64,000 bases of DNA. Source: Wenjunlia tyrosinilytica (GTDB lineage: Bacteria > Actinomycetota > Actinomycetes > Streptomycetales > Streptomycetaceae). The notes under the pieces are model-generated. The model did no database searches and was not told the DNA's origin. It saw only the letters and a list, made by a program, of their open reading frames with translations. The position numbers were made by a program, and so were the translations under genes. The stretch spans positions 457,892 through 521,891 of the forward strand of contig NZ_BMMS01000001.1 of NCBI RefSeq assembly GCF_014646055.1, in the 5' to 3' direction. Shown here piece after piece: positions 1 through 64,000 of the stretch (position 1 is the first letter of the stretch; every line of letters begins with the position of its first letter).

Positions 1-665
1 GAGCCGCCCTTGAGCTCGGAGGAGAAGGTGGCGGAGCCGCCGGCCTCCAGGCCGGTGACGGCCTCGTCGATGCCGTCGAGCAGCTGGCCGCTGCCGATGG
101 TGTAGGTGACGCCCTTGGCGACACCGTCCTCGAGGACCTCGCCGTCGACCTGGGCCTCGAGGTCCAGCACGACGACGTCACCGTCGGCGGCGGCGCGCTC
201 GACGGTGTTGACGGAGGCGAAGCGCTCACGCAGCTGGTCGATGCTCTCGTCGACGTCCGCGTCGGTGACCTCGACGGGGTCGACGGTGACCTCGATGCCG
301 TCATAGGCCGGCAGCTCGATGGCCGGGCGGACGTCCACCTCGGCGGTGAACTTCAGCTGCTCGCCGTCGTTGAACTCGGTGATGTCGATGTCGGGCTGGC
401 CGAGGACGTTGATCTCACCCTCGTTGACCGCGTCCGTGTAGAACTTCGGCAGGGCCTCGTTCACGGCCTCTTCGAGGACCGCGCCACGGCCGAACCGCTG
501 GTCGATGATCCGGGCGGGGATCTTGCCCCTGCGGAAGCCCGGCACCGAAACCTGCTGGTTGATCTTCTTGTACGCCGCGTCGAGGCTGGGCTTGAGCTCC
601 TCGAAGGGCACCTCGACAGTGAGCCGAACCCGGGTCGGGTTCAGGGTCTCCACGGCGCTCTTCAC
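1..665 (-). CDS. tig: Trigger factor, ribosome-associated chaperone (C-terminus beyond window)
   Basis: Trigger factor binds the ribosome exit tunnel and shields nascent chains; it is also a peptidyl-prolyl isomerase. The N-terminal ribosome-binding domain is visible, with the signature GFRKGKIP at about residues 44-51, followed by the start of the PPIase region (residues about 150 onward, [16 protein letters not shown]). The start is the GTG at 663-665 ([13 protein letters not shown]), preceded by AGGAGA about 6 nt upstream. About 221 codons are present, roughly half of a normal trigger factor; the rest lies left of base 1. In Streptomyces tig usually precedes clpP/clpX, which would be off the left edge. 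Identification is secure. Confidence 0.97.
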
Positions 666-1031
666 GGTTGGGTCTCCTTGGGGCTGACATTGGGGGTCTA
701 GATGGACGGGTGAGGTCACCCGTTGAACGCGCCAACAGCCGGTACGGACGTCCGCTGCGATGGAGCAGCCGTGTACCGGTCGCCGACGAGACTCATGGCC
801 GGGCTTGCGTCCGAGCTCGCGTCCGAAGCTTGCGTCCGAAGCCCTGCGTCGCCCCGCATATACAGGCGCGTCTTGCATAGTACCGGTACGGCGGTGAGGG
901 GTGGCGCCCGCTGTCACATCGGCCGCACTGGTCACGTGGGCACCGGGGCCCCGGACGGCCGTACCGCTTCCCTACCTATTGAAGAGGGCGTGAAGAAGCC
1001 CCGCCACTGGAGGGCGGGGCCGGCGCTCGAC
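666..1031. other. Intergenic region between tig and tRNA-Pro
   Basis: This stretch must hold the tig promoter, reading leftward. A 10-bp palindrome GTACCGGTAC lies near 880-889, and similar GGTAC motifs recur nearby. I could not assign a convincing -35/-10 pair. No codon-biased ORF with a ribosome binding site is visible. Confidence 0.4.
998..1020 (-). terminator. Hairpin terminator of tRNA-Pro
   Basis: GCCCCGCC (998-1005) pairs perfectly with GGCGGGGC (1013-1020) around a 7-nt loop. Read on the minus strand it begins about 12 nt after the tRNA CCA end and is followed by TTCTTCA, fitting a terminator of the tRNA transcript. Confidence 0.7.
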
Positions 1032-1108
1032 TGGTCGGGGTGGCCGGATTTGAACCGACGACCTTCCGCTCCCAAAGCGGACGCGCTACCAACCTGCGCC
1101 ACACCCCG
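1032..1108 (-). tRNA. tRNA-Pro(TGG), CCA encoded
   Basis: On the minus strand the molecule starts CGGGGTG (1102-1108) and ends CACCCCG, A, CCA (1032-1042). The D-arm is GCGCAGGTTGGTAGCGC, the anticodon loop TTTGGGA gives anticodon TGG, and the T-loop GGTTCAAATCC is canonical. The 3' CCA is in the DNA. Confidence 0.96.
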
Positions 1109-1240
1109 TCGGGACGACACGTAGCGTACATGCCGCAGGGGGCGCTGGTCCGCCGATATCGAAGGCTGTCCGACGTGTCCCGTCGCGCCGGGAAAGGCGT
1201 GTGCCAAGGACCCGGAAGATGTGCAACAATCTTGGCCGTT

Positions 1241-1314
1241 GCGGGCGTAGCTCAATGGTAGAGCCCCAGTCTTCCAAACTGGCTACGCGGGTTCGATTCC
1301 CGTCGCCCGCTCCA
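1241..1314 (+). tRNA. tRNA-Gly(TCC), CCA encoded
   Basis: The acceptor stem GCGGGCG pairs with CGCCCGC. The D-arm is GCTCAATGGTAGAGC, the anticodon stem CCAGT/ACTGG encloses loop CTTCCAA (anticodon TCC), and the T-arm is CGGGTTCGATTCCCG. Discriminator T and CCA end at 1314. Confidence 0.96.
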
Positions 1315-1317
1315 TGG

Positions 1318-1358
1318 GACAGGCCCGGCGCCGCGGATCCTCGCGGGCCGGGCCTGTC
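1318..1358 (+). terminator. Hairpin terminator of tRNA-Gly
   Basis: A perfect 12-bp stem, GACAGGCCCGGC (1318-1329) with GCCGGGCCTGTC (1347-1358), begins 4 nt after the CCA end. There is no U-run, as is common for Streptomyces terminators. Confidence 0.75.
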
Positions 1359-1403
1359 GGCGTTCCCGGGTCGCCGTTGCGGGTCGCCCCTCCGAGGGCC
1401 GGG

Positions 1404-1598
1404 TCAGAAGTTTATGTCCGCGATCGTCTTGGCGAGCGAGTCCAGGAAATTCTGGATCTCGTCCGCGGCCCCCGTCGAGGCCAGGAAGAAGCCGAAGAGA
1501 ACGGCGACGACCGCCGGTCCCGCCTTCAGGGATCCCCCGCGCATGAGGACCACCAGGACGATGGCTAGCAGGAGCACCACGGAGACGGAGATGGCCAC
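1404..1598 (-). CDS. Small two-helix membrane protein of unknown function
   Basis: A 64-residue protein beginning VAISVSVVLLLAIVLVVL. It has one strongly hydrophobic helix at residues 1-18, a short basic loop RGGSLK, a second hydrophobic segment AVVAVLFGFFLAS, and a mildly acidic amphipathic tail ending AKTIADINF. The GTG at 1596-1598 is chosen because GAGGAA lies 9 nt upstream; the GTG at 1605-1607 abuts that leader too closely. I recall similar small proteins in other streptomycetes but know no function. It follows the HATPase gene on the same strand at about 170 bp. The codon pattern supports translation; exact start is uncertain. Confidence 0.6.
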   Translation of the reverse strand: MAISVSVVLLLAIVLVVLMRGGSLKAGPAVVAVLFGFFLASTGAADEIQNFLDSLAKTIADINF

Positions 1599-1766
1599 AC
1601 GGATCACTTCCTCGATGGATACGTCTCGCCCGTTTCGGGGTCGTTGACGTCGCCGACCGGATGATCGCCGACATCGGGCCCCGTGCACATCGTGCCATCC
1701 CGACGCACCGGGGTGGACCCACCGTCCGCACAATCGACACGCACGGCAGCGGCGCGGGGGACTTGG

Positions 1767-2186
1767 TCAGCAGGCCAGTTGACACCAGACCACCTTCCCG
1801 GCGGCGGTGGGGCGCACTCCCCAACTGCCGCTCAGCGTCTGCACCAGGAACAGCCCGCGCCCGCCGGTCGCCGTCAACTCCGGCGGATGGTGGCGTGGTT
1901 GTGCCGTCAGCGGGCGGCCGACGTCGCGCACCTCGATGCGCAGCCACCGCCCGCGCCTGACCACTACGACCGTGAACGCGCCCCTGGGACGGCTGTCCGC
2001 GTGCTCGACGGCGTTCCCTGCCAGCTCGGTGACCAGCAGCGCCGCGCGGTCGGCGGTGTCCGCGAGGATCCCGTGCGCGCGCAGGTGGTCGAGGACGGCG
2101 TGGCGGCAGCGAGGTACCGAGGACGCCGCCGACGGATACGTCCAGGACCTTGCCCAGTCCCCGGCCGGTGTGATCTGCGGGCTCAA
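1767..2186 (-). CDS. HATPase_c ATP-binding protein, anti-sigma-factor/RsbW-like
   Basis: A short GHKL ATPase domain of the kind found in Streptomyces RsbW-like anti-sigma kinases and orphan ATP-binding regulators. The N-box region reads LLVTELAGNAVEHA (ATP/Mg-binding N), followed by the beta-strand RIEVRDVGRPL (G1-like) and GGRGLFLVQTLSGSWGV (G2-like). The domain fills almost the whole protein; no sensor or membrane segment is present. The TTG at 2184-2186 is preferred because AAGGGG sits 6 nt upstream. A GTG at 2253-2255 would add 23 residues but has no leader. The next gene upstream on this strand encodes a SpoIIE-type phosphatase, the usual functional counterpart of such kinases, so a partner-switching role is plausible but inferred. 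Confidence 0.85.
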   Translation of the reverse strand: MSPQITPAGDWARSWTYPSAASSVPRCRHAVLDHLRAHGILADTADRAALLVTELAGNAVEHADSRPRGAFTVVVVRRGRWLRIEVRDVGRPLTAQPRHHPPELTATGGRGLFLVQTLSGSWGVRPTAAGKVVWCQLAC

Positions 2187-2343
2187 CTGTTGCCCCTTGC
2201 AATCGGGTTCGCGCGCCGGGCGCGTACTGAACACTCGGGGTAATCGTGCCACCACGGTGCGTGATGACAGGTATTTCCGGCCGTTATCGGGCTCGAACGT
2301 GAATGCGCAGGGTCAGTCCCGGAGCGTCCGGTGATCGGATGCC

Positions 2344-2366
2344 CCCTTCCCGGTCGGCCGGGAGGG
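2344..2366 (-). terminator. Hairpin just after the SpoIIE-phosphatase stop
   Basis: CCCTTCCCGG (2344-2353) pairs with CCGGGAGGG (2358-2366) with a single bulged T and a TCGG tetraloop. It lies 1 nt beyond the stop codon of the leftward phosphatase gene. Confidence 0.5.
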
Positions 2367-2367
2367 C

Positions 2368-3525
2368 TCAGTCGCGGCAGATCAGCAGCAGGGCCCGGTC
2401 GTCGTTGACGTCCTTGGCCACCGCTTCGATGAGCCGCCACGCGGCTCCCTTGAAGCCGCGGGTGATGAATCTCTCCGCCTCCCCGACGAGTCGGTCCATC
2501 CCCTCGGTCAGGTCCCGGTCGGGGGCCTCCACGAGCCCGTCGGTGAAGAGCATCAGCACATCGCCGGAGCGCAGTGTGCCGCGCACGCCCTCGAACTTCG
2601 CCCCCTCGTAGACGCCCAGCAAGGGGCCCTCGGCGGCCTTCTCCTCCCACCGCCCGGCCCCCGAGACCAGGTGCATGCCCGGCAGGTGCCCGGCGGAGAG
2701 CAGTTCGTACTCCCCGGTGTCCAGGTCGAGGACGAGGTGGACGGAGGTGGCGAAGCCCTCCTGCCACTCCTGGCGCAGCAGATGGCCGTTGGCGGCGGGC
2801 AGGAACTCGTGCGGCGGCAGGGAGCCCAGGAGCCCGCCGAAGGCGCCGGAGAGCATCAGGGCCCGCGAGCCCGCGTCCATGCCCTTGCCGGAGACGTCGG
2901 TGAGCACGGCTTCCAGCACCCGCCCGCCCGAGGTGCGGGAGGCGACGACGAAGTCCCCGGAGAACGACTGCCCGCCGGCCGGGCGCAGCGCCATCTCGGC
3001 GTGCCAGCCGGGCGGCAGCGCCGGGATCTTGCTCTGGACGCGCAGCCGCTCGCGCAGGTCGAACAGCATGGTCCCGCCGCGCCGCCAGGGCACTCCCACA
3101 CGGCTGCGGAACTGGGCGAGCAGGAGCCCGGCGCAGGCGACCGCCCCGACGACGAGGATGCTTCCGGGCCCCATCTCCGGCCGGTCGTTGCGCACCGCTT
3201 CGTCCTGCCAGGGGCCGAGATAGGCGGAGTCCACGACGAGGGCGGCCGTGGCGCCCGCGTAGAGCAGGACGAGGCTGGAGGGCCGCAGCAGCAGCCCGCC
3301 GAGCAGGACGGGCACGACGAGGGCGCTGGGAGGGCACCACATGGGAGAGGCGACGGTGCACAGTGTGAGCAACGGCACGAGCAGGAGGAGGGCCGCGAAG
3401 GCGATCCAGTCGGAGCCGTCGCCCCGGAAGTAGTCCACGGCGGAGCGGCGCAGCGTACGGCGGACCCGGTACAGCGCCCTGCGCGCCCGGGTCCTGGGGC
3501 TCTCCGCCGCCGCTTCGCCTGCCAT
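2368..3525 (-). CDS. Membrane-anchored PP2C-type (SpoIIE) serine phosphatase
   Basis: A 385-residue protein with an N-terminal membrane domain and a C-terminal SpoIIE/RsbU phosphatase domain. Hydrophobic helices run through WIAFAALLLLVPLLTLCTVA, ALVVPVLLGGLLL, LVLLYAGATAALVV and ILVVGAVACAGLLLA (about residues 30-150). The catalytic domain shows SGDFVVA (metal Asp in the GDF position), TDVSGKGMDA and FTDGLVEA, the classic SpoIIE metal-binding motifs, ending NDDRALLLICRD. Such enzymes dephosphorylate anti-anti-sigma factors. ATG 3525 is chosen because the protein begins there with an ordinary basic cytoplasmic tail; GTG 3582 would add 19 residues. It reads divergently from the acetyltransferase gene. 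Confidence 0.9.
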   Translation of the reverse strand: MAGEAAAESPRTRARRALYRVRRTLRRSAVDYFRGDGSDWIAFAALLLLVPLLTLCTVASPMWCPPSALVVPVLLGGLLLRPSSLVLLYAGATAALVVDSAYLGPWQDEAVRNDRPEMGPGSILVVGAVACAGLLLAQFRSRVGVPWRRGGTMLFDLRERLRVQSKIPALPPGWHAEMALRPAGGQSFSGDFVVASRTSGGRVLEAVLTDVSGKGMDAGSRALMLSGAFGGLLGSLPPHEFLPAANGHLLRQEWQEGFATSVHLVLDLDTGEYELLSAGHLPGMHLVSGAGRWEEKAAEGPLLGVYEGAKFEGVRGTLRSGDVLMLFTDGLVEAPDRDLTEGMDRLVGEAERFITRGFKGAAWRLIEAVAKDVNDDRALLLICRD

Positions 3526-3700
3526 GGAGGGCGACCCTATCCACCTCGGGCCCCGGTCCGCACGGGGTGCCTTCGCGCACACGTCGATTCACGACCCGCT
3601 GTGAGCAGCGCCGTTCGCCTCCGATCGCACTCGGACACACTCATGGTGGCTCGGTGTAAATGCGGTCGCAGGCCGCAGGCATCCCTGGTAGGGAGGAAAG

Positions 3701-4969
3701 ATGACACTTGAGGTGACGGACGGCGTTTCCGGTGTACCCGCGGGCCTGAGCATGCGCGTGCTCGAACCGGAGGGCTGGGACGCCTTCTACGACGCGCTGG
3801 AGCGGGCCTTCGGCGGTGGTGCGGAATCTGCCGAGGAGCGCGAGGTCTGGCGGTCCGTGAGCAATTGTGACCGGTTCATAGGCGTCTATGACGGAAACGA
3901 TGTCGTGGGGACCGCGGGTGTGTTCTCTTTCCGGCTCACCGTGCCCGGCGGGGAGTCGGTGCGGGCCGGCGGGGTCACCATGGTCAGCGTGCAGCCCACG
4001 CACCGCAGGCGCGGGGTGCTCCGCTCGATGATGCGGCGCCAGCTCGACGACATCCGTGCGGCCGGTGAGCCCCTGGCCATGCTGACCGCCTCCGAACCGC
4101 CGATCTACGGGCGGTTCGGCTACGGGAACGCGTCGGACCAGCTCAGCGCCACGATCGACACCGGCAGGGTGCGGCTGGCCCTGCCGGAGGGCACCGACCG
4201 GGTGCGGCTGCGGATCGCGGAGCCGGTGGAGGTACGTGGGGAATGCGAGCGGATCTACGCCGCCCGGGTGCCGTCGCGGCCGGGGATGCTGGCCCGGCAG
4301 CCCGGGTGGGAGGCGGTCCCCATCCTCGATCCCCCGTCGGGACGCGAGGGGGCCAGTCCATTGCTGTGCGTAACGGCGGAGCTGGACGGCAAGTTGTCCG
4401 GATACGCGCGGTACTCGGTGAAGTCGCGGTGGGACAGCGCGGGCCCCAACGGCTCGGTGGTGCTCCGGGACCTCGAGGCCCTGGACCCGGTCTCCGGCGC
4501 GGCGCTGTGGGACTTCCTGTTCGGTATCGACCTGACCTCGACGCTGGTCGTGCGCAACCGGCCCTCGGACGACCCGCTGCTGCACCTGGTCTCCGACATC
4601 CGCCGCTGCCGGGTGGCGATCCGGGACTCCTGCTACATCCGCCTGGTCGATGTGGGGCGTGCGCTGGCGGCTCGTACGTACACGGCTCCGGTGGACGTCG
4701 TCCTCGATGTGGCGGACTCCTTCTGCCCGTGGAACGAGGGGCGGTGGCGGCTGTCCGGCGATGCCAAGGGAGCGGCCTGCGAGCCCTCGAAGGAGCCCGC
4801 GGATCTCGCGCTGTCGGTGCGGGAGTTGGCCTCGGTGTACCTCGGCGGTGTGCCGCTGACGGCGCTGGCGGGCGCCGGCCGGGTACGGGAGTTGAGACAG
4901 GGTGCGCTGGCGGAGGCCTCCGCGGCCTTCCGCGGGCTCGCGGAGCCCTGGCTGCCGCACGGCTTCTAG
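3701..4969 (+). CDS. Eis-like GNAT N-acetyltransferase with sterol-carrier-like C-terminal domain
   Basis: A 422-residue protein of the Eis architecture: a GNAT domain (about 20-160), a second GNAT-like domain and a C-terminal SCP2-like domain. The acetyl-CoA binding motif VSVQPTHRRRGVLRSMM (about 94-110) is intact, as is the ASEPPIYGRFGYG segment typical of Eis. The chain ends in Phe, matching Eis proteins, whose C-terminal carboxylate acts in catalysis. Mycobacterial Eis acetylates aminoglycosides and peptides at several amines; the substrate here cannot be read from sequence. The start ATG follows a strong AGGGAGGAAAG leader. The gene is single, divergent from the phosphatase and convergent with nei. 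Confidence 0.93.
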   Translation: MTLEVTDGVSGVPAGLSMRVLEPEGWDAFYDALERAFGGGAESAEEREVWRSVSNCDRFIGVYDGNDVVGTAGVFSFRLTVPGGESVRAGGVTMVSVQPTHRRRGVLRSMMRRQLDDIRAAGEPLAMLTASEPPIYGRFGYGNASDQLSATIDTGRVRLALPEGTDRVRLRIAEPVEVRGECERIYAARVPSRPGMLARQPGWEAVPILDPPSGREGASPLLCVTAELDGKLSGYARYSVKSRWDSAGPNGSVVLRDLEALDPVSGAALWDFLFGIDLTSTLVVRNRPSDDPLLHLVSDIRRCRVAIRDSCYIRLVDVGRALAARTYTAPVDVVLDVADSFCPWNEGRWRLSGDAKGAACEPSKEPADLALSVRELASVYLGGVPLTALAGAGRVRELRQGALAEASAAFRGLAEPWLPHGF

Positions 4970-5007
4970 GCCGCTACGGCACACGGGAGTCGAGGGGCCC
5001 GCCTGCT

Positions 5008-5123
5008 CGGTTCTTCGGGCGGGTCGGTCGTCCGGCAGGTCGGTTCTTCGGGCAGGTCGGTCTTCCGGCGGGCAGGTCTTCCGGCAAGCCGGACGTTCCG
5101 GCAGGTCAGTTCTTCTGGCAGGC
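5008..5123. repeat. Degenerate 17-bp tandem repeat over the nei 3' end
   Basis: About seven imperfect units of 16-20 bp, mostly 17, of the form CGGTTCTTCGGGCAGGT: 5008-5024, 5025-5040, 5041-5057, 5058-5077, a degraded unit, 5090-5106 and 5107-5123. The last unit lies inside the C-terminal codons of nei. Confidence 0.8.
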
Positions 5124-5921
5124 GGGGCACCAGAAGAGGTTGCGCGCGGCGAGTTCCTCCCGGCGCACCTCGGTGCCGCACACCAGGCAGGCCGCGCCCG
5201 CCCGGCGGTAGACGTAGACCTCGCCGCCGTGGTCGTCGACGCGCGGGGGGCGGCCCATCGCCTCCGGGGTGTGCTCGGGGCGCACGGTGTCGATGCGGTT
5301 GTTCCGCACGCCCTCCTTCATCAGGCCGACCAGATCGGCCCAGATCGCCTCCCACTCCTCACGGTCGAGGTCCCGCCCGGCCCGGGTGGGGTCGATGCCG
5401 TTGCGGAAGAGGACCTCGGCCCGGTAGACGTTCCCGACCCCGGCGACGACCTTCTGGTCCATGAGGAGGGCGGCCACGCTCGTACGGCTGAGCCGTATCC
5501 GCCCCCAGGCCTTCTCCCCGTCGTCGCTGTCGCGCAGCGGGTCGCAGCCGAGGCGGGCGTGGAGGGCGTCCTTGCCCTCCTGGGTGATGAGCTCGCAGGC
5601 GGTCGGGCCGCGCAGGTCCGCGTAGGCGTCGTCGTGCGCCAGGCGCAGACGGACGGCGCCGACCGGCGCGGGTGCCGTTCCCTCACCGAAGCCGAACTTC
5701 CCGTAGAGGCCGAGGTGGATGTGCACCCAGTCGGCGCCGGGAGTGTCGAAGCCGAGGAAGAGGTGCTTGCCGTGGGCGTCCACACCGTCGAGGACCCGGC
5801 CGTCCAGCGCTCTGGCCCCGGCGTCGAAGCGGCCCTGGGGGCTGGAGGCGCGCACGGGCCGACCGCCGAACACCGCGAGGTGGTCGGCTGCCAGGCGGTG
5901 GATCGTGTGCCCCTCAGGCAT
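5106..5921 (-). CDS. nei: Fpg/Nei-family DNA glycosylase/AP lyase (endonuclease VIII type)
   Basis: Base-excision repair enzyme removing oxidised bases and cutting the abasic strand. The mature N-terminus PEGHTIHRLA puts the catalytic Pro2-Glu3 in place, and the TIH start resembles actinobacterial Nei1 rather than MutM. The helix-two-turn-helix VVAGVGNVYRAEVLF (about 165-180) and the C-terminal zinc finger CLVCGTEV...WCPAC are complete, giving 271 residues. The gene follows rpiB by 48 bp on the same strand and is probably cotranscribed. Its last codons run into a 17-bp tandem repeat, so the extreme C-terminus (ACQKN) may be repeat-derived. Confidence 0.95.
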   Translation of the reverse strand: MPEGHTIHRLAADHLAVFGGRPVRASSPQGRFDAGARALDGRVLDGVDAHGKHLFLGFDTPGADWVHIHLGLYGKFGFGEGTAPAPVGAVRLRLAHDDAYADLRGPTACELITQEGKDALHARLGCDPLRDSDDGEKAWGRIRLSRTSVAALLMDQKVVAGVGNVYRAEVLFRNGIDPTRAGRDLDREEWEAIWADLVGLMKEGVRNNRIDTVRPEHTPEAMGRPPRVDDHGGEVYVYRRAGAACLVCGTEVRREELAARNLFWCPACQKN

Positions 5922-5969
5922 GGGTTTCCTCGGACATCGGTCCCCTCGATGCGTCCGCGCCCCAACCCT

Positions 5970-6455
5970 TCAGGCCTGGGGGTGCGACTCGGGCAGCGGC
6001 GGCAGCTCGCCGGTGGTCTCGTAGCGTGTGAGCATCTCGATGCGGCGGGTGTGCCGCTGCTCACCGGAGTAGGGGGTGGCGAGGAAGACCTCGACGAAGC
6101 GGGTGGCCTCTTCCCGCGTGTGCATCCGGGCACCGACGCTGACCACGTTGGCGTTGTTGTGCTCACGCCCGAGGGCGGCGGTCTCCTCGCTCCACGCGAG
6201 GGCAGCGCGGACACCCTTGACCTTGTTGGCGGCGATGGCCTCGCCATTGCCGGAGCCACCGATCACGATGCCCAGCGACTCGGGGTCCGCGGCGGTGCGC
6301 TCGGCGGCCCGCAGGCAGAACGGCGGGTAGTCGTCGAGGGCGTCGTAGACGAGGGGACCGCAGTCGACGGGCTCATGGCCATTGCTGGTCAGCCACGCGA
6401 CGAGGTGGTTCTTGAGTTCGAGGCCGGCATGGTCGGAGCCGAGGTACACGCGCAT
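5970..6455 (-). CDS. rpiB: Ribose-5-phosphate isomerase B
   Basis: Interconverts ribose-5-phosphate and ribulose-5-phosphate in the pentose phosphate pathway. The N-terminus MRVYLGSDHAGLELK carries the phosphate-binding DHAG motif. GIVIGGSGNGEAIAANKVKG is the active-site loop, with Ser where many RpiB enzymes have Cys (GTGIG); Ser at this position is also known in actinobacterial homologues. HNNANVVSVGAR is the other family signature. Length from ATG 6455 is 161 residues, normal for actinobacterial RpiB. An upstream in-frame start would add eight residues not found in the family. Confidence 0.95.
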   Translation of the reverse strand: MRVYLGSDHAGLELKNHLVAWLTSNGHEPVDCGPLVYDALDDYPPFCLRAAERTAADPESLGIVIGGSGNGEAIAANKVKGVRAALAWSEETAALGREHNNANVVSVGARMHTREEATRFVEVFLATPYSGEQRHTRRIEMLTRYETTGELPPLPESHPQA

Positions 6456-6607
6456 GCCCCAGAGTGTGCCATGGGCCACCGAGAGTGCTGTGCGCGGGCT
6501 CGGCCGGGCGCCGCGTTGAGGCTTACTTGAGCGTAGAGCAACGAAACGGACTCATTCATTCGGGGCGTCGTTCCGTTCCCGCGCGGGCTCGGGTTTGATC
6601 CGTTTCC

Positions 6608-8062
6608 ATGAGTGCACACCCCTCCCCTCAGTTGACCAAGGACGCCGCCCCGGGCACCCCACCGGGCGGAGAACCGGGTCTCAAGGCCGGTCTCAAGAAC
6701 CGGCACCTGTCCATGATCGCCATCGGCGGAGTGATCGGCGCCGGCCTGTTCGTCGGCTCCGGCGCGGGGATCAAGGCCGCGGGCCCCGGCATCCTCATCT
6801 CCTACGCGCTGGCCGGTGTGCTGGTCGTCCTGGTCATGCGGATGCTGGGCGAGATGGCCGCCGCCAACCCCACCAGCGGTTCCTTCTCGGCCTACGCCGA
6901 CCGTGCGCTCGGCCGCTGGGCGGGCTTCACCATCGGATGGCTCTACTGGTTCTTCTGGGTGGTCGTCCTGGCGGTCGAGGCGACCGCGGGCGCGGCGATC
7001 CTCACGGACTGGATCCCGGCCGTGCCGCAGTGGGCGTTCGCGCTGATCGTGATGGCCCTGCTCACCGCGACCAACCTGTCCTCCGTCGGCTCCTACGGTG
7101 AGTTCGAGTTCTGGTTCGCCGGAATCAAGGTCGTGGCTATCGCCGCCTTCATCGTGATCGGCGGCCTCGCGGTCTTCGGTGTGCTCCCCGGTACCGACGC
7201 GGTGGGCACCTCCAACCTGCTCGACCACGGCGGCTTCCTGCCCAACGGCTTCGGCGCCGTCCTGTCCGGCATGCTGCTCGTGGTCTTCGCCTTCATGGGC
7301 AGCGAGATCGTCACCCTGGCCGCCGGTGAGTCCGAGGACCCGGAGAAGGCGGTCAGCAAGGCGACCAACAGCGTGATCTGGCGGATCGGCGTCTTCTACC
7401 TGGGCTCGATCCTGCTCGTCGTGACCCTGCTGCCGTGGGACTCCAGCGCGGTGCTCAAGAGCCCGTACGTGGCGGTGCTCGACACCGTCGGCATCCCGCA
7501 CGCCGGCCAGGTGATGGACGTGATCGTGCTCACGGCTGTCCTGTCGTGCCTGAACTCCGGCCTCTACACCGCCTCCAGAATGGCGTTCTCGCTCGGACAG
7601 CGCGGTGACGCGCCCAGGGCGTTCGCCAAGGTGAACAGCCGTGGGGTGCCCGCGGTGGCGATCCTGTCGTCCGTCGTGTTCGGCTTCATCGCGGTGATCT
7701 TCAACTACACCTCGCCCGACAAGGTGTTCAGCTTCCTGCTCAACTCCTCCGGCGCGGTCGCGCTCTTCGTCTGGCTGGTGATCTGCCTGTCCCAGCTGCG
7801 GATGCGGCGGATCATCGAGCGGGAGACCCCCGAGCGGCTGACCGTGAAGATGTGGCTCTTCCCGTACCTGACCTGGGCGACGATCGGCATGATCGCCTTT
7901 GTCATCGGCTACATGTTCACCGACGCCGACGGGCGCAAGCAGATGATCCTCTCGGTGCTGGTCGGTGCGCTGGTCCTCGCCGTCGCACTGGTCAAACAGC
8001 GCCGGGACGCCGCCGCGAAGCTCTCGTCGGACAAGGCCGCCGTGGACACGACCTCCGCCTGA
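6608..8062 (+). CDS. Amino-acid permease, APC superfamily (GabP/AnsP type)
   Basis: A 484-residue secondary transporter with about twelve hydrophobic helices. It opens with the APC signature GLKNRHLSMIAIGGVIGAGLF (the GxxIGxGLF consensus in helix 1) and carries GEMAAANPTSGSFSAYA after helix 2 and FMGSEIVTLAAGESEDPEKAV in helix 6, where GxE binds substrate. These fit the proton-coupled amino-acid permeases related to GabP, LysP and AnsP; the specific amino acid cannot be decided here. It is a single gene, divergent from rpiB and convergent with the DsbA-like gene through a shared hairpin. Confidence 0.93.
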   Translation: MSAHPSPQLTKDAAPGTPPGGEPGLKAGLKNRHLSMIAIGGVIGAGLFVGSGAGIKAAGPGILISYALAGVLVVLVMRMLGEMAAANPTSGSFSAYADRALGRWAGFTIGWLYWFFWVVVLAVEATAGAAILTDWIPAVPQWAFALIVMALLTATNLSSVGSYGEFEFWFAGIKVVAIAAFIVIGGLAVFGVLPGTDAVGTSNLLDHGGFLPNGFGAVLSGMLLVVFAFMGSEIVTLAAGESEDPEKAVSKATNSVIWRIGVFYLGSILLVVTLLPWDSSAVLKSPYVAVLDTVGIPHAGQVMDVIVLTAVLSCLNSGLYTASRMAFSLGQRGDAPRAFAKVNSRGVPAVAILSSVVFGFIAVIFNYTSPDKVFSFLLNSSGAVALFVWLVICLSQLRMRRIIERETPERLTVKMWLFPYLTWATIGMIAFVIGYMFTDADGRKQMILSVLVGALVLAVALVKQRRDAAAKLSSDKAAVDTTSA

Positions 8063-8100
8063 AGTCCCCGGAACTGCGGAGTGCCGGCCCCGCCCAAGGG

Positions 8101-8135
8101 AGCGGCCCCGCACGGCGGTACCGTGCGGGGCCGCT
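8101..8135. terminator. Bidirectional hairpin terminator
   Basis: A perfect 15-bp stem AGCGGCCCCGCACGG (8101-8115) with CCGTGCGGGGCCGCT (8121-8135), loop CGGTA. It lies between the convergent permease and DsbA-like genes and can serve both. Confidence 0.88.
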
Positions 8136-8159
8136 TCGAGGAGGAGCCAGAGGCGGTCG

Positions 8160-8807
8160 TCAGTCGAAGACAGGCGGCGAGGTGCGCGTGCGCTTGATCT
8201 CGTAGAAGCCCGGTATCGAGGCGACCAGCAGGGTCCCGTCCCACAGCTTCGCCGCCTCGTCGCCCTTGGGCGCCGGGGTGACCACGGGCCCGAAGAACGC
8301 CACCCGCTCGCCGTTCGCACCGTCCACGGCGATGACCGGCGTGCCGACCTCCTGGCCGACCAGGTCGATGCCCTCGGCGTGCGAGCGGCGCAGCTCGGTG
8401 TCGTACTCGTCGGTGTCGGCGGCGTCCGCCAGCTCCGCGGGCAGCCCGGTCTCCTCCAGCGCGGCCAGGATGGTCTCGCGGGTCTGCGGCTGCTGTTGGT
8501 TGTGGAAGCGCGTGCCCAGGGCGGTGTACAGCTTGCCCACCACCTCGTTGCCGAACTTGCGCTCGGCGGCCGTCACCACGCGCACCGGCCCCCAGGCCGT
8601 CGTCCGCATCATCTCCTGGTACCTCTCGGGGAGCTGGTCGAGCTTGTTCTCGTTCAGCACCGCCAGGCTCATGACGTGCCAGCGCACGGACACGGGACGG
8701 ACCTTCTCGACCTCGAGCATCCACCGCGAGGTCATCCAGGCCCACGGGCACAGCGGGTCGAACCAGAAGTCGGCGGTCTTGGTCTGCTCGTCGGCGCTGC
8801 CGCTCAC
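8160..8807 (-). CDS. DsbA-fold mycothiol-dependent nitroreductase-like protein (Rv2466c family)
   Basis: A 215-residue thioredoxin/DsbA-fold protein. The active site FWFDPLCPWAWMTSRWM has the CPWA motif with a single redox cysteine, as in the mycothiol-dependent Rv2466c family of actinobacteria rather than a CxxC oxidase. The cis-Pro loop GTPVIAVDG (about 150) is intact. No signal peptide is present, so it acts in the cytoplasm. The GTG at 8805-8807 is preferred because AAGGAG lies 5 nt upstream; the upstream in-frame extension has no leader. It is divergent from the first pepN gene, an arrangement I recall as common in Streptomyces. Confidence 0.88.
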   Translation of the reverse strand: MSGSADEQTKTADFWFDPLCPWAWMTSRWMLEVEKVRPVSVRWHVMSLAVLNENKLDQLPERYQEMMRTTAWGPVRVVTAAERKFGNEVVGKLYTALGTRFHNQQQPQTRETILAALEETGLPAELADAADTDEYDTELRRSHAEGIDLVGQEVGTPVIAVDGANGERVAFFGPVVTPAPKGDEAAKLWDGTLLVASIPGFYEIKRTRTSPPVFD

Positions 8808-8960
8808 GGCCACTCCTTGTGCGTCTACCGATGGTCGCCGGACAGCTGTCCGGCCCTGCCGGGGCAACGCTCACCCGGGTGCGGCGCATTCCCCGGCGCG
8901 ACGCCGACGGCGGAAGATGTCAGCATTGCAACCCCACCAGCGAAAACACGGGAGCCACGA

Positions 8961-11555
8961 GTGCCGGGACAGAACCTGACCATCGACGAGGCCCGCGAGC
9001 GAGCGCGCCTGCTCGACGTCGAGGCGTACGACGTCGCTCTCGATCTGAGGTCGGCGGCGCGGCCCGAGCCGGACGGGTCGACGGGCACGTTCCGGTCGGT
9101 CACGACGATCCGCTTCCGCTGCTCGCAGCCGGGGGCGTCGACGCATGCGGACCTGCTCGCCCCGGCCGTGCACGCGGTCACCCTCAACGGGCGCGCGCTC
9201 GACCCGGCCGAGGTCTTCGACGGCTCGCGGATCGCGATCGACGGCCTCGCCGAGTCCAACGAGCTCGTGGTCGACGCGAGTTGCGCCTACAGCCGCACCG
9301 GCGAGGGCCTGCACCGGTTCCACGACCCGGTGGACGACGAGACCTACCTCTACACCCAGTACGAGCCCGCCGACGCCCGCCGGGTCTTCGCCAACTTCGA
9401 GCAGCCGGATCTGAAGGCCCCGTTCACCTTCACGGTCACCGCACCCTCCCACTGGACGGTGCTGAGCAACGAGGCCGCCACCGGTGAGCCGGAGGACGTG
9501 GGCGAGGACGCCGCCGTCCGGCGCTTCGCTCCCACCAAGCCGATCTCGACGTACCTCACGGCGATCGTCGCGGGCCCGTACCACTATGTGCGCGACAGCT
9601 ACGCGCGTGCCCTGCCCGACGGCTCACGGCTGGAGATCCCGCTGGGCGCGCTGTGCCGGGCCTCGCTGGCCGAGCACTTCGACGCCGACGACATCTTCAC
9701 CGTCACCAAGCAGGGCCTGGACTTCTTCCACGACAACTTCGACTACCCTTACCCGTTCGGGAAGTACGACCAGGCGTTCGTGCCCGAGTACAACATCGGC
9801 GCCATGGAGAACCCCGGCTGCGTCACCTTCCGCGAGGAGTTCGTCTTCCGCGGCAAGGTCACCGACGCCTCCTACGAGGGCCGGGCGGGGGTCGTCCTGC
9901 ACGAGATGGCGCACATGTGGTTCGGCGACCTGGTCACCATGCGGTGGTGGGACGACCTGTGGCTCAAGGAGTCCTTCGCCGACTTCATGGGCGCACTGGC
10001 GACGGTGGAGTCCACCCGGTTCAAGGACGCCTGGATCACCTTTGCCAACCGCCGCAAGGCCTGGGCCTACCGGCAGGACCAGCTGCCCACGACGCACCCG
10101 ATCACGGCGGACATCCGGGATCTGGAGGACGCCAAGCTCAATTTCGACGGGATCACCTACGCCAAGGGCGCCTCGGTGCTCAAGCAGCTGGTGGCCTACG
10201 TCGGCCGGGACGCCTTCCTCGAGGGCGCGCGCCGCTACTTCAAGCGGCACGCCTACGGCAACACCACGCTGCAGGACCTGCTCTCGGTGCTGGAGGAGAC
10301 CTCGGGCCGGGACATGAGCACCTGGTCGAGGGCGTGGCTGCAGACGGCGGGGGCCAACGCGCTGACCCCCCAGGTGCTCCTGGACTCCTCGGGCCGGGTC
10401 ACCGAGGTCGCCGTGCTCCAGGAGGCCACCGCCTCCCACCCCGAGCTTCGTCCGCACCGTGTGGCCGTCGGCCTGTACCGGCGGGGCACGGACGGCTCGA
10501 TCACCAGGACCGGGCGGGCCGAGACCGACGTGGCGCGGCCGCGCACCGTCGTCGCCGACCTCGCGGGCGCCGAGCGCCCCGACCTCGTCCTGGTCAACGA
10601 CGAGGATCTGACGTACTGCAAGATGCGCTTCGACGAGGCGTCGCTGGAGACGCTGCGCTCCCACCTGGGGGACATCGCGGACCCGATGGCGCGGGCCCTG
10701 TGCTGGTCGGCGCTGTGGAACCTCACGCGGGACGCCCTGGTGCCCGCTCGCGACTACATCGGCATGGTGCTGCGCTTCGCCGGGCGCGAGAGCGACATCG
10801 GTGTGCTCCAGACCCTGCACCAGCAGGCCCAGACGGCGCTGAACCACTACGCGGACCCGGACTGGCGCGTGGAGGGCGGGCGGCAGCTCGCGGCGGGCGC
10901 CGTGCACGAGCTGCGCATGTCCGAGCCGGGCAGCGGACACCAGCTGGCCTGGGCCCGGTTCTTCGCCGCCGTGGCGGGCTCGGAGTCCGACCTGCGCCTG
11001 CTGAACGGGCTGCTGGACGGCAGCGCGAAGATCGACGGCCTGGAGGTCGACCAGGAACTGCGCTGGACGTTCCGGGAGGCGCTGGCCTCGCGGGGGGTGG
11101 CCGACGAGGCGGCCATCGAGGCCGAGCTCGCCCGGGACGACACCGCCTCCGGCAGGCGCCACCAGGCCCGCTGCCTGGCCGCGCGCCCGTCCGCCGAGGT
11201 CAAGGCGCAGGCGTGGCGCAGCGTCGTGGAGTCGGACGAGCTGCCCAACGCGCTGGTGGAGGCGGTCATCTCCGGGTTCAACCAGCCCGGTCAGCGTGAA
11301 CTCCTCGCACCCTACGCACGGGAGTACTTCGCGGTGATCGAACGGATCTGGTCCACTCGCACCATCGAGATCGCGATGCGCGTCGTCTCCGGGCTCTTCC
11401 CGTCGCTCCAGATCTCGCCGTCCACGCTCGAACTCGCGGACGCCTGGCTGGCGCAGGCGCCGCCGGTCCCGTCCCTGCGCCGGCTGGTGCTCGAGGCGAG
11501 GGACGACCTGGCACGCGCGCTGCGGGCACAGCAGTGCGATCACCCCGTCGGCTGA
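8961..11555 (+). CDS. pepN: Aminopeptidase N (M1 zinc metallopeptidase), copy 1
   Basis: Cytoplasmic zinc aminopeptidase, 864 residues. The zinc site HEMAH (His314, Glu315, His318) with Glu337 in KESFA follows HExxH-x18-E, and the exopeptidase motif GAMEN lies about 45 residues before it. The C-terminal ERAP1-like helical domain, from about 530 on, is full length. The GTG at 8961 is chosen: GGGAG is 6 nt upstream and the protein starts VPGQNLTIDEARERARLL, like the second copy. A much longer open frame continues upstream but overlaps the divergent gene. A paralogue of near-equal length starts at 19670; they match throughout but differ in many positions. Confidence 0.95.
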   Translation: MPGQNLTIDEARERARLLDVEAYDVALDLRSAARPEPDGSTGTFRSVTTIRFRCSQPGASTHADLLAPAVHAVTLNGRALDPAEVFDGSRIAIDGLAESNELVVDASCAYSRTGEGLHRFHDPVDDETYLYTQYEPADARRVFANFEQPDLKAPFTFTVTAPSHWTVLSNEAATGEPEDVGEDAAVRRFAPTKPISTYLTAIVAGPYHYVRDSYARALPDGSRLEIPLGALCRASLAEHFDADDIFTVTKQGLDFFHDNFDYPYPFGKYDQAFVPEYNIGAMENPGCVTFREEFVFRGKVTDASYEGRAGVVLHEMAHMWFGDLVTMRWWDDLWLKESFADFMGALATVESTRFKDAWITFANRRKAWAYRQDQLPTTHPITADIRDLEDAKLNFDGITYAKGASVLKQLVAYVGRDAFLEGARRYFKRHAYGNTTLQDLLSVLEETSGRDMSTWSRAWLQTAGANALTPQVLLDSSGRVTEVAVLQEATASHPELRPHRVAVGLYRRGTDGSITRTGRAETDVARPRTVVADLAGAERPDLVLVNDEDLTYCKMRFDEASLETLRSHLGDIADPMARALCWSALWNLTRDALVPARDYIGMVLRFAGRESDIGVLQTLHQQAQTALNHYADPDWRVEGGRQLAAGAVHELRMSEPGSGHQLAWARFFAAVAGSESDLRLLNGLLDGSAKIDGLEVDQELRWTFREALASRGVADEAAIEAELARDDTASGRRHQARCLAARPSAEVKAQAWRSVVESDELPNALVEAVISGFNQPGQRELLAPYAREYFAVIERIWSTRTIEIAMRVVSGLFPSLQISPSTLELADAWLAQAPPVPSLRRLVLEARDDLARALRAQQCDHPVG

Positions 11556-11668
11556 CCGCCCCCAACTCGGCATCGAACGTTCGAACCTTTAGTTCCTCGA
11601 TGTCCTGAATTGTCGACGACTGTGTAACAACGGTTCGCGGGAAGGGAGCGTGGGGCAAGTCTGCCGAC

Positions 11669-12667
11669 ATGGCACACAACACTCCCCTGCGCGCCCTCCC
11701 CCTCCAGCAGCGGCGCAATGTCCAGCGTTCCGTCCTGACCGAGCGTCAGCTCAAGGAGCACGGTGTCCCGGCGGGTCTGATCGCGGACCGCAGCCGCAAC
11801 GGCGGGCCGTGGCAGCAACTGCTGCCAAAGGTGTACCTGCTCCACCCGGGTCCACCGACGAACGAGCAACGGCTGCAGGCGGCGTTGCTGTACGCGGGCC
11901 ACTCCTCGAGCCGGGTGCCCGCGCAGCGGCCAGCGATGGTCACGGGACTCGCGGCGCTCGCCCTGCACCGCTTGTCCTCGGTGCCCCCGGTGGGCGAACT
12001 CGAGGTGATCGACGTCCTGGTGCCCCACCAGCGCAGGCTGCGCGACGCGGGACAGGTCAGGATCCTGCGCAGCCAGACACTGCCCAACCCGGACGAGATC
12101 ATGGGCCTGGCCTGCGCGCCCATCCCCCGGGCGCTCGCCGACGCGGCGGCGGTGCTCGACGACATCGACCTCGTGCGCGACCTGCTGGTCGAGGCGGTGC
12201 GCAGCGGGCGCTGCGTCCCTTCCGCCGTGCTGCGTGAACTCGACGCGGCCGGGCTCCTGGCGCGGCCGACGATCGCCGAGGCGATGGACGCCGCCGTCGC
12301 CGCCGGCCGCGCTGTCGCCGAGGACCACGTATACGAATTGGTGAGGGCGGGCCGCCTGCCGGACCCGCTGTGGAATGTCTCGCTGTACCGGCCGGACGGC
12401 ACCTTCCTCGCCGCCGTGGACGCGTACTGGCCGGACCAGGGAGTGACCCTGGAGATCGACGTACGCGCCCCCGGCTTCGGTGACGAGGACTGGCACGAGG
12501 AGTCACGCAGGCGCGAACACCTCGAAGGGCTCGGGCTGTGCGTGCTCTATGTGACACCGGAGAAACTGCGGGACGCGCCCGAACTCCAGGCGGCCGTCGT
12601 CCACACCGCCCTGCGGATCTCGGCCGACCGGCCCCCGGCCGCGCTCGTGGTGGCGCTGCCGCGGTAG
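11669..12667 (+). CDS. AbiEi-like N-terminal domain fused to a VSR/DUF559-like nuclease-fold domain
   Basis: A 332-residue protein without signal peptide. Residues about 1-90 (VLTERQLKEHGVPAGLIAD..., WQQLLPKVYLLHPGP) resemble the winged-helix start of AbiEi-type antitoxin/transcriptional regulators. The C-terminal 80 residues contain FLAAVDAYWPDQGVTLEID, EESRRREHLEGLGLCVLYVT, the D...ExD plus R pattern of the small endonuclease fold found in VSR/DUF559 proteins. Proteins of this build are widespread orphans in actinobacteria; no AbiEii-like nucleotidyltransferase toxin gene is adjacent. It follows pepN by 113 bp on the same strand. Both domain calls rest on pattern recognition only. Confidence 0.7.
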   Translation: MAHNTPLRALPLQQRRNVQRSVLTERQLKEHGVPAGLIADRSRNGGPWQQLLPKVYLLHPGPPTNEQRLQAALLYAGHSSSRVPAQRPAMVTGLAALALHRLSSVPPVGELEVIDVLVPHQRRLRDAGQVRILRSQTLPNPDEIMGLACAPIPRALADAAAVLDDIDLVRDLLVEAVRSGRCVPSAVLRELDAAGLLARPTIAEAMDAAVAAGRAVAEDHVYELVRAGRLPDPLWNVSLYRPDGTFLAAVDAYWPDQGVTLEIDVRAPGFGDEDWHEESRRREHLEGLGLCVLYVTPEKLRDAPELQAAVVHTALRISADRPPAALVVALPR

Positions 12668-12711
12668 GCGCGGCAGCGGACCCGCGGGCTCGGCGGCTCA
12701 GCGGCGCACGA

Positions 12712-12743
12712 GCTCACGGGCTCACGGGCTCACGGGCTCAGGA
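12712..12743. repeat. 8-bp tandem repeat at a convergent gene junction
   Basis: Three perfect copies of GCTCACGG (12712-12735) plus a partial fourth. The array covers the stop codon (12738-12740) of the leftward surface-protein gene. Confidence 0.75.
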
Positions 12744-14012
12744 ATCGCTGCCCTTCCGGCGGCGGCGCACCGCGAACAGGGTTCCGCCGCCGAGCGCGGT
12801 CGCGGCGGCGGCGATCCCCGCGATCAACGGCATACCGCTCGACCCGGTGTGCGCCAGCCCGCCCGAACCTCCTGAGGACGACGAGCCGGACGAGGAACCG
12901 GACGACGTGCCGGACGCCGAGGCGGAACCGCCGGTGCTGCCCGAGGCCGAGGAGCCCGACGAACCGGACGCCGATGAACCGGACGACCCGGAGCCGCCCG
13001 AGGAGTCGCCTCCCGTGGTCTGCGGATGCGGGTCGTTGCCCCCGTCGCCGCCCGAGGAGCCGCCGGTGCCACCGGAGCCCCGCACGTCGACGGACAGGAA
13101 CGCCTGGTCGTTGGCGTGGTTCTTGTCGAAGGCGAGCTTCCCGCCGTACACCGTCGTGGCCCACACCTTCGCCCGCGTGTCCTCGGCGCCCTTGCCGATC
13201 TTCAGCTCGAACGGGAACGGGTAGGTCGAGCCGGCCTCCATGAAGCGGGGCAGCGCCGCGCAGATGTACTGGGGCTTGCCGGGCGCGGAGGGGCCGCCCG
13301 GGCCGTCGATGTTCCACGGGTAGCAGTCCTTGGGCACCTCGACCGCCGTGGTGCCCTTGGGGACGACGACCATCAGGGCGGGCTGGTCGTCGGTACCGCT
13401 GATGCCCACCCAGCCCGGCCCCTGGTTGCGCAGCTTCGCGGTGACGCCCACCGTGTCACCGGGCCTGCCCTTGGCGGAGTCGCCCACGGCGAGCAGGTCT
13501 GCGCTGCTGTCGGCGTCCAGGCGCTGCCTGCGGTGGTTGTCGTTGGGGTCGGGCTCACGGGGGTCGCCCTCGGCCCGCGCGTCGACGTCGAAGAGCTCCA
13601 TCAGGGCGTTCGGCTCGACCTTGACCCCGACGGGGGCGAAGTCGTAGCTCCTGCCGGGCGCGAGGACGGTGTCGATGGTGCACAGCGCCTCGTCGACCAT
13701 GTGGTCCTGCGGCTCCTTCACCCTGGAGTACTTGCAGCCCTCCAGCCGCTCGGTGTACTTCAGGCCCGGTGTCGTCCTGATGCGCACCACGAGGCCGTCG
13801 GCGGCCGCGGTGCCGTGGTTGGTGACGGTGAAGCGGTTCACCTGGGTGGAGCCCAGCTTCACATCGGCGTCGACGAGCGCCGAGACGGCGAGGTCCGGCA
13901 CTCCCTCGTCCGCCCCGGCCGCGGAGGTGGCGGCGTGCGCCGGGAGGACGAGGAAGCCGGACATCGCGGTGGCGGCCGCGACGGCAATGCTGGTGTGTGT
14001 ACGCCTGGGCAA
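12738..14012 (-). CDS. Sortase-anchored surface protein (LAHTG motif)
   Basis: A 424-residue secreted protein. It has a signal peptide (RRTHTSIAVAAATAMSGFLVLPAHAA), two beta-sandwich-like segments (about 35-300) resembling CARDB/DUF11-type adhesive repeats (RFTVTNHGTAAADGLVVRI, VTAKLRNQGPGWVGIS), then a long Ser/Gly-rich stalk, an LAHTG sorting motif, a hydrophobic helix and the basic tail RRRRKGSDS. LAxTG signals are used by the class E sortases of Streptomyces, so it is probably attached to the cell wall. The TTG at 14010-14012 is the start because AGGAG lies 6 nt upstream; a longer open frame extends to 14936 but overlaps the next gene. No sortase gene is in the window. Confidence 0.85.
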   Translation of the reverse strand: MPRRTHTSIAVAAATAMSGFLVLPAHAATSAAGADEGVPDLAVSALVDADVKLGSTQVNRFTVTNHGTAAADGLVVRIRTTPGLKYTERLEGCKYSRVKEPQDHMVDEALCTIDTVLAPGRSYDFAPVGVKVEPNALMELFDVDARAEGDPREPDPNDNHRRQRLDADSSADLLAVGDSAKGRPGDTVGVTAKLRNQGPGWVGISGTDDQPALMVVVPKGTTAVEVPKDCYPWNIDGPGGPSAPGKPQYICAALPRFMEAGSTYPFPFELKIGKGAEDTRAKVWATTVYGGKLAFDKNHANDQAFLSVDVRGSGGTGGSSGGDGGNDPHPQTTGGDSSGGSGSSGSSASGSSGSSASGSTGGSASASGTSSGSSSGSSSSGGSGGLAHTGSSGMPLIAGIAAAATALGGGTLFAVRRRRKGSDS

Positions 14013-14113
14013 GCGAAGCTCCTGGGACGGATTCGGGCGGAGTTGTATGCCTTGGACCGTCCGGGGGCCCATGGAGTTGTAGGCGGTGGCACCCCGGTGG
14101 GGCGCCGGCCGGA

Positions 14114-15871
14114 TCAGGCGCGCTTGACCAGCAGTTCGGTGTTGCGGTCCTTGGGGGCGCCGGCCAGGCCCGTGCGCACTCCGGGGGCGTTGTACGACAA
14201 CTCCCGGTAGAGGGAGGCCAGTCCCACGGACGACAGGTCGCCGAAGTCGGTGCGGACCGGGGCGGCGGACTCGATGAGCGTGGTGAGGATCGACAGCGTC
14301 CCGTCGCCGTTGTCCACGAGCTCGATGACGCGGGCGAGCTGCGGATAGTCGATGTGGGAGGCGGTGTTGACCTCCCAGAACGAGCGGGCCGGGTTGGCGT
14401 GCGGGTGCGCGGTGATCTGGTTCTTGTGGGTGTGGCCGTTGATCCAGGCGACGACGTTCGGGTACGCGTGCAGCAACGTCACGAGCTCCTGGCCGCCGTG
14501 GCGCTTCTCCTTCGGCCGGGCCGGGTCGGTACGCAGGTTCTTCATGCTCGTGCTGGTGTGGTGGCTGAAGACCAGGACGTGGGCGTCCTTGTGGGCCTTG
14601 AGGGTCCGCTCGAGCCAGCGCATCTGGTCGGTGCCGATCGATCCCTCGAAGTGGCCGCCCCGGTTGGTGGTGTCGAGGCTGATGCCGATGACGCCGTCGG
14701 CGACGGTGAAGGCGTAGTACAGGCGGTCGCCGTCGAGGTTGGCCGAGGTGTAGCCGTGGCCGGCCGGTCCCGCCCCGGCGAAGCGCGGGTCGAGGTGCGC
14801 CTTGAGGTAGTCGTGCGGGGTGAACGGGGCCCGGCGCGGGTCGGCGGTGACGGTGCGCGTCTTGCGGGACTTGCCGGTGAGGAAGTCCCGGTACATGGCC
14901 GACGCCTGCCTGGGGTCCTTCTTGATGGCCGCCCACAGCTGCGATGCCTCGGCGGCGGGGACGTCCTGGAGCTTCCTGTGGCCGGTGGCGCTGTCGCGGA
15001 ACACCTTGCCCGCCGGGGTGAAGCAGCCGAGCGGCAGGTCGTCGTGGTTGCCGACCGTGGAGTACCAGGGCATCCGCAGGCCGGGGCTGCGCACCGGGCT
15101 GATCGCGGCGCCGAGGAAGCCCGGGATGCGCGGGAAGCCGCGCTTCTTGTCCTGGTCGCGCAGGGCGCTCTCGGGGTGCCAGTACATGGGGTTGTTGCTG
15201 TTCTGCACGCCCTCGTACGCCTTGGGGTCACCGGTGTTGGGGGTGATCCGGCCGCCGCTCATGACGGTGAGGAACCACTCCAGCTCGACGCGCGCGTTGT
15301 TGTCGCAGTTGTCGCCGGTGGTCATCACGAAGCCGATCGGGTGGCCGGTGTGCGGGCCCCCGCCGAGGGAGTTGACGCGTTCGACGAGCGAGGCCGCTCC
15401 GGCGACGGTCAGCGCCTCGTGGGGCCTCCAGGCGCTCGCGGTGTCGGCGCGCATGTACTCCAGGCGCAGCGGGTTCTGCACATCCACCAGGTGCAGGTCG
15501 GTGAACTGCACGAAGCACGCGAGGTCGCGGCGGCGGTCCTCGCGGCCCGACTTGGGGGCGGCGAGGTCGGGGCGGACGACCAGGGACCAGCCGGGGCCGG
15601 GCCTCAGCCGCCGGTATCCGCTGCCGCCGGGGAGGGTGGAGACGGACGAGAGGGTGGTCCCGGCGTTGGAGGGGCGGCTCGCGTCGAAGGCTCCCTCGAC
15701 GGCCTCGCGTGCGGCGGCGGGCCGGGCGGGGACGGCGTCGGCGCGGCTGCCCGAGACGGTCTCGGCGACGGCGGCGCCACCGCCCGCGGCGAGGGCGGTG
15801 GCCCCCGCGGCGGTGAGGAAGCGGCGCCTGTTGAATGCGTTCGAGGTGCCGACAGATGTGGTGTCAGCCAT
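14114..15871 (-). CDS. Tat-exported metallophosphoesterase (TIGR03767-type)
   Basis: A 585-residue exported calcineurin-like phosphoesterase. The twin-arginine signal NRRRFLTAAGATALAAGG heads the protein. Metal-binding motifs appear in order: FTDLHLVD (D-x-H), TTGDNCDNN (GDxxD), TVGNHDD (GNHD), VFSHHT and NGHTHKN (GHxH). The long insertion between the second and third motifs is typical of this actinobacterial family; its substrate is not known to me. The ATG at 15871 is chosen for its GGGGGAT leader. It is separated by about 100 bp from the LAHTG protein gene on the same strand, so both may be transcribed together as cell-envelope genes. Confidence 0.88.
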   Translation of the reverse strand: MADTTSVGTSNAFNRRRFLTAAGATALAAGGGAAVAETVSGSRADAVPARPAAAREAVEGAFDASRPSNAGTTLSSVSTLPGGSGYRRLRPGPGWSLVVRPDLAAPKSGREDRRRDLACFVQFTDLHLVDVQNPLRLEYMRADTASAWRPHEALTVAGAASLVERVNSLGGGPHTGHPIGFVMTTGDNCDNNARVELEWFLTVMSGGRITPNTGDPKAYEGVQNSNNPMYWHPESALRDQDKKRGFPRIPGFLGAAISPVRSPGLRMPWYSTVGNHDDLPLGCFTPAGKVFRDSATGHRKLQDVPAAEASQLWAAIKKDPRQASAMYRDFLTGKSRKTRTVTADPRRAPFTPHDYLKAHLDPRFAGAGPAGHGYTSANLDGDRLYYAFTVADGVIGISLDTTNRGGHFEGSIGTDQMRWLERTLKAHKDAHVLVFSHHTSTSMKNLRTDPARPKEKRHGGQELVTLLHAYPNVVAWINGHTHKNQITAHPHANPARSFWEVNTASHIDYPQLARVIELVDNGDGTLSILTTLIESAAPVRTDFGDLSSVGLASLYRELSYNAPGVRTGLAGAPKDRNTELLVKRA

Positions 15872-16283
15872 GGGAAATCCCCCGGTAGCCGTGGTCGCGG
15901 ACATGACGAGCGGTCACGTTCACTGGAAGGATTGGCACCGGGGGTGGCCTGCGACTGAACGCCTCCGGAACGTCGGACGCCGATCGCCTGTCGACGAACC
16001 GGACGGGTGTCCGCCCTTTGTGAAGCGTTCGCCGGGCGTCCACTTCCCCGCGGAGACCACGTCACCGAGAAGGATGAATCCGGGCATACCGGGCGGGAGT
16101 TCCCGCGGCCGTGAGCCGCCCGCCACCTCGACCGCTTCATGCGGCTATGCCGGAATCACGTGCTACGCCATTGGCGGGTTACCGCCAACCGTTCACTTCT
16201 GCACGTAAACCCCTGGCAAAGCACACGGGTCATCCATAAATGTGAGCGGTCGTCCGATGGCACTGATCCGACCAAGGATGCCG
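15872..16283. promoter_or_regulatory. Divergent intergenic region with inverted repeat TTGGCGG-N4-CCGCCAA
   Basis: This 412-bp gap separates the divergent phosphoesterase and S8 protease genes. A perfect inverted repeat lies at 16171-16188: TTGGCGG, GTTA, CCGCCAA, about 95 bp before the protease start. It could be an operator or a small RNA hairpin. No reliable -35/-10 pair was assigned. Confidence 0.45.
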
Positions 16284-19200
16284 ATGCTGACTAACCGAAG
16301 TGCGCGCAGACGAATATCTCGTGTCGCGCTCTGCGCCGGGCTGGTGGCCGCGCTCGGCGCGATCGCCCCCCTTCCCGCGTTCGCCCACCCCGGCAACGCC
16401 GCCCCGGCGCCCGCCGCCAAGGAGGCCGGCGACAAGCTGGGATCCTCCGACGCGGACCTGCTCGCCAAGGCCAAGGCCAAGGGCGACAAGAACATCACCA
16501 TGATGATCGCCACCGCCCCCGGCGCCACCGAGAAGGTGGCCGCGGGACTGGACGACTCCGGTGCCTCGGTGGGCCGTGTGTACGACAAGCTCGGATACGT
16601 GCGGGCCACCGTCCCGACCGCCAGGGCGGACCGGGCCATCGCCGCGGCGAGCAAACTCTCCTCGGTGCACGGGATCGACCTCAAGCAGGTCATCAAGGTT
16701 CCCGACCCGACGCCCGGCGCGGACTCCACCAAGGCCGCCCGCCACAAGGGGAAGAAATCGGCCGCCTACCCCGGCCCCGGCAAGGACACCCCGGCCAAGA
16801 ACCCGTACCAGCCGGCGTTCGAGACCGGCGCGGTGGACTTCGTCCACGACCACCCCGAGGCCGACGGCCGCGGCGTGACCATCGGCATCCTGGACTCCGG
16901 TGTGGACCTCGGCCACCCGGCGCTGCAGAAGACCACCACCGGCGAGCGCAAGATCGTCGACTGGGTGACGGCCACCGACCCGATCGTCGACGGTGACGCC
17001 ACCTGGCGCCCCATGGTGACCGCGGTCTCCGGCTCCAGCTTCACCTTCAACAAGCGCACCTACACCGCGCCGAACGGTGACTACCTGATCTCGCTGTTCA
17101 AGGAGAGCGCCACCACCGGTGGCGACATGGCCGGCGACCTCAACCGCGACGGCGACACCACCGACTCGTGGGCGGTGCTCTACGACGCCGCCGCCGGGAC
17201 CGTCCGGGTCGACCTGGACGACAACGCCGACTTCGGCGACGACACCGAGATGAAGCCGTACAAGGACGGCTACCGGATCGGGTACTTCGGCAAGGACAAC
17301 CCGGACACCGCGATCTCCGAGCAGATCCCGTTCGTCGTGCAGATCCGCAAGGACGTGCCGATGGACCCGTTCGGCGGTCCCTGGGTCGGCAAGAAGGCCG
17401 ACTTCGTCAACATCGGTGTCATCGAGTCCGAGCACGGCACCCACGTCGCGGGCATCACCGCGGCCAACGGCCTGTTCGGCGGCAGGATGAACGGTGCCGC
17501 GCCGGGAGCCAAGCTCGTCTCCTCCCGCGCCTGCACCTGGAGCGGCGGCTGCACCAACGTCGCGCTGACCGAGGGCATGATCGACCTCGTCGTCAACCGC
17601 GGTGTGGACGTGGTCAACATGTCCATCGGCGGCCTGCCCGCGCTCAACGACGGCAACAACGCCCGCTCCGAGCTCTACACCCGCCTGATCGACACCTACG
17701 GTGTCCAGCTGATCATCTCGGCGGGCAACAGCGGCCCGGGTGCCAACACCATCGGCGATCCCGGCCTGGCCAACAAGGTCATCAGCGTCGGCGCCTCGGT
17801 GTCCAAGGAGACCTGGGCGGCCAACTACGGATCGCAGGTCGCCAAGAAGTACGCCATGTTCCCCTTCTCCTCGCGCGGCCCGCGTGAGGACGGCGGCTTC
17901 ACCCCGACGATCACCGCGCCCGGCGCGTCGATCAACACCATCCCGACCTGGGAGCCGGGCGCCCCGGTGGCCGAGGCCGGCTACCAGCTCCCGCCGGGCT
18001 ACGGCATGCTCCAGGGCACCTCGATGGCCTCGCCGCAGACCACCGGCGCCGCCGCCCTGCTGCTGTCGGCCGCCAAGGCGAAGCACATCGACCTCACCCC
18101 GGCCAAGCTGCGCACGGCGCTGATCAGCACCGCGCACAAGATCCCCGGCCACCAGGCGTACGAGCAGGGCTCCGGTCTCATCGACATCAACGAGGCCTGG
18201 GACCTGATCGGCGAGGGCGTCTCCGCGAACACCTACTCGGTGCAGGCCCCGGTCAGGACCGCCCTGTCCCAGTTCCTGAAGACCCCTGACACCGGCACCG
18301 GCATCTACGACCGCGAGAGCGATCTGAAGCCGAACGAGTCCAAGTCCTACGAGGTCGCGATCACCCGTACCTCCGGTCCCGACCGCCCGGTCAGGCACAG
18401 CCTGTCCTGGGAGAACAACGACGGCTCGTTCAAGCTCGCCGGCCCCGGCTCCGTGACCCTGCCGCTGAACCAGCCGGTCAAGGTCAAGGTCACCGCCAAG
18501 GGCGGCGCGGGCATCCACAGCGCCATCCTCGACGTGGACGACTACGCCACCGGCGGCGTCGACCACCAGATCCTGGCGACCGTGGTGGTCTCCACCCCGC
18601 TGGCCAAGCCGTCGTACACCTTCACCCGGACGAGCACGGTGCAGCGCAACAGCACCAAGTCCTACTTCGTGAAGGTCCCCGCGGGCGCCAAGTCCCTGGA
18701 GATCGGCATGGGCGGACTGGCCACCGGCAGCCAGACCCGCTTCATCGCGATCAACCCCTACGGCGTTCCGGTGGACCCCACCTCCACGCCGCTGTGCTAC
18801 CCGAACTACGACAACCCGGCGAACACCTGCCGTCCCGACCTGCGCTCCTACGCCTCCCCGCTTCCGGGCGTGTGGGAGATCGAGGTCGAGTCGCGCCGTA
18901 CCTCGCCCGTGCTGGACAACCAGTACACCCTCGGCGCCTCCGTCCTCGGTGTGTCCTTCGACCCGGCCGTCAAGACGGTCGACGAGGCCACACCGGGCAC
19001 CCCGGCTCCGGTCGGCTGGACGGTGAAGAACGACTTCGCCGCCATCGACGGCAAGCTCAAGGGCGGCGCCCTCGGCTCCGCCGCCGCGAGCCGTCCGTCC
19101 ATCAAGGAGGGCGAGACCAGGACGAGCACCCTGGTCCTGGGCGCCGGCGCCTCCCGCCTGGACGTGGCCATCGGCGGCACCTCCGACTCCGGAGCGGACC

Positions 19201-19574
19201 TGGACCTCAACGTCTACCGCGACGGCACGCTCGTCGGCTCCTCCGCCGACGGGGACTCGGAGGAAGCGGTCAGCCTGAAGGACCCGGCCGCGGGCACCTA
19301 CACCTTCGAGGTCATCGGCTACGCCGTCCCGGCGGGCAGCACCGACTACGACTACCGGGACGTGTTCTTCTCGTCCTCGCTCGGTGAGGTGAAGGTGGAC
19401 GAGTCCAAGACCGTCAAGCTCTCCAACGGCCAGTCCGCCCCGGTCTCCGCCGAGGTCCTGGTCAACGGGGCGGCACCCGAGGGACGCCAGTTCTTCGGCG
19501 AGGTCCGGATCCTCAACGCTCGCGGCACCGCCGCGGGCGCGGGCAGCGTCCTGATCAAGAAGGTCAACGGCTGA
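16284..19574 (+). CDS. Large secreted S8 (subtilisin-type) serine protease
   Basis: A 1,096-residue exported protease. A signal peptide (RRRISRVALCAGLVAALGAIAPLPAFA) is followed by an I9-like propeptide region, then the S8 domain with the complete triad: Asp204 in ILDSGVD, His384 in HGTHVAG and Ser580 in GTSMASP. The roughly 180-residue spacing between Asp and His holds a large insertion with acidic DLNRDGDTTDSW. About 400 further residues form beta-rich domains, including one with GSSADGDSEEAVSLKDPAAGTY resembling pre-peptidase C-terminal domains. Start ATG 16284 has AAGGA 5 nt upstream; alternative starts at 16242, 16257 and 16278 only lengthen the n-region. It ends before a strong hairpin and lies between the two pepN copies. 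Confidence 0.93.
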   Translation: MLTNRSARRRISRVALCAGLVAALGAIAPLPAFAHPGNAAPAPAAKEAGDKLGSSDADLLAKAKAKGDKNITMMIATAPGATEKVAAGLDDSGASVGRVYDKLGYVRATVPTARADRAIAAASKLSSVHGIDLKQVIKVPDPTPGADSTKAARHKGKKSAAYPGPGKDTPAKNPYQPAFETGAVDFVHDHPEADGRGVTIGILDSGVDLGHPALQKTTTGERKIVDWVTATDPIVDGDATWRPMVTAVSGSSFTFNKRTYTAPNGDYLISLFKESATTGGDMAGDLNRDGDTTDSWAVLYDAAAGTVRVDLDDNADFGDDTEMKPYKDGYRIGYFGKDNPDTAISEQIPFVVQIRKDVPMDPFGGPWVGKKADFVNIGVIESEHGTHVAGITAANGLFGGRMNGAAPGAKLVSSRACTWSGGCTNVALTEGMIDLVVNRGVDVVNMSIGGLPALNDGNNARSELYTRLIDTYGVQLIISAGNSGPGANTIGDPGLANKVISVGASVSKETWAANYGSQVAKKYAMFPFSSRGPREDGGFTPTITAPGASINTIPTWEPGAPVAEAGYQLPPGYGMLQGTSMASPQTTGAAALLLSAAKAKHIDLTPAKLRTALISTAHKIPGHQAYEQGSGLIDINEAWDLIGEGVSANTYSVQAPVRTALSQFLKTPDTGTGIYDRESDLKPNESKSYEVAITRTSGPDRPVRHSLSWENNDGSFKLAGPGSVTLPLNQPVKVKVTAKGGAGIHSAILDVDDYATGGVDHQILATVVVSTPLAKPSYTFTRTSTVQRNSTKSYFVKVPAGAKSLEIGMGGLATGSQTRFIAINPYGVPVDPTSTPLCYPNYDNPANTCRPDLRSYASPLPGVWEIEVESRRTSPVLDNQYTLGASVLGVSFDPAVKTVDEATPGTPAPVGWTVKNDFAAIDGKLKGGALGSAAASRPSIKEGETRTSTLVLGAGASRLDVAIGGTSDSGADLDLNVYRDGTLVGSSADGDSEEAVSLKDPAAGTYTFEVIGYAVPAGSTDYDYRDVFFSSSLGEVKVDESKTVKLSNGQSAPVSAEVLVNGAAPEGRQFFGEVRILNARGTAAGAGSVLIKKVNG

Positions 19575-19589
19575 CCTACCTGCTGGTAG

Positions 19590-19622
19590 GCGGGGCGGGT
19601 GCTCTCCGAGCACCCGCCCCGC
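19590..19622 (+). terminator. Hairpin terminator of the S8 protease gene
   Basis: A perfect 14-bp stem GCGGGGCGGGTGCT (19590-19603) with AGCACCCGCCCCGC (19609-19622), loop CTCCG. It starts 15 nt after the protease stop and ends before the second pepN leader. Confidence 0.88.
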
Positions 19623-19669
19623 TCGCGTGGAAGTATGGCGAGCACGTCACGACGAAGGAGTTGCCGACC

Positions 19670-22246
19670 GTGCCAGGCACGAATCTCACCCGCGAAGAGG
19701 CGCAGCTTCGGGCGCGCCTGCTGACCGTGGACTCGTACGAGATCGACCTCGACCTCACAGGTGCCCAGGAGGGCGGTACTTTCCGGTCCACCACCGTGGT
19801 CCGGTTCTCCGCCTCCGAGCCCGGCGCGTCCGCCTTCATCGACCTGGTGGCGCCGACCGTGCTCGAGGTCGTTCTCAACGGTGCCGTGCTCGATCCGGCC
19901 GAGGTGTTCCAGGACAGCCGGATCGCGCTGCCGGGCCTGGCCGGGAGCAACGAGCTCAAGATCGTCGCCGAATGCGCCTACACCAACACGGGCGAGGGTC
20001 TGCACCGCTTCGTCGACCCGGTCGACAAGCAGGCCTACCTCTACACGCAGTTCGAGGTCCCGGACGCCCGCCGGGTCTTCGCGAGCTTCGAGCAGCCGGA
20101 TCTCAAGGCCACCTTCCAGTTCACCGTGAAGGCCCCCGAGGGCTGGACGGTCGTCTCGAACTCGCCCACGCCCGAGCCGGCCGGCGGGGTCTGGCGGTTC
20201 GAGCCGACTCCGCGTCTGTCGACCTATGTGACCGCGCTGATCGCCGGGCCGTACCACTCGGTGCACAGCGAGTACGTCAACGGTGACCAGAGGGTGCCAC
20301 TGGGCCTGTACTGCCGTCCCTCGCTCGCCGAGCACCTCGACGCGGACGCGCTCTTCGAGGTCACCCGGCAGGGCTTCGACTGGTTCCAGGAGAAGTTCGA
20401 CCACCCGTACCCGTTCGCCAAGTACGACCAGCTGTTCGTGCCCGAGTTCAACGCGGGCGCCATGGAGAACGCGGGCGCGGTCACCATCCGCGACCAGTAC
20501 GTCTTCCGTTCGAAGGTCACCGACGCGGCCTACGAGGCGCGGGCGGAGACCATCCTGCACGAGCTGGCCCACATGTGGTTCGGCGACCTGGTCACCATGG
20601 AGTGGTGGAACGACCTGTGGCTGAACGAGTCGTTCGCCACGTACACCTCGATCGCCTGCCAGGCCGACGCCCCGGGCAGCCGGTGGCCGCAGTCGTGGAC
20701 CAGCTTCGCCAACTCTATGAAGACCTGGGCGTACCGGCAGGACCAGCTGCCCTCCACGCACCCGATCATGGCGGAGATCCGCGACCTCGACGACGTCCTC
20801 GTCAACTTCGACGGCATCACCTACGCAAAGGGCGCCTCGGTGCTCAAGCAGCTGGTCGCCTATGTCGGCACGGACGAGTTCTTCACAGGCGTTCAGACGT
20901 ACTTCAAACGGCACGCCTTCGCCAACACCCGCCTGTCCGACCTGCTCGGCGCGCTGGAGGAGACCTCCGGCCGCGACCTGAAGTCCTGGTCGAAGACATG
21001 GCTGGAGACCGCGGGCATCAACATCCTGCGGCCCGAGATCACCACCGACGACAAGGGAGTCCTCACCTCGTTCGCGGTCCGGCAGGAGGCTCCGGCGCTG
21101 CCGCCGGGCGCCAAGGGCACCTCGACGCTGCGGCCGCACCGCATCGCGATCGGGGCCTACGACCTGAAGGACGGCAAGCTGGTGCGCACCTTCCGCGTCG
21201 AGCTGGACGTGGACGGCGAGCTCACCGAGGTGCCCGAGTTCGTGGGCAGGCCCCGCCCGGCGGTCGTCCTGCTCAACGACGACGACCTCAGCTACGCCAA
21301 GGTCCGCCTGGACCCGCGGTCCCTGGCCGCGGTCACCGAGCACCTCGGCGACTTCGAGGAGTCCCTGCCGCGCGCCCTGTGCTGGGCCTCCGCGTGGGAC
21401 ATGGCCCGCGACGGCGAGCTGGCCACACGCGACTACCTGGAGCTGGTGCTGCACGGCATCGGCCGCGAGTCCGACATCGGTGTGGTGCAGTCGCTGCACC
21501 GGCAGGTCAAGCTGGCACTGGACCTCTACGCGGACCCGGCCTGGCGCGAGGAGGGCCTGGCCCGCTGGACCGAGGCGTCGCTGGAGCACCTGAGGTCGGC
21601 CGCCCCGGGCAGCGACCACCAGCTGGCCTGGGCGCGCGCGTTCACCGCGTCCGCCCGCACCCCCGAGCAGCTGGACCTGGTCGCCGGCCTGCTGGACGGG
21701 TCGCAGTCGGTCGCGGGCCTGACCGTCGACGACGAGCTGCGCTGGTCGCTCCTGCAGCGCCTGGCCGCGACCGGCCACGCGGAGGAGCCGACCATCGACG
21801 CCGAGCTCAAGCGCGACCCGACCTCGGCCGGTGAGCGCCACGCCCGGACGGCCCGTGCCGCCCGGCCGACGCCGCAGGCCAAGGCCGAGGTGTGGGCGCA
21901 GGTCGTGGAGGGCGAGAAGCTTCCGAACGCGGTGCAGGAGGCGGCCATCGCCGGCTTCGTCCAGACCGACCAGCGCGAGCTGCTGGCCCCCTACACGGCC
22001 AAGTACTTCGCGGCCCTGAAGAATGTGTGGGACACCCGCAGCCACGAGATGGCGCAGCAGATCGTGATCGGTCTGTACCCGTCGTTGCAGGTCTCGCAGG
22101 AGACGCTGGACGCCACCGATGCCTGGCTGGAGTCGGCGGCGCCGGTGCCGGCGCTGCGGCGCCTGGTCGTGGAGTCCCGCGACGGCGTGGCCAGGGCGCT
22201 GCGGGCGCAGGCCGCGGACCGTGCGGCGGGCGGGCGCCCCGCCTGA
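19670..22246 (+). CDS. pepN: Aminopeptidase N (M1 zinc metallopeptidase), copy 2
   Basis: An 858-residue M1 aminopeptidase paralogous to the gene at 8961. The zinc site HELAH (His297, Glu298, His301) with Glu320 in NESFA is intact, as is GAMENAG. The C-terminal helical domain is complete, ending ALRAQAADRAAGGRPA. The GTG at 19670-19672 has AAGGAG 9 nt upstream and yields VPGTNLTREEAQLRARLL, matching the copy-1 start; the in-frame TTG at 19661 directly abuts the leader. Visible differences in the active-site helix (NDLWLNES here, DDLWLKES in copy 1) and in C-terminal tails point to an old duplication or separate acquisition, not a recent copy. Most likely the housekeeping PepN. Confidence 0.95.
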   Translation: MPGTNLTREEAQLRARLLTVDSYEIDLDLTGAQEGGTFRSTTVVRFSASEPGASAFIDLVAPTVLEVVLNGAVLDPAEVFQDSRIALPGLAGSNELKIVAECAYTNTGEGLHRFVDPVDKQAYLYTQFEVPDARRVFASFEQPDLKATFQFTVKAPEGWTVVSNSPTPEPAGGVWRFEPTPRLSTYVTALIAGPYHSVHSEYVNGDQRVPLGLYCRPSLAEHLDADALFEVTRQGFDWFQEKFDHPYPFAKYDQLFVPEFNAGAMENAGAVTIRDQYVFRSKVTDAAYEARAETILHELAHMWFGDLVTMEWWNDLWLNESFATYTSIACQADAPGSRWPQSWTSFANSMKTWAYRQDQLPSTHPIMAEIRDLDDVLVNFDGITYAKGASVLKQLVAYVGTDEFFTGVQTYFKRHAFANTRLSDLLGALEETSGRDLKSWSKTWLETAGINILRPEITTDDKGVLTSFAVRQEAPALPPGAKGTSTLRPHRIAIGAYDLKDGKLVRTFRVELDVDGELTEVPEFVGRPRPAVVLLNDDDLSYAKVRLDPRSLAAVTEHLGDFEESLPRALCWASAWDMARDGELATRDYLELVLHGIGRESDIGVVQSLHRQVKLALDLYADPAWREEGLARWTEASLEHLRSAAPGSDHQLAWARAFTASARTPEQLDLVAGLLDGSQSVAGLTVDDELRWSLLQRLAATGHAEEPTIDAELKRDPTSAGERHARTARAARPTPQAKAEVWAQVVEGEKLPNAVQEAAIAGFVQTDQRELLAPYTAKYFAALKNVWDTRSHEMAQQIVIGLYPSLQVSQETLDATDAWLESAAPVPALRRLVVESRDGVARALRAQAADRAAGGRPA

Positions 22247-22290
22247 CGCGCGCCTGATCCATCGCGGCCGGCCGAGCCGGCGCGCGCGAA

Positions 22291-22323
22291 AGCCGGGCCC
22301 CGGGATCTCCTCGGGGCCCGGCC
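22291..22323. terminator. Bidirectional hairpin terminator
   Basis: GCCGGGCCCC (22292-22301) pairs with GGGGCCCGGC (22313-22322) around an 11-nt loop. It lies between the convergent pepN copy 2 and the 74-residue membrane protein gene; TCGTT follows on the plus strand. Confidence 0.8.
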
Positions 22324-22339
22324 TCGTTGTCGGCGGGTG

Positions 22340-22564
22340 CTACTTCTTCTTGCCCATGGAGGGCAGCATCACCAGTCCGGCGATGACGGCGAACGCCAGC
22401 ACCGGGATGCCCACGAAGAGGCCCAGCGTCTGGGCGACGCTCAGGCCGGAGCCCGGGTCGTCGCCGTCGTCGCGCACGAGGGCGAAGGCGGGGGACGTCA
22501 TCAGCAGCATGAGCGTCGTACCGGCGGAGACCGCACCGGCGCGCAGGGCGTTCTTGTTGACCAC
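22340..22564 (-). CDS. Small secreted or membrane protein of unknown function
   Basis: A 74-residue protein: signal-like segment NALRAGAVSAGTTLMLLMTSPAFA, an acidic stretch RDDGDDPGSG, then a transmembrane helix LFVGIPVLAFAVIAGLVML and a lysine tail GKKK. The topology suggests an exported N-terminus anchored by the C-terminal helix. The start GTG at 22562-22564 lacks a Shine-Dalgarno sequence, but TACGTT (a TANNNT -10 match) ends 6 nt upstream, so the mRNA may be leaderless. I recall comparable small proteins downstream of pepN in streptomycetes but know no function. It lies 55 bp from malQ on the same strand. Confidence 0.7.
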   Translation of the reverse strand: MVNKNALRAGAVSAGTTLMLLMTSPAFALVRDDGDDPGSGLSVAQTLGLFVGIPVLAFAVIAGLVMLPSMGKKK

Positions 22565-22619
22565 GGTCCAAACGTAGCGAACGGGTCCGCCGGTCGCGCG
22601 GCCGGGGGCCGCATTTCGC

Positions 22620-24698
22620 CTATCCGGAGGCGAAGCCGCAGGTCACCGCCTCCACCAGGGAGTAGAGCCTGGGCGAGGCGGCGAGCTGTTCCAGAGTGAG
22701 GGGGCGGCCGGCCGGGTCGGCGAGGGGCAGGCGCCAGTTCGGGTACTGGTCCCAGGTGCCCGGCAGGTTCTGCGGCCTGCGGTCGCCCACGGCGTCCGGC
22801 AGCCACACCCCGACCAGGCGCGCCGGGGTCCGCAGCAGGAACCGGTGGATCGCCTTGACCACACCCTCCTCGTCGCAGGCGCCCTCGGGCAGCAGGCTCA
22901 GCCGGCCGAGCAGGGCCAGCCACTGGGCCACCTCGGTGGCGTCGTCGGCCTGCTCCTCCTCGAGCGGGCGGGTCAGCAGTCCGAGCCGGTGGCGCAGCCC
23001 CACATGCTCGCCGGTCAGCCGGGCGGCGGTGCTGGGCAGGTCATGGGTGGTGGCGGCGGCCAGGCAGTCCGCGCGCCACTCCTCCGGCAGCAGGGGCGGG
23101 CCGTCGCCGTCCGCACCCTCCGAGCCGTAGTCCCGTTCGAACCACAGCACCGAGGTGCCGTAGACCCCCCGGTCGGCGAGCTTCTCGCGCACGCCGGACT
23201 CCACCGTGCCGAGGTCCTCGCCGATGACGAGGGCGCCATGGCGGTGCGCCTCCAGGGCGAGCACACCCAGCATCGCCTCGGCGTCGTAGCGGACATAGGC
23301 GCCCTCGGTCGGTGGCCGCCCCTCGGGCACCCACCAGAGCCGGAACAGACCCATGACGTGGTCCATGCGCAGCGCGCCCGCGTTGCGCAGCCGGCCCCGC
23401 AGGAGGTTGCTGAACGGTGCGTAGCCGGTGGCCGCCAGGACGTCGGGCCGCCACGGCGGCAGTCCCCAGTCCTGGCCTCGGGCGTTGAAGGCGTCCGGGG
23501 GCGCTCCCACCGACATGCCCGAGGCGAGCACGTCCTGGAGCGCCCAGGCGTCGGATCCCTCGGGGTGGGCGCCCACGGCGAGGTCGTGGACGATGCCGAC
23601 GGCCATCCCGGCGTCCCTGGCGGCGCGCTGGGCGGCGGCGAGCTGGGTGTCGGTGAGCCAGGCGAGCCAGCAGTGGAAGTCGACGCGGTCGAGGTTCTCG
23701 GTGCGGGCGCGGGCGACCTGCGGGCCCCGGGGGTCGCGCAGCCCCGCGGGCCAGGAGCGCCAGTTCGGGCCGTGGATCTCGGCGAGGGCGCACCAGGTGG
23801 CGTGGTCGTCGAGGGCCTGGCCCTGCTCGGCGAGGTAGTCGCAGTAGGCGGCGCGGCGGCCGGGCGAGAGCGGGACACGGTGTACGAGTTCGAGGGCGGC
23901 ACGTTTCAGCTCCCAGACCGCGTCACGGTCGATGAGCGCGTCGTCGTGCAGCACACCGTCGCGCAACTCGGCGGCGCGGCCCGCCAGTTCATGGACCTGC
24001 CGGCGCCCGTCGGCGTCGAGGAAGGCGTACTCGGTGATCTCCTCGACCCGCAGGTACACCGGGTCGGGGAAGCGCCGCGAGGACGGACGGTAGGGCGAGG
24101 GGTCGGCGGGCGGCACGGGGACGGCGGCGTGCAGGGGGTTGATCTGCACGAATCCGGCTCCGAGGCCGCGGCCCGACCAGGCCGCCAGATCGGCGAGGTC
24201 GCCGAGATCGCCCATCCCCCAGGAGCGGGTGGACAGCACGGAGTACAGCTGCGCCATGAAGCCCCAGGAGCGGCCGTGCGCCGAGGGCACCCTGCGCGGA
24301 GCGACGATCAGCGGGGCGGCGGCCGTGCGGCTGCCGAGGCGGGCGTGCAGGATGTGGCGGCCGAGCGGGAGGCCCGCCGACAGCGGCAGGGCCCTGCCGT
24401 CCTCGGTCTCGACCTCGGCGCGGACCCCTGCGGGCAGGCTCAGCCCCGGCTCCAGGCCCTCCCGGAGCACGGTGCAGACCGGCAGCAACCGCTCCGCCGT
24501 CCGCCGCTCGTGCTGGTCGAGGGCGTGCTTGACGGCGTCGGGGGAGCTCGCGTTCACACCGAGCGCTGCCAGCACCGAGACCACGGTGTCCTCCGGCACC
24601 CGGACGATCCTGCCCGGCGAGGGCTCGTACGTGCTGTCCACACCGTGCTTGGCTGCCAGGGCGGCGACGTCGGCCGACCGCTCGCCGGGTTCGCCCAT
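22620..24698 (-). CDS. malQ: 4-alpha-glucanotransferase (amylomaltase, GH77)
   Basis: Disproportionates maltooligosaccharides in cytoplasmic glycogen and maltose metabolism. The 692-residue chain has the N-terminal extension usual in actinobacterial MalQ. GH77 motifs are present in order: MAVGIVHDLAVG, ALRMDHVMGLFR (nucleophile Asp in RxDH), LVIGEDLGTV (acid/base Glu) and THDLPSTAAR (transition-state Asp). The FSNLLRGRLRNAG segment is also typical. The ATG at 24698 overlaps the stop of a small upstream ORF as ATGA, suggesting coupled translation. The protein ends SLVEAVTCGFASG. Confidence 0.95.
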   Translation of the reverse strand: MGEPGERSADVAALAAKHGVDSTYEPSPGRIVRVPEDTVVSVLAALGVNASSPDAVKHALDQHERRTAERLLPVCTVLREGLEPGLSLPAGVRAEVETEDGRALPLSAGLPLGRHILHARLGSRTAAAPLIVAPRRVPSAHGRSWGFMAQLYSVLSTRSWGMGDLGDLADLAAWSGRGLGAGFVQINPLHAAVPVPPADPSPYRPSSRRFPDPVYLRVEEITEYAFLDADGRRQVHELAGRAAELRDGVLHDDALIDRDAVWELKRAALELVHRVPLSPGRRAAYCDYLAEQGQALDDHATWCALAEIHGPNWRSWPAGLRDPRGPQVARARTENLDRVDFHCWLAWLTDTQLAAAQRAARDAGMAVGIVHDLAVGAHPEGSDAWALQDVLASGMSVGAPPDAFNARGQDWGLPPWRPDVLAATGYAPFSNLLRGRLRNAGALRMDHVMGLFRLWWVPEGRPPTEGAYVRYDAEAMLGVLALEAHRHGALVIGEDLGTVESGVREKLADRGVYGTSVLWFERDYGSEGADGDGPPLLPEEWRADCLAAATTHDLPSTAARLTGEHVGLRHRLGLLTRPLEEEQADDATEVAQWLALLGRLSLLPEGACDEEGVVKAIHRFLLRTPARLVGVWLPDAVGDRRPQNLPGTWDQYPNWRLPLADPAGRPLTLEQLAASPRLYSLVEAVTCGFASG

Positions 24699-24934
24699 CA
24701 GATCTCCAACGGGTCCGCGGTGACTCCTACGACTGCGGGTTCACTGGTCAGCGCGGGCTCCGCCGCCATGGGGGGCTCACTGGTCAGGGGTGTGTCCTCG
24801 GCGAGGAAGGGCTCAGCCGTGAGCGGGGGCTCGGAGAACCCGGTCGTGCTGGAACCCTCGGCGCCACAGGCGTCGAGGGCGAGTTTGAGTGGCTCGGCGA
24901 GGACGGCCACGCTGGCCTCCATGAGGCTCGGCAT
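24698..24934 (-). CDS. Possible small ORF translationally coupled to malQ
   Basis: A 78-codon frame whose TGA overlaps the malQ ATG (ATGA). The predicted protein starts MPSLMEASVAVLAEPLKLALDA and continues as a Pro/Glu-rich tail with repeated EP motifs (LTSEPPMAAEP, LTSEPAVV). Third positions are mostly G or C, consistent with Streptomyces coding. No Shine-Dalgarno sequence precedes the ATG at 24934. It could be a real leader peptide or small protein, or just the low-complexity region upstream of malQ. I recognise no family. Confidence 0.4.
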   Translation of the reverse strand: MPSLMEASVAVLAEPLKLALDACGAEGSSTTGFSEPPLTAEPFLAEDTPLTSEPPMAAEPALTSEPAVVGVTADPLEI

Positions 24935-25099
24935 CGGTCGGACACAGATCCGTTACCCCGTGGGGACGCCGCCAGACGTGAACGCGCCGCAGAGGTGTCG
25001 CAGATCACGCCGAAAGCGTGATTGACGTCCGGAAATCGACTCCCGGTACAGCGGGAGCACACCCGCGGTGCACCCGTGCGCGAGCGGGGTGCCACGGGG

Positions 25100-26509
25100 T
25101 CATCTCGGATCCGGGGCGAGCAGCGGCCAGGGACGAGCGGCCTCCAACTGGGCGGCGAGAGCCAGCAGCGGCCCCTCCCCGCCGAACCGGCCGGAGAGCA
25201 TCATGCCCACCGGCAGCCCTTCGCCGGTCCGCTCCAGCGGCAGCGAGACCGACGGCAGGCCCGCGATGTTCCACGGCGCCGTGAACGGGGTGAATGCGAT
25301 CTGCGCCTCGAAGTCGGCGGCCGGGTCCCGGTCGTCGCGCAGCGAGCCCACCGGAGCGGGCAACTGGGCGAGGGTCGGGGTCAGCACGGCGTCGTACGGC
25401 GCCACCGCCTCCGTGAGCTTGCGCCCCACCGCCTGCAGGGCGGCCATCGCCGTGGCGAAGCCGACCCCGGTCACCGCTGGGCCCCGCGCGCGCAGCCAGC
25501 GGGTCAGCGGCATCAGCTCGCTCTCCCGCTCCGGGGCGACGGGCGCCAGCGCGGCCAGGACCGCCCACACGGGGGTGAACGGGTCCCGGTCGCCGGGGGC
25601 GAGGGGCTGGGCGATGTCGACGACCTCGTGGCCGAGTTCCGCCAGCAGCGCGGAGGTCTTCTCGTAGGCGTCGAGCACCTCGGGGGCCACCGTGACACCC
25701 GCGGGGTCGGGTTCGGCCCAGCGCGCGATCCGCAGCCGACCGGGGGCGTGCTCGGCCCAGCGCAGGAACGGGCGGTCGGGCGCGGGCAGCGAGGTGGGCT
25801 CGCCGGGCTCCTGGCGGGCCATCACATCCAGGAGCGCCGCCGTGTCCCGCACGGTGCGGGCGATCGGCCCGTGCACCGCCAGCCCGCTCACGTCCGCGAA
25901 GGGGGCGTTGCTGATGCGCCCGCGGCTCGTCTTGAGCCCGACCAGACCGCAGCAGCTCGCCGGGATACGGATCGATCCGCCCCCGTCACTGCCGTGGGCG
26001 GCGGGAGCGAGGCCGGTGGCGACGGCGGCGGCCGCACCGCCGCTGGAGCCGCCCGCGCCACGGGAGAGGTCGTAGGGGGTCCGCGCCGGCGGCGCGAAGC
26101 CCGGCTCGGTGTAGGCGGGCAGCCCGAACTCGGGGGTGCTGGTCTTGCCGAGCATCACCGTGCCCGCCTCGCGCAACAGCTCCACCAGCCGGGTGTCGAT
26201 GTCGGCCACGTGGTCGGCGAAGACGCCCGAGCCATAGGTCAGCCGCACTCCCTCGACGGGTGTCAGATCCTTCACCGGCAGCGGCACACCGAGCAGGGGC
26301 GGAAGCGGGCCGCCCTCCCTGAGCCTGCGCTGCGCCCGGCGGGCCTCGGCCAGAGCGCGCTCCCCGGTGACGGTCAGATAGGCGCCCACGGCGCCGTTGA
26401 ACCGCTCGATCCGCCGCAGGTAGTGCTCGGTGAGCTCCACGGGCGACAACTCGCCCGCGCGGACGGCCGCGGCCTGCTCCAGCATCGTCAGCTCATGGGG
26501 TTCGGCCAT
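25100..26509 (-). CDS. Amidase-signature family hydrolase
   Basis: A 469-residue amidase with the full Ser-cisSer-Lys triad: Lys80 in PVKDLTP, Ser155 in GGSSGGAAA and Ser179 in GSDGGGSIRIPA; the 24-residue Ser-Ser spacing matches the family. Members hydrolyse aryl, fatty-acid or peptide amides, and GatA is a specialised branch. No GatC or GatB lies nearby, so this is a stand-alone amidase of unknown substrate. No signal peptide is visible. The ATG at 26509 is divergent from the GH84 gene; downstream on this strand come the small ORF and malQ, about 165 bp away. Confidence 0.92.
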   Translation of the reverse strand: MAEPHELTMLEQAAAVRAGELSPVELTEHYLRRIERFNGAVGAYLTVTGERALAEARRAQRRLREGGPLPPLLGVPLPVKDLTPVEGVRLTYGSGVFADHVADIDTRLVELLREAGTVMLGKTSTPEFGLPAYTEPGFAPPARTPYDLSRGAGGSSGGAAAAVATGLAPAAHGSDGGGSIRIPASCCGLVGLKTSRGRISNAPFADVSGLAVHGPIARTVRDTAALLDVMARQEPGEPTSLPAPDRPFLRWAEHAPGRLRIARWAEPDPAGVTVAPEVLDAYEKTSALLAELGHEVVDIAQPLAPGDRDPFTPVWAVLAALAPVAPERESELMPLTRWLRARGPAVTGVGFATAMAALQAVGRKLTEAVAPYDAVLTPTLAQLPAPVGSLRDDRDPAADFEAQIAFTPFTAPWNIAGLPSVSLPLERTGEGLPVGMMLSGRFGGEGPLLALAAQLEAARPWPLLAPDPR

Positions 26510-26651
26510 GATTACACCTTAGTCACAGCGGGATCACGAAATCCTCAAGCTCATTTCGGGCATAGCGCACAGTCTCGTTGACACCGGGCCGGCGCGGTGG
26601 TGGGCTCGAGCCGCTTCACCAGTCCCCACGAGTACGCCGCGAGGAGGCCGT

Positions 26652-29600
26652 GTGCACATCCGGCGACGCAGGTCGGTGGCGGCGGCCGGTGCGACAGCCC
26701 TCGTCGCGGCCGTGATCAGCGGAACCCCGGCGGCCGTGGCGGAGCCCACGGCCGCGCCTCCCAGACCCGCCGCATCCCCGGCGACGTCACCCGCCGCACC
26801 CCCTGCCGCGTCACCCGCCGCGTCACCCGGCCCCGACGTCCGCCCGCAGCCGCAGTCGCTGCGCCGTCAGGGCGCTTCCGTGCCCGTTCCCCGCACGGCC
26901 ACGGTCTTCGCGGACCCCGACGCCGACCGGTACGCCGTGGAGACGATCCGGTCCGTCCTGCGCTCGGCGGGCGCGACGAGCGTGCGCACGGCCGCACCCG
27001 ATGGGCCGGTCCCCGCGAGCGGCCTCCTGGTCTACGTGGACGGCCCCGGCGCCGACCGGGTACTGCGCTCGCTGAAGGCGTCCAAGCCCGCCGACCTGCC
27101 CGCGGGCGGATACGCTCTGGCCACCGGCCGGACGGGCGCACGCGATGCGGTGGCCCTGTCCGGCGCGGACGCCGAGGGCACCTTCCACGCCGCCCAGACG
27201 CTGCGCCAACTCGCCTCGCACCGCTCGTTCCCCGGAGTCGTGGTCGCGGACTGGCCGTCAACACCCGTGCGCGGCACGGTCGAGGGCTTCTTCGGGCAGC
27301 CCTGGACGCAGGCCCGGCGCCTCGCCCAGCTCGACTTCCTCGGCCGCACCAAGCAGAACCGCTACCTCTACGCTCCCGGTGACGATCCGTACCGCCAGGC
27401 CAAGTGGCGCGCCCCCTACCCGCGGGTGCAGGCGGCGCGGCTGCGGGAGCTGGCCCACCGGGCGGCCCGCAACCATGTCGTCCTCGCCTGGGCGGTCTCC
27501 CCCGGACAGCAGCTGTGCTTCTGGTCCGACAAGGATCTCGACGCGCTCACCGCCAAGTTCGAGTCGCTGTGGCGGCTGGGCGTGCGCGCCTTCCAGCTCC
27601 AGTTCGCGGACGTCTCCTACGACGAGTGGCACTGCCGCGCCGACCGGATCGCCTACAGGACCGGCCCGGCCGCGGCCGCCGAGGCCCAGGCCCATGTGGC
27701 CAACGAGATCGCCGCACGGCTGGCCGCCCGGCACCGCGGCGCGCCCGCCCTGTCCGTCCTGCCCACCGAGTACTACCAGGACGGCAGGACCCCGTACCGC
27801 TCCGCCCTGGCCAAGGCCCTCGCTCCGGGCATCGAGGTGGCGTGGACCGGCGTGGGTGTCGTCCCCAGCACCATCACCGGCGGCGAGATCGCCAGGACCC
27901 GTGAGATCCTCGGCCACCCCCTGGTCACCATGGACAACTACCCGGTCAACGACTTCGCCGACGACCGGGTCTTCCTCGGCCCCTACACCGGCCGCGACCC
28001 GGCCGTGGCCTCCACCTCCGCCGGGCTGATGGCCAATGCCATGGAGGAGCCCCTGGCCTCCCGGGTGGCCCTGTTCACGGCGGCCGACTACGCCTGGAAC
28101 CCCGGCGCCTACCGGCCGGGGCCGTCGTGGAAGGCGGCGCTTCGCGAGGTGGGCGACGGCTCCGACAGCCACCCGGGCGACGGCTCCGCAGACGCCCTGT
28201 CCGTCCTCGCCCGCAACAGCGCCTCCTCCGCCCTCGACCGGCGCGAGTCCGCCTACCTGGTCCCCCTGATCGACGACTTCTGGACCGCGTACCAGCGCCC
28301 CGGCGGCGATGTCTCCGCGCTGCGCTCGGCGTTCGAGGACATGGCCCGTGCGCCCCGGCGCCTGTCCGGCCCGCTCGCGCGCGAACTCGGTCCCTGGCTC
28401 GACCAGCTCGGCCGCTACGGCGAGGCGGGACGCACTGCCGTCGACATGCTCACGGCCCAGCGACGGGGTGACGGGGCGGCCGCCTGGAAGTCCCAGCTGG
28501 CGCTCCTGCGCGTCAAGCGCGAGCTGAACCGCTCCCGCGCCACCGTCGGCGAGGGCGTGCTCGGCCCCTTCCTGGAGCGGGCCCTGAGCGCCGCCAACCG
28601 CTGGACGGGGGTGAACGGGGACGGCCGCGCGGCGTCGAGCTCCTACGACACCGTCCGCCCCGAGGTCCGCGGAGGGCGTGGCGCGGGCGCCGCCGCGGAC
28701 AGCGACCCGGCGACCGCCTACCGCCCCTCCGGACCCGGCACGCTGACCATGCGCTTCGGCACCACCCGCCCGCTGGACAAGGTGACCGTCCTCGCCGGGC
28801 CCGCCGCCGACAGCGGCACCGGCACCGGCACCGGCACCGGCACCGACCACGGCACCGCCGCCGGCCCCGTCCCGCACGCGGGAGTCGAGGCCCATGTCCC
28901 CGGACGCGGCTGGCGGCGCCTCGGCGGCCTTCGCGCCGACTGGACGGAGCTTTCCGCCCGGGGCGCCGAGGCCGACGCGATCCGGCTGTCCTGGACCTCC
29001 GAGGCACCCGCCGTCCATGAGATCGTCCCCTGGTTCGCGGACACCCCGGCGGCCCAGCTCACCCTCCAGCGGTCCCGGGTGGACGTGGAGATAGGCGGGC
29101 CTTCGCAGACCCTGGACGCCGAACTCGATGCCACCCGCGCCGACGCCTCCAAGGGCAAGGTCGCGGCCCGCGCGCCCAAGGGCATGCGGGTCGACGCCCA
29201 CGGCCCGGTCACGCTGCGGCGCGGCGGCAGGGTCACCGTCCCCGTGAAGGTCACCGTGCCCAAGGGCACCGACCCCGGTGACTACTCCGTGCCCGTCCGC
29301 TTCGACGCCGGGGGCAGGACGGTCGAGGAGCATGTCCAGGTCCGCGCGTACCCGCGCACCGGCGGCCCCGACCTCGCCCGAGGCGGCAGGGCGGCATCGT
29401 CGGGCGACGAGACCCCCGACTTCCCCGCCGCCGCCGTCACCGACGGCGACCCGGGCACCCGCTGGTCCTCACCCGTCGAGAACGACGCCTGGGTCCAGGT
29501 CGAGCTGCCGAAGGCGGCACGGATCGGCAGGGTGGTCCTGCGCTGGCAGGACGCCCACGCCTCCTCGTACGAGATCCGGACCTCCCCCGACGGCCGCACC

Positions 29601-29759
29601 TGGACCACGGCGGCCACGGTCCGCCAGGGGCGCGGCGGCACCGAGTCCGTCCGCATGGACGCTCCCGGCACCCGCTTCGTGCGTGTCCAGGGCAAGCAGC
29701 GCGCCACCCGGTACGGCTACTCCCTCTACTCCGTCCAGGCCTACGCGGTCAGCCGCTGA
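26652..29759 (+). CDS. Secreted GH84 beta-N-acetylglucosaminidase-like protein with altered catalytic Asp pair
   Basis: A 1,035-residue exported protein. After an Arg-rich signal peptide and a Pro/Ala linker come a GH84/GH20-type N-terminal domain (about 65-195) and the GH84 barrel from VRGTVEGFFGQPW (about 203). A helical region, a discoidin-like region (about 670-800, interrupted by a GT repeat), a NEW3-like beta domain and a C-terminal F5/8 C (CBM32-like) domain (about 895-1035) follow. Characterised GH84 enzymes use adjacent Asp residues (F-D-D-I-S); here the segment is FADVSYDE with Ala319-Asp320, so the first, substrate-polarising Asp is missing. It may be catalytically altered or a carbohydrate-binding protein. 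The GTG start follows GAGGAGG. Confidence 0.85.
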   Translation: MHIRRRRSVAAAGATALVAAVISGTPAAVAEPTAAPPRPAASPATSPAAPPAASPAASPGPDVRPQPQSLRRQGASVPVPRTATVFADPDADRYAVETIRSVLRSAGATSVRTAAPDGPVPASGLLVYVDGPGADRVLRSLKASKPADLPAGGYALATGRTGARDAVALSGADAEGTFHAAQTLRQLASHRSFPGVVVADWPSTPVRGTVEGFFGQPWTQARRLAQLDFLGRTKQNRYLYAPGDDPYRQAKWRAPYPRVQAARLRELAHRAARNHVVLAWAVSPGQQLCFWSDKDLDALTAKFESLWRLGVRAFQLQFADVSYDEWHCRADRIAYRTGPAAAAEAQAHVANEIAARLAARHRGAPALSVLPTEYYQDGRTPYRSALAKALAPGIEVAWTGVGVVPSTITGGEIARTREILGHPLVTMDNYPVNDFADDRVFLGPYTGRDPAVASTSAGLMANAMEEPLASRVALFTAADYAWNPGAYRPGPSWKAALREVGDGSDSHPGDGSADALSVLARNSASSALDRRESAYLVPLIDDFWTAYQRPGGDVSALRSAFEDMARAPRRLSGPLARELGPWLDQLGRYGEAGRTAVDMLTAQRRGDGAAAWKSQLALLRVKRELNRSRATVGEGVLGPFLERALSAANRWTGVNGDGRAASSSYDTVRPEVRGGRGAGAAADSDPATAYRPSGPGTLTMRFGTTRPLDKVTVLAGPAADSGTGTGTGTGTDHGTAAGPVPHAGVEAHVPGRGWRRLGGLRADWTELSARGAEADAIRLSWTSEAPAVHEIVPWFADTPAAQLTLQRSRVDVEIGGPSQTLDAELDATRADASKGKVAARAPKGMRVDAHGPVTLRRGGRVTVPVKVTVPKGTDPGDYSVPVRFDAGGRTVEEHVQVRAYPRTGGPDLARGGRAASSGDETPDFPAAAVTDGDPGTRWSSPVENDAWVQVELPKAARIGRVVLRWQDAHASSYEIRTSPDGRTWTTAATVRQGRGGTESVRMDAPGTRFVRVQGKQRATRYGYSLYSVQAYAVSR
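28815..28844 (+). repeat. GGCACC hexanucleotide microsatellite inside the GH84 gene
   Basis: Five perfect GGCACC copies encode a Gly-Thr stretch in a linker loop of the discoidin-like region. Changes of one unit would keep frame. Confidence 0.85.
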
Positions 29760-29827
29760 CGCCCGGTCGCCACGCGCCGGGGACCCCGCGAGCCCATGCG
29801 GACAGAGATCTCGCCGACCGCTGCGAG

Positions 29828-29867
29828 CGGGCCCCCGCCACCGCCCTGGGGCGGCCACGGGGGCCCG
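29828..29867. terminator. Bidirectional two-stem hairpin terminator
   Basis: The outer stem CGGGCCCCCG (29828-29837) pairs with CGGGGGCCCG (29858-29867). Inside, CCGCCC (29841-29846) pairs with GGGCGG (29849-29854), separated from the outer stem by matched CCA loops. It lies between the convergent GH84 and HNH genes. Confidence 0.85.
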
Positions 29868-29885
29868 GACACACAAAACCCGGAT

Positions 29886-30422
29886 CTAGGCGGATATGCC
29901 GTCGATCCGGGCCAGTGCGTGCTCGGCTCCATAAGGTTGGAGGTATGGCATCCAGCGCGGATCCCGGTGACCCGTGCCGATGATCCGCCAGGCGAGCCCG
30001 CTCGGCGGGGCGGGTTGGTGCCGCATTCGCCAGCCGATCTCGGCGAGGTGGCGGTCCGCCTTCACGTGATTGCAGCGGCGGCACGCCGCCACGACATTGT
30101 CCCAGGAGTGTTTGCCGCCTCGGCTGCGCGGGACCACGTGATCGACGCTGGTTGCGACGCCTCCGCAGTACACGCACCGGCCGCCGTCGCGCGCGAACAG
30201 CGCCCGACGGGTGAGCGGAACGGGACCACGAAAAGGGACCCGCACGAAGCGGGTCAGGCGGACGACACTTGGCGCCGGAACGGCGCAGGTGGCGCTATGC
30301 ATGAAGACGCCGGACTCCTCGAGGCATACGGCCTTCTTGTTGAGGACGAGGACCAGCGCGCGTCGCATCGGCACGACGCCCAGTGGCTCGTACGACGCGT
30401 TGAGGACGAGAACATGCGGCAC
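29886..30422 (-). CDS. HNH endonuclease
   Basis: A 178-residue HNH nuclease. The zinc-binding knuckle CVYCGG and RCNHVKADR flank the core SVDHVVPRSRGGKHSWDNVVAAC, which holds the His-Asn-His metal site. The N-terminal region MPHVLVLNASYEPLGVVPMRRALVL is typical of a very widespread, conserved actinobacterial HNH protein, not of mobile-intron enzymes. Its cellular role is not established to my knowledge. The GTG at 30422 has a strong AAAGGAGG leader at 8 nt. It is divergent from the MscS gene. Confidence 0.92.
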   Translation of the reverse strand: MPHVLVLNASYEPLGVVPMRRALVLVLNKKAVCLEESGVFMHSATCAVPAPSVVRLTRFVRVPFRGPVPLTRRALFARDGGRCVYCGGVATSVDHVVPRSRGGKHSWDNVVAACRRCNHVKADRHLAEIGWRMRHQPAPPSGLAWRIIGTGHRDPRWMPYLQPYGAEHALARIDGISA

Positions 30423-30653
30423 GACGGATGCCTCCTTTACGCCGGCGGCGCGTGGCTCGCGCCGGGACGATCTCCTCCAGTGTGTCCTTCACCCTGGTCG
30501 TGGCGCCACCATGACCGCGTAACGGATCTGGAGTGTTTTCAGCCACACCCCCGGATCCCCTCCGAGCACGGCCGGATGCGCCCCCGGACCCCGGTTAGTG
30601 TGGTTGGACGGCCGGACGGGCCACGCCCGCCGCCCTGAAAGGAAGGAAGATTT

Positions 30654-31772
30654 GTGTCCTGGTCCGCCCCGACCATGGTTCTCGCCGCTTCACCCTCTCC
30701 CTCGCCCTCGTCCGAGATGCCCAGTTTGGACGATGCCCACACGTCGGTGACCAATGCCGCCAGCTGGGTGGACGAGAACTGGCAGGGATGGCTGGCGGCG
30801 GGGCTGCGCATCGTGCTCATCCTCGTGATAGCGGTGGTGCTGCGGATCGTGGTCCGCCGGATGATCACCAAGCTGATAGCGCGGATGGCGCGCGGCGCCT
30901 CCTCGGCTCCCATCGGCCGGGCACTGGACGGACTGCTGGTCAACGCCGAGCGGCGGCGCCAGCGCTCCGAGGCGATCGGTTCGGTGCTGCGCAGCGTGGC
31001 CTCGTTCGTGATCCTGGGCACGGCGGCGCTGACCATCCTCTCCGTCCTGCAGATCAACCTCGCCCCGCTGCTCGCCAGCGCCGGTGTGGCGGGCGTCGCC
31101 ATCGGCTTCGGTGCCCGCAATCTGGTCACGGACTTCCTCTCCGGCGTGTTCATGATCCTCGAGGACCAGTACGGCGTGGGCGATGTCATCGACGCCGGGG
31201 TCGCCACCGGAACGGTCATCGAGGTCGGCCTTCGGGTGACCAAGCTGCGCGGCGACAATGGCGAGATCTGGTACGTGCGCAATGGCGAGGTCAAGCGCAT
31301 CGGCAATATGAGCCAGGGCTGGGCCACCGCCGTCGTGGACGTGCAGGTCGGCTACGGCGAGGACCTCGACCGGGTGCGCGAGGTGATCACCCGCGCGGCG
31401 GAGGAGCTGGCCAAGGAGGAGCCGTGGAACGAGGTCCTGTGGGAGCCCGTCGAGGTGCTCGGCCTGGACTCGGTGACCGGGGACATGATGATCGTGCAGG
31501 TGCAGGCCAAGACGATGCCGGGCAAGGCGCTGTCCACGGCGCGCGAGCTGCGCTGGCGGATCAAGCGGGCCTTCGACCGGGCGGGCATCCGCATCGTGGG
31601 CACCGCTGTGCAGGCCGTGCCCGCGCAGGAGCCCCCGCCGGACCCGTCGGCGGCCGTCGCCCCGCCGTCCGCGATGTCCAATCCGACGTCGCCGCAGGCC
31701 CAGTCCGTGGAGCCGCTGCCGAATGTCCCGCCCACGGGGACGCCCCCGGGCGGCGGACCCGCCACCAAGTAG
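30654..31772 (+). CDS. MscS-family small-conductance mechanosensitive channel
   Basis: A 372-residue channel protein that releases solutes on hypo-osmotic shock. It has an N-terminal tail, a helix WLAAGLRIVLILVIAVVLRIVV, then SFVILGTAALTILSVLQ and the pore helix VAGVAIGFGARNLVTDFLSGVFMI, the Ala/Gly-rich TM3 signature of MscS. The beta domain DVIDAGVATGTVIEVGLRVTKLR and an alpha/beta domain follow, and a Pro-rich cytoplasmic tail ends the protein. The GTG at 30654 has AAGGAAG 4 nt upstream. Single gene just before the csn operon. Confidence 0.93.
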   Translation: MSWSAPTMVLAASPSPSPSSEMPSLDDAHTSVTNAASWVDENWQGWLAAGLRIVLILVIAVVLRIVVRRMITKLIARMARGASSAPIGRALDGLLVNAERRRQRSEAIGSVLRSVASFVILGTAALTILSVLQINLAPLLASAGVAGVAIGFGARNLVTDFLSGVFMILEDQYGVGDVIDAGVATGTVIEVGLRVTKLRGDNGEIWYVRNGEVKRIGNMSQGWATAVVDVQVGYGEDLDRVREVITRAAEELAKEEPWNEVLWEPVEVLGLDSVTGDMMIVQVQAKTMPGKALSTARELRWRIKRAFDRAGIRIVGTAVQAVPAQEPPPDPSAAVAPPSAMSNPTSPQAQSVEPLPNVPPTGTPPGGGPATK

Positions 31773-31903
31773 CCCAACGAGCACCGTCCCAGTTCAGGGC
31801 CGTACTACAGGACGCCGTTCCGTCCCGTGGTGCGGTCCCTCGGCATTTGCGGCCCCAGCGCCTGAGCCTGGTAACGCTTCGATACAACTCGCCGTACGTC
31901 CCA

Positions 31904-31933
31904 TTGACACGTCTCCTCCCCCCACCGTACGTT
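31904..31933 (+). promoter_or_regulatory. Promoter of the csn operon
   Basis: TTGACA (31904-31909) and TACGTT (31928-31933) with an 18-bp spacer form a clear sigma-HrdB-type promoter. The expected transcription start is near 31940, some 115 bp before the csnR ATG. Confidence 0.75.
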
Positions 31934-31946
31934 CGCTGCAACAGAA

Positions 31947-31961
31947 TAGGAAAGTTTCCTA
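31947..31961. promoter_or_regulatory. CsnR box (ROK operator)
   Basis: A 15-bp palindrome TAGGAAAGTTTCCTA, perfect apart from its central base. Its core AGGAAAGTTTCCT matches the operator known for CsnR, the ROK repressor of chitosanase genes in Streptomyces. It begins about 7 bp after the predicted start site, so bound repressor would block transcription of its own operon. Confidence 0.85.
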
Positions 31962-32057
31962 ACAGTCCAACGTGCAAAACGCACTGTGATCAGGCACAAC
32001 GGACCCGAGTGACGTAGCGTACGCGCGAGAATGCCGAGGGAGGGGAACGAACAAGCC

Positions 32058-33275
32058 ATGGCCAGCACCCCGGGAACCCCGCGCCTGCTCAGGGCGATCA
32101 ACGACCGTGCCGCGCTCGACCTGCTGCTCGAGGAAGGACCCCTCTCGCGCACCAGGCTGGGGGCGCTCACCGGACTGTCCAAGCCCACCGCCTCCCAGCT
32201 GCTCGGGCGCCTCGAGGCGGCCGGGCTGGTCGTCCCGACCGGCACCACCGCCGGCCGCCCGGGTCCCAGCGCCCAGCTCTACGAGGTGAACCCGCAGGCC
32301 GCCTACGTGGCGGGCCTCGACGTCACCCCCGCGCGCATCCGCGCCGCCGTGGCCGACATCACCGGGAGCACGGTAGGGGGGTTCGAGCTGCCCACCCCCG
32401 GCCGCCGCGCCCAGGGCACGGTCGACCGCGTGCTGAAGGCGGTGGACGGGGCCCTCGGTGAGGCGGGTATCGGACGGGAGAAGCTGCACCGGGTGGTCAT
32501 CGGCACCCCGGGCGCCTTCGACCCCTCGACCGGACGCCTGCGGTACGCCCGCCACCTGCCGGGATGGCACTCCCCGCATCTGCTCGACGAACTCGCGGCC
32601 GCCCTCGGGGTGCCGCTCGAGGTCGACAACGACGTGAATCTCGCCGCCGTCGCCGAGCAGCGCATCGGCCACGCCAAGGACGTGGGCGACTTCGTTCTCC
32701 TCTGGGGGGAGGAGGGGATCGGCGCCGCGGTGGTCATCGGTGGGAGGCTCCACCGCGGCGCCACCGGGGGCGCGGGCGAGGTCGCCTTCATGCCCCTGCC
32801 CGGCACCCCCGTCGTGCGCAATGTCAGCCGGATGAACGAGGGCGGCTTCCAGGCACTCGCCGGCGCCCTGCCCGTTCTCCAGTTGGCCCGCGAACACGGC
32901 CTGTCCGCTCCGAACGCCGAGGAGGCACTCGTCGAGGCGCTCAACACCCCGGGCGCGGGTGACGCCGTGCTCGAGGAGTTCGCCCACCGCCTCGCGGTGG
33001 GCCTGGCCTCCATGGTCGCCGTCATCGACCCCCACCTGGTGGTCCTGGCGGGCGGAGTGATCACCGCGGGCGGCGAGCGCCTGCGTGCCCTGGTCCAGGC
33101 GGAGCTGGCGGAACTCGCCGTGCCCCGGCCCAAGCTCCAACTCACCGCAGTGACCGAGAACCCGGTGCTGTGCGGCGCCCTGCAGAGCGCGTTGTCCACG
33201 ACCCGGGACGAAGTATTCGACACCACCCTCACCACAGGCGCCACAGGCGTCTCGAAGGCCAGCAGTACCGACTGA
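32058..33275 (+). CDS. csnR: ROK-family transcriptional repressor of chitosan-oligosaccharide utilisation
   Basis: A 405-residue ROK regulator: an N-terminal winged helix-turn-helix (about 25-75, LSRTRLGALTGLSKPTASQLLGRLEAAGLV) and a sugar-kinase-like ROK domain (VAGLDVTPARIRAAVADI phosphate-loop region, EVDNDVNLAAVAEQ, GAGEVAFMPL). In S. coelicolor CsnR heads the same csnR-K gene order and represses chitosan-oligosaccharide uptake and chitosanase genes; sugar binding releases it. The ATG at 32058 follows GGGAGGGG; an ATG at 32031 would add nine residues but lies before that leader. The palindrome at 31947-31961 in its own leader implies autoregulation. The canonical ROK CxCGxxGC zinc motif is absent: the corresponding stretch reads VRNVSRMNEGGFQAL. 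Confidence 0.88.
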   Translation: MASTPGTPRLLRAINDRAALDLLLEEGPLSRTRLGALTGLSKPTASQLLGRLEAAGLVVPTGTTAGRPGPSAQLYEVNPQAAYVAGLDVTPARIRAAVADITGSTVGGFELPTPGRRAQGTVDRVLKAVDGALGEAGIGREKLHRVVIGTPGAFDPSTGRLRYARHLPGWHSPHLLDELAAALGVPLEVDNDVNLAAVAEQRIGHAKDVGDFVLLWGEEGIGAAVVIGGRLHRGATGGAGEVAFMPLPGTPVVRNVSRMNEGGFQALAGALPVLQLAREHGLSAPNAEEALVEALNTPGAGDAVLEEFAHRLAVGLASMVAVIDPHLVVLAGGVITAGGERLRALVQAELAELAVPRPKLQLTAVTENPVLCGALQSALSTTRDEVFDTTLTTGATGVSKASSTD

Positions 33276-33315
33276 CCCGCCGGACAAGACCTCTTCACCT
33301 CCGACCGCACCGCTT

Positions 33316-33343
33316 CACCTCGCAGCACCTCGCAGCACCTCGT
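33316..33343 (+). repeat. 10-bp direct repeat between csnR and csnE
   Basis: CACCTCGCAG occurs twice in tandem (33316-33335), followed by CACCTCGT. It lies in the 188-bp gap between csnR and csnE; no second CsnR box was seen there. Confidence 0.6.
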
Positions 33344-33463
33344 CACATCCCTCCATATCGCACGGCATCGGAACGGACGGGCCGCCATCCAGGTGGGCGG
33401 AACCCGCGCCGTCGGCCTCTCACACCCCGAACAGTCCGAACAAATACCCCGTAGGAGATCGGA

Positions 33464-34798
33464 ATGCCGCGAATTCACCGGGCTGCCGCAGCCGCTGCAG
33501 CGGCCACCGCCATAGCCCTGCTCGGCAGCGCGTGTACCGGCAGTAGTAGCGGCAGCGCGACGGACGACGCCAGCAAGGAGACCACCATCACCTTCTGGCA
33601 CGGCTGGAGTGCCGCGAACGAGGTGAAGGCGATCAACGACAACATCGCGGCCTTCGAGAAGGCGCACCCCAACATCCACGTCAAGGTCGTCAAGAACATG
33701 AACGACGAGAAGATCCAGCAAGCGCTTCGGGCCGGCGGCCCCAACGCCCCCGACGTGGTCTCCTCCTTCACCACCGACAACGTCGGCAAGTTCTGCGACT
33801 CCAAAGCGTTCGCCGACCTCGACCCCTTCCTGAAGAAGTCGCACGTCGACGTCGTCGACACCTTCCCGAAGCCCATGGCGGACTACACGCAGTTCGAGGG
33901 CAAGCGCTGCACCCTGCCCCTGCTGGGCGACGCCTACGGCCTCTACTACAACAAGGACGCGTTCCGGAAGGCGGGCATCAAGGCCCCGCCGAAGACGATG
34001 ACGGAGTTCAAGAAGGACATCCTGAAGCTGACCAAGGCCAAGGGGGACTCCTTCGAGCAGCTCGGCTTCATGCCGAACTTCCACGGCTACGAGTCCACGG
34101 CCACGCACCTCGCGGCGCAGTGGAACCCCACGTACTTCACCCAGGACGGCAAGGCGAACACCGCCAAGGACCCCGCGTTCACCAAGATGTTCAGGTGGCA
34201 GGCCGACGTGGTGAAGTCGCTCGGCGGGTACCAGAAGCTGGAGAAGTACCGCAGCACCTTCGGTGACGAGTGGGGGGCGAAGAACCCCTTCCACACCGGC
34301 CAGGTGGCCATGGCGATCGACGGCGAGTGGCGCGCGGGCATGGCCAAGTCCGCGGGGGTGAAGTTCGACTTCGGTGTCGCCCCGTTCCCCGTCCCCGACG
34401 ACCAGTTCGACACCTACGGCAAGGGCTACCTGTCGGGCACGATCATCGGCATCTCGAACACGAGCACCAAGCAGAACGCCTCGTGGGAGCTGCTGAAGTA
34501 CATGGCCCTCAACACCGAAGCGGTCGTCAACTTCTCCAACGCCATCCACAACGTCCCCTCGACGCTGGCGGCGCTGAAGTCGCCCGCGCTGAACAAGGAC
34601 CCGGACTTCCAGACGTTCGTGAAGATCGCTCAGCACCCGTACAGCAGTTCCACGCCCGCCAGCATCAACGGCGGCACGTACCAGCTCACCCTCCAGGACT
34701 TCGGCTACGCCTTCGAGAAGGGCAAGGAGCCGAACCTGGCCGACGGTCTGAAGGCCGTGGACAAGCAGATCGACAAAGACATCGCCCAGGCGAAGTGA
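33464..34798 (+). CDS. csnE: Sugar ABC transporter solute-binding lipoprotein
   Basis: A 444-residue family 1 extracellular solute-binding protein. The lipoprotein signal ends LLGSACTG, placing the lipid-modified Cys at about residue 24. TTITFWHGWSAANEVKAI and GEWRAG are typical of MalE-like sugar binders. By position in the csn operon it should capture chitosan oligosaccharides (glucosamine oligomers) for CsnF-CsnG. No ATPase gene is in the operon; as usual in Streptomyces, a shared ATPase such as MsiK probably energises uptake. Leader GGAGATCGGA precedes the ATG. Confidence 0.9.
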   Translation: MPRIHRAAAAAAAATAIALLGSACTGSSSGSATDDASKETTITFWHGWSAANEVKAINDNIAAFEKAHPNIHVKVVKNMNDEKIQQALRAGGPNAPDVVSSFTTDNVGKFCDSKAFADLDPFLKKSHVDVVDTFPKPMADYTQFEGKRCTLPLLGDAYGLYYNKDAFRKAGIKAPPKTMTEFKKDILKLTKAKGDSFEQLGFMPNFHGYESTATHLAAQWNPTYFTQDGKANTAKDPAFTKMFRWQADVVKSLGGYQKLEKYRSTFGDEWGAKNPFHTGQVAMAIDGEWRAGMAKSAGVKFDFGVAPFPVPDDQFDTYGKGYLSGTIIGISNTSTKQNASWELLKYMALNTEAVVNFSNAIHNVPSTLAALKSPALNKDPDFQTFVKIAQHPYSSSTPASINGGTYQLTLQDFGYAFEKGKEPNLADGLKAVDKQIDKDIAQAK

Positions 34799-34821
34799 CG
34801 AGCGGCAACTGGTGAACTGAC

Positions 34822-35817
34822 ATGGCATCCGTCCTCGGCACGGCACAGGCGGACGCGACCGTCCCGGCGGCGCCTTCCCCGCAGTACACACTGCGCAGGA
34901 AGCGCCGCCGGGAGCGGGTGCGCAACCTGGCCTTCCTGTCCCCCTGGCTGATCGGCTTCAGCGTCTTCTTCGTCTACCCCCTGGTCTCGACCGTCTACTT
35001 CTCCTTCATGAAGTACGACGGCTTCAAGCCACCGGTGTGGAACGGGGTCGACAACTGGAAGTACGTCTTCAGCGACTACCCCTTCTTCTGGCCGGCCCTG
35101 TGGAACACGCTGTGGCTGGTCGTGGTGATGGTGACCCTGCGGGTGGCCTTCGGCCTCGGCATCGGCCTGCTCATCACCAAGATCAAGAGCGGCGCGGGCT
35201 TCTTCCGCACGGCCTTCTACCTGCCCTACCTGGCCCCGCCGGTCGCCGCCACCATGGCGTTCGCGTTCCTGCTCAACCCCGGCACGGGCCCGGCCAACAA
35301 CATCCTGCACAAGATCGGCCTGCCGCAGCCCGGCTGGTTCAACGACCCGGCCTGGTCCAAGCCGGCACTGACCGTGCTCGCCCTGTGGGGCATCGGCGAT
35401 CTGATGGTCATCTTCATGGCGTCACTGCTCGACGTGCCCAAGGAGCAGTACGAGGCGGCCGAGCTGGACGGCACGGGACCGTGGCAGAGGTTCCGCTACG
35501 TCACCCTGCCGAACATCTCCCCGATCCTGATGTTCGCCGTGGTCACCGGTGTGATCCAGACCATGCAGTACTACACCCAGCCCCTGGTCGCCGGAAAGGT
35601 CGCCAGCGGTGTGATCGGCGGCTCCGGCCAGCAGTTCGAACCCGGCTACCCGGACAAGTCCACGCTGACCCTGCCCCAGCTCGTGTACAACCTCGGCTTC
35701 CAGCGTTTCGACACCGGATCGGCGTGTGTGATCGCCCTGGTGCTGTTCGCCCTCGCCATGGTGTTCACGGCGCTCCTGATGCGCCGCCGCAGCGGCTTCC
35801 TGTCGGCGGAGGACTGA
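34822..35817 (+). CDS. csnF: Sugar ABC transporter permease, MalF type
   Basis: A 331-residue inner-membrane permease. Six hydrophobic helices start with LAFLSPWLIGFSVFFVYPLVSTVYFSF. The cytoplasmic EAA loop EQYEAAELDGTGPWQRFRYVTLPNISP is intact (EAAxxxGxxxxxxFxxxxLP), giving the ATPase contact site. It pairs with CsnG to import the sugar delivered by CsnE. The gene starts 24 bp after csnE and ends 5 bp before csnG, so the three are cotranscribed. Confidence 0.92.
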   Translation: MASVLGTAQADATVPAAPSPQYTLRRKRRRERVRNLAFLSPWLIGFSVFFVYPLVSTVYFSFMKYDGFKPPVWNGVDNWKYVFSDYPFFWPALWNTLWLVVVMVTLRVAFGLGIGLLITKIKSGAGFFRTAFYLPYLAPPVAATMAFAFLLNPGTGPANNILHKIGLPQPGWFNDPAWSKPALTVLALWGIGDLMVIFMASLLDVPKEQYEAAELDGTGPWQRFRYVTLPNISPILMFAVVTGVIQTMQYYTQPLVAGKVASGVIGGSGQQFEPGYPDKSTLTLPQLVYNLGFQRFDTGSACVIALVLFALAMVFTALLMRRRSGFLSAED

Positions 35818-35822
35818 GCGAC

Positions 35823-36731
35823 ATGACCGATGTGATGACCCCCGCCACCACCCCCGCGCTCGGCGAGCGCCCGGCCCACAGGTCTGCCGCGGCCCGGACC
35901 GCCCGCCGCAGGTCGGCGCTGCACTGGATCGCCGTGCACTCGCTCGGCATCGCCGCCGCGCTGTTCTTCGTCCTGCCGTTCGTCTTCGTCCTCCTCACGG
36001 CGCTGATGAGCGATCAGCAGGCGCTGACCCGCGACCTGTGGCCCAGGACCTGGGAGTGGAGCAACTTCTCGACCGTCTGGGACACCCCGGGCTTTCTGAC
36101 GTGGTGGCGCAACACCCTGCTGTACGCGGGAGCGGGCACGCTCTTGACCGTGGTCTCCAGCATCCCGGTCGCCTACGCGCTGGCGAAGTTCCGCTTCCGC
36201 GGCAGAAACGTTGCTCTCATGCTCGTCATCTCCACGATGATGCTGCCGCCGCAGGTGATCATTGTTCCGATGTACTTGTTCTGGGCGAAGCAGCTGCACC
36301 TGTCGGGGACGCTGTGGCCGCTGATCATCCCCATGGCCTTCGGCGACGCGTTCACGATCTTCCTGCTGCGGCAGTTCCTGCTCACGATCCCCAAGGAGTA
36401 CGTGGACGCGGCGAAGGTCGACGGCTGCGGGGAACTGCGCACCCTGGTGCACGTCATCCTGCCGATGGCCAAGCCCGCGATCGCCGCGGTCGCCCTGTTC
36501 CAGTTCTTCTACTGCTGGAACGACTACTTCGGACCGCAGATCTACGCCAGTGAGAACCCTGGCGCCTGGACGCTCTCCTACGGCCTCGAGTCGTTCAAGG
36601 GCGCCCACCACACCAACTGGAATCTGACGATGGCCGCCACCGTGCTGGTCATGGCACCGGTCATCGTCGTCTTCTTCTTCGCGCAGAAGGCCTTCATCGA
36701 AGGCGTGACTCTCACGGGGGTTAAGGGATGA
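35823..36731 (+). CDS. csnG: Sugar ABC transporter permease, MalG type
   Basis: A 302-residue permease of the MalG type with six hydrophobic segments, starting WIAVHSLGIAAALFFVLPFVFVLL. The EAA-like loop EYVDAAKVDGCGELRTLVHVILPMAKP is present. It forms the transport channel with CsnF. The ATG at 35823 follows the csnF stop by 5 bp. Its TGA overlaps the csnH ATG (ATGA), indicating coupled translation with the glycosidase. Confidence 0.92.
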   Translation: MTDVMTPATTPALGERPAHRSAAARTARRRSALHWIAVHSLGIAAALFFVLPFVFVLLTALMSDQQALTRDLWPRTWEWSNFSTVWDTPGFLTWWRNTLLYAGAGTLLTVVSSIPVAYALAKFRFRGRNVALMLVISTMMLPPQVIIVPMYLFWAKQLHLSGTLWPLIIPMAFGDAFTIFLLRQFLLTIPKEYVDAAKVDGCGELRTLVHVILPMAKPAIAAVALFQFFYCWNDYFGPQIYASENPGAWTLSYGLESFKGAHHTNWNLTMAATVLVMAPVIVVFFFAQKAFIEGVTLTGVKG

Positions 36732-37981
36732 AACTCGCAGTCGTCGGCGGTGGCTCCACCTATACGCCCGAACTCATCGACGGCTTCGCGCGCCTGCGCG
36801 AGTCGCTGCCCATCGAGGAACTGGTCCTCGTCGACCCGGCCGCCGACCGCCTGGAGCTGGTCGGGGGCCTGGCCCGGCGGATCTTCGCCAAGCAGGGCCA
36901 CACGGGGAAGGTCGTCACCACCTCCGACCTGGACGCCGCGGTGGCCGACGCCGACGCCGTGCTGCTGCAACTGCGGGTCGGCGGGCAGGCGGCACGCAAC
37001 CAGGACGAGACATGGCCGCTGGAGTGCGGCTGCGTCGGCCAGGAGACCACGGGCGCGGGAGGGCTGGCCAAGGCCCTGCGGACCGTCCCGGTGGTGCTCG
37101 ACATCGCCGAGCGGATCGCCCGCGGCAACCCCGACGCGTGGATCATCGACTTCACCAACCCCGTCGGCATCGTCACACGCGCGCTCCTGCAGGCCGGGCA
37201 CAGGGCCGTGGGCCTGTGCAACGTCGCCATCGGCTTCCAGCGCAGGTTCGCCGCGCTGCTGGGGGTGACCCCCGACCAGGTCACGCTCGACCACGTGGGG
37301 CTCAACCACCTCACCTGGGAGCGGGCCGTCCGCCTCAACGGGGAGGACGTCCTGCCCAAGCTGCTGGTCGAGCACGGCGACGCGGTCGCCGAGGACCTGC
37401 GCATGCCGCGCTCCCTGCTCGACCGGCTCGGCGTCGTACCGTCCTACTACCTGCGCTACTTCTACGCGCACGACGAGGTGGTGCGCGAGCTCAAGGTCAA
37501 ACCGTCGCGCGCGGCCGAGGTCGCCGCCATGGAAAGGCAGTTGCTCGACCTGTACGCCGACCCGTCCCTGGACGAGAAGCCGGAGCTGCTGGCCCAGCGG
37601 GGCGGCGCCTTCTACTCGGAGGCCGCGGTGGCGCTGGCGTCCTCGCTCCTGCGGGACACAGGCGACGTCCAGGTGGTCAACACCCTCAACAACGGCACCC
37701 TGCCCTTCCTCCCGGACGACGCGGTCATCGAGGTCCCCGCCACGGTGGACGGCTCCGGCACCAAGCCGCTGCCCGTCGCCCCGCTGGAGCCCCTGTACTC
37801 GGGCCTGATCGCGAATGTGACCGCGTACGAGCACCTGGCGCTCGAGGCCGCCCTGCACGGGGGCCGCGACCGGGTCTTCAAGGCACTGCTCGCCCATCCG
37901 CTGATCGGCCAGACCGAGTACGCGGACGCCCTGACCGACCGGCTCATCGCGCACAACCGCGAGCACCTGGCATGGGCGTGA
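36728..37981 (+). CDS. csnH: GH4 NAD/Mn-dependent glycosidase
   Basis: A 417-residue GH4 enzyme, annotated by family as 6-phospho-beta-glucosidase. The Rossmann start MKLAVVGGGSTYTPELIDG binds NAD. The metal site is formed by Cys in VGLCNVAIG and His in GLNHLTWER. IDFTNPVGIVTRAL is the further GH4 signature. GH4 enzymes use a redox-elimination mechanism and usually act on 6-phosphosugars. Here sugars enter by an ABC system, which does not phosphorylate, so either CsnK phosphorylates first or the enzyme takes unphosphorylated glucosamine oligomers. The ATG overlaps the csnG stop. Confidence 0.9.
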   Translation: MKLAVVGGGSTYTPELIDGFARLRESLPIEELVLVDPAADRLELVGGLARRIFAKQGHTGKVVTTSDLDAAVADADAVLLQLRVGGQAARNQDETWPLECGCVGQETTGAGGLAKALRTVPVVLDIAERIARGNPDAWIIDFTNPVGIVTRALLQAGHRAVGLCNVAIGFQRRFAALLGVTPDQVTLDHVGLNHLTWERAVRLNGEDVLPKLLVEHGDAVAEDLRMPRSLLDRLGVVPSYYLRYFYAHDEVVRELKVKPSRAAEVAAMERQLLDLYADPSLDEKPELLAQRGGAFYSEAAVALASSLLRDTGDVQVVNTLNNGTLPFLPDDAVIEVPATVDGSGTKPLPVAPLEPLYSGLIANVTAYEHLALEAALHGGRDRVFKALLAHPLIGQTEYADALTDRLIAHNREHLAWA

Positions 37982-39033
37982 CCCGCTTGACCGCCGCCGT
38001 CCAGCAAACCCACGAGGCCATGCCACCCACTCCTCTGCTCCCGCGAGGCGTCCTCGCCGTGGACGCGGGCAACAGCAAGACCGACGTCGCCCTGGTCGCC
38101 CCGGACGGCTCGCTGCTCGGCACCGCCCGGGGCGGCGGCTTCCAGCCCCACGAGACGGGCCCGGAGGCCGCGGTCGCCACTTTGGTGCCCCTGGTCACGT
38201 CGGCCGCCGCCCAGGCGGGCCTGGCCGTTTCGCGGGCGGTCCCGCTGGTCGAGCACGTCTCGGCGTGCCTGGCCAACGCCGATCTGCCCATTGAGGAACA
38301 GCGACTCGAACAGGCCATCAGAAGACATGGCTGGGGCCGTACTGCGCGCGTCGCCAACGACACCTTCGCCCTCCTGCGGGCGGGCGTCGAGGAGCCGCGC
38401 GGAGTGGCCGTGGTCTGCGGAGCGGGCATCAACTGCGCGGGACTGCTGCCCGACGGGCGCACGGCCCGCTTCCCCGCCCTCGGCAAGATCTCCGGTGACT
38501 GGGGCGGCGGCGGGCATCTCGCCGAGGAGGCCATGTGGTGGGCGGCGCGAGCCGAGGACGGGCGCGGTCCCGGGACATCCCTGGCCACGGCCATGCCGAG
38601 GCACTTCGGGCTGACCTCGATGCAGCATCTCATCGAGGCCCTGCACTTGGGGGAGATCGCCTCCGTACGCCGCCACGAACTGACACCCGTGCTGTTCGAG
38701 GAGGCGGAGGGGGGTGACCCGGTGTCCGTGGCGCTCATCCACCGGCAGGCGGAGGAGATCGTCGCCCTGGCCGTGGTTGCGCTGCGCCGCCTGGACATGC
38801 TCGACGGCCCGGCCGACGTCGTCCTCGGCGGAGGCGTGCTGGCGGCCCGCCGTCCGCTGCTGATGAGCGCCGTGGAGGAACTGCTCAAGGAGCGGGCCCC
38901 CCACGCCGTCACCCGGGTGGTCACCACTCCCCCGGTCGTGGGCGCGGCCCTGCTGGGCCTCGACCACACCGAGGCGACACCCGCGGCCCGCGGACGGCTG
39001 CGCACCGCCTACGAGAGCGGGCTGACGGCGTAG
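37978..39033 (+). CDS. csnK: BadF/BcrA-type sugar kinase (N-acetylglucosamine/glucosamine kinase-like)
   Basis: A 351-residue ASKHA-fold kinase. LAVDAGNSKTDVALVAPDGS is the phosphate-1 loop, VANDTFALLRAG the substrate-side motif, VVCGAGINCAGL phosphate-2 and VLGGGVLAARRPLL the adenosine motif. The closest family by pattern is the BadF/BadG/BcrA ATPase group that includes N-acetylglucosamine kinases; its role in the csn operon should be phosphorylation of glucosamine or its oligomers. The GTG at 37978 overlaps the csnH stop as GTGA; an ATG at 37972 and an ATG at 38020 (after GAGG) are alternatives. The operon ends at the hairpin just downstream. Confidence 0.85.
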   Translation: MTRLTAAVQQTHEAMPPTPLLPRGVLAVDAGNSKTDVALVAPDGSLLGTARGGGFQPHETGPEAAVATLVPLVTSAAAQAGLAVSRAVPLVEHVSACLANADLPIEEQRLEQAIRRHGWGRTARVANDTFALLRAGVEEPRGVAVVCGAGINCAGLLPDGRTARFPALGKISGDWGGGGHLAEEAMWWAARAEDGRGPGTSLATAMPRHFGLTSMQHLIEALHLGEIASVRRHELTPVLFEEAEGGDPVSVALIHRQAEEIVALAVVALRRLDMLDGPADVVLGGGVLAARRPLLMSAVEELLKERAPHAVTRVVTTPPVVGAALLGLDHTEATPAARGRLRTAYESGLTA

Positions 39034-39050
39034 CCGGGCGCCGCGAGACC

Positions 39051-39085
39051 GGGGAGGGGCCCCCACCGTCCGGGGGCCCCTCCCC
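39051..39085 (+). terminator. Terminator of the csn operon
   Basis: A perfect 14-bp stem GGGGAGGGGCCCCC (39051-39064) with GGGGGCCCCTCCCC (39072-39085), loop ACCGTCC. It begins 17 nt after the csnK stop. Confidence 0.9.
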
Positions 39086-39302
39086 TTCCCCATGTTCCTC
39101 GCCCGCTCGGGTGGACGCCGGTAGGGAACCAGTGGGGGCCGTCGGGCGTGGAAGGTACTGAGAGGCCGCTGACTTCGGGTGTTGCCCGTCGTCAGTGCCT
39201 TTCGCGCGGCGCAGAAGAAGATCGCGCCATATCGGGTGTGGATGTCGGTCCGTGCGGCGATACTTCTCGCTGACACAGTCAGGCACCCAAGGGGGAGGGG
39301 CA

Positions 39303-40769
39303 GTGGCTGGAGCTCCAACGACAGGCGGGCCGACCATGGGCGGACCCACCGCGGTGCTGCCTGCCCCCGGACCGCAGGCACCCGCAGGGCCGCCGGGAGC
39401 CGCCGGACCACCGCGGTCGCCCCGGCCGCCGCGCCGCCCCGCGTACCAGGACGGCCTCGACCGGTTCAAGGACGCCGCGACGACCGAGCCCGGGAGGCTG
39501 CGGATCATCGGCGCCGCACTGGTCGTGCTCGTGCTGGTCTTCGGCGCGATGACCGCCTGGCAGGTGATGGACCGGGCATCGTCCGCGAGGGACGTGGTGG
39601 AGCGCAGCCAGCCGCTCACCGCGAACGCCGCCGACATCTACCGGTATCTCGCGGACGCCGACGCCACGGCGGCCAGTGGGTTCCTGGCGGGCGGACAGGA
39701 GCCCAAGCGGATCCGCGACCGCTACAACGACGACATACGGCGGGCCTCCGGCCTGCTGGCCGAGGCCGCCGCCAACAGCGAGGGGTCCGGCACCGGCAGA
39801 CGCCAGATCGCCCAGCTCAACCGCGATCTGCCCGTCTACACCGGCCTGGTGGCCTCCGCCCGCGCCAACAACCGCCAGGGGCTTCCGCTGGGCGGCGCCT
39901 ATCTGCGGTACGCCTCCGAGAAGATGCGCACGCGGCTGCTGCCGGCGGCCGAGAAGCTGTACACGGCGGAGTCGGACCGCCTCGCCGCGGACTACGACGC
40001 AGCCGAGGCACTCCCCTGGGCGGCGACGGGCCTCGGGGTGGTGGCGCTGGGCGGACTGCTGTGGGCGCAGCGCAGGATGTTCCGGCGTACCAAGCGGGTG
40101 TTCAACGTCGGTCTGCTGGGCGCCACCGCCGCCCTTGCCACCGTGCTGGTGTGGCTGGTCGTGGGGCACACGCTCGCCCGAGGCGGGCTCACCGAGAGCA
40201 ACGACCACGGAGCCAAGTCCCTCCAGGTGCTCAGTGAGGCGCGGATCACCGCGCTCAAGGCCCGTGGCGACGAGGGCCTGACCCTGGTGGCCCGCGGCTC
40301 CGGCGCGGTGTACGAGGAGACGTACAAGGCGGACATGAGGCAGCTCAGCAGCGGAGGCTCGGACCTGCGCGACGGGGCCCTGCTCGAGCGGGCCCTGCTC
40401 CTCGCCGACGACACGTCGGGCAGCGGCCCGGTGAATCTGGCGATCGGCGATGTGCGGACCTGGAAGAGCGTCCACGCGCAGGCCCGGCGCAGCGACGACA
40501 GCGGCAGTTACGACGAGGCCGTGGCCTACGTCATCGGCGGCAAGGACCGCGACGGCAAGCCCGTTCGGCAGCCCACGGCCACGGTGTTCGACGCCCTCGA
40601 CCGGAATCTGTCCCTGGCCGCCCGGCAGGAGCAGGCCGAGTTCGAGAAGGCGGCGAACGACGGGCGGGACGCGCTCGGCGGCCTCGCGGTCGGCGCCGGG
40701 GTGCTGGCGGTGCTCGCCTCGGCGGCCGTGGTGCTCGGCATCGGCAGACGCCTGTCGGAGTACCGGTGA
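39303..40769 (+). CDS. glnX: GlnX-like four-helix membrane sensor
   Basis: A 488-residue membrane protein: a Pro/Gly-rich cytoplasmic N-terminus (about 1-55), helix 1 (LRIIGAALVVLVLVFGAMTAW), an extracytoplasmic helical domain, helices 2 and 3 (ALPWAATGLGVVALGGLLWA; VGLLGATAALATVLVWLVVG), a second extracytoplasmic domain, and helix 4 (GGLAVGAGVLAVLASAAVVLGIG) with a short basic tail. This topology and its position before a GlnH-like protein and a PknG kinase match mycobacterial GlnX, which passes amino-acid signals from GlnH to PknG. Order relative to pknG is inverted in transcription sense compared with my memory of Mycobacterium but membership is the same. The GTG at 39303 follows AGGGGGAG. 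Confidence 0.78.
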   Translation: MAGAPTTGGPTMGGPTAVLPAPGPQAPAGPPGAAGPPRSPRPPRRPAYQDGLDRFKDAATTEPGRLRIIGAALVVLVLVFGAMTAWQVMDRASSARDVVERSQPLTANAADIYRYLADADATAASGFLAGGQEPKRIRDRYNDDIRRASGLLAEAAANSEGSGTGRRQIAQLNRDLPVYTGLVASARANNRQGLPLGGAYLRYASEKMRTRLLPAAEKLYTAESDRLAADYDAAEALPWAATGLGVVALGGLLWAQRRMFRRTKRVFNVGLLGATAALATVLVWLVVGHTLARGGLTESNDHGAKSLQVLSEARITALKARGDEGLTLVARGSGAVYEETYKADMRQLSSGGSDLRDGALLERALLLADDTSGSGPVNLAIGDVRTWKSVHAQARRSDDSGSYDEAVAYVIGGKDRDGKPVRQPTATVFDALDRNLSLAARQEQAEFEKAANDGRDALGGLAVGAGVLAVLASAAVVLGIGRRLSEYR

Positions 40770-40783
40770 AGGGGGGAGCACGG

Positions 40784-41755
40784 ATGAGGTCCACGGTGGT
40801 GGGTGCGCTGGCCGCCTGCGCGGTGGGGCTGGGCGCGTTCGCCCTGCCCCTCGTGACGGGCGGAACCGGCTCGGGGGAGGGCACCGGCCATGGCGCCTCC
40901 TCGTCCGCGGCGAAGAGCGCGTCGGCGCGGCAGGCGGCGGCGGGCACGTGCGATCCCACGGCGAGCCTGCGCCCGTCGGGTGGCTCGGAGGGCTCGGGAC
41001 CCGGGGTCGACCGGATCAAGAAGCGCGGGAAGCTGGTCGTGGGCGTCGACCAGAACAGCTACCTGTGGGGGTATCGCGACCCCGGCACCGGCCGGATCGA
41101 GGGCTTCGACATCGACCTCGTCCGCGCCATCGCCAACGACATCCTCGGCAGCCCCGACAAGGTCACCTACAAGACCGTGCCCACGGACCAGCGCATACCG
41201 GCGATCCGGAACGGGACCGTGGACATGGTGGTGCGGACGATGACGATCACCTGCGAGCGGCTGGACCAAGTGGCCTTCTCCACCGTCTACTTCGAGGCCG
41301 GGCAGCAGTTGCTGGCCCCGAAGGACTCGGCCGTCACCGGCTTCGACGACAGCCTGTCCGGCAAGCGGGTCTGCGTCGCCAAGGGCTCGACCAACGAGGC
41401 GCTGCTGGCCAAGGACAGCCACGGCTCCAAGGCGGTCCTGGTGCCCAACCAGCTGGACTGCCTGGTGCGCGTCCAGCTCGGCGAGGCGGACGCGGTCCTG
41501 ACCGACAACGCGCTGGCGGCGGGCCAGGCCGCACAGGACCCCTCCATGCACCTCGTGGGCAAGAAGCTCACCGACGAGCCGTACGGCGTCGCGATGAAGA
41601 AGGGGGACGACGGCCTCGTCCGCCGGGTCAACAAGGTCCTCGAGGACTACCGCTCGGGAGGCGGCCGCAGCCCCTGGATGCGGTCCTTCGACAAGTGGTT
41701 GGGGCACGACCTGGACAAGCCCTCGGCGCCTCCGTCCGCGAAGTACAAGGACTGA
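40784..41755 (+). CDS. glnH: GlnH-like amino-acid-binding protein
   Basis: A 323-residue family 3 extracellular solute-binding protein. Residues about 90-310 carry the typical fold: KLVVGVDQNSYLWGYRD, IEGFDIDLVRAIANDIL, DMVVRTMTITCERLDQVAFSTVYF, KRVCVAKGSTNEALL and ADAVLTDNAL. No ABC permease or ATPase is adjacent, so it probably acts as a receptor, as GlnH does in the mycobacterial GlnH-GlnX-PknG pathway, sensing aspartate, glutamate or glutamine. The N-terminus has one hydrophobic stretch (VVGALAACAVGLGAFALPLV). Its only Cys (12) sits too early for a good lipobox, so the protein is either secreted or held by the uncleaved helix. ATG 40784 has GGGGGGAG 5 nt upstream. Confidence 0.85.
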   Translation: MRSTVVGALAACAVGLGAFALPLVTGGTGSGEGTGHGASSSAAKSASARQAAAGTCDPTASLRPSGGSEGSGPGVDRIKKRGKLVVGVDQNSYLWGYRDPGTGRIEGFDIDLVRAIANDILGSPDKVTYKTVPTDQRIPAIRNGTVDMVVRTMTITCERLDQVAFSTVYFEAGQQLLAPKDSAVTGFDDSLSGKRVCVAKGSTNEALLAKDSHGSKAVLVPNQLDCLVRVQLGEADAVLTDNALAAGQAAQDPSMHLVGKKLTDEPYGVAMKKGDDGLVRRVNKVLEDYRSGGGRSPWMRSFDKWLGHDLDKPSAPPSAKYKD

Positions 41756-41883
41756 CAGGACCCGACGGGGACTGGCAAGGGCTGCGGGGAGGACCGGGGG
41801 ACGGAAGGCCGGGGAGACCGAGGGAGCACGGAAAGCACAGGAGTACGGGCAGAGGGGCGACGGCGGGGTCGGCGAGGGCCGAG

Positions 41884-41907
41884 ACTTGAGCCGACACTTG
41901 AGCCGAC
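41884..41907 (+). repeat. 12-bp tandem duplication upstream of the helical-protein gene
   Basis: ACTTGAGCCGAC occurs twice in direct tandem at the end of a purine-rich plus-strand tract (41755-41880) that separates glnH from the next gene. Confidence 0.7.
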
Positions 41908-41952
41908 GGCCGGCGGGGGCGGATCGGCGTCCATGTCTGGGAAAGGGGTTCC

Positions 41953-43257
41953 ATGGCGATGAGCCGGGAGGAGGTGGACCGTGCGCTGGCACGGCTCGGC
42001 TCCGAGCACGAGGCGATCGAGAGCTCGCTGCTCACGCTGCAGGACCACGCGGGCCGCAGGCTGCTCGAAGGCGCCCAGCTGACCGGCCTCACCAAGGAAC
42101 GCTGGACCGCCGCGGAGCAGGCGGTCTCCCTGCTGTGGGCGCACTTCGAGGCGTACACGGTGGCGTTGGACACCGCGAGGGAGCTGCGCGGCCGACGCAA
42201 CCGCTCCTCGGCGGGAGAGCTCGCCGAGCTGACCGAACTCCTGCGCGGGAGCGGTGTCACCGTTGCGGGTGGCCGTGTGCCGGATGCCGCCCGTTCGCTC
42301 ACCGGACCTGCCAGGCTCACGGAGCAGTTGAGCCTCGAGGAACTGGTTGACCGGATGAACGGCTGGTACGCCCAGGTGATCGAGGTGGTGACCGCGGCCG
42401 ACTCGGTGTGGACCGCGCTCCCCGCCAGGATCGACCTGCTCTCGGCGGAGGTGGGACGGGTCCGCTCGCTCGCCCTCTCGGTGGGCGTGCGCCCCGGTGA
42501 GCATCCGGCGGGTGACGAACTGGAGCGGATCACCGACGACCTCGGGACGCTGCGTGCCCAGGTCATCGCCGATCCGCTGGAGTTCTGGACCCCGGCCACC
42601 GGCAGTGGCCCCGCGGCGCGCGGCGGCCTGGCGGACACCTCGCGCTACGATCGCGCCGCCCGCGCCCTGGAGGAGACCCGTCGCGAGGTGGAGGCGGTGA
42701 TGCGCGTCCGCGACGAGGCCGACGAGCGTCTCTACCGGCTCCGCGATGTGCTCTCGCGGGCCGACGCCACACTCTCCGAGGCGCGCAACGCGCGTGGAGA
42801 GGTCCTGGCGAAGATCGCCGCCTCCGAGGTGCCCGCGGTCAGCGGCCCCGCGAGCCGGTTGCGCGAGCAGATCAGCGCCGCCGTGGACTACCGCAGGACC
42901 GGCCAGTGGCACCGCCTGTCACCACTGCTGGATGTGCTGGAGCAGGGCGCGGACGAGGAGTTGGTCAGGGCCCGCGAGTCGCTGACCGCCGTGACCGAGC
43001 CACTGGCGGTGCGCGCGGAGCTGCGCGGGCGGCTGGACGGATACAAGGCCAAGGCGGCACGCCTGGGCTACGCCGAGGATCCGGAGATCCTCGAACGGTA
43101 CGACCACGCCCGCCGGTTGCTGTGGAGTGCGCCCTGTGATCTGCGGGCGGCCGAGCAGGCGGTGCGGCGCTACCAGCACGCCGTCACCGACGCGCTGGCA
43201 CAGCCGCAGGAGCAGGGCGCGGCGCAGCGGGACACGAACCAGTGGGGGAGAACATGA
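41953..43257 (+). CDS. Helical, coiled-coil-rich protein of the PknG locus, function unknown
   Basis: A 434-residue protein without signal peptide or membrane helix. It is predicted almost fully helical, with charged heptad-like stretches (VDRALARLGSEHEAIESSLLTLQDH; ARALEETRREVEAVMRVRDEADERLYRLRDVL). No cysteine motifs or enzyme signatures were recognised. The stop codon overlaps the kinase start (ATGA at 43254-43257), so the two are translationally coupled and probably made in fixed ratio. A role as scaffold or adaptor for the kinase is inferred from position alone. The start ATG follows GAAAGGGG. Confidence 0.8.
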   Translation: MAMSREEVDRALARLGSEHEAIESSLLTLQDHAGRRLLEGAQLTGLTKERWTAAEQAVSLLWAHFEAYTVALDTARELRGRRNRSSAGELAELTELLRGSGVTVAGGRVPDAARSLTGPARLTEQLSLEELVDRMNGWYAQVIEVVTAADSVWTALPARIDLLSAEVGRVRSLALSVGVRPGEHPAGDELERITDDLGTLRAQVIADPLEFWTPATGSGPAARGGLADTSRYDRAARALEETRREVEAVMRVRDEADERLYRLRDVLSRADATLSEARNARGEVLAKIAASEVPAVSGPASRLREQISAAVDYRRTGQWHRLSPLLDVLEQGADEELVRARESLTAVTEPLAVRAELRGRLDGYKAKAARLGYAEDPEILERYDHARRLLWSAPCDLRAAEQAVRRYQHAVTDALAQPQEQGAAQRDTNQWGRT

Positions 43258-45974
43258 GCCAGTGCGGGCGTCCGGGCTGCGCCGGGACCGTCGAGGACGA
43301 CGGGCTGGGCAATCTGTACTGCGACACATGCGGCCTGGCGCCGGTCGGCGGGGGCGCGGCGGGCAGGGGCGCGGCGGGCAGGGGTGCGGGCGGCGGTGGT
43401 GCGGGCGGCGGTGGTGCGGGGGGCGGTGGTGCGGGCGGCAGCCGTTCGGGCGCCGGGTCGGGCAGCGGTGGTGCGGGGGGCAGCGGTGCGGGGGGCAGCG
43501 GTGCGGCGGCGGGCGGAGCCTGCGGCTCCTCCGGCTCGCGATTGCCCGGTCCGGCTTCCCCGGGGTCGTCGCGGTCGTCGTCCTCCTCCGTCCGTTCCTC
43601 GCGGTCGTCCACCCGCTCGTCCCGGTCCACCAACTCGTCCCGCTCGGTGTCGGGCAGGCTGTCGCGCTCGTTGTCCGGCCGGTCCTCCACCTCGGTCTCG
43701 GTGCGCAGTTCCCGGTCCGGCGGCAGCGGGGCGACCCGCGGGCGGCTGGGTGTCGGCCTGGTGTCCGTTCCGGCCGTGCCGAGCGCGGATCCCCGTGCCG
43801 CGGTGCTGGCCGATCCGCAGGTGCCCGAGCGCAAGCGGTTCTGCAGCAGATGCGACGCCCCGGTGGGACGCGGCCGGAGCGATCGTCCGGGCCGCACCGA
43901 GGGTTTCTGCACGAAGTGCGGCAACGCCTACTCGTTCAGCCCGAAGCTGCGCCCCGGTGACGTGGTGCACGGGCAGTACGAGGTCGCGGGCTGCATCGCC
44001 CACGGCGGCCTCGGCTGGATCTATCTCGCCGTCGACCACGCCGTGGACGACAAATGGGTCGTGCTCAAGGGCCTGCTGGACACCGGTGACCAGGACGCGC
44101 TCGCCGCCGCCGTGGCCGAGCGCCGCTTCCTCGCCCAGATCGACCACCCCAACATCGTCGGCATCATCAACTTCGTCGAGCACCTCGATCAGAGCACCGG
44201 CACCATGGACGGCTACATCGTCATGGACTACGTCGGCGGCAAGTCGCTCAAGGACATCGCCAACGAGCGGCGCGGCCCCGACGGCCGCCGCGAGCCGCTC
44301 CCGGTCGAGCAGGCGATCGCCTACGCGCTGGAGTCCCTGGACGCCCTGGGATATCTGCACAGCCGGGGCCTGGTGTACTGCGACTTCAAGGTCGACAACG
44401 CGATCCAGCAGGAGGACCGCCTCAAGATCATCGACCTGGGCGCGGTCCGCCACGTCAACGACGAGGACAGCGCGATCTACGGCACGGTCGGCTACCAGGC
44501 CCCCGAAGTCGCCGAGATCGGCCCGTCCGTGGCCTCGGACCTGTACACGGTGGCGCGCACCCTCGCCGTGCTCACCTTCGACTTCCAGGGGTACACCACC
44601 ACATACGTGGACAGCCTCCCGGACCCCGGGGGGATCGAGGTCTTCTCGCGGTACGAGTCGTTCTACCGGCTGCTCGTGCGTGCCACCGACCCCGATCACG
44701 AGCGGCGCTTCTCCTCGGCCGAGGAGATGTCGGAACAGCTCACCGGCGTGCTGCGGGAGGTCGTGGCGCTCCAGACCGGGCGGCCCCGCCCCGCGCTGTC
44801 CACGCTGTTCGGTCCCGAACTGCGGGTGGTGGACACCGAGCTGATGCCGCCGGACTCCGGGGGCACGCGGGGCGCGCTCGGGGCGCTCCCGAACTCGAAC
44901 GGCACGTCGGGCACGGGCTCCGGGACCGCGGCCAACGCATCGCTGCCCGCGCAGCGGACGGGCGCCGGGCCGGCCGGCCGGCCGGCGGGGGCTCCCACTG
45001 TCGTCGAGCTCGACACCGCGGCCGCCGCGCTCGCGCTGCCGGTCCCCCGTGTCGACCCCGACGATCCCAACGCGGGCTTCCTGGCCGCCCTGATGACCAC
45101 CGCCCCCGCCGAACTGATCACGGCGCTGCGGTCCGCGCCGGCCAACTCCCCCGAGAAACGCCTGCGCGAGCTGCGGGCCAGGATCGAGCTGGGCGACCTG
45201 CCCGCGGCCCACCGCGCCCTGGAGTCCCTGGAGGCCGACCGGGGCGAGGACTGGCGGGTGGTCTGGTACCGGGGTCTGCTGGGCCTGGTCTCCGGCGACA
45301 AGGAGACGGCCGCTCTCGCCTTCGACGCGGTGTACGACGCCTTCCCCGGTGAGCCCGCGCCGAAGCTGGCCCTCGGTGTGTGCGCCGAGCTCCTGGGCCA
45401 GTTGGACAACGCCGCCGAGTACTACCGCCTGGTGTGGACGACCGACCAGTCCTATGTGAGCGCGGCGTTCGGGCTGGCCAGGGTCCGGCTCGCCACCGGC
45501 GACCGCGCGGGCGCGGTGCAGGTGCTGGAGTCGGTCCCCGACTCCTCGATCCACTACACGGCGGCCCGGGTGGCGGCCGTACGGGCCCGGCTGCGTGAGC
45601 GGTCGGCCGAGGAGCGCTTGCTGGACGACCTCCGGGCGGCGGCCGAGCAGACGGAGCGACTGGGCCTGGACCAGCAGCGGCGTGAACTGCTCGCGGTGGA
45701 GGTGCTCGGCAGCGCGTTGCGGTGGGTGCTGGCCGGGCGCAATGGGGCGGCTTGGTCCTCCGGGGTTTCGGGGCCGCCCGGCTCCTCGGCGTCGTCGGGC
45801 TCCTCGGGCTCCTCGGGCGGGCAGTCGCTGCTGGGCAGCGAGCTGTCCGAGCGGGGGCTGAGATTCGGGTTGGAGCGCTCGTACCGCGTGCTGGCTCGCC
45901 TGGCGCAGCAGGGCCGGGAGAGAATCGAACTGGTGGAGAGGGCGAACCTGCTGCGTCCCAGGACGTGGGTGTAA
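43254..45974 (+). CDS. pknG: PknG-type serine/threonine kinase with zinc ribbons and TPR domain
   Basis: A 906-residue soluble kinase. Residues 4-26 form a zinc ribbon (Cys4, 9, 23, 26). A Gly/Ala and Ser/Arg-rich linker leads to a rubredoxin-like ribbon (Cys197/200 and Cys219/222) as in mycobacterial PknG. The kinase domain has a Gly-loop HGGLG (250-254), Lys272, a non-RD catalytic loop YCDFKVDN (Asp377, Lys379, Asn382) and DLG (Asp394). The C-terminal half is a TPR-like helical region (about 600-906). PknG regulates glutamate and central metabolism by phosphorylating an FHA protein (GarA) in mycobacteria. Mycobacterial PknG has about 750 residues; the excess is linker. The start overlaps the upstream stop. 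Confidence 0.92.
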   Translation: MSQCGRPGCAGTVEDDGLGNLYCDTCGLAPVGGGAAGRGAAGRGAGGGGAGGGGAGGGGAGGSRSGAGSGSGGAGGSGAGGSGAAAGGACGSSGSRLPGPASPGSSRSSSSSVRSSRSSTRSSRSTNSSRSVSGRLSRSLSGRSSTSVSVRSSRSGGSGATRGRLGVGLVSVPAVPSADPRAAVLADPQVPERKRFCSRCDAPVGRGRSDRPGRTEGFCTKCGNAYSFSPKLRPGDVVHGQYEVAGCIAHGGLGWIYLAVDHAVDDKWVVLKGLLDTGDQDALAAAVAERRFLAQIDHPNIVGIINFVEHLDQSTGTMDGYIVMDYVGGKSLKDIANERRGPDGRREPLPVEQAIAYALESLDALGYLHSRGLVYCDFKVDNAIQQEDRLKIIDLGAVRHVNDEDSAIYGTVGYQAPEVAEIGPSVASDLYTVARTLAVLTFDFQGYTTTYVDSLPDPGGIEVFSRYESFYRLLVRATDPDHERRFSSAEEMSEQLTGVLREVVALQTGRPRPALSTLFGPELRVVDTELMPPDSGGTRGALGALPNSNGTSGTGSGTAANASLPAQRTGAGPAGRPAGAPTVVELDTAAAALALPVPRVDPDDPNAGFLAALMTTAPAELITALRSAPANSPEKRLRELRARIELGDLPAAHRALESLEADRGEDWRVVWYRGLLGLVSGDKETAALAFDAVYDAFPGEPAPKLALGVCAELLGQLDNAAEYYRLVWTTDQSYVSAAFGLARVRLATGDRAGAVQVLESVPDSSIHYTAARVAAVRARLRERSAEERLLDDLRAAAEQTERLGLDQQRRELLAVEVLGSALRWVLAGRNGAAWSSGVSGPPGSSASSGSSGSSGGQSLLGSELSERGLRFGLERSYRVLARLAQQGRERIELVERANLLRPRTWV
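43380..43515 (+). repeat. Gly/Ala-coding GGTGCGGGC-type repeats within pknG
   Basis: Near-identical 15-bp blocks of GGCGGTGGTGCGGGC followed by GGCAGCGGTGCGGGG variants encode the Gly-rich linker after the first zinc ribbon. The length is likely variable between strains by slippage. Confidence 0.7.
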
Positions 45975-45977
45975 GCG

Positions 45978-47279
45978 ATGCGACAACTGACCACCTGCCC
46001 GGCGTGCGCCGAGCCGTGCGAACCGGACGACAAGTTCTGCGGGGCCTGCGGCGGGGATCTGTCCGCGGCGTCCGCCCCCGTGGCTCCTGCCCCTGCCCCT
46101 CCCCATGCCCCTGTCTCCGTCCCTGCCCCTGCCGCTGTCCCTGCCTCGACGCCCGTGCCCCGTCAGGCACCCGCCGAGGGCTCCGGCGGCGCGACACCGC
46201 CGGACTGGACGCTCGCCCCACCGGACTCGTCCGCCCCGCCACCTGCCCCGGCGGCGCCCGCGCAGCCCGTTGCGCCGCCCTCGCCGGCTCCCCCGGTGGC
46301 ACCTCCGGCGAGCGGACCGGCCGCGGCTGCCCAGGCGGATCCCCGTCAGCCCGCCGGGCAGCCGGCCACCGACGGACCCTGGGCGGGCAGGCTGTGCGTC
46401 GCCTGCGGCACCGGCGGCATCGACCGCGACGGGTACTGCGAGAACTGCGGACACGCCCAGCCACGGGAGCGGGACCACATGGAACGCCAGTTGGACGGGG
46501 TCGCCGCCGTCAGTGACCGGGGTCTGCGGCACCACAGGAACGAGGACGCGTTCAAGGTGTCCGCGACCACCCTGCCCGACGGCGGTCCCGCGATCGTGGC
46601 CGTCGTGTGCGACGGCGTCTCCTCGGCCACCCGGCCCGACGAGGCGTCCGCGGCCGCCTCCGAGGCCGCCACGGACGCGCTGTTGGAGGCACTTGAGGCG
46701 GGCACCAGTCCCAAGGCGGCCATGCACGACGCCCTGCTGTCGGCGGCCGACGCGGTGGACGCGCTCTCCGACGGCCCGAGCCGGGATCACAACGCCCCCG
46801 CCTGCACCTGCGTCAGCGCCATCGCCGCGGGCGACGCGGTCACGGTCGGCTGGATCGGGGACAGCCGCGCCTACTGGATACCGGACGACCGCCGCGAGCC
46901 GCAGCGCCTGACCGAGGACGACTCCTGGGCGGCCCGGATGGTGGCCGCGGGCCTGATGTCCGAGCAGGACGCCTACGCGGACGAGCGAGCCCACGCCATC
47001 ACCGGCTGGCTGGGCGCCGACGCCGTCGAGATCGACCCGCACACCTCCTCGTTCCGTCCGGACCGCCCCGGCGTGGTGGTGGTGTGCACGGACGGGCTGT
47101 GGAACTACGCCGAGTCCGCGCGGGAGATGGCCTCGATCGTCCCCAAGGACGCCCGCGCCAAGCCGCTGCGCTCGGCCCAGCACCTGGTGGGCTTCGCCCT
47201 GGACGGCGGCGGGCACGACAACATCACCGTCGCCGTGCTCCCGTTCCCGCCCGCCACGGGACGGCCGCCGGAGAGCTGA
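45978..47279 (+). CDS. PP2C-family serine/threonine phosphatase with two N-terminal zinc ribbons
   Basis: A 433-residue phosphatase. An N-terminal ribbon (CPACAEP...FCGACGG, residues 7-24) is followed by a roughly 100-residue Pro/Ala linker, a second ribbon (CVACGTGG...YCENCGH, about 140-157) and a complete PP2C domain (about 165-425). Metal-binding motifs are RNEDAF, VCDGVSS, GDSRAYW, VCTDGLWN and GGHDNITVAV. It starts 3 bp after the pknG stop, so it is the probable antagonist of that kinase. Ribbons in both kinase and phosphatase suggest that they dock on a common partner or surface. No membrane segment is present. Confidence 0.93.
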   Translation: MRQLTTCPACAEPCEPDDKFCGACGGDLSAASAPVAPAPAPPHAPVSVPAPAAVPASTPVPRQAPAEGSGGATPPDWTLAPPDSSAPPPAPAAPAQPVAPPSPAPPVAPPASGPAAAAQADPRQPAGQPATDGPWAGRLCVACGTGGIDRDGYCENCGHAQPRERDHMERQLDGVAAVSDRGLRHHRNEDAFKVSATTLPDGGPAIVAVVCDGVSSATRPDEASAAASEAATDALLEALEAGTSPKAAMHDALLSAADAVDALSDGPSRDHNAPACTCVSAIAAGDAVTVGWIGDSRAYWIPDDRREPQRLTEDDSWAARMVAAGLMSEQDAYADERAHAITGWLGADAVEIDPHTSSFRPDRPGVVVVCTDGLWNYAESAREMASIVPKDARAKPLRSAQHLVGFALDGGGHDNITVAVLPFPPATGRPPES

Positions 47280-47282
47280 GCG

Positions 47283-47306
47283 GCGGCCGGCGCCGGGGCC
47301 GGCCGC
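47283..47306 (+). terminator. Possible attenuating hairpin between phosphatase and vWA genes
   Basis: GCGGCCGG (47283-47290) pairs with CCGGCCGC (47299-47306) around an 8-nt loop, 3 nt after the phosphatase stop. It may lower rather than end transcription into the vWA gene, 78 bp further on. Confidence 0.45.
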
Positions 47307-47384
47307 TTCCCGTACGCGTAGCCGTGCAGTTCACAGATCACCGGGGGCCGTCGCGCTTCCCGCCCATGCTAAGGAGCTCCCACG

Positions 47385-48728
47385 ATGGCCAGGCTGGCGA
47401 AGTCGAACCTGCCCACGTTCAGCGTCGACGTCTACCAGAACGAATTCCTGCCCGAGGGTGGCCGCGAGGTCAACGCCATCGTCACCGTCACCTCCACGGG
47501 AGGCGGCACCAGCGGCGGGGCACCGCTGACGGCCGCAGCCCCGCGTGACTCGGGCGTCACCGACGCCGGTGTCGTCATCATGGTCGACTGCTCGGGTTCG
47601 ATGGACTACCCGCCGACCAAGATGCGCGCCGCGCGCGAGGCGACCGCCGCCGCCATCGACACGGTGCGGGACGGTGTGGCGTTCGCGGTGGTGGCGGGCA
47701 CCCACCAGGCACAGGAGATCTACCCCGGCGGTGGGCGGCTCGCCGTCGCCGACGCCACCAGCAGGAGCCAGGCCAAGGAGGCGCTGCGCCGCCTCGGCGC
47801 CAGCGGCGGCACGGCGATCGGCACCTGGCTGACCCTGGCCGACACCCTGCTGCGCTCGCGCGATGTGTCGATCCGCCACGGCATCCTGCTCACCGACGGC
47901 CGCAACGAGCACGAGAGCCCCGCGGACCTGCAGTCCACGCTGAACGCGGTCAGCGGCCGGTTCACCTGCGACTGCCGTGGCGTGGGCACCGACTGGGAGG
48001 TCCAGGAGCTGCGCCGAATATCCTCCGCGCTGCTCGGCTCCGTCGACATCGTGGCCGACCCCTCGGGGCTGGAGGCCGACTTCCGGTCCATGATGGAGAC
48101 GGCGATGGGCAAGGAGGTCGCTGATGTCCAACTGCGTCTGTGGACACCCCAGAACGCCAGGATCAAGTTTGTGAAGCAGGTCGCCCCGACCGTTGAGGAC
48201 ATCACGGCACGACGGACCCAGGCGGCGGCGCAGGCGGGCGACTACCCGACCGGTTCGTGGGGCGACGAGAGCCGCGACTACCACGTGTGCGTCGAGGTCC
48301 CGGCCGCCGACGTGGGCAATGAGATGCTGGCCGCCCGCCTCAGCCTGGTCCTCCCCCAGCCCGACGGGACGGTGCAGGTGCTCGGGCAGGGGCTGGTGCG
48401 GGCGCTGTGGACCGACGACATGGCGATGTCGACGCGGATGAACGCTCAGGTGGCCCACTACACCGGGCAGGCCGAGCTGGCCCAGATGATCCAGCAGGGC
48501 CTCGAGGAGCGGAAGGCGGGGCGGCTCGACTCGGCCACCGCCAAGCTCGGCCGGGCGGTCCAGCTCGCGAACGCCTCCGGCAACGCGGACACCGCGAAAC
48601 TGCTGGCGAAGGTGGTGGACGTCGTCGACGCCGCTGAGGGTACTGTTCGACTCAAGTCCGGCGTGACCGAGGCGGACGAGATGACGCTCGAGACGCGTTC
48701 GACGAAGACAGTTCGGGTCAAGAAGTGA
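47385..48728 (+). CDS. von Willebrand factor A domain protein (TerY/CoxE-like organisation)
   Basis: A 447-residue cytoplasmic protein. An N-terminal beta segment (FSVDVYQNEFLPEGGREVNAIV) precedes a vWA domain (about 62-240) with an intact MIDAS: DCSGS (Asp68, Ser70, Ser72), the Thr of SGGTAIG and Asp of LLTDGRNE. A beta-sandwich-like region and a C-terminal helical region with KLGRAVQLANASGNADTAKLLAKVVD (TPR-like) follow. Metal-dependent vWA proteins act as ligand-binding scaffolds, and vWA-PP2C-kinase triads are described for Ter-linked systems. The start ATG has AAGGAG 8 nt upstream. Placed between phosphatase and FHA genes it probably bridges the phospho-signalling proteins. Confidence 0.9.
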   Translation: MARLAKSNLPTFSVDVYQNEFLPEGGREVNAIVTVTSTGGGTSGGAPLTAAAPRDSGVTDAGVVIMVDCSGSMDYPPTKMRAAREATAAAIDTVRDGVAFAVVAGTHQAQEIYPGGGRLAVADATSRSQAKEALRRLGASGGTAIGTWLTLADTLLRSRDVSIRHGILLTDGRNEHESPADLQSTLNAVSGRFTCDCRGVGTDWEVQELRRISSALLGSVDIVADPSGLEADFRSMMETAMGKEVADVQLRLWTPQNARIKFVKQVAPTVEDITARRTQAAAQAGDYPTGSWGDESRDYHVCVEVPAADVGNEMLAARLSLVLPQPDGTVQVLGQGLVRALWTDDMAMSTRMNAQVAHYTGQAELAQMIQQGLEERKAGRLDSATAKLGRAVQLANASGNADTAKLLAKVVDVVDAAEGTVRLKSGVTEADEMTLETRSTKTVRVKK

Positions 48729-48773
48729 ACCGGTTGAGCAGCGCTGAGCAGCACAAAGGCGGAGGGGGAGCCC

Positions 48774-49961
48774 ATGCCGACCTGTCCCATCGGCCATGAA
48801 TCGGGGACGGACGACTACTGCGAGGTGTGCGGGCGCCTGATGTCGGGCGGACCGCCGTCGACCCCGCGGCCGTTCCCACCGCCGTCGGGGAACCCGTACC
48901 CCTATGCGGCTCCCTACACGGCCCCGGACCAGTCCGAGCCGTCGGGCCCCGAGCTGCTGGGGCCCGACCCGGACGCCACGGCCGCGGTCGAGCTGTGCCC
49001 CCGGTGCAAGACACCGAGGGAGGGCAGCGAGCCGTTCTGCGAGGGGTGCCGCTGGCACTTCGCCTCCGGCTCCGGTGCCGGTGTTGGTGGCGCCGACGGC
49101 GGGCAGGCTCCCGCGCCGGGCCCGCACCAGCAGCACCACCCGCTCGCCCCGCCGTCGTGGACGGCAGCGCCCCAGGGCCCGCTCCAGGCGCCCCCGCCGC
49201 CACCGGCACCGCACATGGCTCCGGCGCCTGCGCCTCCTGTATCCCATACGCCGCACGCGCCCCACGCACCCCATGCACCTGGACCCCACGAGCCCCACGC
49301 ACCCCAGGGGATGCCGCACGGCGGGCCGCAGGCAGGGCCGTACCACCAGGGCCCGGCAACGCCTTCGGCGCCCGTTCACCCGCAGTCGGCCGCTCCGGCG
49401 GCACCGGCCGTCTCCGGTGCTTCCGGTGCTTCGGTGGCTTCGGGGTCTTCGGGGGTCTCGGGTGCGGACTTCCAGCTGGCGCCGCCCGCGCCGCCGCAGC
49501 CGAGCGCGCAGACGCAGCCGCCCGCCGGCTCGCGGAGCGAGCACGGGCGCAGGAACAGCTGGTACATAACGGTCGCCGCCGACCGCGAGTACTTCACGGC
49601 GATGATGGGCCGCAGCGGGCCGGAGGCGCAGAGCCTGTTCTTCCCGCCCTACTGCCCCGAGCGCCGCTTCGAACTGACCGGCAACCAGCTGCGCATAGGA
49701 CGCCTGCGGCACCGTCCGGGCGAGGAGACCCCGGACATCGACCTGTCCAAGCCGCCGGAGGACCCGGGTGTGTCGCACAAGCACGCCGTGCTGGTGCAGC
49801 AGCCGGACGGCACCTGGGCGGTTGTCGACCAGGACTCCATGAACGGCACCACGGTCAACGGAGGAGAGGACCCGATCTCCGCCTTCGTCCCCGTGCCGCT
49901 CAAGGACGGCGACCGCATCCACGTGGGGGCATGGACCACCATCACCGTCCACGAGGCCTGA
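48774..49961 (+). CDS. FHA-domain protein with N-terminal zinc ribbons
   Basis: A 395-residue protein. Ribbon-type cysteines CPIGHE...YCEVCGR (4-20) and CPRCKT...FCEGCR (about 77-97) are followed by a roughly 170-residue Pro/His/Ala-rich linker and a C-terminal FHA domain (about 265-395). The phosphothreonine-binding residues are present: Arg in RIGR, Ser and His in VSHKHA and Asn in MNGTTVNG. FHA domains read pThr, so this is a likely substrate or effector of the PknG-like kinase, in the position that GarA fills in mycobacteria. GarA is short and lacks ribbons and this linker, so the parallel is functional inference. Leader GGAGGGGGAG precedes the ATG. Confidence 0.9.
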   Translation: MPTCPIGHESGTDDYCEVCGRLMSGGPPSTPRPFPPPSGNPYPYAAPYTAPDQSEPSGPELLGPDPDATAAVELCPRCKTPREGSEPFCEGCRWHFASGSGAGVGGADGGQAPAPGPHQQHHPLAPPSWTAAPQGPLQAPPPPPAPHMAPAPAPPVSHTPHAPHAPHAPGPHEPHAPQGMPHGGPQAGPYHQGPATPSAPVHPQSAAPAAPAVSGASGASVASGSSGVSGADFQLAPPAPPQPSAQTQPPAGSRSEHGRRNSWYITVAADREYFTAMMGRSGPEAQSLFFPPYCPERRFELTGNQLRIGRLRHRPGEETPDIDLSKPPEDPGVSHKHAVLVQQPDGTWAVVDQDSMNGTTVNGGEDPISAFVPVPLKDGDRIHVGAWTTITVHEA

Positions 49962-50063
49962 CCTCCGTCCACCGGCCCGGCCCGGGAGAGCGGCCGCCAC
50001 CGCCCCGGGCCCACCGCCGCGTGTCCACCATCCCGGGCCCACGGCCGCGGGTCAGGTGGCGGG

Positions 50064-51254
50064 TCAGGTGGCGGCTCCGTCGCTGGGCCGGCTTGCGCCG
50101 GTCAGCGGCCAGGAGTCGCCGCCCGGATCGTCCAGCCAGATCCACTGGCGGCCGCCCTCCACGGTCAGACCGAATCGTGACCGTTCCGGGCGGCGGCGGC
50201 GCTCCCACAGGTCGTACGCCTCCTCGACCAGCGCCCAGAGATCACGTCGGCCTTCGAGCAGGACGGTGCCGCCCCGGTCCGCGCTCGCCGTCGAACCGTC
50301 GGGGGCGCTCAGGTCCACCCCGCTCAGGCGCCGGGTCTCGTCGTAGGACCAGCGCACGCCCAACTCCCCGGCGGCCAGCCCGAGGACGAACCGGAAGCTC
50401 TCGCTGTCCAGCGCCCTCGGCCCGGTCCGTGTCTCGCGCTCACGGATGTCCTCGCCCTCCCCCTCACCGGGGGACTGCGGCGGCTGGGCGCGCCGTAGCT
50501 GGACGAAGTACGCGGGGGTGTCGAGGAAACGCCCCTCGGCCCGTCCGGTGGGCGACACCCGCAGCTTGATCAGGCTGTTCGCCATGGGGGCCAGGATCAG
50601 CGCACCCGCCCGGCACTGGGCCGGCCAGCTCGGCGGGATGAACGGCATGGCGCACGTCGCCATGATCCGGTCGTACGGTGCGCGGTCCGGGCAACCGAGG
50701 GCACCGTCCCCGGTGACGACGGCGACCGTTCTGGGGCCGTACCCCGCGGCGGTCAGGTGGTCACGGGCGGAATCCGTGATCGCTTCCTCCAGGTCCATGG
50801 TCGTCACGCGGCCGTCGTCGCCGAGGCGGTGGGCGATCAGGGCGGCGTTGTACCCGGTGCCCGCGCCGATCTCGAGCACCGAGTCGGCGTCCCGCACCTC
50901 CAGCGCCTCGAGCATCGAGGCCATGAGGGAGGGCTGGCTGCTGGAGGAGACGGCGCTGCCCGCGCGCAGGTGGGTCACCAGGGGGACGTCCTCGTAGGCG
51001 CCGCTCAGCCACCGCAGGCGCCTGCGGGGGTCGGGGTCGTCGTGGCGCAGCGTCTCGAAGCCGCCGCCGCGCACCGGGTGGTAGTAGCGGGGCACGAACA
51101 GATGCCGGGGAACGTCCTCGAACGCCTTGCGCCACACCGCGTTCTCGAGTCCTCCGGCGTCGGCGATGCGCTGCACCATGCGCCAGCGCAGCCGGGCCCC
51201 GGCATCGGCCATGGGGTCGGCTGCCCGGACGGGAGGATCGAGGCTGCCGGTCAT
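50064..51254 (-). CDS. PCMT-like SAM-dependent methyltransferase
   Basis: A 396-residue protein whose first about 220 residues are of the protein-L-isoaspartate O-methyltransferase family: DVPRHLFVPRYYHPVR, AGSAVSSSSQPSLMASMLEAL (PCMT substrate loop with SQP) and the SAM motif VLEIGAGTGYNAALIA. The C-terminal 170 residues are an extra domain seen in many actinobacterial paralogues that modify peptides or are of unknown role. True isoaspartate repair, or modification of a particular substrate, cannot be separated here. No peptide precursor was found next to it. It is convergent with the FHA gene and divergent from the globin gene. Confidence 0.85.
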   Translation of the reverse strand: MTGSLDPPVRAADPMADAGARLRWRMVQRIADAGGLENAVWRKAFEDVPRHLFVPRYYHPVRGGGFETLRHDDPDPRRRLRWLSGAYEDVPLVTHLRAGSAVSSSSQPSLMASMLEALEVRDADSVLEIGAGTGYNAALIAHRLGDDGRVTTMDLEEAITDSARDHLTAAGYGPRTVAVVTGDGALGCPDRAPYDRIMATCAMPFIPPSWPAQCRAGALILAPMANSLIKLRVSPTGRAEGRFLDTPAYFVQLRRAQPPQSPGEGEGEDIRERETRTGPRALDSESFRFVLGLAAGELGVRWSYDETRRLSGVDLSAPDGSTASADRGGTVLLEGRRDLWALVEEAYDLWERRRRPERSRFGLTVEGGRQWIWLDDPGGDSWPLTGASRPSDGAAT

Positions 51255-51346
51255 GAGGAGCTCCTTTTCCAGTATGGGCGATGTCCGGCCGCCGGCGATC
51301 GCACGGGCCTTCCGGGAACGGTCGCCGCGTCTGAGACCATGGACGG

Positions 51347-51751
51347 GTGAATGAGATCCCGCGCGGCACTTTGGAGCAGCAGACGTTCTTCGAGTCGGTG
51401 GGCGGCGAAGAGACGTTCCGCCGCCTGGTGCACCGCTTCTACGAGGGTGTGGCCGAGGACCCGGTGCTGCGGCCCATGTACCCCGAGGAGGACCTCGGCC
51501 CGGCCGAGGAGCGGCTGACCCTGTTCCTCATGCAGTACTGGGGCGGCCCGCGGACCTACAGCGACGAGCGAGGGCACCCTCGGCTGCGGATGCGGCACAC
51601 GCCCTTCCGGGTGGACCGCGCGGCCCACGACGCGTGGCTGCGGCACATGCGGGACGCGGTGGACAGCCTGGGACTCGCCCCCGAGCACGAGCGGCAGCTC
51701 TGGGACTACCTCGTGTACGCCGCCGCTTCGATGATCAACACGGCCGAGTAG
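51347..51751 (+). CDS. Truncated haemoglobin, group II (GlbO type)
   Basis: A 134-residue 2-on-2 globin. [37 protein letters not shown] begins the fold. [26 protein letters not shown] carries Trp-Gly-Gly-Pro-x-x-Tyr and the proximal His in RMRHTPF, typical of group II trHb. Such globins bind oxygen or handle oxidative and nitrosative stress. The GTG at 51347 gives [15 protein letters not shown], the standard N-terminus. It lacks a clear leader. Confidence 0.93.
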
Positions 51752-51960
51752 GCGGGCCGGGCGTTCGGGGCGCGGGGGTCCTTCGCCGGGTCCCGGGGGC
51801 CTTCACCGGGGCGCGGGTCCCTCGCGGGGGCGCGGCCTCGGCCGGGGGCGCGGGCGGTCGCCGGGGCTGGGGCGTTCAGCGGGCGTTCAGCGGCGCGGGC
51901 ATCGGCCGGGGGCGCGGACGTGGGCCGGGGCGCCGGCGTTCGCCGGGCGCGTGGCACTTG
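51752..51960. repeat. G-rich degenerate short repeats after the globin gene
   Basis: About ten imperfect units of roughly 18-21 bp built on GGCCGGGGGCGCGG and CGGGTCCTTCGCC motifs, plus a perfect 10-bp doublet of CGTTCAGCGG. They fill most of the 290-bp gap before the P450 gene. The plus strand is rich in G-runs. Confidence 0.65.
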
Positions 51961-52041
51961 TAGAAGGCGTACAACCCGAGGCGGCGATCACGGGACGGGG
52001 CCGCATGCGGGGCGGCCGAGTGTCCCGGCGACAATGGCCCG

Positions 52042-53289
52042 GTGACCACGACGCCCAGCACCTGCCCCTACACCGCCGGGACGGCGCTGGACCCGGCGGA
52101 CCCGGGGTTCGCCCTGGACCCGGCCGACCCGGCGTTCGCCGCCGATCCCTACCCGTTCTACGCCGCCCTCCGCGGGAGCGGCCCGGCGGCCGAGGTACCG
52201 CTCGTCAACGGTTCCTCCGCCTGGCTGGTGACCGGGTACGACCAGGTCCGGGCGGTGCTCGCCGATCCCCGTTTCTCGAACGTCCCTCCCCAGGGCGCCG
52301 GGCGTCCCAAGGCGGACTCCCCCGCACAGCGGGCCCGCGCTCTGCTGGCCCGCCACATGCTGAACACCGACGCTCCCGACCACACCCGCCTGCGGCGGCT
52401 GGTCACGGCCACCTTCACTCCCCGCCGCGTGGACGCGCTGCGTCCCCGTATCGAGGAGCTGACCGCGGGGCTGCTGAGGCGGATCCCCAGGCGCGCGGAG
52501 GTGGATCTGGTCGATGCCTTCGCGTTCCCGCTGCCGGTGCTGGTCATCGGTGAGGTGCTGGGGGTGCCGACGCGGGACCGGGCGGCGCTGCGGGAGTGGA
52601 CCTACCGCGTGGGCTCGCCGGCCGACGCGCTGGAGCCGGGGGCGCTGGACGACGCGTGGTCGTCGCTGCACGGGTACTTCTCGTCGTTGATCGAGGACAA
52701 GCGGCGTGCTCCCGGCGAGGACCTGTTCAGCTCGCTGGTGGGGTCGGGGCTGAGCGGCGAGGAACTGCTGGCCATGGCGTTCCTGCTGCTCTTCGCGGGC
52801 TACGAGACCACGATGAATCTGCTCGCGTCCGCGGTCCTCCTCGTGCTCGGCCACGCCGAGGAGCCCACCGGGCGGCACTGGCCGCATGTCGTCGAGGAGA
52901 CACTGCGGCACGCCAGCCCGCTGGAGGGCACAACGTGGCGGCGGGCCGTGGAGGACGTCGAGGTGGAGGGCGTGCGCATTCCCGCGGGGGCGTCCGTCCT
53001 GGGGGTGCTGGCGGCGGCGAGCCGTGACCCGGGGCGGTACCCGGACCCGGACGCGTTCCGGCCCGAGCGGTGGGAACAGGAGGATGTGCCGCCGAGCCTG
53101 GCGTTCGGGCACGGCCCCCACTACTGCGTGGGGGCGCGGCTGGCCCGGCTGGAGGCGCAGATCGCGCTGCCCGCGCTGTTCGAGGCTCTGCCGGGGCTGC
53201 GGCTCGCCGAGGATCCGGCGCTCCTGCCCTACCGGCCCGGTCTGCTGGTGCGGGGTCCGCGCCGACTGCCGGTCAGGACACCGGGGTGA
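52042..53289 (+). CDS. Cytochrome P450 (bacterial class I type)
   Basis: A 415-residue soluble P450. The I-helix oxygen motif FAGYETTMN (AGxET), the K-helix EETLR, and the heme loop FGHGPHYCVGARLAR with the axial Cys are all intact. HMLNTDAPDHTRLRRLV in the C-helix is typical of Streptomyces P450s. No ferredoxin, reductase or biosynthetic gene is adjacent, so the substrate is unknown. The GTG at 52042 is the first start in frame. The gene end overlaps by 17 bp the stop of the convergent hypothetical gene. Confidence 0.94.
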   Translation: MTTTPSTCPYTAGTALDPADPGFALDPADPAFAADPYPFYAALRGSGPAAEVPLVNGSSAWLVTGYDQVRAVLADPRFSNVPPQGAGRPKADSPAQRARALLARHMLNTDAPDHTRLRRLVTATFTPRRVDALRPRIEELTAGLLRRIPRRAEVDLVDAFAFPLPVLVIGEVLGVPTRDRAALREWTYRVGSPADALEPGALDDAWSSLHGYFSSLIEDKRRAPGEDLFSSLVGSGLSGEELLAMAFLLLFAGYETTMNLLASAVLLVLGHAEEPTGRHWPHVVEETLRHASPLEGTTWRRAVEDVEVEGVRIPAGASVLGVLAAASRDPGRYPDPDAFRPERWEQEDVPPSLAFGHGPHYCVGARLARLEAQIALPALFEALPGLRLAEDPALLPYRPGLLVRGPRRLPVRTPG

Positions 53290-53980
53290 CGGGCAGGCCC
53301 GGCCCGGTCGAGCGGCGCAGCGCGATGGAGCCGTGCGGGGTGCGCACGCGCAGCCAGCCTCCGGAGGCGAACACCGCCACGTCGCCCTCACCGGCGGTGT
53401 CATCGTCCGGCCGCTGACCGGGCAGTCCCGGCGTGCGGATGGGCGTGAGGAAGCCCAGGGCGTGCGCGGCGTGAACGGCGCGAAGCGGCAGATCGGCGGC
53501 GCCCGCGGTGTCCAGCGGGCGGGACCAGATGTCCGCGGCGATGCGGTCGAGCTCCACACGGGTGCGCCGGTCCGGGCCCAACTGCTCACTGCGGGCGCGG
53601 AATTCGGAGATCCCCCGGGCCACCGCCTGCTGGACCGTGGCCAGCGGGAGTTCCGCAGTGCGCTGCCAGCCTCCTCGCGGGGGCATCACCCCGGCCCACG
53701 GGGGACCGGTCACGGCGGGCGGCACGGGCGCGATGCCGGTCCGCTCGTCGAGCCCTTCGAGGAACTGGCCGGCCGACACCGTGGTGTCCAGCAGCACCTC
53801 GTCGGCGAGCTGGGCGGAGCGGACCGCGAGCACGTCGAACGGCGGGTGCACAAAGACCGCGAGAGTGCTGCCCAGCGCCTGGAGGCGGGCGGCGGCGGCC
53901 TTGTCGTAGTGCAGGAGCCGGGCCAGGAAGGCGGCGAGGTCCGCCGCCTCCCGGGCGTCGGCCAGTTGCAGCGAGGTCAT
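53273..53980 (-). CDS. Conserved actinobacterial protein of unknown function, in operon with thioesterase and ettA
   Basis: A 235-residue cytoplasmic protein with no recognised domain. The N-terminal half is alpha/beta-like (LARLLHYDKAAAARLQAL, TLAVFVHPPFDVLAVRSAQLADEVLLDTTVSAGQFLEGL) and the C-terminus ends in short beta strands (GDVAVFASGGWLRVRTPHGSIALRR). The start ATG overlaps the stop of the thioesterase gene (ATGA), so the two are translationally coupled. I recall this gene as a regular neighbour of the thioesterase in actinobacteria, but no function is known to me. Confidence 0.85.
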   Translation of the reverse strand: MTSLQLADAREAADLAAFLARLLHYDKAAAARLQALGSTLAVFVHPPFDVLAVRSAQLADEVLLDTTVSAGQFLEGLDERTGIAPVPPAVTGPPWAGVMPPRGGWQRTAELPLATVQQAVARGISEFRARSEQLGPDRRTRVELDRIAADIWSRPLDTAGAADLPLRAVHAAHALGFLTPIRTPGLPGQRPDDDTAGEGDVAVFASGGWLRVRTPHGSIALRRSTGPGLPVTPVS

Positions 53981-54434
53981 GCGGCGGCGGCCCCTGCCTC
54001 TTCCTGTTCGTCCGGCGCCTTCGCGTCGGGGAGCTCCCAGTACTGCTCGAGGAAGCCCCGCTCCTCCGGGGTGATCCGGCGCGGCCGCCCCGCGGCGAGG
54101 TCATAGGGGACGACGACGGTGGCCGCGCGGACGTACACCTGGTCCTCGTCCTTGATCTCGTAGGCGACCGTCATCGAGGCGGCTCCCAGCTTGGTGATCC
54201 ACGCCTCGACCGTCACCGGGGCGTGGCGGTGCACCAGCGGCTTGAGGTAGTCGATCTCGTGCCGGGCCACCACGCTGCCCCCGGAAAGGGCCTTGCTGCC
54301 GTTTCCGGGAGCGAGGCGGAACATGAAGTCAATACGTGCCTCTTCCAGGTACCGGAGGAAGACGACGTTGTTGACGTGCCCGAAGGCGTCCATGTCCGAC
54401 CAGCGCAGTGGGCACTCGTAGATGTGGCGTGCCA

Positions 54435-54435
<1 letters not shown>
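53977..54435 (-). CDS. Hotdog-fold acyl-CoA thioesterase (YbgC/FcbC type)
   Basis: A 152-residue single hotdog domain. RWSDMDAFGHVNNVVFLRYLEEAR is the 4-hydroxybenzoyl-CoA thioesterase signature with catalytic Asp and the HVNN motif. RHEIDYLKPL and AATVVVPYDL complete the fold. It hydrolyses acyl-CoA esters of unspecified chain. The ATG at 54435 shares its A with the ettA stop (TGATG), and the gene downstream overlaps it too. A longer frame upstream is part of the ettA region and is rejected. Confidence 0.92.
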
Positions 54436-56099
<1,664 letters not shown>

Positions 56100-56457
56100 A
56101 GGAAACCGTCCGGCGTCTTCATGGATGGTGGTCAGATTCCGTCCATCCTCTCATCCGTGCCGCATGCCGGTCACATGCCGTCCTCCTGCTGGGACTGGCG
56201 GTACGGATGTGCCCGGTCTTGCGCCAACGGCGGATGAACGGTGATGGGCCCGGCGATTTCACCCCTGCCGCACCTGATGCATGGGGTCCGGCGCCGTGCG
56301 GATGGTTCCGGCCCGGGCGGTGGCCTGGGCCCCCGCCGCCCGCGCCGACGGCCGGGTGCCGTCGGCGCTCACCGGTGGGTGGCCGCTGGATGGACGGTGG
56401 GGTGCTCGGCTTCTGTTCCGCGGGGTGCTCGCCCGCGTGGTCCGCGGAGCTGCTCGC
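56100..56457. other. Intergenic region between ettA and the thioester surface protein
   Basis: The region must contain the ettA promoter near 56100-56200. Apart from the hairpin at 56342-56368, no ORF with a believable leader and coding bias was found; small frames here look like chance openings in high-GC DNA. Confidence 0.4.
56342..56368 (-). terminator. Hairpin terminator of the thioester surface-protein gene
   Basis: A perfect 11-bp stem GCGCCGACGGC (56342-56352) with GCCGTCGGCGC (56358-56368), loop CGGGT, 90 bp beyond the surface-protein stop on the minus strand. Confidence 0.7.
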
Positions 56458-57888
56458 CTACTCGCCCGAGCCCGGCGACTTGCGCTTGCGGAGGAGGAAG
56501 ACCGCCGCACCGCCGACGACCAGCAGGCCAACCGCGACGCCCGCTATTACCGGGGTGGCGCTGCTGCTACCCGTGGCCGCCAGGTCACCGCCGGTCGTGG
56601 AACCGCTGGTGGAGCCTCCGGTGGAGCCGCCGCCGACCGAGGCGGGTGTCGGGTGGGACGAGGGCTGCGGGCTACCGCCGGTGCTGCTGTCGGTTCTGCA
56701 GTTCAGGACGCCCTTGAACACCTTGTCCGTGCCGTCGGGCAGCGCGATCTTGATCTCGTATGCCTTGTCCTCTCCCACTGGCCAGAACACCGTCCGGGCG
56801 GTGCCCGCCTTGATCGTGTGCTCCCCGCCCGCGAGCTGGAAGACGAAGTCCTCATCACCCTTGTTGGTGACGGAGATGTCCACGCCGCCCTTGGCGCAGT
56901 TGTTCTGCGTGGTTATGGCGGGGATGGGGCCCTTGGCGTCCTCACCGGCCCAGGTCGCGGTCGCTCTCGCCTCGACCGTGCTGGCACTGGAGCCCGCGAG
57001 TATCTGGGTCTGGCTGCCCTCGTTCACTCCTGTTCCCGTGAAGACACGGCCGACCGGCACCGTGGTGCTCGCCCTGACCGTCAGCGAGGAGGTACCCGCC
57101 TCGGCGTCCTCGGGGATGTCGAAGTACAGCTTGCCGCCGTTGGCGGCGGTCACGACCGCCTTGCCGCTCCCGTCGACGGCCCTGACTCCCTTGGCGGCGA
57201 AGGCCGGGTCCACGGCCACGGTGGCCGCGCCCGCGCTGGTCCGCACCGTCACGGGGCCGAGCCGCTCCCCCGCCTTGCCGGAGACCGCGGCCGGCGACAG
57301 ACGCAGCGAAGGCGCGGGCTCCTTGACGGACTTGGCGCTTTTGGTCAGCCAGTCGGCCAGCTTCTCCGCCTTGGGGTCCTTGGCGTTGACCTTTACATGG
57401 TCGGAGAAGCGCCAGATCGCGACCTGGGTGCCGGCCGCCGCCTGCTCCTTGGTGAGCGCGGCCTTCTCGCCTGTCTCTCCCGCCAGCCGGGCCAGGTCGT
57501 CGACCTGCGGGTAGGAGTGCTGGAGGATCCAGTTGATCCTGCCCGCGTCCTTGTTGGAGGACAGTGTCGACTGGTCCCAGGACGTCTCCTGGTACCGGGC
57601 CTGCCGCTGCGTGGGGTGAAGGATGTCGACGCAGTAGGTCTGGAGCGAACCGCCGCCGTCGACCTCGAGGTCGAACAGCCCGGCTGACACGTCCTGGTCG
57701 CCCCGGCTGCTGTGGATGACGGCGGGTCCGGCGGTGGTCAGGCCGCCCAGGACGGCGGTCGCGCCGCCCACGTCCTGCCCCTGCGCCGAAGCGGGGGTCG
57801 TACCGGCCATCACGCCCGCCGCGGCCAGACCAGCGGCCGCGAGCGCGGCGGAAAAGCGGGAAGCCCACCGCCTTGGAACACGGAACAT
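56458..57888 (-). CDS. Thioester-domain (TQXA) surface protein with LAATG sortase signal
   Basis: A 476-residue wall-anchored protein. Signal peptide (RRWASRFSAALAAAGLAAAGVMAG...ASA) is followed by a thioester domain with the paired residues Cys86 (LQTYCVDIL) and Gln155 (TQVAIW), which form the internal Cys-Gln thioester used in covalent binding by TED adhesins. Two beta-sandwich domains follow (about 200-400, LRLSPAAVSGKAGERLGPVTV; NNCAKGGVDISVTNKGDEDF), then a Ser/Gly/Thr stalk, LAATG, a hydrophobic helix and RKRKSPGSGE. The ATG at 57888 follows GAGGTG. It probably reacts with host, substrate or neighbouring-cell amines; the target is unknown. Confidence 0.9.
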   Translation of the reverse strand: MFRVPRRWASRFSAALAAAGLAAAGVMAGTTPASAQGQDVGGATAVLGGLTTAGPAVIHSSRGDQDVSAGLFDLEVDGGGSLQTYCVDILHPTQRQARYQETSWDQSTLSSNKDAGRINWILQHSYPQVDDLARLAGETGEKAALTKEQAAAGTQVAIWRFSDHVKVNAKDPKAEKLADWLTKSAKSVKEPAPSLRLSPAAVSGKAGERLGPVTVRTSAGAATVAVDPAFAAKGVRAVDGSGKAVVTAANGGKLYFDIPEDAEAGTSSLTVRASTTVPVGRVFTGTGVNEGSQTQILAGSSASTVEARATATWAGEDAKGPIPAITTQNNCAKGGVDISVTNKGDEDFVFQLAGGEHTIKAGTARTVFWPVGEDKAYEIKIALPDGTDKVFKGVLNCRTDSSTGGSPQPSSHPTPASVGGGSTGGSTSGSTTGGDLAATGSSSATPVIAGVAVGLLVVGGAAVFLLRKRKSPGSGE

Positions 57889-58208
57889 ACGTTCACCTCT
57901 CTGGGCGAGACGGGAAGGCCGACACGTCCCGCGCATGCATGAGACCCCCGTGCGACCTCAGGAATCCTATTGATCGCGGCCCGTCGAGCCGCTGACCACT
58001 TCCTTGGGAAAGCAATTCGAATCGGAATCGTTATCGACGCTGATGCATGAAGCGCTCAATATCGATAAATCATCCCTGCGCGGCAGCGCGGAAGGAGTGG
58101 GTCAGAATTCGCAGGCAGGCCCATTCATCTCCAGATCGCCATATTGGCGATCAATACTGATCAAGGATGCCAAGGCGCCGCAATCGGACAGGTCGCCCTG
58201 ACGGAGCG
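57889..58208. promoter_or_regulatory. AT-richer intergenic island with perfect inverted repeat
   Basis: The stretch about 58000-58190 is visibly AT-richer than its surroundings. It has a perfect 8-bp-arm inverted repeat at 58134-58152 (GATCGCCA, TAT, TGGCGATC) and a direct repeat GATCAA-TACT-GATCAA at 58149-58164. It lies upstream of the thioester-protein gene and downstream of ssbB. A 65-codon TTG-started frame (58004-58201) lacks coding bias and is not called. Confidence 0.55.
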
Positions 58209-58682
58209 TCAACCCACACCCGCCGGCTCCGGCAGCACGTCCGGGACGACCTCCACCCCCGGAGCGGCTTCCTCCAACTCGGCCCCGAACTCCGACTGTT
58301 CGGACTGCGGCGGGCGAGCCGCCCGTGCCCCTCGGCGAAACGCGGACGTTCCTCGTGAGAGGTCATGGCCGACCGCTCCGGCGTCGATCTCCACCGTCGT
58401 CTGCCGCTGCCCGTCCTTCTCCCACTCGCGCACCCGAATACGGCCCTGCACCACCAGCGGATCACCCCGGCCGACCGAGGTCGCCACATTTCCGGCGAGC
58501 CCCCGCCACGACCAGACGGTATAGAAGCTCGTCTGCGCGTCCACCCATCCGTTGCGCTCGCGGTCCCACCGCCGCGCCGTCACGGCCAATCGAAAACTCG
58601 CCACAGGGATTCCTGTCGGAGTTTCGCGGTACTTCACTTCGGTGGCCGCGTTCCCGACCAGAGTCACCGTCGTTTCATTCAT
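58209..58682 (-). CDS. ssbB: Single-stranded DNA-binding protein, sporulation paralogue SsbB
   Basis: A 157-residue SSB with one OB-fold (about 1-110): TTVTLVGNAATEVKYRETPTGIPVASFRLAV, RNGWVDAQTSFYTVWSW, GRIRVREWEKDGQRQTTVEIDAGAVGHDL. The C-terminus lacks the acidic DDDIPF-type tip of replicative SSBs and ends EVVPDVLPEPAGVG. Length and neighbourhood match SsbB of S. coelicolor (156 residues), the paralogue involved in chromosome segregation during sporulation, as opposed to essential SsbA. The ATG at 58682 follows GGGGGAG. It lies on the same strand as dynA-dynB. Confidence 0.9.
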   Translation of the reverse strand: MNETTVTLVGNAATEVKYRETPTGIPVASFRLAVTARRWDRERNGWVDAQTSFYTVWSWRGLAGNVATSVGRGDPLVVQGRIRVREWEKDGQRQTTVEIDAGAVGHDLSRGTSAFRRGARAARPPQSEQSEFGAELEEAAPGVEVVPDVLPEPAGVG

Positions 58683-59038
58683 TCCCGAACACTCCCCCGC
58701 AAGGATCCGCGATTGCCTGTACGCCTCGGCCGGCGTGCATGGCATCTGTGGCCATATGGCCTCTGTGGGCCTGCGTGGCCGGTCTGGCCCGCACGGACAG
58801 CGTCCCGCAATCAAGGTGTTCCGTGGGAAGTGGGAGGGAATCTGTGGATTACTGGCGAGTTGTGGACAACTCGACCACCCGGACGAGTGACAAGCACAGC
58901 CCGCCTCAGCGTCCGATCAGTCCTCAGCGTCCGGGGCCGTCCTCGCGTCCGATCAGTTCTCGCGTCCGATCGGTTCTCGCGTCCGATCGGTTCTCGCGTC
59001 CGATCAGCCTCAGCAATGGGGTCGGTCCTCGCGTCCGG
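58683..59038. other. Region between dynB and ssbB
   Basis: About 225 bp next to ssbB show no ORF with coding character. They include GCCTGTACGCCTCGGCC and several TGGCC/TGTGG blocks (58740-58800) and likely hold the ssbB promoter. The remaining 130 bp is the 17-bp tandem repeat described separately. Confidence 0.4.
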
Positions 59039-59047
59039 TCAGTCCTC
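58909..59047. repeat. 17-bp tandem repeat at the dynB 3' end
   Basis: Units of GCGTCCGATCRGTTCTC start at 58909, 58927 (divergent), 58945, 58962, 58979, 58996 and 59031; the spacing of the four central units is exactly 17 bp. The last unit enters the dynB stop codon (59039-59041) and final codons. Confidence 0.85.
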
Positions 59048-60697
59048 GGCAGCCGCTCCGTACCGCTCACGCACCTGCCGGTACCGGCCGAGTTCCTCCT
59101 CGATCGGTGCCAGCACCAGCGCCCGGCCGCGGTCCTCCGCGGCCTCCCTCAGCCGTCGTTCCACCTCGTCGCCGTGAGCCCGCGCGGGTTCGCCAGCGGC
59201 GTCCGCGCACAGCCGCGCCAGCCCGGTCCCGCCCGCCACTCCGCCCGCGAGCAGCACGCCGGACAGCCAGGAGGACCAGTTCCACAACCCCCCGACGTCC
59301 GCCAGGAACCCGGCCGCCCCCACCACCGCGGCCATCGCCAGCAGCCACTGCCCCACCTGGACGGCTCGCCACCACCACGGCCCGGCGCTTCGCTGCGCGG
59401 CCGCACCACCCCCCGCCACCGCCCTGTCGAGCTCATGGCCGAGCTCACCGCCGCCGCGTTCCGCGGTCCGCCGCACCGCGGCCGCCCATGGCGCGGGCAA
59501 CCCCACCGTCACCTCCTCGACCAGGTCACGCACCGCCTCGTCCACGACGGCACGCTGCGCCATCGACGGTCGGCCCACCGCCCGCGGACCCACCGCCCGT
59601 TGCTCGGCCGCAAGGTGCCCGGCCGACGGTCGGCCCGCCGCCCGTTGAGCGGCCGACCGGTCGCAGGGGTGCGGCTCGTCGCCGAGCCCTCGCACCAACC
59701 GCCCTCCATATCTGCTGAAGGGCGTCGCGCACGTGTCCTCGGCCTGCCGCAGGTAGCCGCGCCTAGCCGCCTGCCCGGCCGCCCGGGCTCCGACCGCCTC
59801 CCCGAGCCGTTGCAGAAACCGTTCCCCGGCCTCCTCGCCGAGCCCGGCCGCCCCGTGCCCCACGTACACCGGCCGCAGCATCGAGGCCGCACGGTCCAGA
59901 TCCGCGCGGATACGCCTGTTCGCCGCGCCGCGTTCGCGCACCACCTGCCCCAGCGTCTCCCGCAGTTCCTCGACCCCTTCCCCCGTCAGAGCCGAGGTCG
60001 CCAGCACCTGGGTCCCGGCCTCGCCGTGCTCGCCCACCGCCAGGCCGTCCTCGTCGAGCAGCCTGCGCAAATCGTCGGTGCACTGGGGGACCGCGTCCTC
60101 GGGCAGCCGGTCCATCTGGTTGAGCACCACCAGCATCACGTCGGCATGGCCCGCCATCGGCCGCAGATAGCGTTCGTGCACGGCGGCGTCCGCGTACTTC
60201 TCGGGGTCCAGCACCCACACCACGACGTCGACGAGCTCGACCAGCCGGTCCACCTCGGCCCGGTGGCGCGGATCGACGGAGTCGTGGTCCGGCAGATCGA
60301 GAAGGATCAGCCCCGCCAGCTCCGCCTCCACCGAGAGCCTGCCCGTGTCGAGCACGCTGCGCCGGGCGAACCTCAGCCGCTGCGGCACCCCCAGCCGGTC
60401 GAGCAGATCGCCCGCCGCCCGGGGGTCCCAGACACAGGCGACCGGTGCGCTCGTGGTCGGGCGGCGGGCTCCGACCATGGACAGGTCGAGGCCGCAGATG
60501 GCGTTGAACAGCGACGACTTGCCGCTCCCCGTCGCCCCGGCCAGCGCCACCACCGTGTGGTCGAGGGACAGGCGGCGGCGCTCGCCGACCCGGTCCAGCA
60601 ACCGACGCGCCTCGCCCAGCGCCCCTTCGTCCACGCGCTTGCCCGACAGCTTGATCAGGTCCTCGAAGGCGTTGAGCCGTTGCTGGATCGCGACCAC
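59039..60697 (-). CDS. dynB: Dynamin-like GTPase with membrane helices (DynB-like)
   Basis: A 552-residue dynamin-like protein. The GTPase domain (about 45-250) has P-loop GATGSGKSS, G3 LDLPDHDS and G4-like LNQMDRLP. A helical stalk region follows, and then two hydrophobic segments (QVGQWLLAMAAVVGAAGFLADV and WLSGVLLAGGVAGGTGLARL, about 450-510) and a coiled C-terminus. In Streptomyces, DynA and DynB stabilise FtsZ ladders during sporulation septation, and DynB is the membrane-integral partner. The GTG at 60697 has GGAGAGG 7 nt upstream; only 4 bp separate it from dynA. Assignment of the A/B labels relies on the membrane helices. Confidence 0.85.
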   Translation of the reverse strand: MVAIQQRLNAFEDLIKLSGKRVDEGALGEARRLLDRVGERRRLSLDHTVVALAGATGSGKSSLFNAICGLDLSMVGARRPTTSAPVACVWDPRAAGDLLDRLGVPQRLRFARRSVLDTGRLSVEAELAGLILLDLPDHDSVDPRHRAEVDRLVELVDVVVWVLDPEKYADAAVHERYLRPMAGHADVMLVVLNQMDRLPEDAVPQCTDDLRRLLDEDGLAVGEHGEAGTQVLATSALTGEGVEELRETLGQVVRERGAANRRIRADLDRAASMLRPVYVGHGAAGLGEEAGERFLQRLGEAVGARAAGQAARRGYLRQAEDTCATPFSRYGGRLVRGLGDEPHPCDRSAAQRAAGRPSAGHLAAEQRAVGPRAVGRPSMAQRAVVDEAVRDLVEEVTVGLPAPWAAAVRRTAERGGGELGHELDRAVAGGGAAAQRSAGPWWWRAVQVGQWLLAMAAVVGAAGFLADVGGLWNWSSWLSGVLLAGGVAGGTGLARLCADAAGEPARAHGDEVERRLREAAEDRGRALVLAPIEEELGRYRQVRERYGAAAED

Positions 60698-60701
60698 TGC
60701 C

Positions 60702-62234
60702 TCACCTCTCCTTCTCCACGACGGACAGCGCGGCGATCAGCTCCACCTGCTGGTCAGGGGTCACGTCCAAGTCGTCGAGCAGCGCCAACCGCCGCTCGCT
60801 CCCGCCGCGCACCAGTCCCCCGATGCGCGTACGCAGGTCGTCGGCGGCGGCCTCGACCGGCCCGGTCGCCTCCGCACCCGGAGCCTTGAGAACGGCGGCG
60901 GCCAGCCTCTCCGCGGCCGCCCGGCTCCCGGCGAGCTCGACCAGCCGGTCCTGCCATCCCCCGACAACCGCCTCCGCCCGGCCATGGACGGTGTCGGAGT
61001 CGTCGAAGCCCCCGTCATGGACCTCGGCGCAGTCCTCGGCGTAGTCCTCGGCGTAGTCGCCAGTGCAGTTCTCGGCCTCCTCGGCGAGAGCGGCACCGGC
61101 CGGATCACGCGCCCAGCCCTCGGCGGCACGTCCGGCGGCCTCGTCCAACGACGAGCGCAGCAGCGCCGCCAGCCCGCTGCCGAACGCTTCCCACAGTCCC
61201 CCGCGCTCGCCGGTGGCGGTGTACTCGGACCAGCGGGCAAGGGCTTCCCCGCTGATGAGCGCGCCGCTGTCCAGCGCATGGCCGATCTCGCGCCGTGCCC
61301 GGGCGTAGGCCTCGTCCACACACGCCGACAGACGCAGCGCGGCGGCGTGCTGCGTCGCCGAGGCCGAGGCGAGTTCGGGGATGCGGGCGCGCAACGAGTC
61401 GAGTACCCCGCTCGCCGTCCGCACCGTCGCGTTCGCTCTGACCCAGCGGTCCTGGGCGTGCTCCCGCAGCCACTCCCGCAGCCCGGCGACGGCGCTCCTG
61501 GGCAGCAGGCCGCCATGGCCGACGGACTCGGGCAGCTCGGGGACGGTGAAGCGGGGCACGCCGCGGAGCCCTGCCCTGGCGAGCATGTTCCCGTAGTGCT
61601 CGGAGAGCTCGTCGGCAACGCGGTGCGGCACCCGGTCCAGCACCGTGACCAGCGTGACGTTGTACTCCCGGGCCGTCCGCAGGAGGTTCCAGGGCACGGC
61701 GTCGGCGTAACGGGAGGCGCTGGTGACGAAGATCCAGATGTCGGCGGCGCAGACGAGCTCGGCGGCGAGTTCGCGGCCCCGGGTCTCGAGGGAGTCGATG
61801 TCGGGCGCGTCGAGGAGGGCGAGGCCGGGGGGCAGCGCGAGGCTCCCGACCAGGCGCAGCGTCTCGCCTCGCGCCAGTTTCGGCAGGACGCGCCGGTCCC
61901 CGAACCAGTCCAGGTCGTCGGGGTGGCACACCAGGACGGGGGTGCGGGTGGTGGGGCGCAGGAACCCGGCCGGGGAGACCTCCTTGCCGACGAGCGAGTT
62001 GACCAGGGTGGACTTGCCTGCGCCGGTCGACCCGCCGACGACGGCGAGCAGGGGGGCGTCGGGCATGCGTAGCCTTGGCAGGAGGTAGTCGTCGAGCTGG
62101 TCGAGGAGGTCCTGCCGGGCCCGCCGGGCCCGCGCGGCCCCTGGCACAGCGAGTGGAAAGCACGCGGCGTCCACGCGGTCGCGCAGTGCGGCCAGCGCCT
62201 TGAGCAGCTCGGGCCCTACTTCCAAGATCGCCAC
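60702..62234 (-). CDS. dynA: Dynamin-like GTPase (DynA-like)
   Basis: A 510-residue dynamin-like GTPase without evident membrane helices. P-loop [10 protein letters not shown] (about 67-76), switch region [16 protein letters not shown]3 LLDAPDIDS, and TVLDRVP near G4 define the domain. A C-terminal helical part contains an acidic repeat ([16 protein letters not shown]) of unknown purpose. It is first in the dynA-dynB pair, which together remodel or tether the septal membrane during sporulation cell division. The GTG at 62234 is used; its leader is weak. Promoter must lie in the gap up to tRNA-Arg. Confidence 0.87.
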
Positions 62235-62596
62235 TCGTGAAGAATGCCCTTGTTCAGGGGGTTATCAAAGCTCCAAAAGGCCGATCCGTCCCTTTCGGCG
62301 GCCATTCGACCCGCGCGGGGGAACCAGACCCCGGTCCCCCAGGCATAACGACTGCACAACGCCCATCACGGAGTGCGCCAAAAGCGATGCACATTTCGCT
62401 CTTGCCTGCGATTATCAGACCGCTTCACGGAACCTCCACATCGTGTCACGGAGGTGAAGCAGCCGGTACGAGGGCCGCAGACCCTTATCCTTGTCCCCGG
62501 CAAGGTCACGGAACCGCCGCGCCAGCCAGCCCAACGGCCCGCACGGTCGGCACCGCCGTGACGCCGGGGGCAGATGGCAATCGCGGCCGCAGTCCA
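62235..62596. other. Divergent gap between dynA and tRNA-Arg
   Basis: This 362-bp stretch should hold the dynA promoter (leftward) and the tRNA-Arg promoter (rightward). Its middle part, about 62340-62460, is somewhat less GC-rich. No ORF was accepted and no -35/-10 pair is convincing. Confidence 0.4.
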
Positions 62597-62669
62597 GCCC
62601 CCGTAGCTCAGTGGATAGAGCAGGCGCCTTCTAAGCGCTTGGCCGCAGGTTCGAGTCCTGCCGGGGGCA
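62597..62669 (+). tRNA. tRNA-Arg(TCT)
   Basis: The acceptor stem GCCCCCG pairs with CGGGGGC. The D-arm GCTCAGTGGATAGAGC, anticodon loop CTTCTAA (anticodon TCT) and T-arm GCAGGTTCGAGTCCTGC are canonical. The discriminator is A and CCA is not encoded. An integrase gene ends about 180 bp beyond the 3' end, so this tRNA is the likely attachment site. Confidence 0.95.
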
Positions 62670-62700
62670 CTCCCGTCGGCCCTCCCTCGGGGAGGGCCTT
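62640..62700. other. Candidate attachment site (attL) of an integrated element
   Basis: Tyrosine integrases of actinobacterial elements usually recombine at the tRNA 3' half. The segment from the anticodon stem to the end of tRNA-Arg is the expected core, and the integrase gene lies directly downstream. The matching direct repeat is outside the window, so the borders are inferred. Confidence 0.5.
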
Positions 62701-62702
62701 TT
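62678..62702 (+). terminator. Terminator of tRNA-Arg
   Basis: GGCCCTCC (62678-62685), loop CTCGG, GGAGGGCC (62691-62698), followed by TTTT. A classical rho-independent terminator 9 nt past the tRNA. Confidence 0.9.
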
Positions 62703-62846
62703 GGCTGGTCAGGCACCCTCCACTCACCAACGCAGCAGCGCCGGACCGCCCCCGAATGATCACGGGGAGGTCCGGCGCTGTCCGGCTGTCACCGGATCTC
62801 TGCGGGTGGCTGTGTCGAATACGTGTCGAAGTTCTGGGAGGCCGTC

Positions 62847-64000
62847 TCAGGCTTCCGGGTAGAGCGCTGAGAGGTCCTGTACCCCCTCGACGCGCGCTTG
62901 GTAGTCCTTGAGCTGTCCCGAGACACACCGGGCGTAGATCGCCAGCAGGATCGCCACGCTGTTGCCCGCCCACTCCGCCACCTGTGCCGGGGGGATGCCG
63001 CTGTTGAGCCACGTCGTCAAACAGGTGTGACGCAGGTCGTACACCCGCTTGCCGGTGGGCGACTCGTAGTCGTCGGCGGACAGTGACGCCTTGCGGGCCC
63101 CACCCCAAGCGCGCCGGATCACCGAGCCTGCGAGGATGCCGCCGTTCTCGGCCTGGAACAGCCGGTCGCCGGGCTTCAGCTTCTCGGCTTCGATGTGCTC
63201 GCGGAGAACCCGGGTCAGTGCAGGGTGGCACGGCACTATGCGCGTGTCGCCTTGCGCTCTGCCCTTGAGATGACGCTCTTCGTGAACCTCGCCGGTGTCC
63301 GTCCACTGCTTGCCCACCTCGGGCTGAGCGGTGTGGAGCAACAGCTCGCCCCACTGCTCCTCGGCATCTGCGTCCGGGAGGGTGACGTCCCTCACGCGCA
63401 TGGCCACTGCCTCTTCAGGGCGGGGCCCCGCGTAGTACAGCGTCGCGAAGAATGCGTGCAGACGTGGTCCACCACGGGGCCGTCGGCGGACCCACCCAAG
63501 CAGGGCAGCGGCCTGGCTGGGATTGAGCAGGCAGCGCTTGTCCACTGCGGTGGAGGTCTTTGGAGCCGTGCCTCTCCCCTTTGGCAGTGGGTTGGTCCGC
63601 AGGATGTTGCGTTGCATCGCGTACTTCATCGCGACGTTCAGGATGCGGCGGCTGCGCTTCTGCGACCATGCGGCCGTAGGGGCGCCGTTCAGCTTCGTGT
63701 CGATGGCGGTCAGTACCGCCTCGACCTTCTCCGGGTCTTCCCAGGACGCCATCGTGAGCGAGTTGCGCTCAACCCATTTCAGGATGGCCACCACGTCGGG
63801 CGGAGCGTCCGCCCTGCGGTTGGCGTTGAACGCCCACTCTCGGAGCGCTGTGCGGACGTCGATGGGTCGGAACTGAGTGGGCTGGGTGCGGAGTAGGGCG
63901 ACGGTCGTCGTCATGAGGGTCTTGGCCACGTTCTTGCGGCTGTTGCCCGCGAGCCGCGGCCATCTGGCATCCATGTGCTGGATCGCGAAGTCGTACCAGC
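62847..64000 (-). CDS. Tyrosine site-specific integrase (N-terminus beyond window)
   Basis: The frame stays open to base 64000, so the upstream part (WYDFAIQHMDARWP... continues) lies outside; about 384 codons are visible. The N-terminal SAM-like DNA-binding domain (about 60-130 of the visible chain) precedes the catalytic domain: Arg of YYAGPRPEEAVAMRVRDV, the YDLRHTCLTTWLNSGI box, EWAGNSVAILLAIY with the presumed nucleophile Tyr in AIYARCVSG. Position 1 of the HxxR box is Tyr and the usual GHS is GNS, variants I recall as common in Streptomyces AICE-type integrases. It excises or inserts an element at the adjacent tRNA-Arg. Confidence 0.92.
   Translation of the reverse strand, partial: WYDFAIQHMDARWPRLAGNSRKNVAKTLMTTTVALLRTQPTQFRPIDVRTALREWAFNANRRADAPPDVVAILKWVERNSLTMASWEDPEKVEAVLTAIDTKLNGAPTAAWSQKRSRRILNVAMKYAMQRNILRTNPLPKGRGTAPKTSTAVDKRCLLNPSQAAALLGWVRRRPRGGPRLHAFFATLYYAGPRPEEAVAMRVRDVTLPDADAEEQWGELLLHTAQPEVGKQWTDTGEVHEERHLKGRAQGDTRIVPCHPALTRVLREHIEAEKLKPGDRLFQAENGGILAGSVIRRAWGGARKASLSADDYESPTGKRVYDLRHTCLTTWLNSGIPPAQVAEWAGNSVAILLAIYARCVSGQLKDYQARVEGVQDLSALYPEA

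Follow-up and report, generated by a model that had tools for sequence, protein, structure and literature searches.

GH84 enzymes work with an Asp-Asp pair, in which the first residue assists the acetamido group of the substrate and the second serves as general acid/base. In hOGA, K98 forms a salt bridge with the assisting D174, according to the accessible text of PMC10636738. The laboratory variants CpOGA D298N and BtGH84 D242N / D243N, which keep the GH84 fold minus one catalytic Asp, have been solved holding O-GlcNAc peptides or oxazolines, as their PDB titles state. The GH85 endo-β-N-acetylglucosaminidases are active enzymes of a separate family, with an amide at the acetamido-orienting position; in Endo-A this is Asn171, and the N171A mutant is without detectable hydrolysis in the available part of PMC2646837. 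Two further systems, each as described in the accessible portion of its source, are the DD1/DD2 modules of the GH8 chitosanase from Paenibacillus sp. IK-5 (PMC5635096) and the csnR-csnEFGHK cluster (PMC6097792).

We analyzed a 64,000-nucleotide stretch of DNA from Wenjunlia tyrosinilytica (the window), in which a first-pass annotation had noted a GH84 protein with an altered catalytic pair. The features of this gene and of the neighboring operon are collected in Table 1. The protein scores 337.8 bits against the NAGidase model PF07555 (cut-off 25), which places it in the fold family, and 302.9 bits against the beta-N-acetylglucosaminidase equivalog NF041654 of NCBIfam, where the cut-off is 1000. 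Its predicted structure (residues 60–660) superposes on BtGH84 (BT_4395) with Z 47.8 and an rmsd of 2.8 Å over 539 aligned residues, and on CpNagJ with Z 44.3. The CBM32-like and NEW3-like domains proposed earlier were both recovered by Pfam. Judging from its N-terminus, the protein is probably secreted.

Table 1. Features of the GH84-like gene and the adjacent operon (positions within the window)
Feature	Position	Strand	Basis
GH84-like ORF, 1035 aa, probably secreted	26652..29759	+	ORF recovered at this position; GTG start
Probable Sec signal peptide, residues 1-30 (RRRR, hydrophobic core, AVA-E)	26652..26741	+	reading of the translation
GH20b-type N-terminal domain, residues 61-201	26832..27254	+	Pfam Glyco_hydro_20b PF02838, E 1.3e-17
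GH84 (NAGidase) barrel, residues 207-502	27270..28157	+	Pfam PF07555, E 7.2e-101
Gly243, replaces Lys (BtGH84 K166) that pairs with assisting Asp	27378..27380	+	alignment
Ala319 (GCG), replaces assisting Asp (BtGH84 D242)	27606..27608	+	alignment
Asp320, retained equivalent of general acid/base (BtGH84 D243)	27609..27611	+	alignment
Glu325 of YxEWHC loop	27624..27626	+	Glu in 105/105 near, 22/30 distant members
Met427, replaces BtGH84 Trp337	27930..27932	+	alignment
Asp434, equivalent of BtGH84 D344	27951..27953	+	kept in 135/135 subfamily domains
NagJ_C post-catalytic domain, residues 538-641	28263..28574	+	Pfam PF21774, E 4.9e-18
Region 642-828, predicted mostly beta, no assigned family	28575..29135	+	predicted structure
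NEW3 (NPCBM_assoc) domain, residues 829-882	29136..29297	+	Pfam PF10633, E 5e-6
CBM32 (F5/8 type C), residues 916-1026	29397..29729	+	Pfam; nearest are chitosan-binding modules
Perfect CsnR box AGGAAAGTTTCCT, upstream of ROK gene	31948..31960	+	motif search
csnR-csnEFGHK-type operon: ROK regulator, sugar ABC transporter, GH4, BadF-type kinase	32031..39033	+	Pfam and CsnR box; second permease from ORF list

In the phmmer alignment to BT_4395, FADVSYDE lies opposite FDDISGE, so that Ala319 corresponds to Asp242 and Asp320 to Asp243, and a separately made MAFFT alignment gives the same pairing. The Ala-Asp reading at residues 319–320 was thus confirmed, as was the proposal that the missing residue is the Asp assisting the acetamido group; neither alignment places another Asp-Asp pair of the window protein at the BtGH84 catalytic position. 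(BtGH84 residues were counted from Tyr282, whose number we assume.) At codon 319 the window has GCG and the nearest relative CAG; since these differ at two bases, a single-base error is unlikely. Two changes on which the earlier annotation was silent are Lys166 to Gly243 and Trp337 to Met427; Trp337 presumably belongs to the N-acetyl pocket. Equivalents of G135, Y282, N339, D344 and N372 are all found in the window protein; those of the sugar-contacting residues G135, N339, D344 and N372 are Gly212, Asn429, Asp434 and Asn462. Here we take hOGA G67, N280, D285 and N313 to be the counterparts of BtGH84 G135, N339, D344 and N372, and hOGA K98 that of K166. Because K98 salt-bridges D174 in hOGA, as the accessible text of PMC10636738 has it, the Asp and Lys changes can be regarded as one functional unit.

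We then asked how widely these changes are shared. Of 175 sequences including BtGH84, 162 distinct domains were obtained; with two partial ones left out (L024 and L022), the comparison comprised 105 near members chosen by similarity to the window protein, 54 other GH84 domains and BtGH84. A further 30 distant members, hand-picked from among the intermediate-score genomes and covering four genera, brought the subfamily to 135 domains. The Asp-Asp pair occurs in 0/135 subfamily domains and in 54/54 others, and the Lys166 equivalent likewise in 0/135 and 54/54, in a comparison set tilted to classical residues because most of the 54 were picked by best Pfam score. The 54 include the Streptomyces K/DD-type paralogues (e.g. 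L002 and L025), which share the barrel family and an SYxxWxC loop with the subfamily but have K166, D242 and D243 throughout. In the tree the subfamily is monophyletic within the Streptomycetaceae and includes the window protein; the loss of Asp-Asp and Lys marks this whole branch and is not peculiar to one protein. A match at subfamily score is present in 258 of 394 Streptomycetaceae genomes, about two thirds by our own count from the table, and active-site residues were read in the 135 distinct domains. A clean score gap between the subfamily and other GH84 (525 versus 388 bits) was rejected as a sampling artefact, as other Streptomycetaceae genera fill it at 404–490 bits under the same scoring. 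The sequences of these gap-filling genera moved our reading from alternative catalysis, by Gln or Glu325, towards a pseudoglycosidase being more likely.

Across the 135 relatives the first catalytic position is variable, holding Q, L, E, S, D, A, P, T or V. Most Streptomyces-type members have Gln there and other genera frequently Leu; Ala is confined to the window protein. The Gln noted earlier for Streptomyces homologues was correct (100/105 near members), with Asp320 in 103/105, and the basal part of the subfamily tree carries Gln-Asp. Together these frequencies and the basal position are what an amide-assisted hydrolase would lead one to expect, in which Gln319 would take the acetamido-orienting role that Asn171 has in Endo-A of GH85 (PMC2646837, available part) and Asp320 would be the acid/base, making a GH84 enzyme that uses an amide where others use the carboxylate, the Ala-bearing window lineage having lost this activity. 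Among the alternatives to a pseudoglycosidase, such altered-mechanism catalysis by Gln-Asp members ranks first, but we consider it unlikely: the partner Lys has gone as well, as has the Trp, mostly to Gly and Met, and Leu, Ser, Thr, Pro or Val stands at the first position in distant members, as Ala does in the window. GH85 enzymes have Asn and not Gln. The general acid Asp is itself lost in 9/135 domains (QN 2, DN 2, SQ 3, VN 1, LG 1), at about five points of the tree by our reading of it; the two DN types are distant members with Asp first and Asn second.

A glycosidase with a changed substrate, for example a β-glucosaminidase that attacks chitosan at non-acetylated GlcN, using Asp320 as acid and another carboxylate, possibly Glu325, as base or nucleophile, seems to us less likely still. 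Such an enzyme would account for the replacement of residues whose N-acetyl-pocket roles we partly assume, while D344 (135/135) and N339 (130/135) persist, and for Glu325 in all 105 near members; chitosan is also suggested by the kind of CBM32 present and by the csn operon downstream. Against it, Glu325 is His or Asp in 8/30 distant members, which also weakens its candidacy as substitute catalytic acid, Asp320 is absent in 7/30, and the subfamily genes lack an upstream CsnR box (see below).

The window protein, like every subfamily member read, lacks residues that drive the reaction, and it therefore probably binds amino-sugar polymers and does not cut them. We judge it reasonably probable that the window protein is a GH84-derived, secreted pseudoglycosidase acting as an extracellular binder of an amino-sugar polymer. 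The acetamido-assisting Asp and its paired Lys would both have been replaced in the ancestor of the Streptomycetaceae subfamily, a loss that should abolish substrate-assisted catalysis. The GH84 fold and the order of the domains were retained, as was, in almost every member read, a chitosan-binding-type CBM32. The target might be chitosan, partly deacetylated chitin or fungal wall, and the role adhesion, localization or capture outside the cell. That ancestral loss of Asp and Lys gave rise to a conserved extracellular amino-sugar receptor across the family, a set of secreted pseudo-O-GlcNAcases, is in our view an even bet. The first-pass annotation had left the choice between another residue and a binding protein; binding is favored, and a simple takeover by one residue does not agree with the variety at the first position or with the scattered loss of the acid/base.

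The pattern of conservation bears on this. The 54 other GH84 domains share 33 near-invariant columns, and the subfamily keeps their residue at a mean of 0.71 in the 10 active-site columns, chosen on what we assume from the GH84 literature, and 0.94 in the other 23 (Mann-Whitney p 6e-4, relatedness not corrected). Individual equivalents are kept in 116 (G135), 113 (N372), 106 (Y282), 115 (T310), 130 (N339) and 135 (D344) of the 135 domains. The order GH20b-barrel-NagJ_C-CBM32 was present in 20/20 distant relatives fetched with flanks, and HNH and MscS gene neighbors also persist in all of these. As a counterpoint, the near-fixed Gln319, Asp320 and Glu325 and the barrel, the best-conserved part of the protein in the near set, also fit a changed but working site, and Asn in place of either Asp is reported to slow hOGA without abolishing its activity (PMC4263850, in the text available). 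More boldly, the Gln-Asp pair of Streptomyces-type members may form a functioning catalytic site unlike any seen in GH84.

That the substitution leaves an ordinary GH84 hydrolase or phosphorylase with some residual activity is, we think, very improbable. The predicted fold of the window protein is that of GH84, and acid/base mutants of bacterial OGAs become phosphorylases, as reported in the accessible text of PMC10636738. The window protein, however, has lost the other Asp, together with the Lys, and its putative secretion speaks against phosphorolysis. If the receptor reading holds, the subfamily could be nature's equivalent of the Asp-to-Asn trap mutants made in the laboratory, a parallel we rate at about equal odds; those are engineered single changes, whereas the natural subfamily is without both Asp-Asp and Lys. 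Should the subfamily not hydrolyze, a hydrolase annotation taken from the Pfam name of PF07555, beta-N-acetylglucosaminidase, would misdescribe it, and a conserved receptor for amino sugars close to the chitosan-uptake operon would have been overlooked so far. Should it hydrolyze, GH84 would contain a variant able to catalyze in the absence of the Asp-Lys unit that defines the family.

We also considered whether the window copy is decaying. Among 138 columns with conservation of 95% or more it departs from the consensus at 8, the second highest value of 105 (median 1), and it differs from near members more than its sister does in 98/102 comparisons, all of which share one branch. With L072 as outgroup, the window copy has 29 unique changes and its sister 21, and the reading frame is open; decay is not established. 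The median dN/dS is 0.286 in the near set and 0.546 in 42 other domains, a rough comparison because synonymous sites are almost saturated and the sets are of unequal depth.

The first gene of the csn operon starts about 2.3 kb downstream of the GH84-like gene. Within the window, two matches to the CsnR box with up to 2 mismatches were found against 0.16 expected. Upstream of subfamily genes, the window's included, none of 96 regions has a CsnR box (AGGAAANTTTCCT, up to 2 mismatches), so neither CsnR control of the GH84-like gene nor its joint regulation with chitosan genes is supported. A DasR-type site, searched with a consensus we assume and allowing up to 4 mismatches, turned up in 1/96 regions, and one shuffled set gave the same figure. 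The proximity of the csn operon may be owed merely to synteny of this chromosome region.

By both sequence and structure, the nearest solved relatives of the window CBM32 are of the DD1/DD2 type. The best PDB match by phmmer was to the Paenibacillus IK-5 chitosanase modules (E 4.5e-20; 35–37% identity, rmsd 1.3–1.5 Å), and the CBM32 model gave Z 23.0, 22.7 and 22.4 to chitosan-binding modules 1 and 2, with the next at 18.5 and the C. perfringens GH84C CBM32, solved with galactose, at 17.1. The ligand would be an amino-sugar polymer, perhaps chitosan. At what we take to be one chitosan-contact position, the window CBM32 has Gln where Glu is expected. The setting also differs, as DD1/DD2 belong to a GH8 chitosanase (PMC5635096, accessible portion) and the window CBM32 sits in a GH84-like protein. 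A CBM32 matching that of the window is present in 100/105 near and 20/20 distant members and in 6/54 other GH84 proteins, some loci cutting the ORF short. The same genome holds four other matches to the window CBM32. For two of these four, the gene that contains the match has a CsnR box with one mismatch directly upstream of it; genome-wide, box sites with up to one mismatch number 13 in 8.49 Mb.

The window's GH84-like protein is encoded by a GTG-started frame of 1035 codons without interruption. Its closest solved relatives in sequence are BT_4395 (BtGH84; E 1.4e-70) and NagJ. The FADVSYDE motif aligned with FDDISGE of BT_4395, so that Ala319 stands in place of Asp242 and Asp320 corresponds to the acid/base Asp243; MAFFT returned the same columns. 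The first-pass annotation had read Ala-Asp at residues 319–320 against the classical Asp-Asp, and both alignments bear this out. Codon 319 is GCG in the window gene and CAG in its nearest relative. An AlphaFold2 model of residues 60–660, built from 70 aligned sequences (pLDDT 89.8, pTM 0.89), had CpOGA as its top Foldseek match and BtGH84 as its top VIA-align match (Z 47.8, rmsd 2.8 Å, 539 aligned). pLDDT fell below 50 at residues 403–405, 431–434 and 506–508, the first two stretches being at active-site positions. The gene is the single PF07555 match in its 8.49-Mb genome, compared with five in genome G001, by inference Wenjunlia vitaminophila.

To compare the site across relatives, we reduced 175 sequences, including BtGH84, to 162 distinct domains and excluded two partial ones. 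Among the 105 near relatives (Streptomyces-type domains, window included), position 242 was Gln in 100, Glu in four and Ala in one. The Lys166 position was Gly in 103, with one Glu and one Ala; the Asp243 position was Asp in 103 and Asn in two; and the Trp337 position was Met in 99, Leu in four and Val in two. Lys166, Asp242 and Asp243 were all kept in 54 of 54 other GH84 domains, a comparison set biased towards classical residues, being mostly best-scoring Pfam matches. Three of the four Glu319 sequences carry Arg317, against none of the remaining 101; these three fall at two positions on the tree, and residues 317 and 319 seem, from the sequences, to co-vary. In the Gln-Asn members at loci L092 and L133 both catalytic Asp residues are gone. 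The GH84 fragment at locus L022 (genome G335) covers just the final third of the PF07555 model and may be a gene in decay.

A family-wide search found matches in 285 of 394 Streptomycetaceae genomes. The best match had a subfamily score in 258 and only classical-range or fragment scores in 27, a division with a thin margin (6e-120 vs 2e-122); the reading of active-site residues covered 135 distinct domains. Above 364 bits, a class-level draw of 296 genomes gave none outside Streptomycetaceae. Thirty hand-picked intermediate genomes yielded 30 distinct distant domains. All 30 had Gly at the Lys166 position; position 242 was Leu in 15, Gln in seven, Ser in three, Asp in two, and Pro, Thr or Val in one each, and position 243 was Asp in 23, Asn in three, Gln in three and Gly in one. 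Both distant members with Asp242 carry Asn243, and Asp-Asp was found in 0 of the 135 pooled subfamily domains. Among the matches listed from the open-licence literature, none was a paper on this subfamily. As of 2018, GH84 ranked in CAZy among the minor families for such activities and was undocumented from actinobacteria, according to PMC6097792; more recent GH84 examples are the Bifidobacterium bifidum proteins BbhIV and BbhV (PMC10245121).

We took D242, N339, K166, G135, N372 and D344 of BtGH84 to be the equivalents of D174, N280, K98, G67, N313 and D285 of human O-GlcNAcase (hOGA). By these assumed equivalences, the window protein would lack D174 and K98 and retain the other four. All six hOGA residues are described as contacting GlcNAc, with Lys98 salt-bridged to the assisting Asp174 (PMC10636738). 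Distant members retained N372 in 9/30, G135 in 11/30 and D344 in 30/30.

On a 92-tip tree (27 near, 30 distant, 34 other, and BtGH84) the subfamily was monophyletic (support 0.861); in an earlier tree, whose 96 tips were near relatives plus other domains, the near set had support 0.977. The basal subfamily member is Gln-Asp, with departures nested within. The acid/base residue is gone in nine of 135 domains (Gln-Asn 2, Asp-Asn 2, Ser-Gln 3, Val-Asn 1, Leu-Gly 1), which on our reading of the tree, rather than by formal reconstruction, would place its absence at about five points. The 54 other domains share 33 near-invariant columns. At ten of these, which we presumed to be active-site, the subfamily keeps the residue in a mean of 71% of cells, versus 94% at the remaining 23 (Mann-Whitney p 6e-4, which overstates the evidence because the sequences are related).

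The C-terminal CBM32 is closest, in sequence, to two chitosan-binding modules of the Paenibacillus IK-5 chitosanase (E 4.5e-20) and, in structure, to modules of that same enzyme (Z 23.0, 22.7 and 22.4; next 18.5). Similar modules are known on actinobacterial chitosanases (PMC5635096, PMC4663542). A matching CBM32 was present in 100 of 105 near relatives, with the frame clipped at some loci, versus 6 of 54 others; of the distant members, all 20 whose flanks were fetched carry one. The clipped frame at locus L006 had no CBM32 match; its longer copy, L084, has the module.

Taken together, the Asp-Lys unit is gone in all members read, and several lineages also lack the acid/base residue and hydroxyl contacts; the fold, the order of domains and the CBM32 persist. 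This is the pattern expected under a non-catalytic role. We consider it fairly probable that the subfamily is a pseudoglycosidase. Catalysis of some kind is a less probable reading. Gln319, Asp320 and Glu325 are almost fixed in Streptomyces-type members, which counts against a non-catalytic role. In GH85 an amide at the assisting position is described as able to support catalysis (PMC2646837), and replacing Asp by Asn in hOGA reportedly just slows the reaction (PMC4263850).

Features of the GH84-like protein, the window and other loci (L) of the same genome (G000)
Feature	Location	Strand	Remark
GH84-like frame	window 26652-29759	+	
GH20b	residues 61-201		Pfam
NAGidase	residues 207-502		Pfam
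NagJ_C	residues 538-641		Pfam
NEW3	residues 829-882		Pfam
F5/8 type C	residues 916-1026		Pfam
Amidase gene	window 25100-26509	-	between malQ and GH84-like gene
CsnR box, perfect	window 31948-31960		downstream of GH84-like gene, ahead of ROK gene
csnREFGHK-type operon	window 31948-39033		includes ROK gene and perfect CsnR box; candidate chitosan-oligosaccharide uptake
GH75 chitosanase gene	L179:3269-3991	+	at perfect CsnR box
GH46 chitosanase gene	L180:3298-4251	+	at perfect CsnR box
Ricin-B and CBM32 frame, 576 aa	L181:1668-3395 (G000:C5)	-	one-mismatch CsnR box just upstream
CBM32 and calcineurin-like phosphoesterase	L182:899-2356 (G000:C45)	-	one-mismatch CsnR box upstream

Clusters of the csnEFGHK type are described as serving chitosan oligosaccharide uptake (PMC6097792). 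Perfect CsnR boxes occur twice more in the genome, once at the 5' end of the GH75 and once at that of the GH46 chitosanase gene. No CsnR box within two mismatches was found upstream of the GH84-like gene, nor in any of 96 subfamily upstream regions. The window CBM32 has four further matches in its own genome, two of which fall in genes immediately preceded by a CsnR box with one mismatch. The L181 product, whose first 200 residues match no Pfam family, is a candidate chitosan-active protein. For 82 distinct near loci over 7 kb, some of them too short to show every neighbour, the counts were MalQ 75, HNH 76, MscS 61 and ROK gene 50; the 20 distant loci held HNH in 20, MscS in 20 and MalQ in 17. 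An amidase-like neighbour occurs in four of the 82 near loci, and also at loci L084 and L230.
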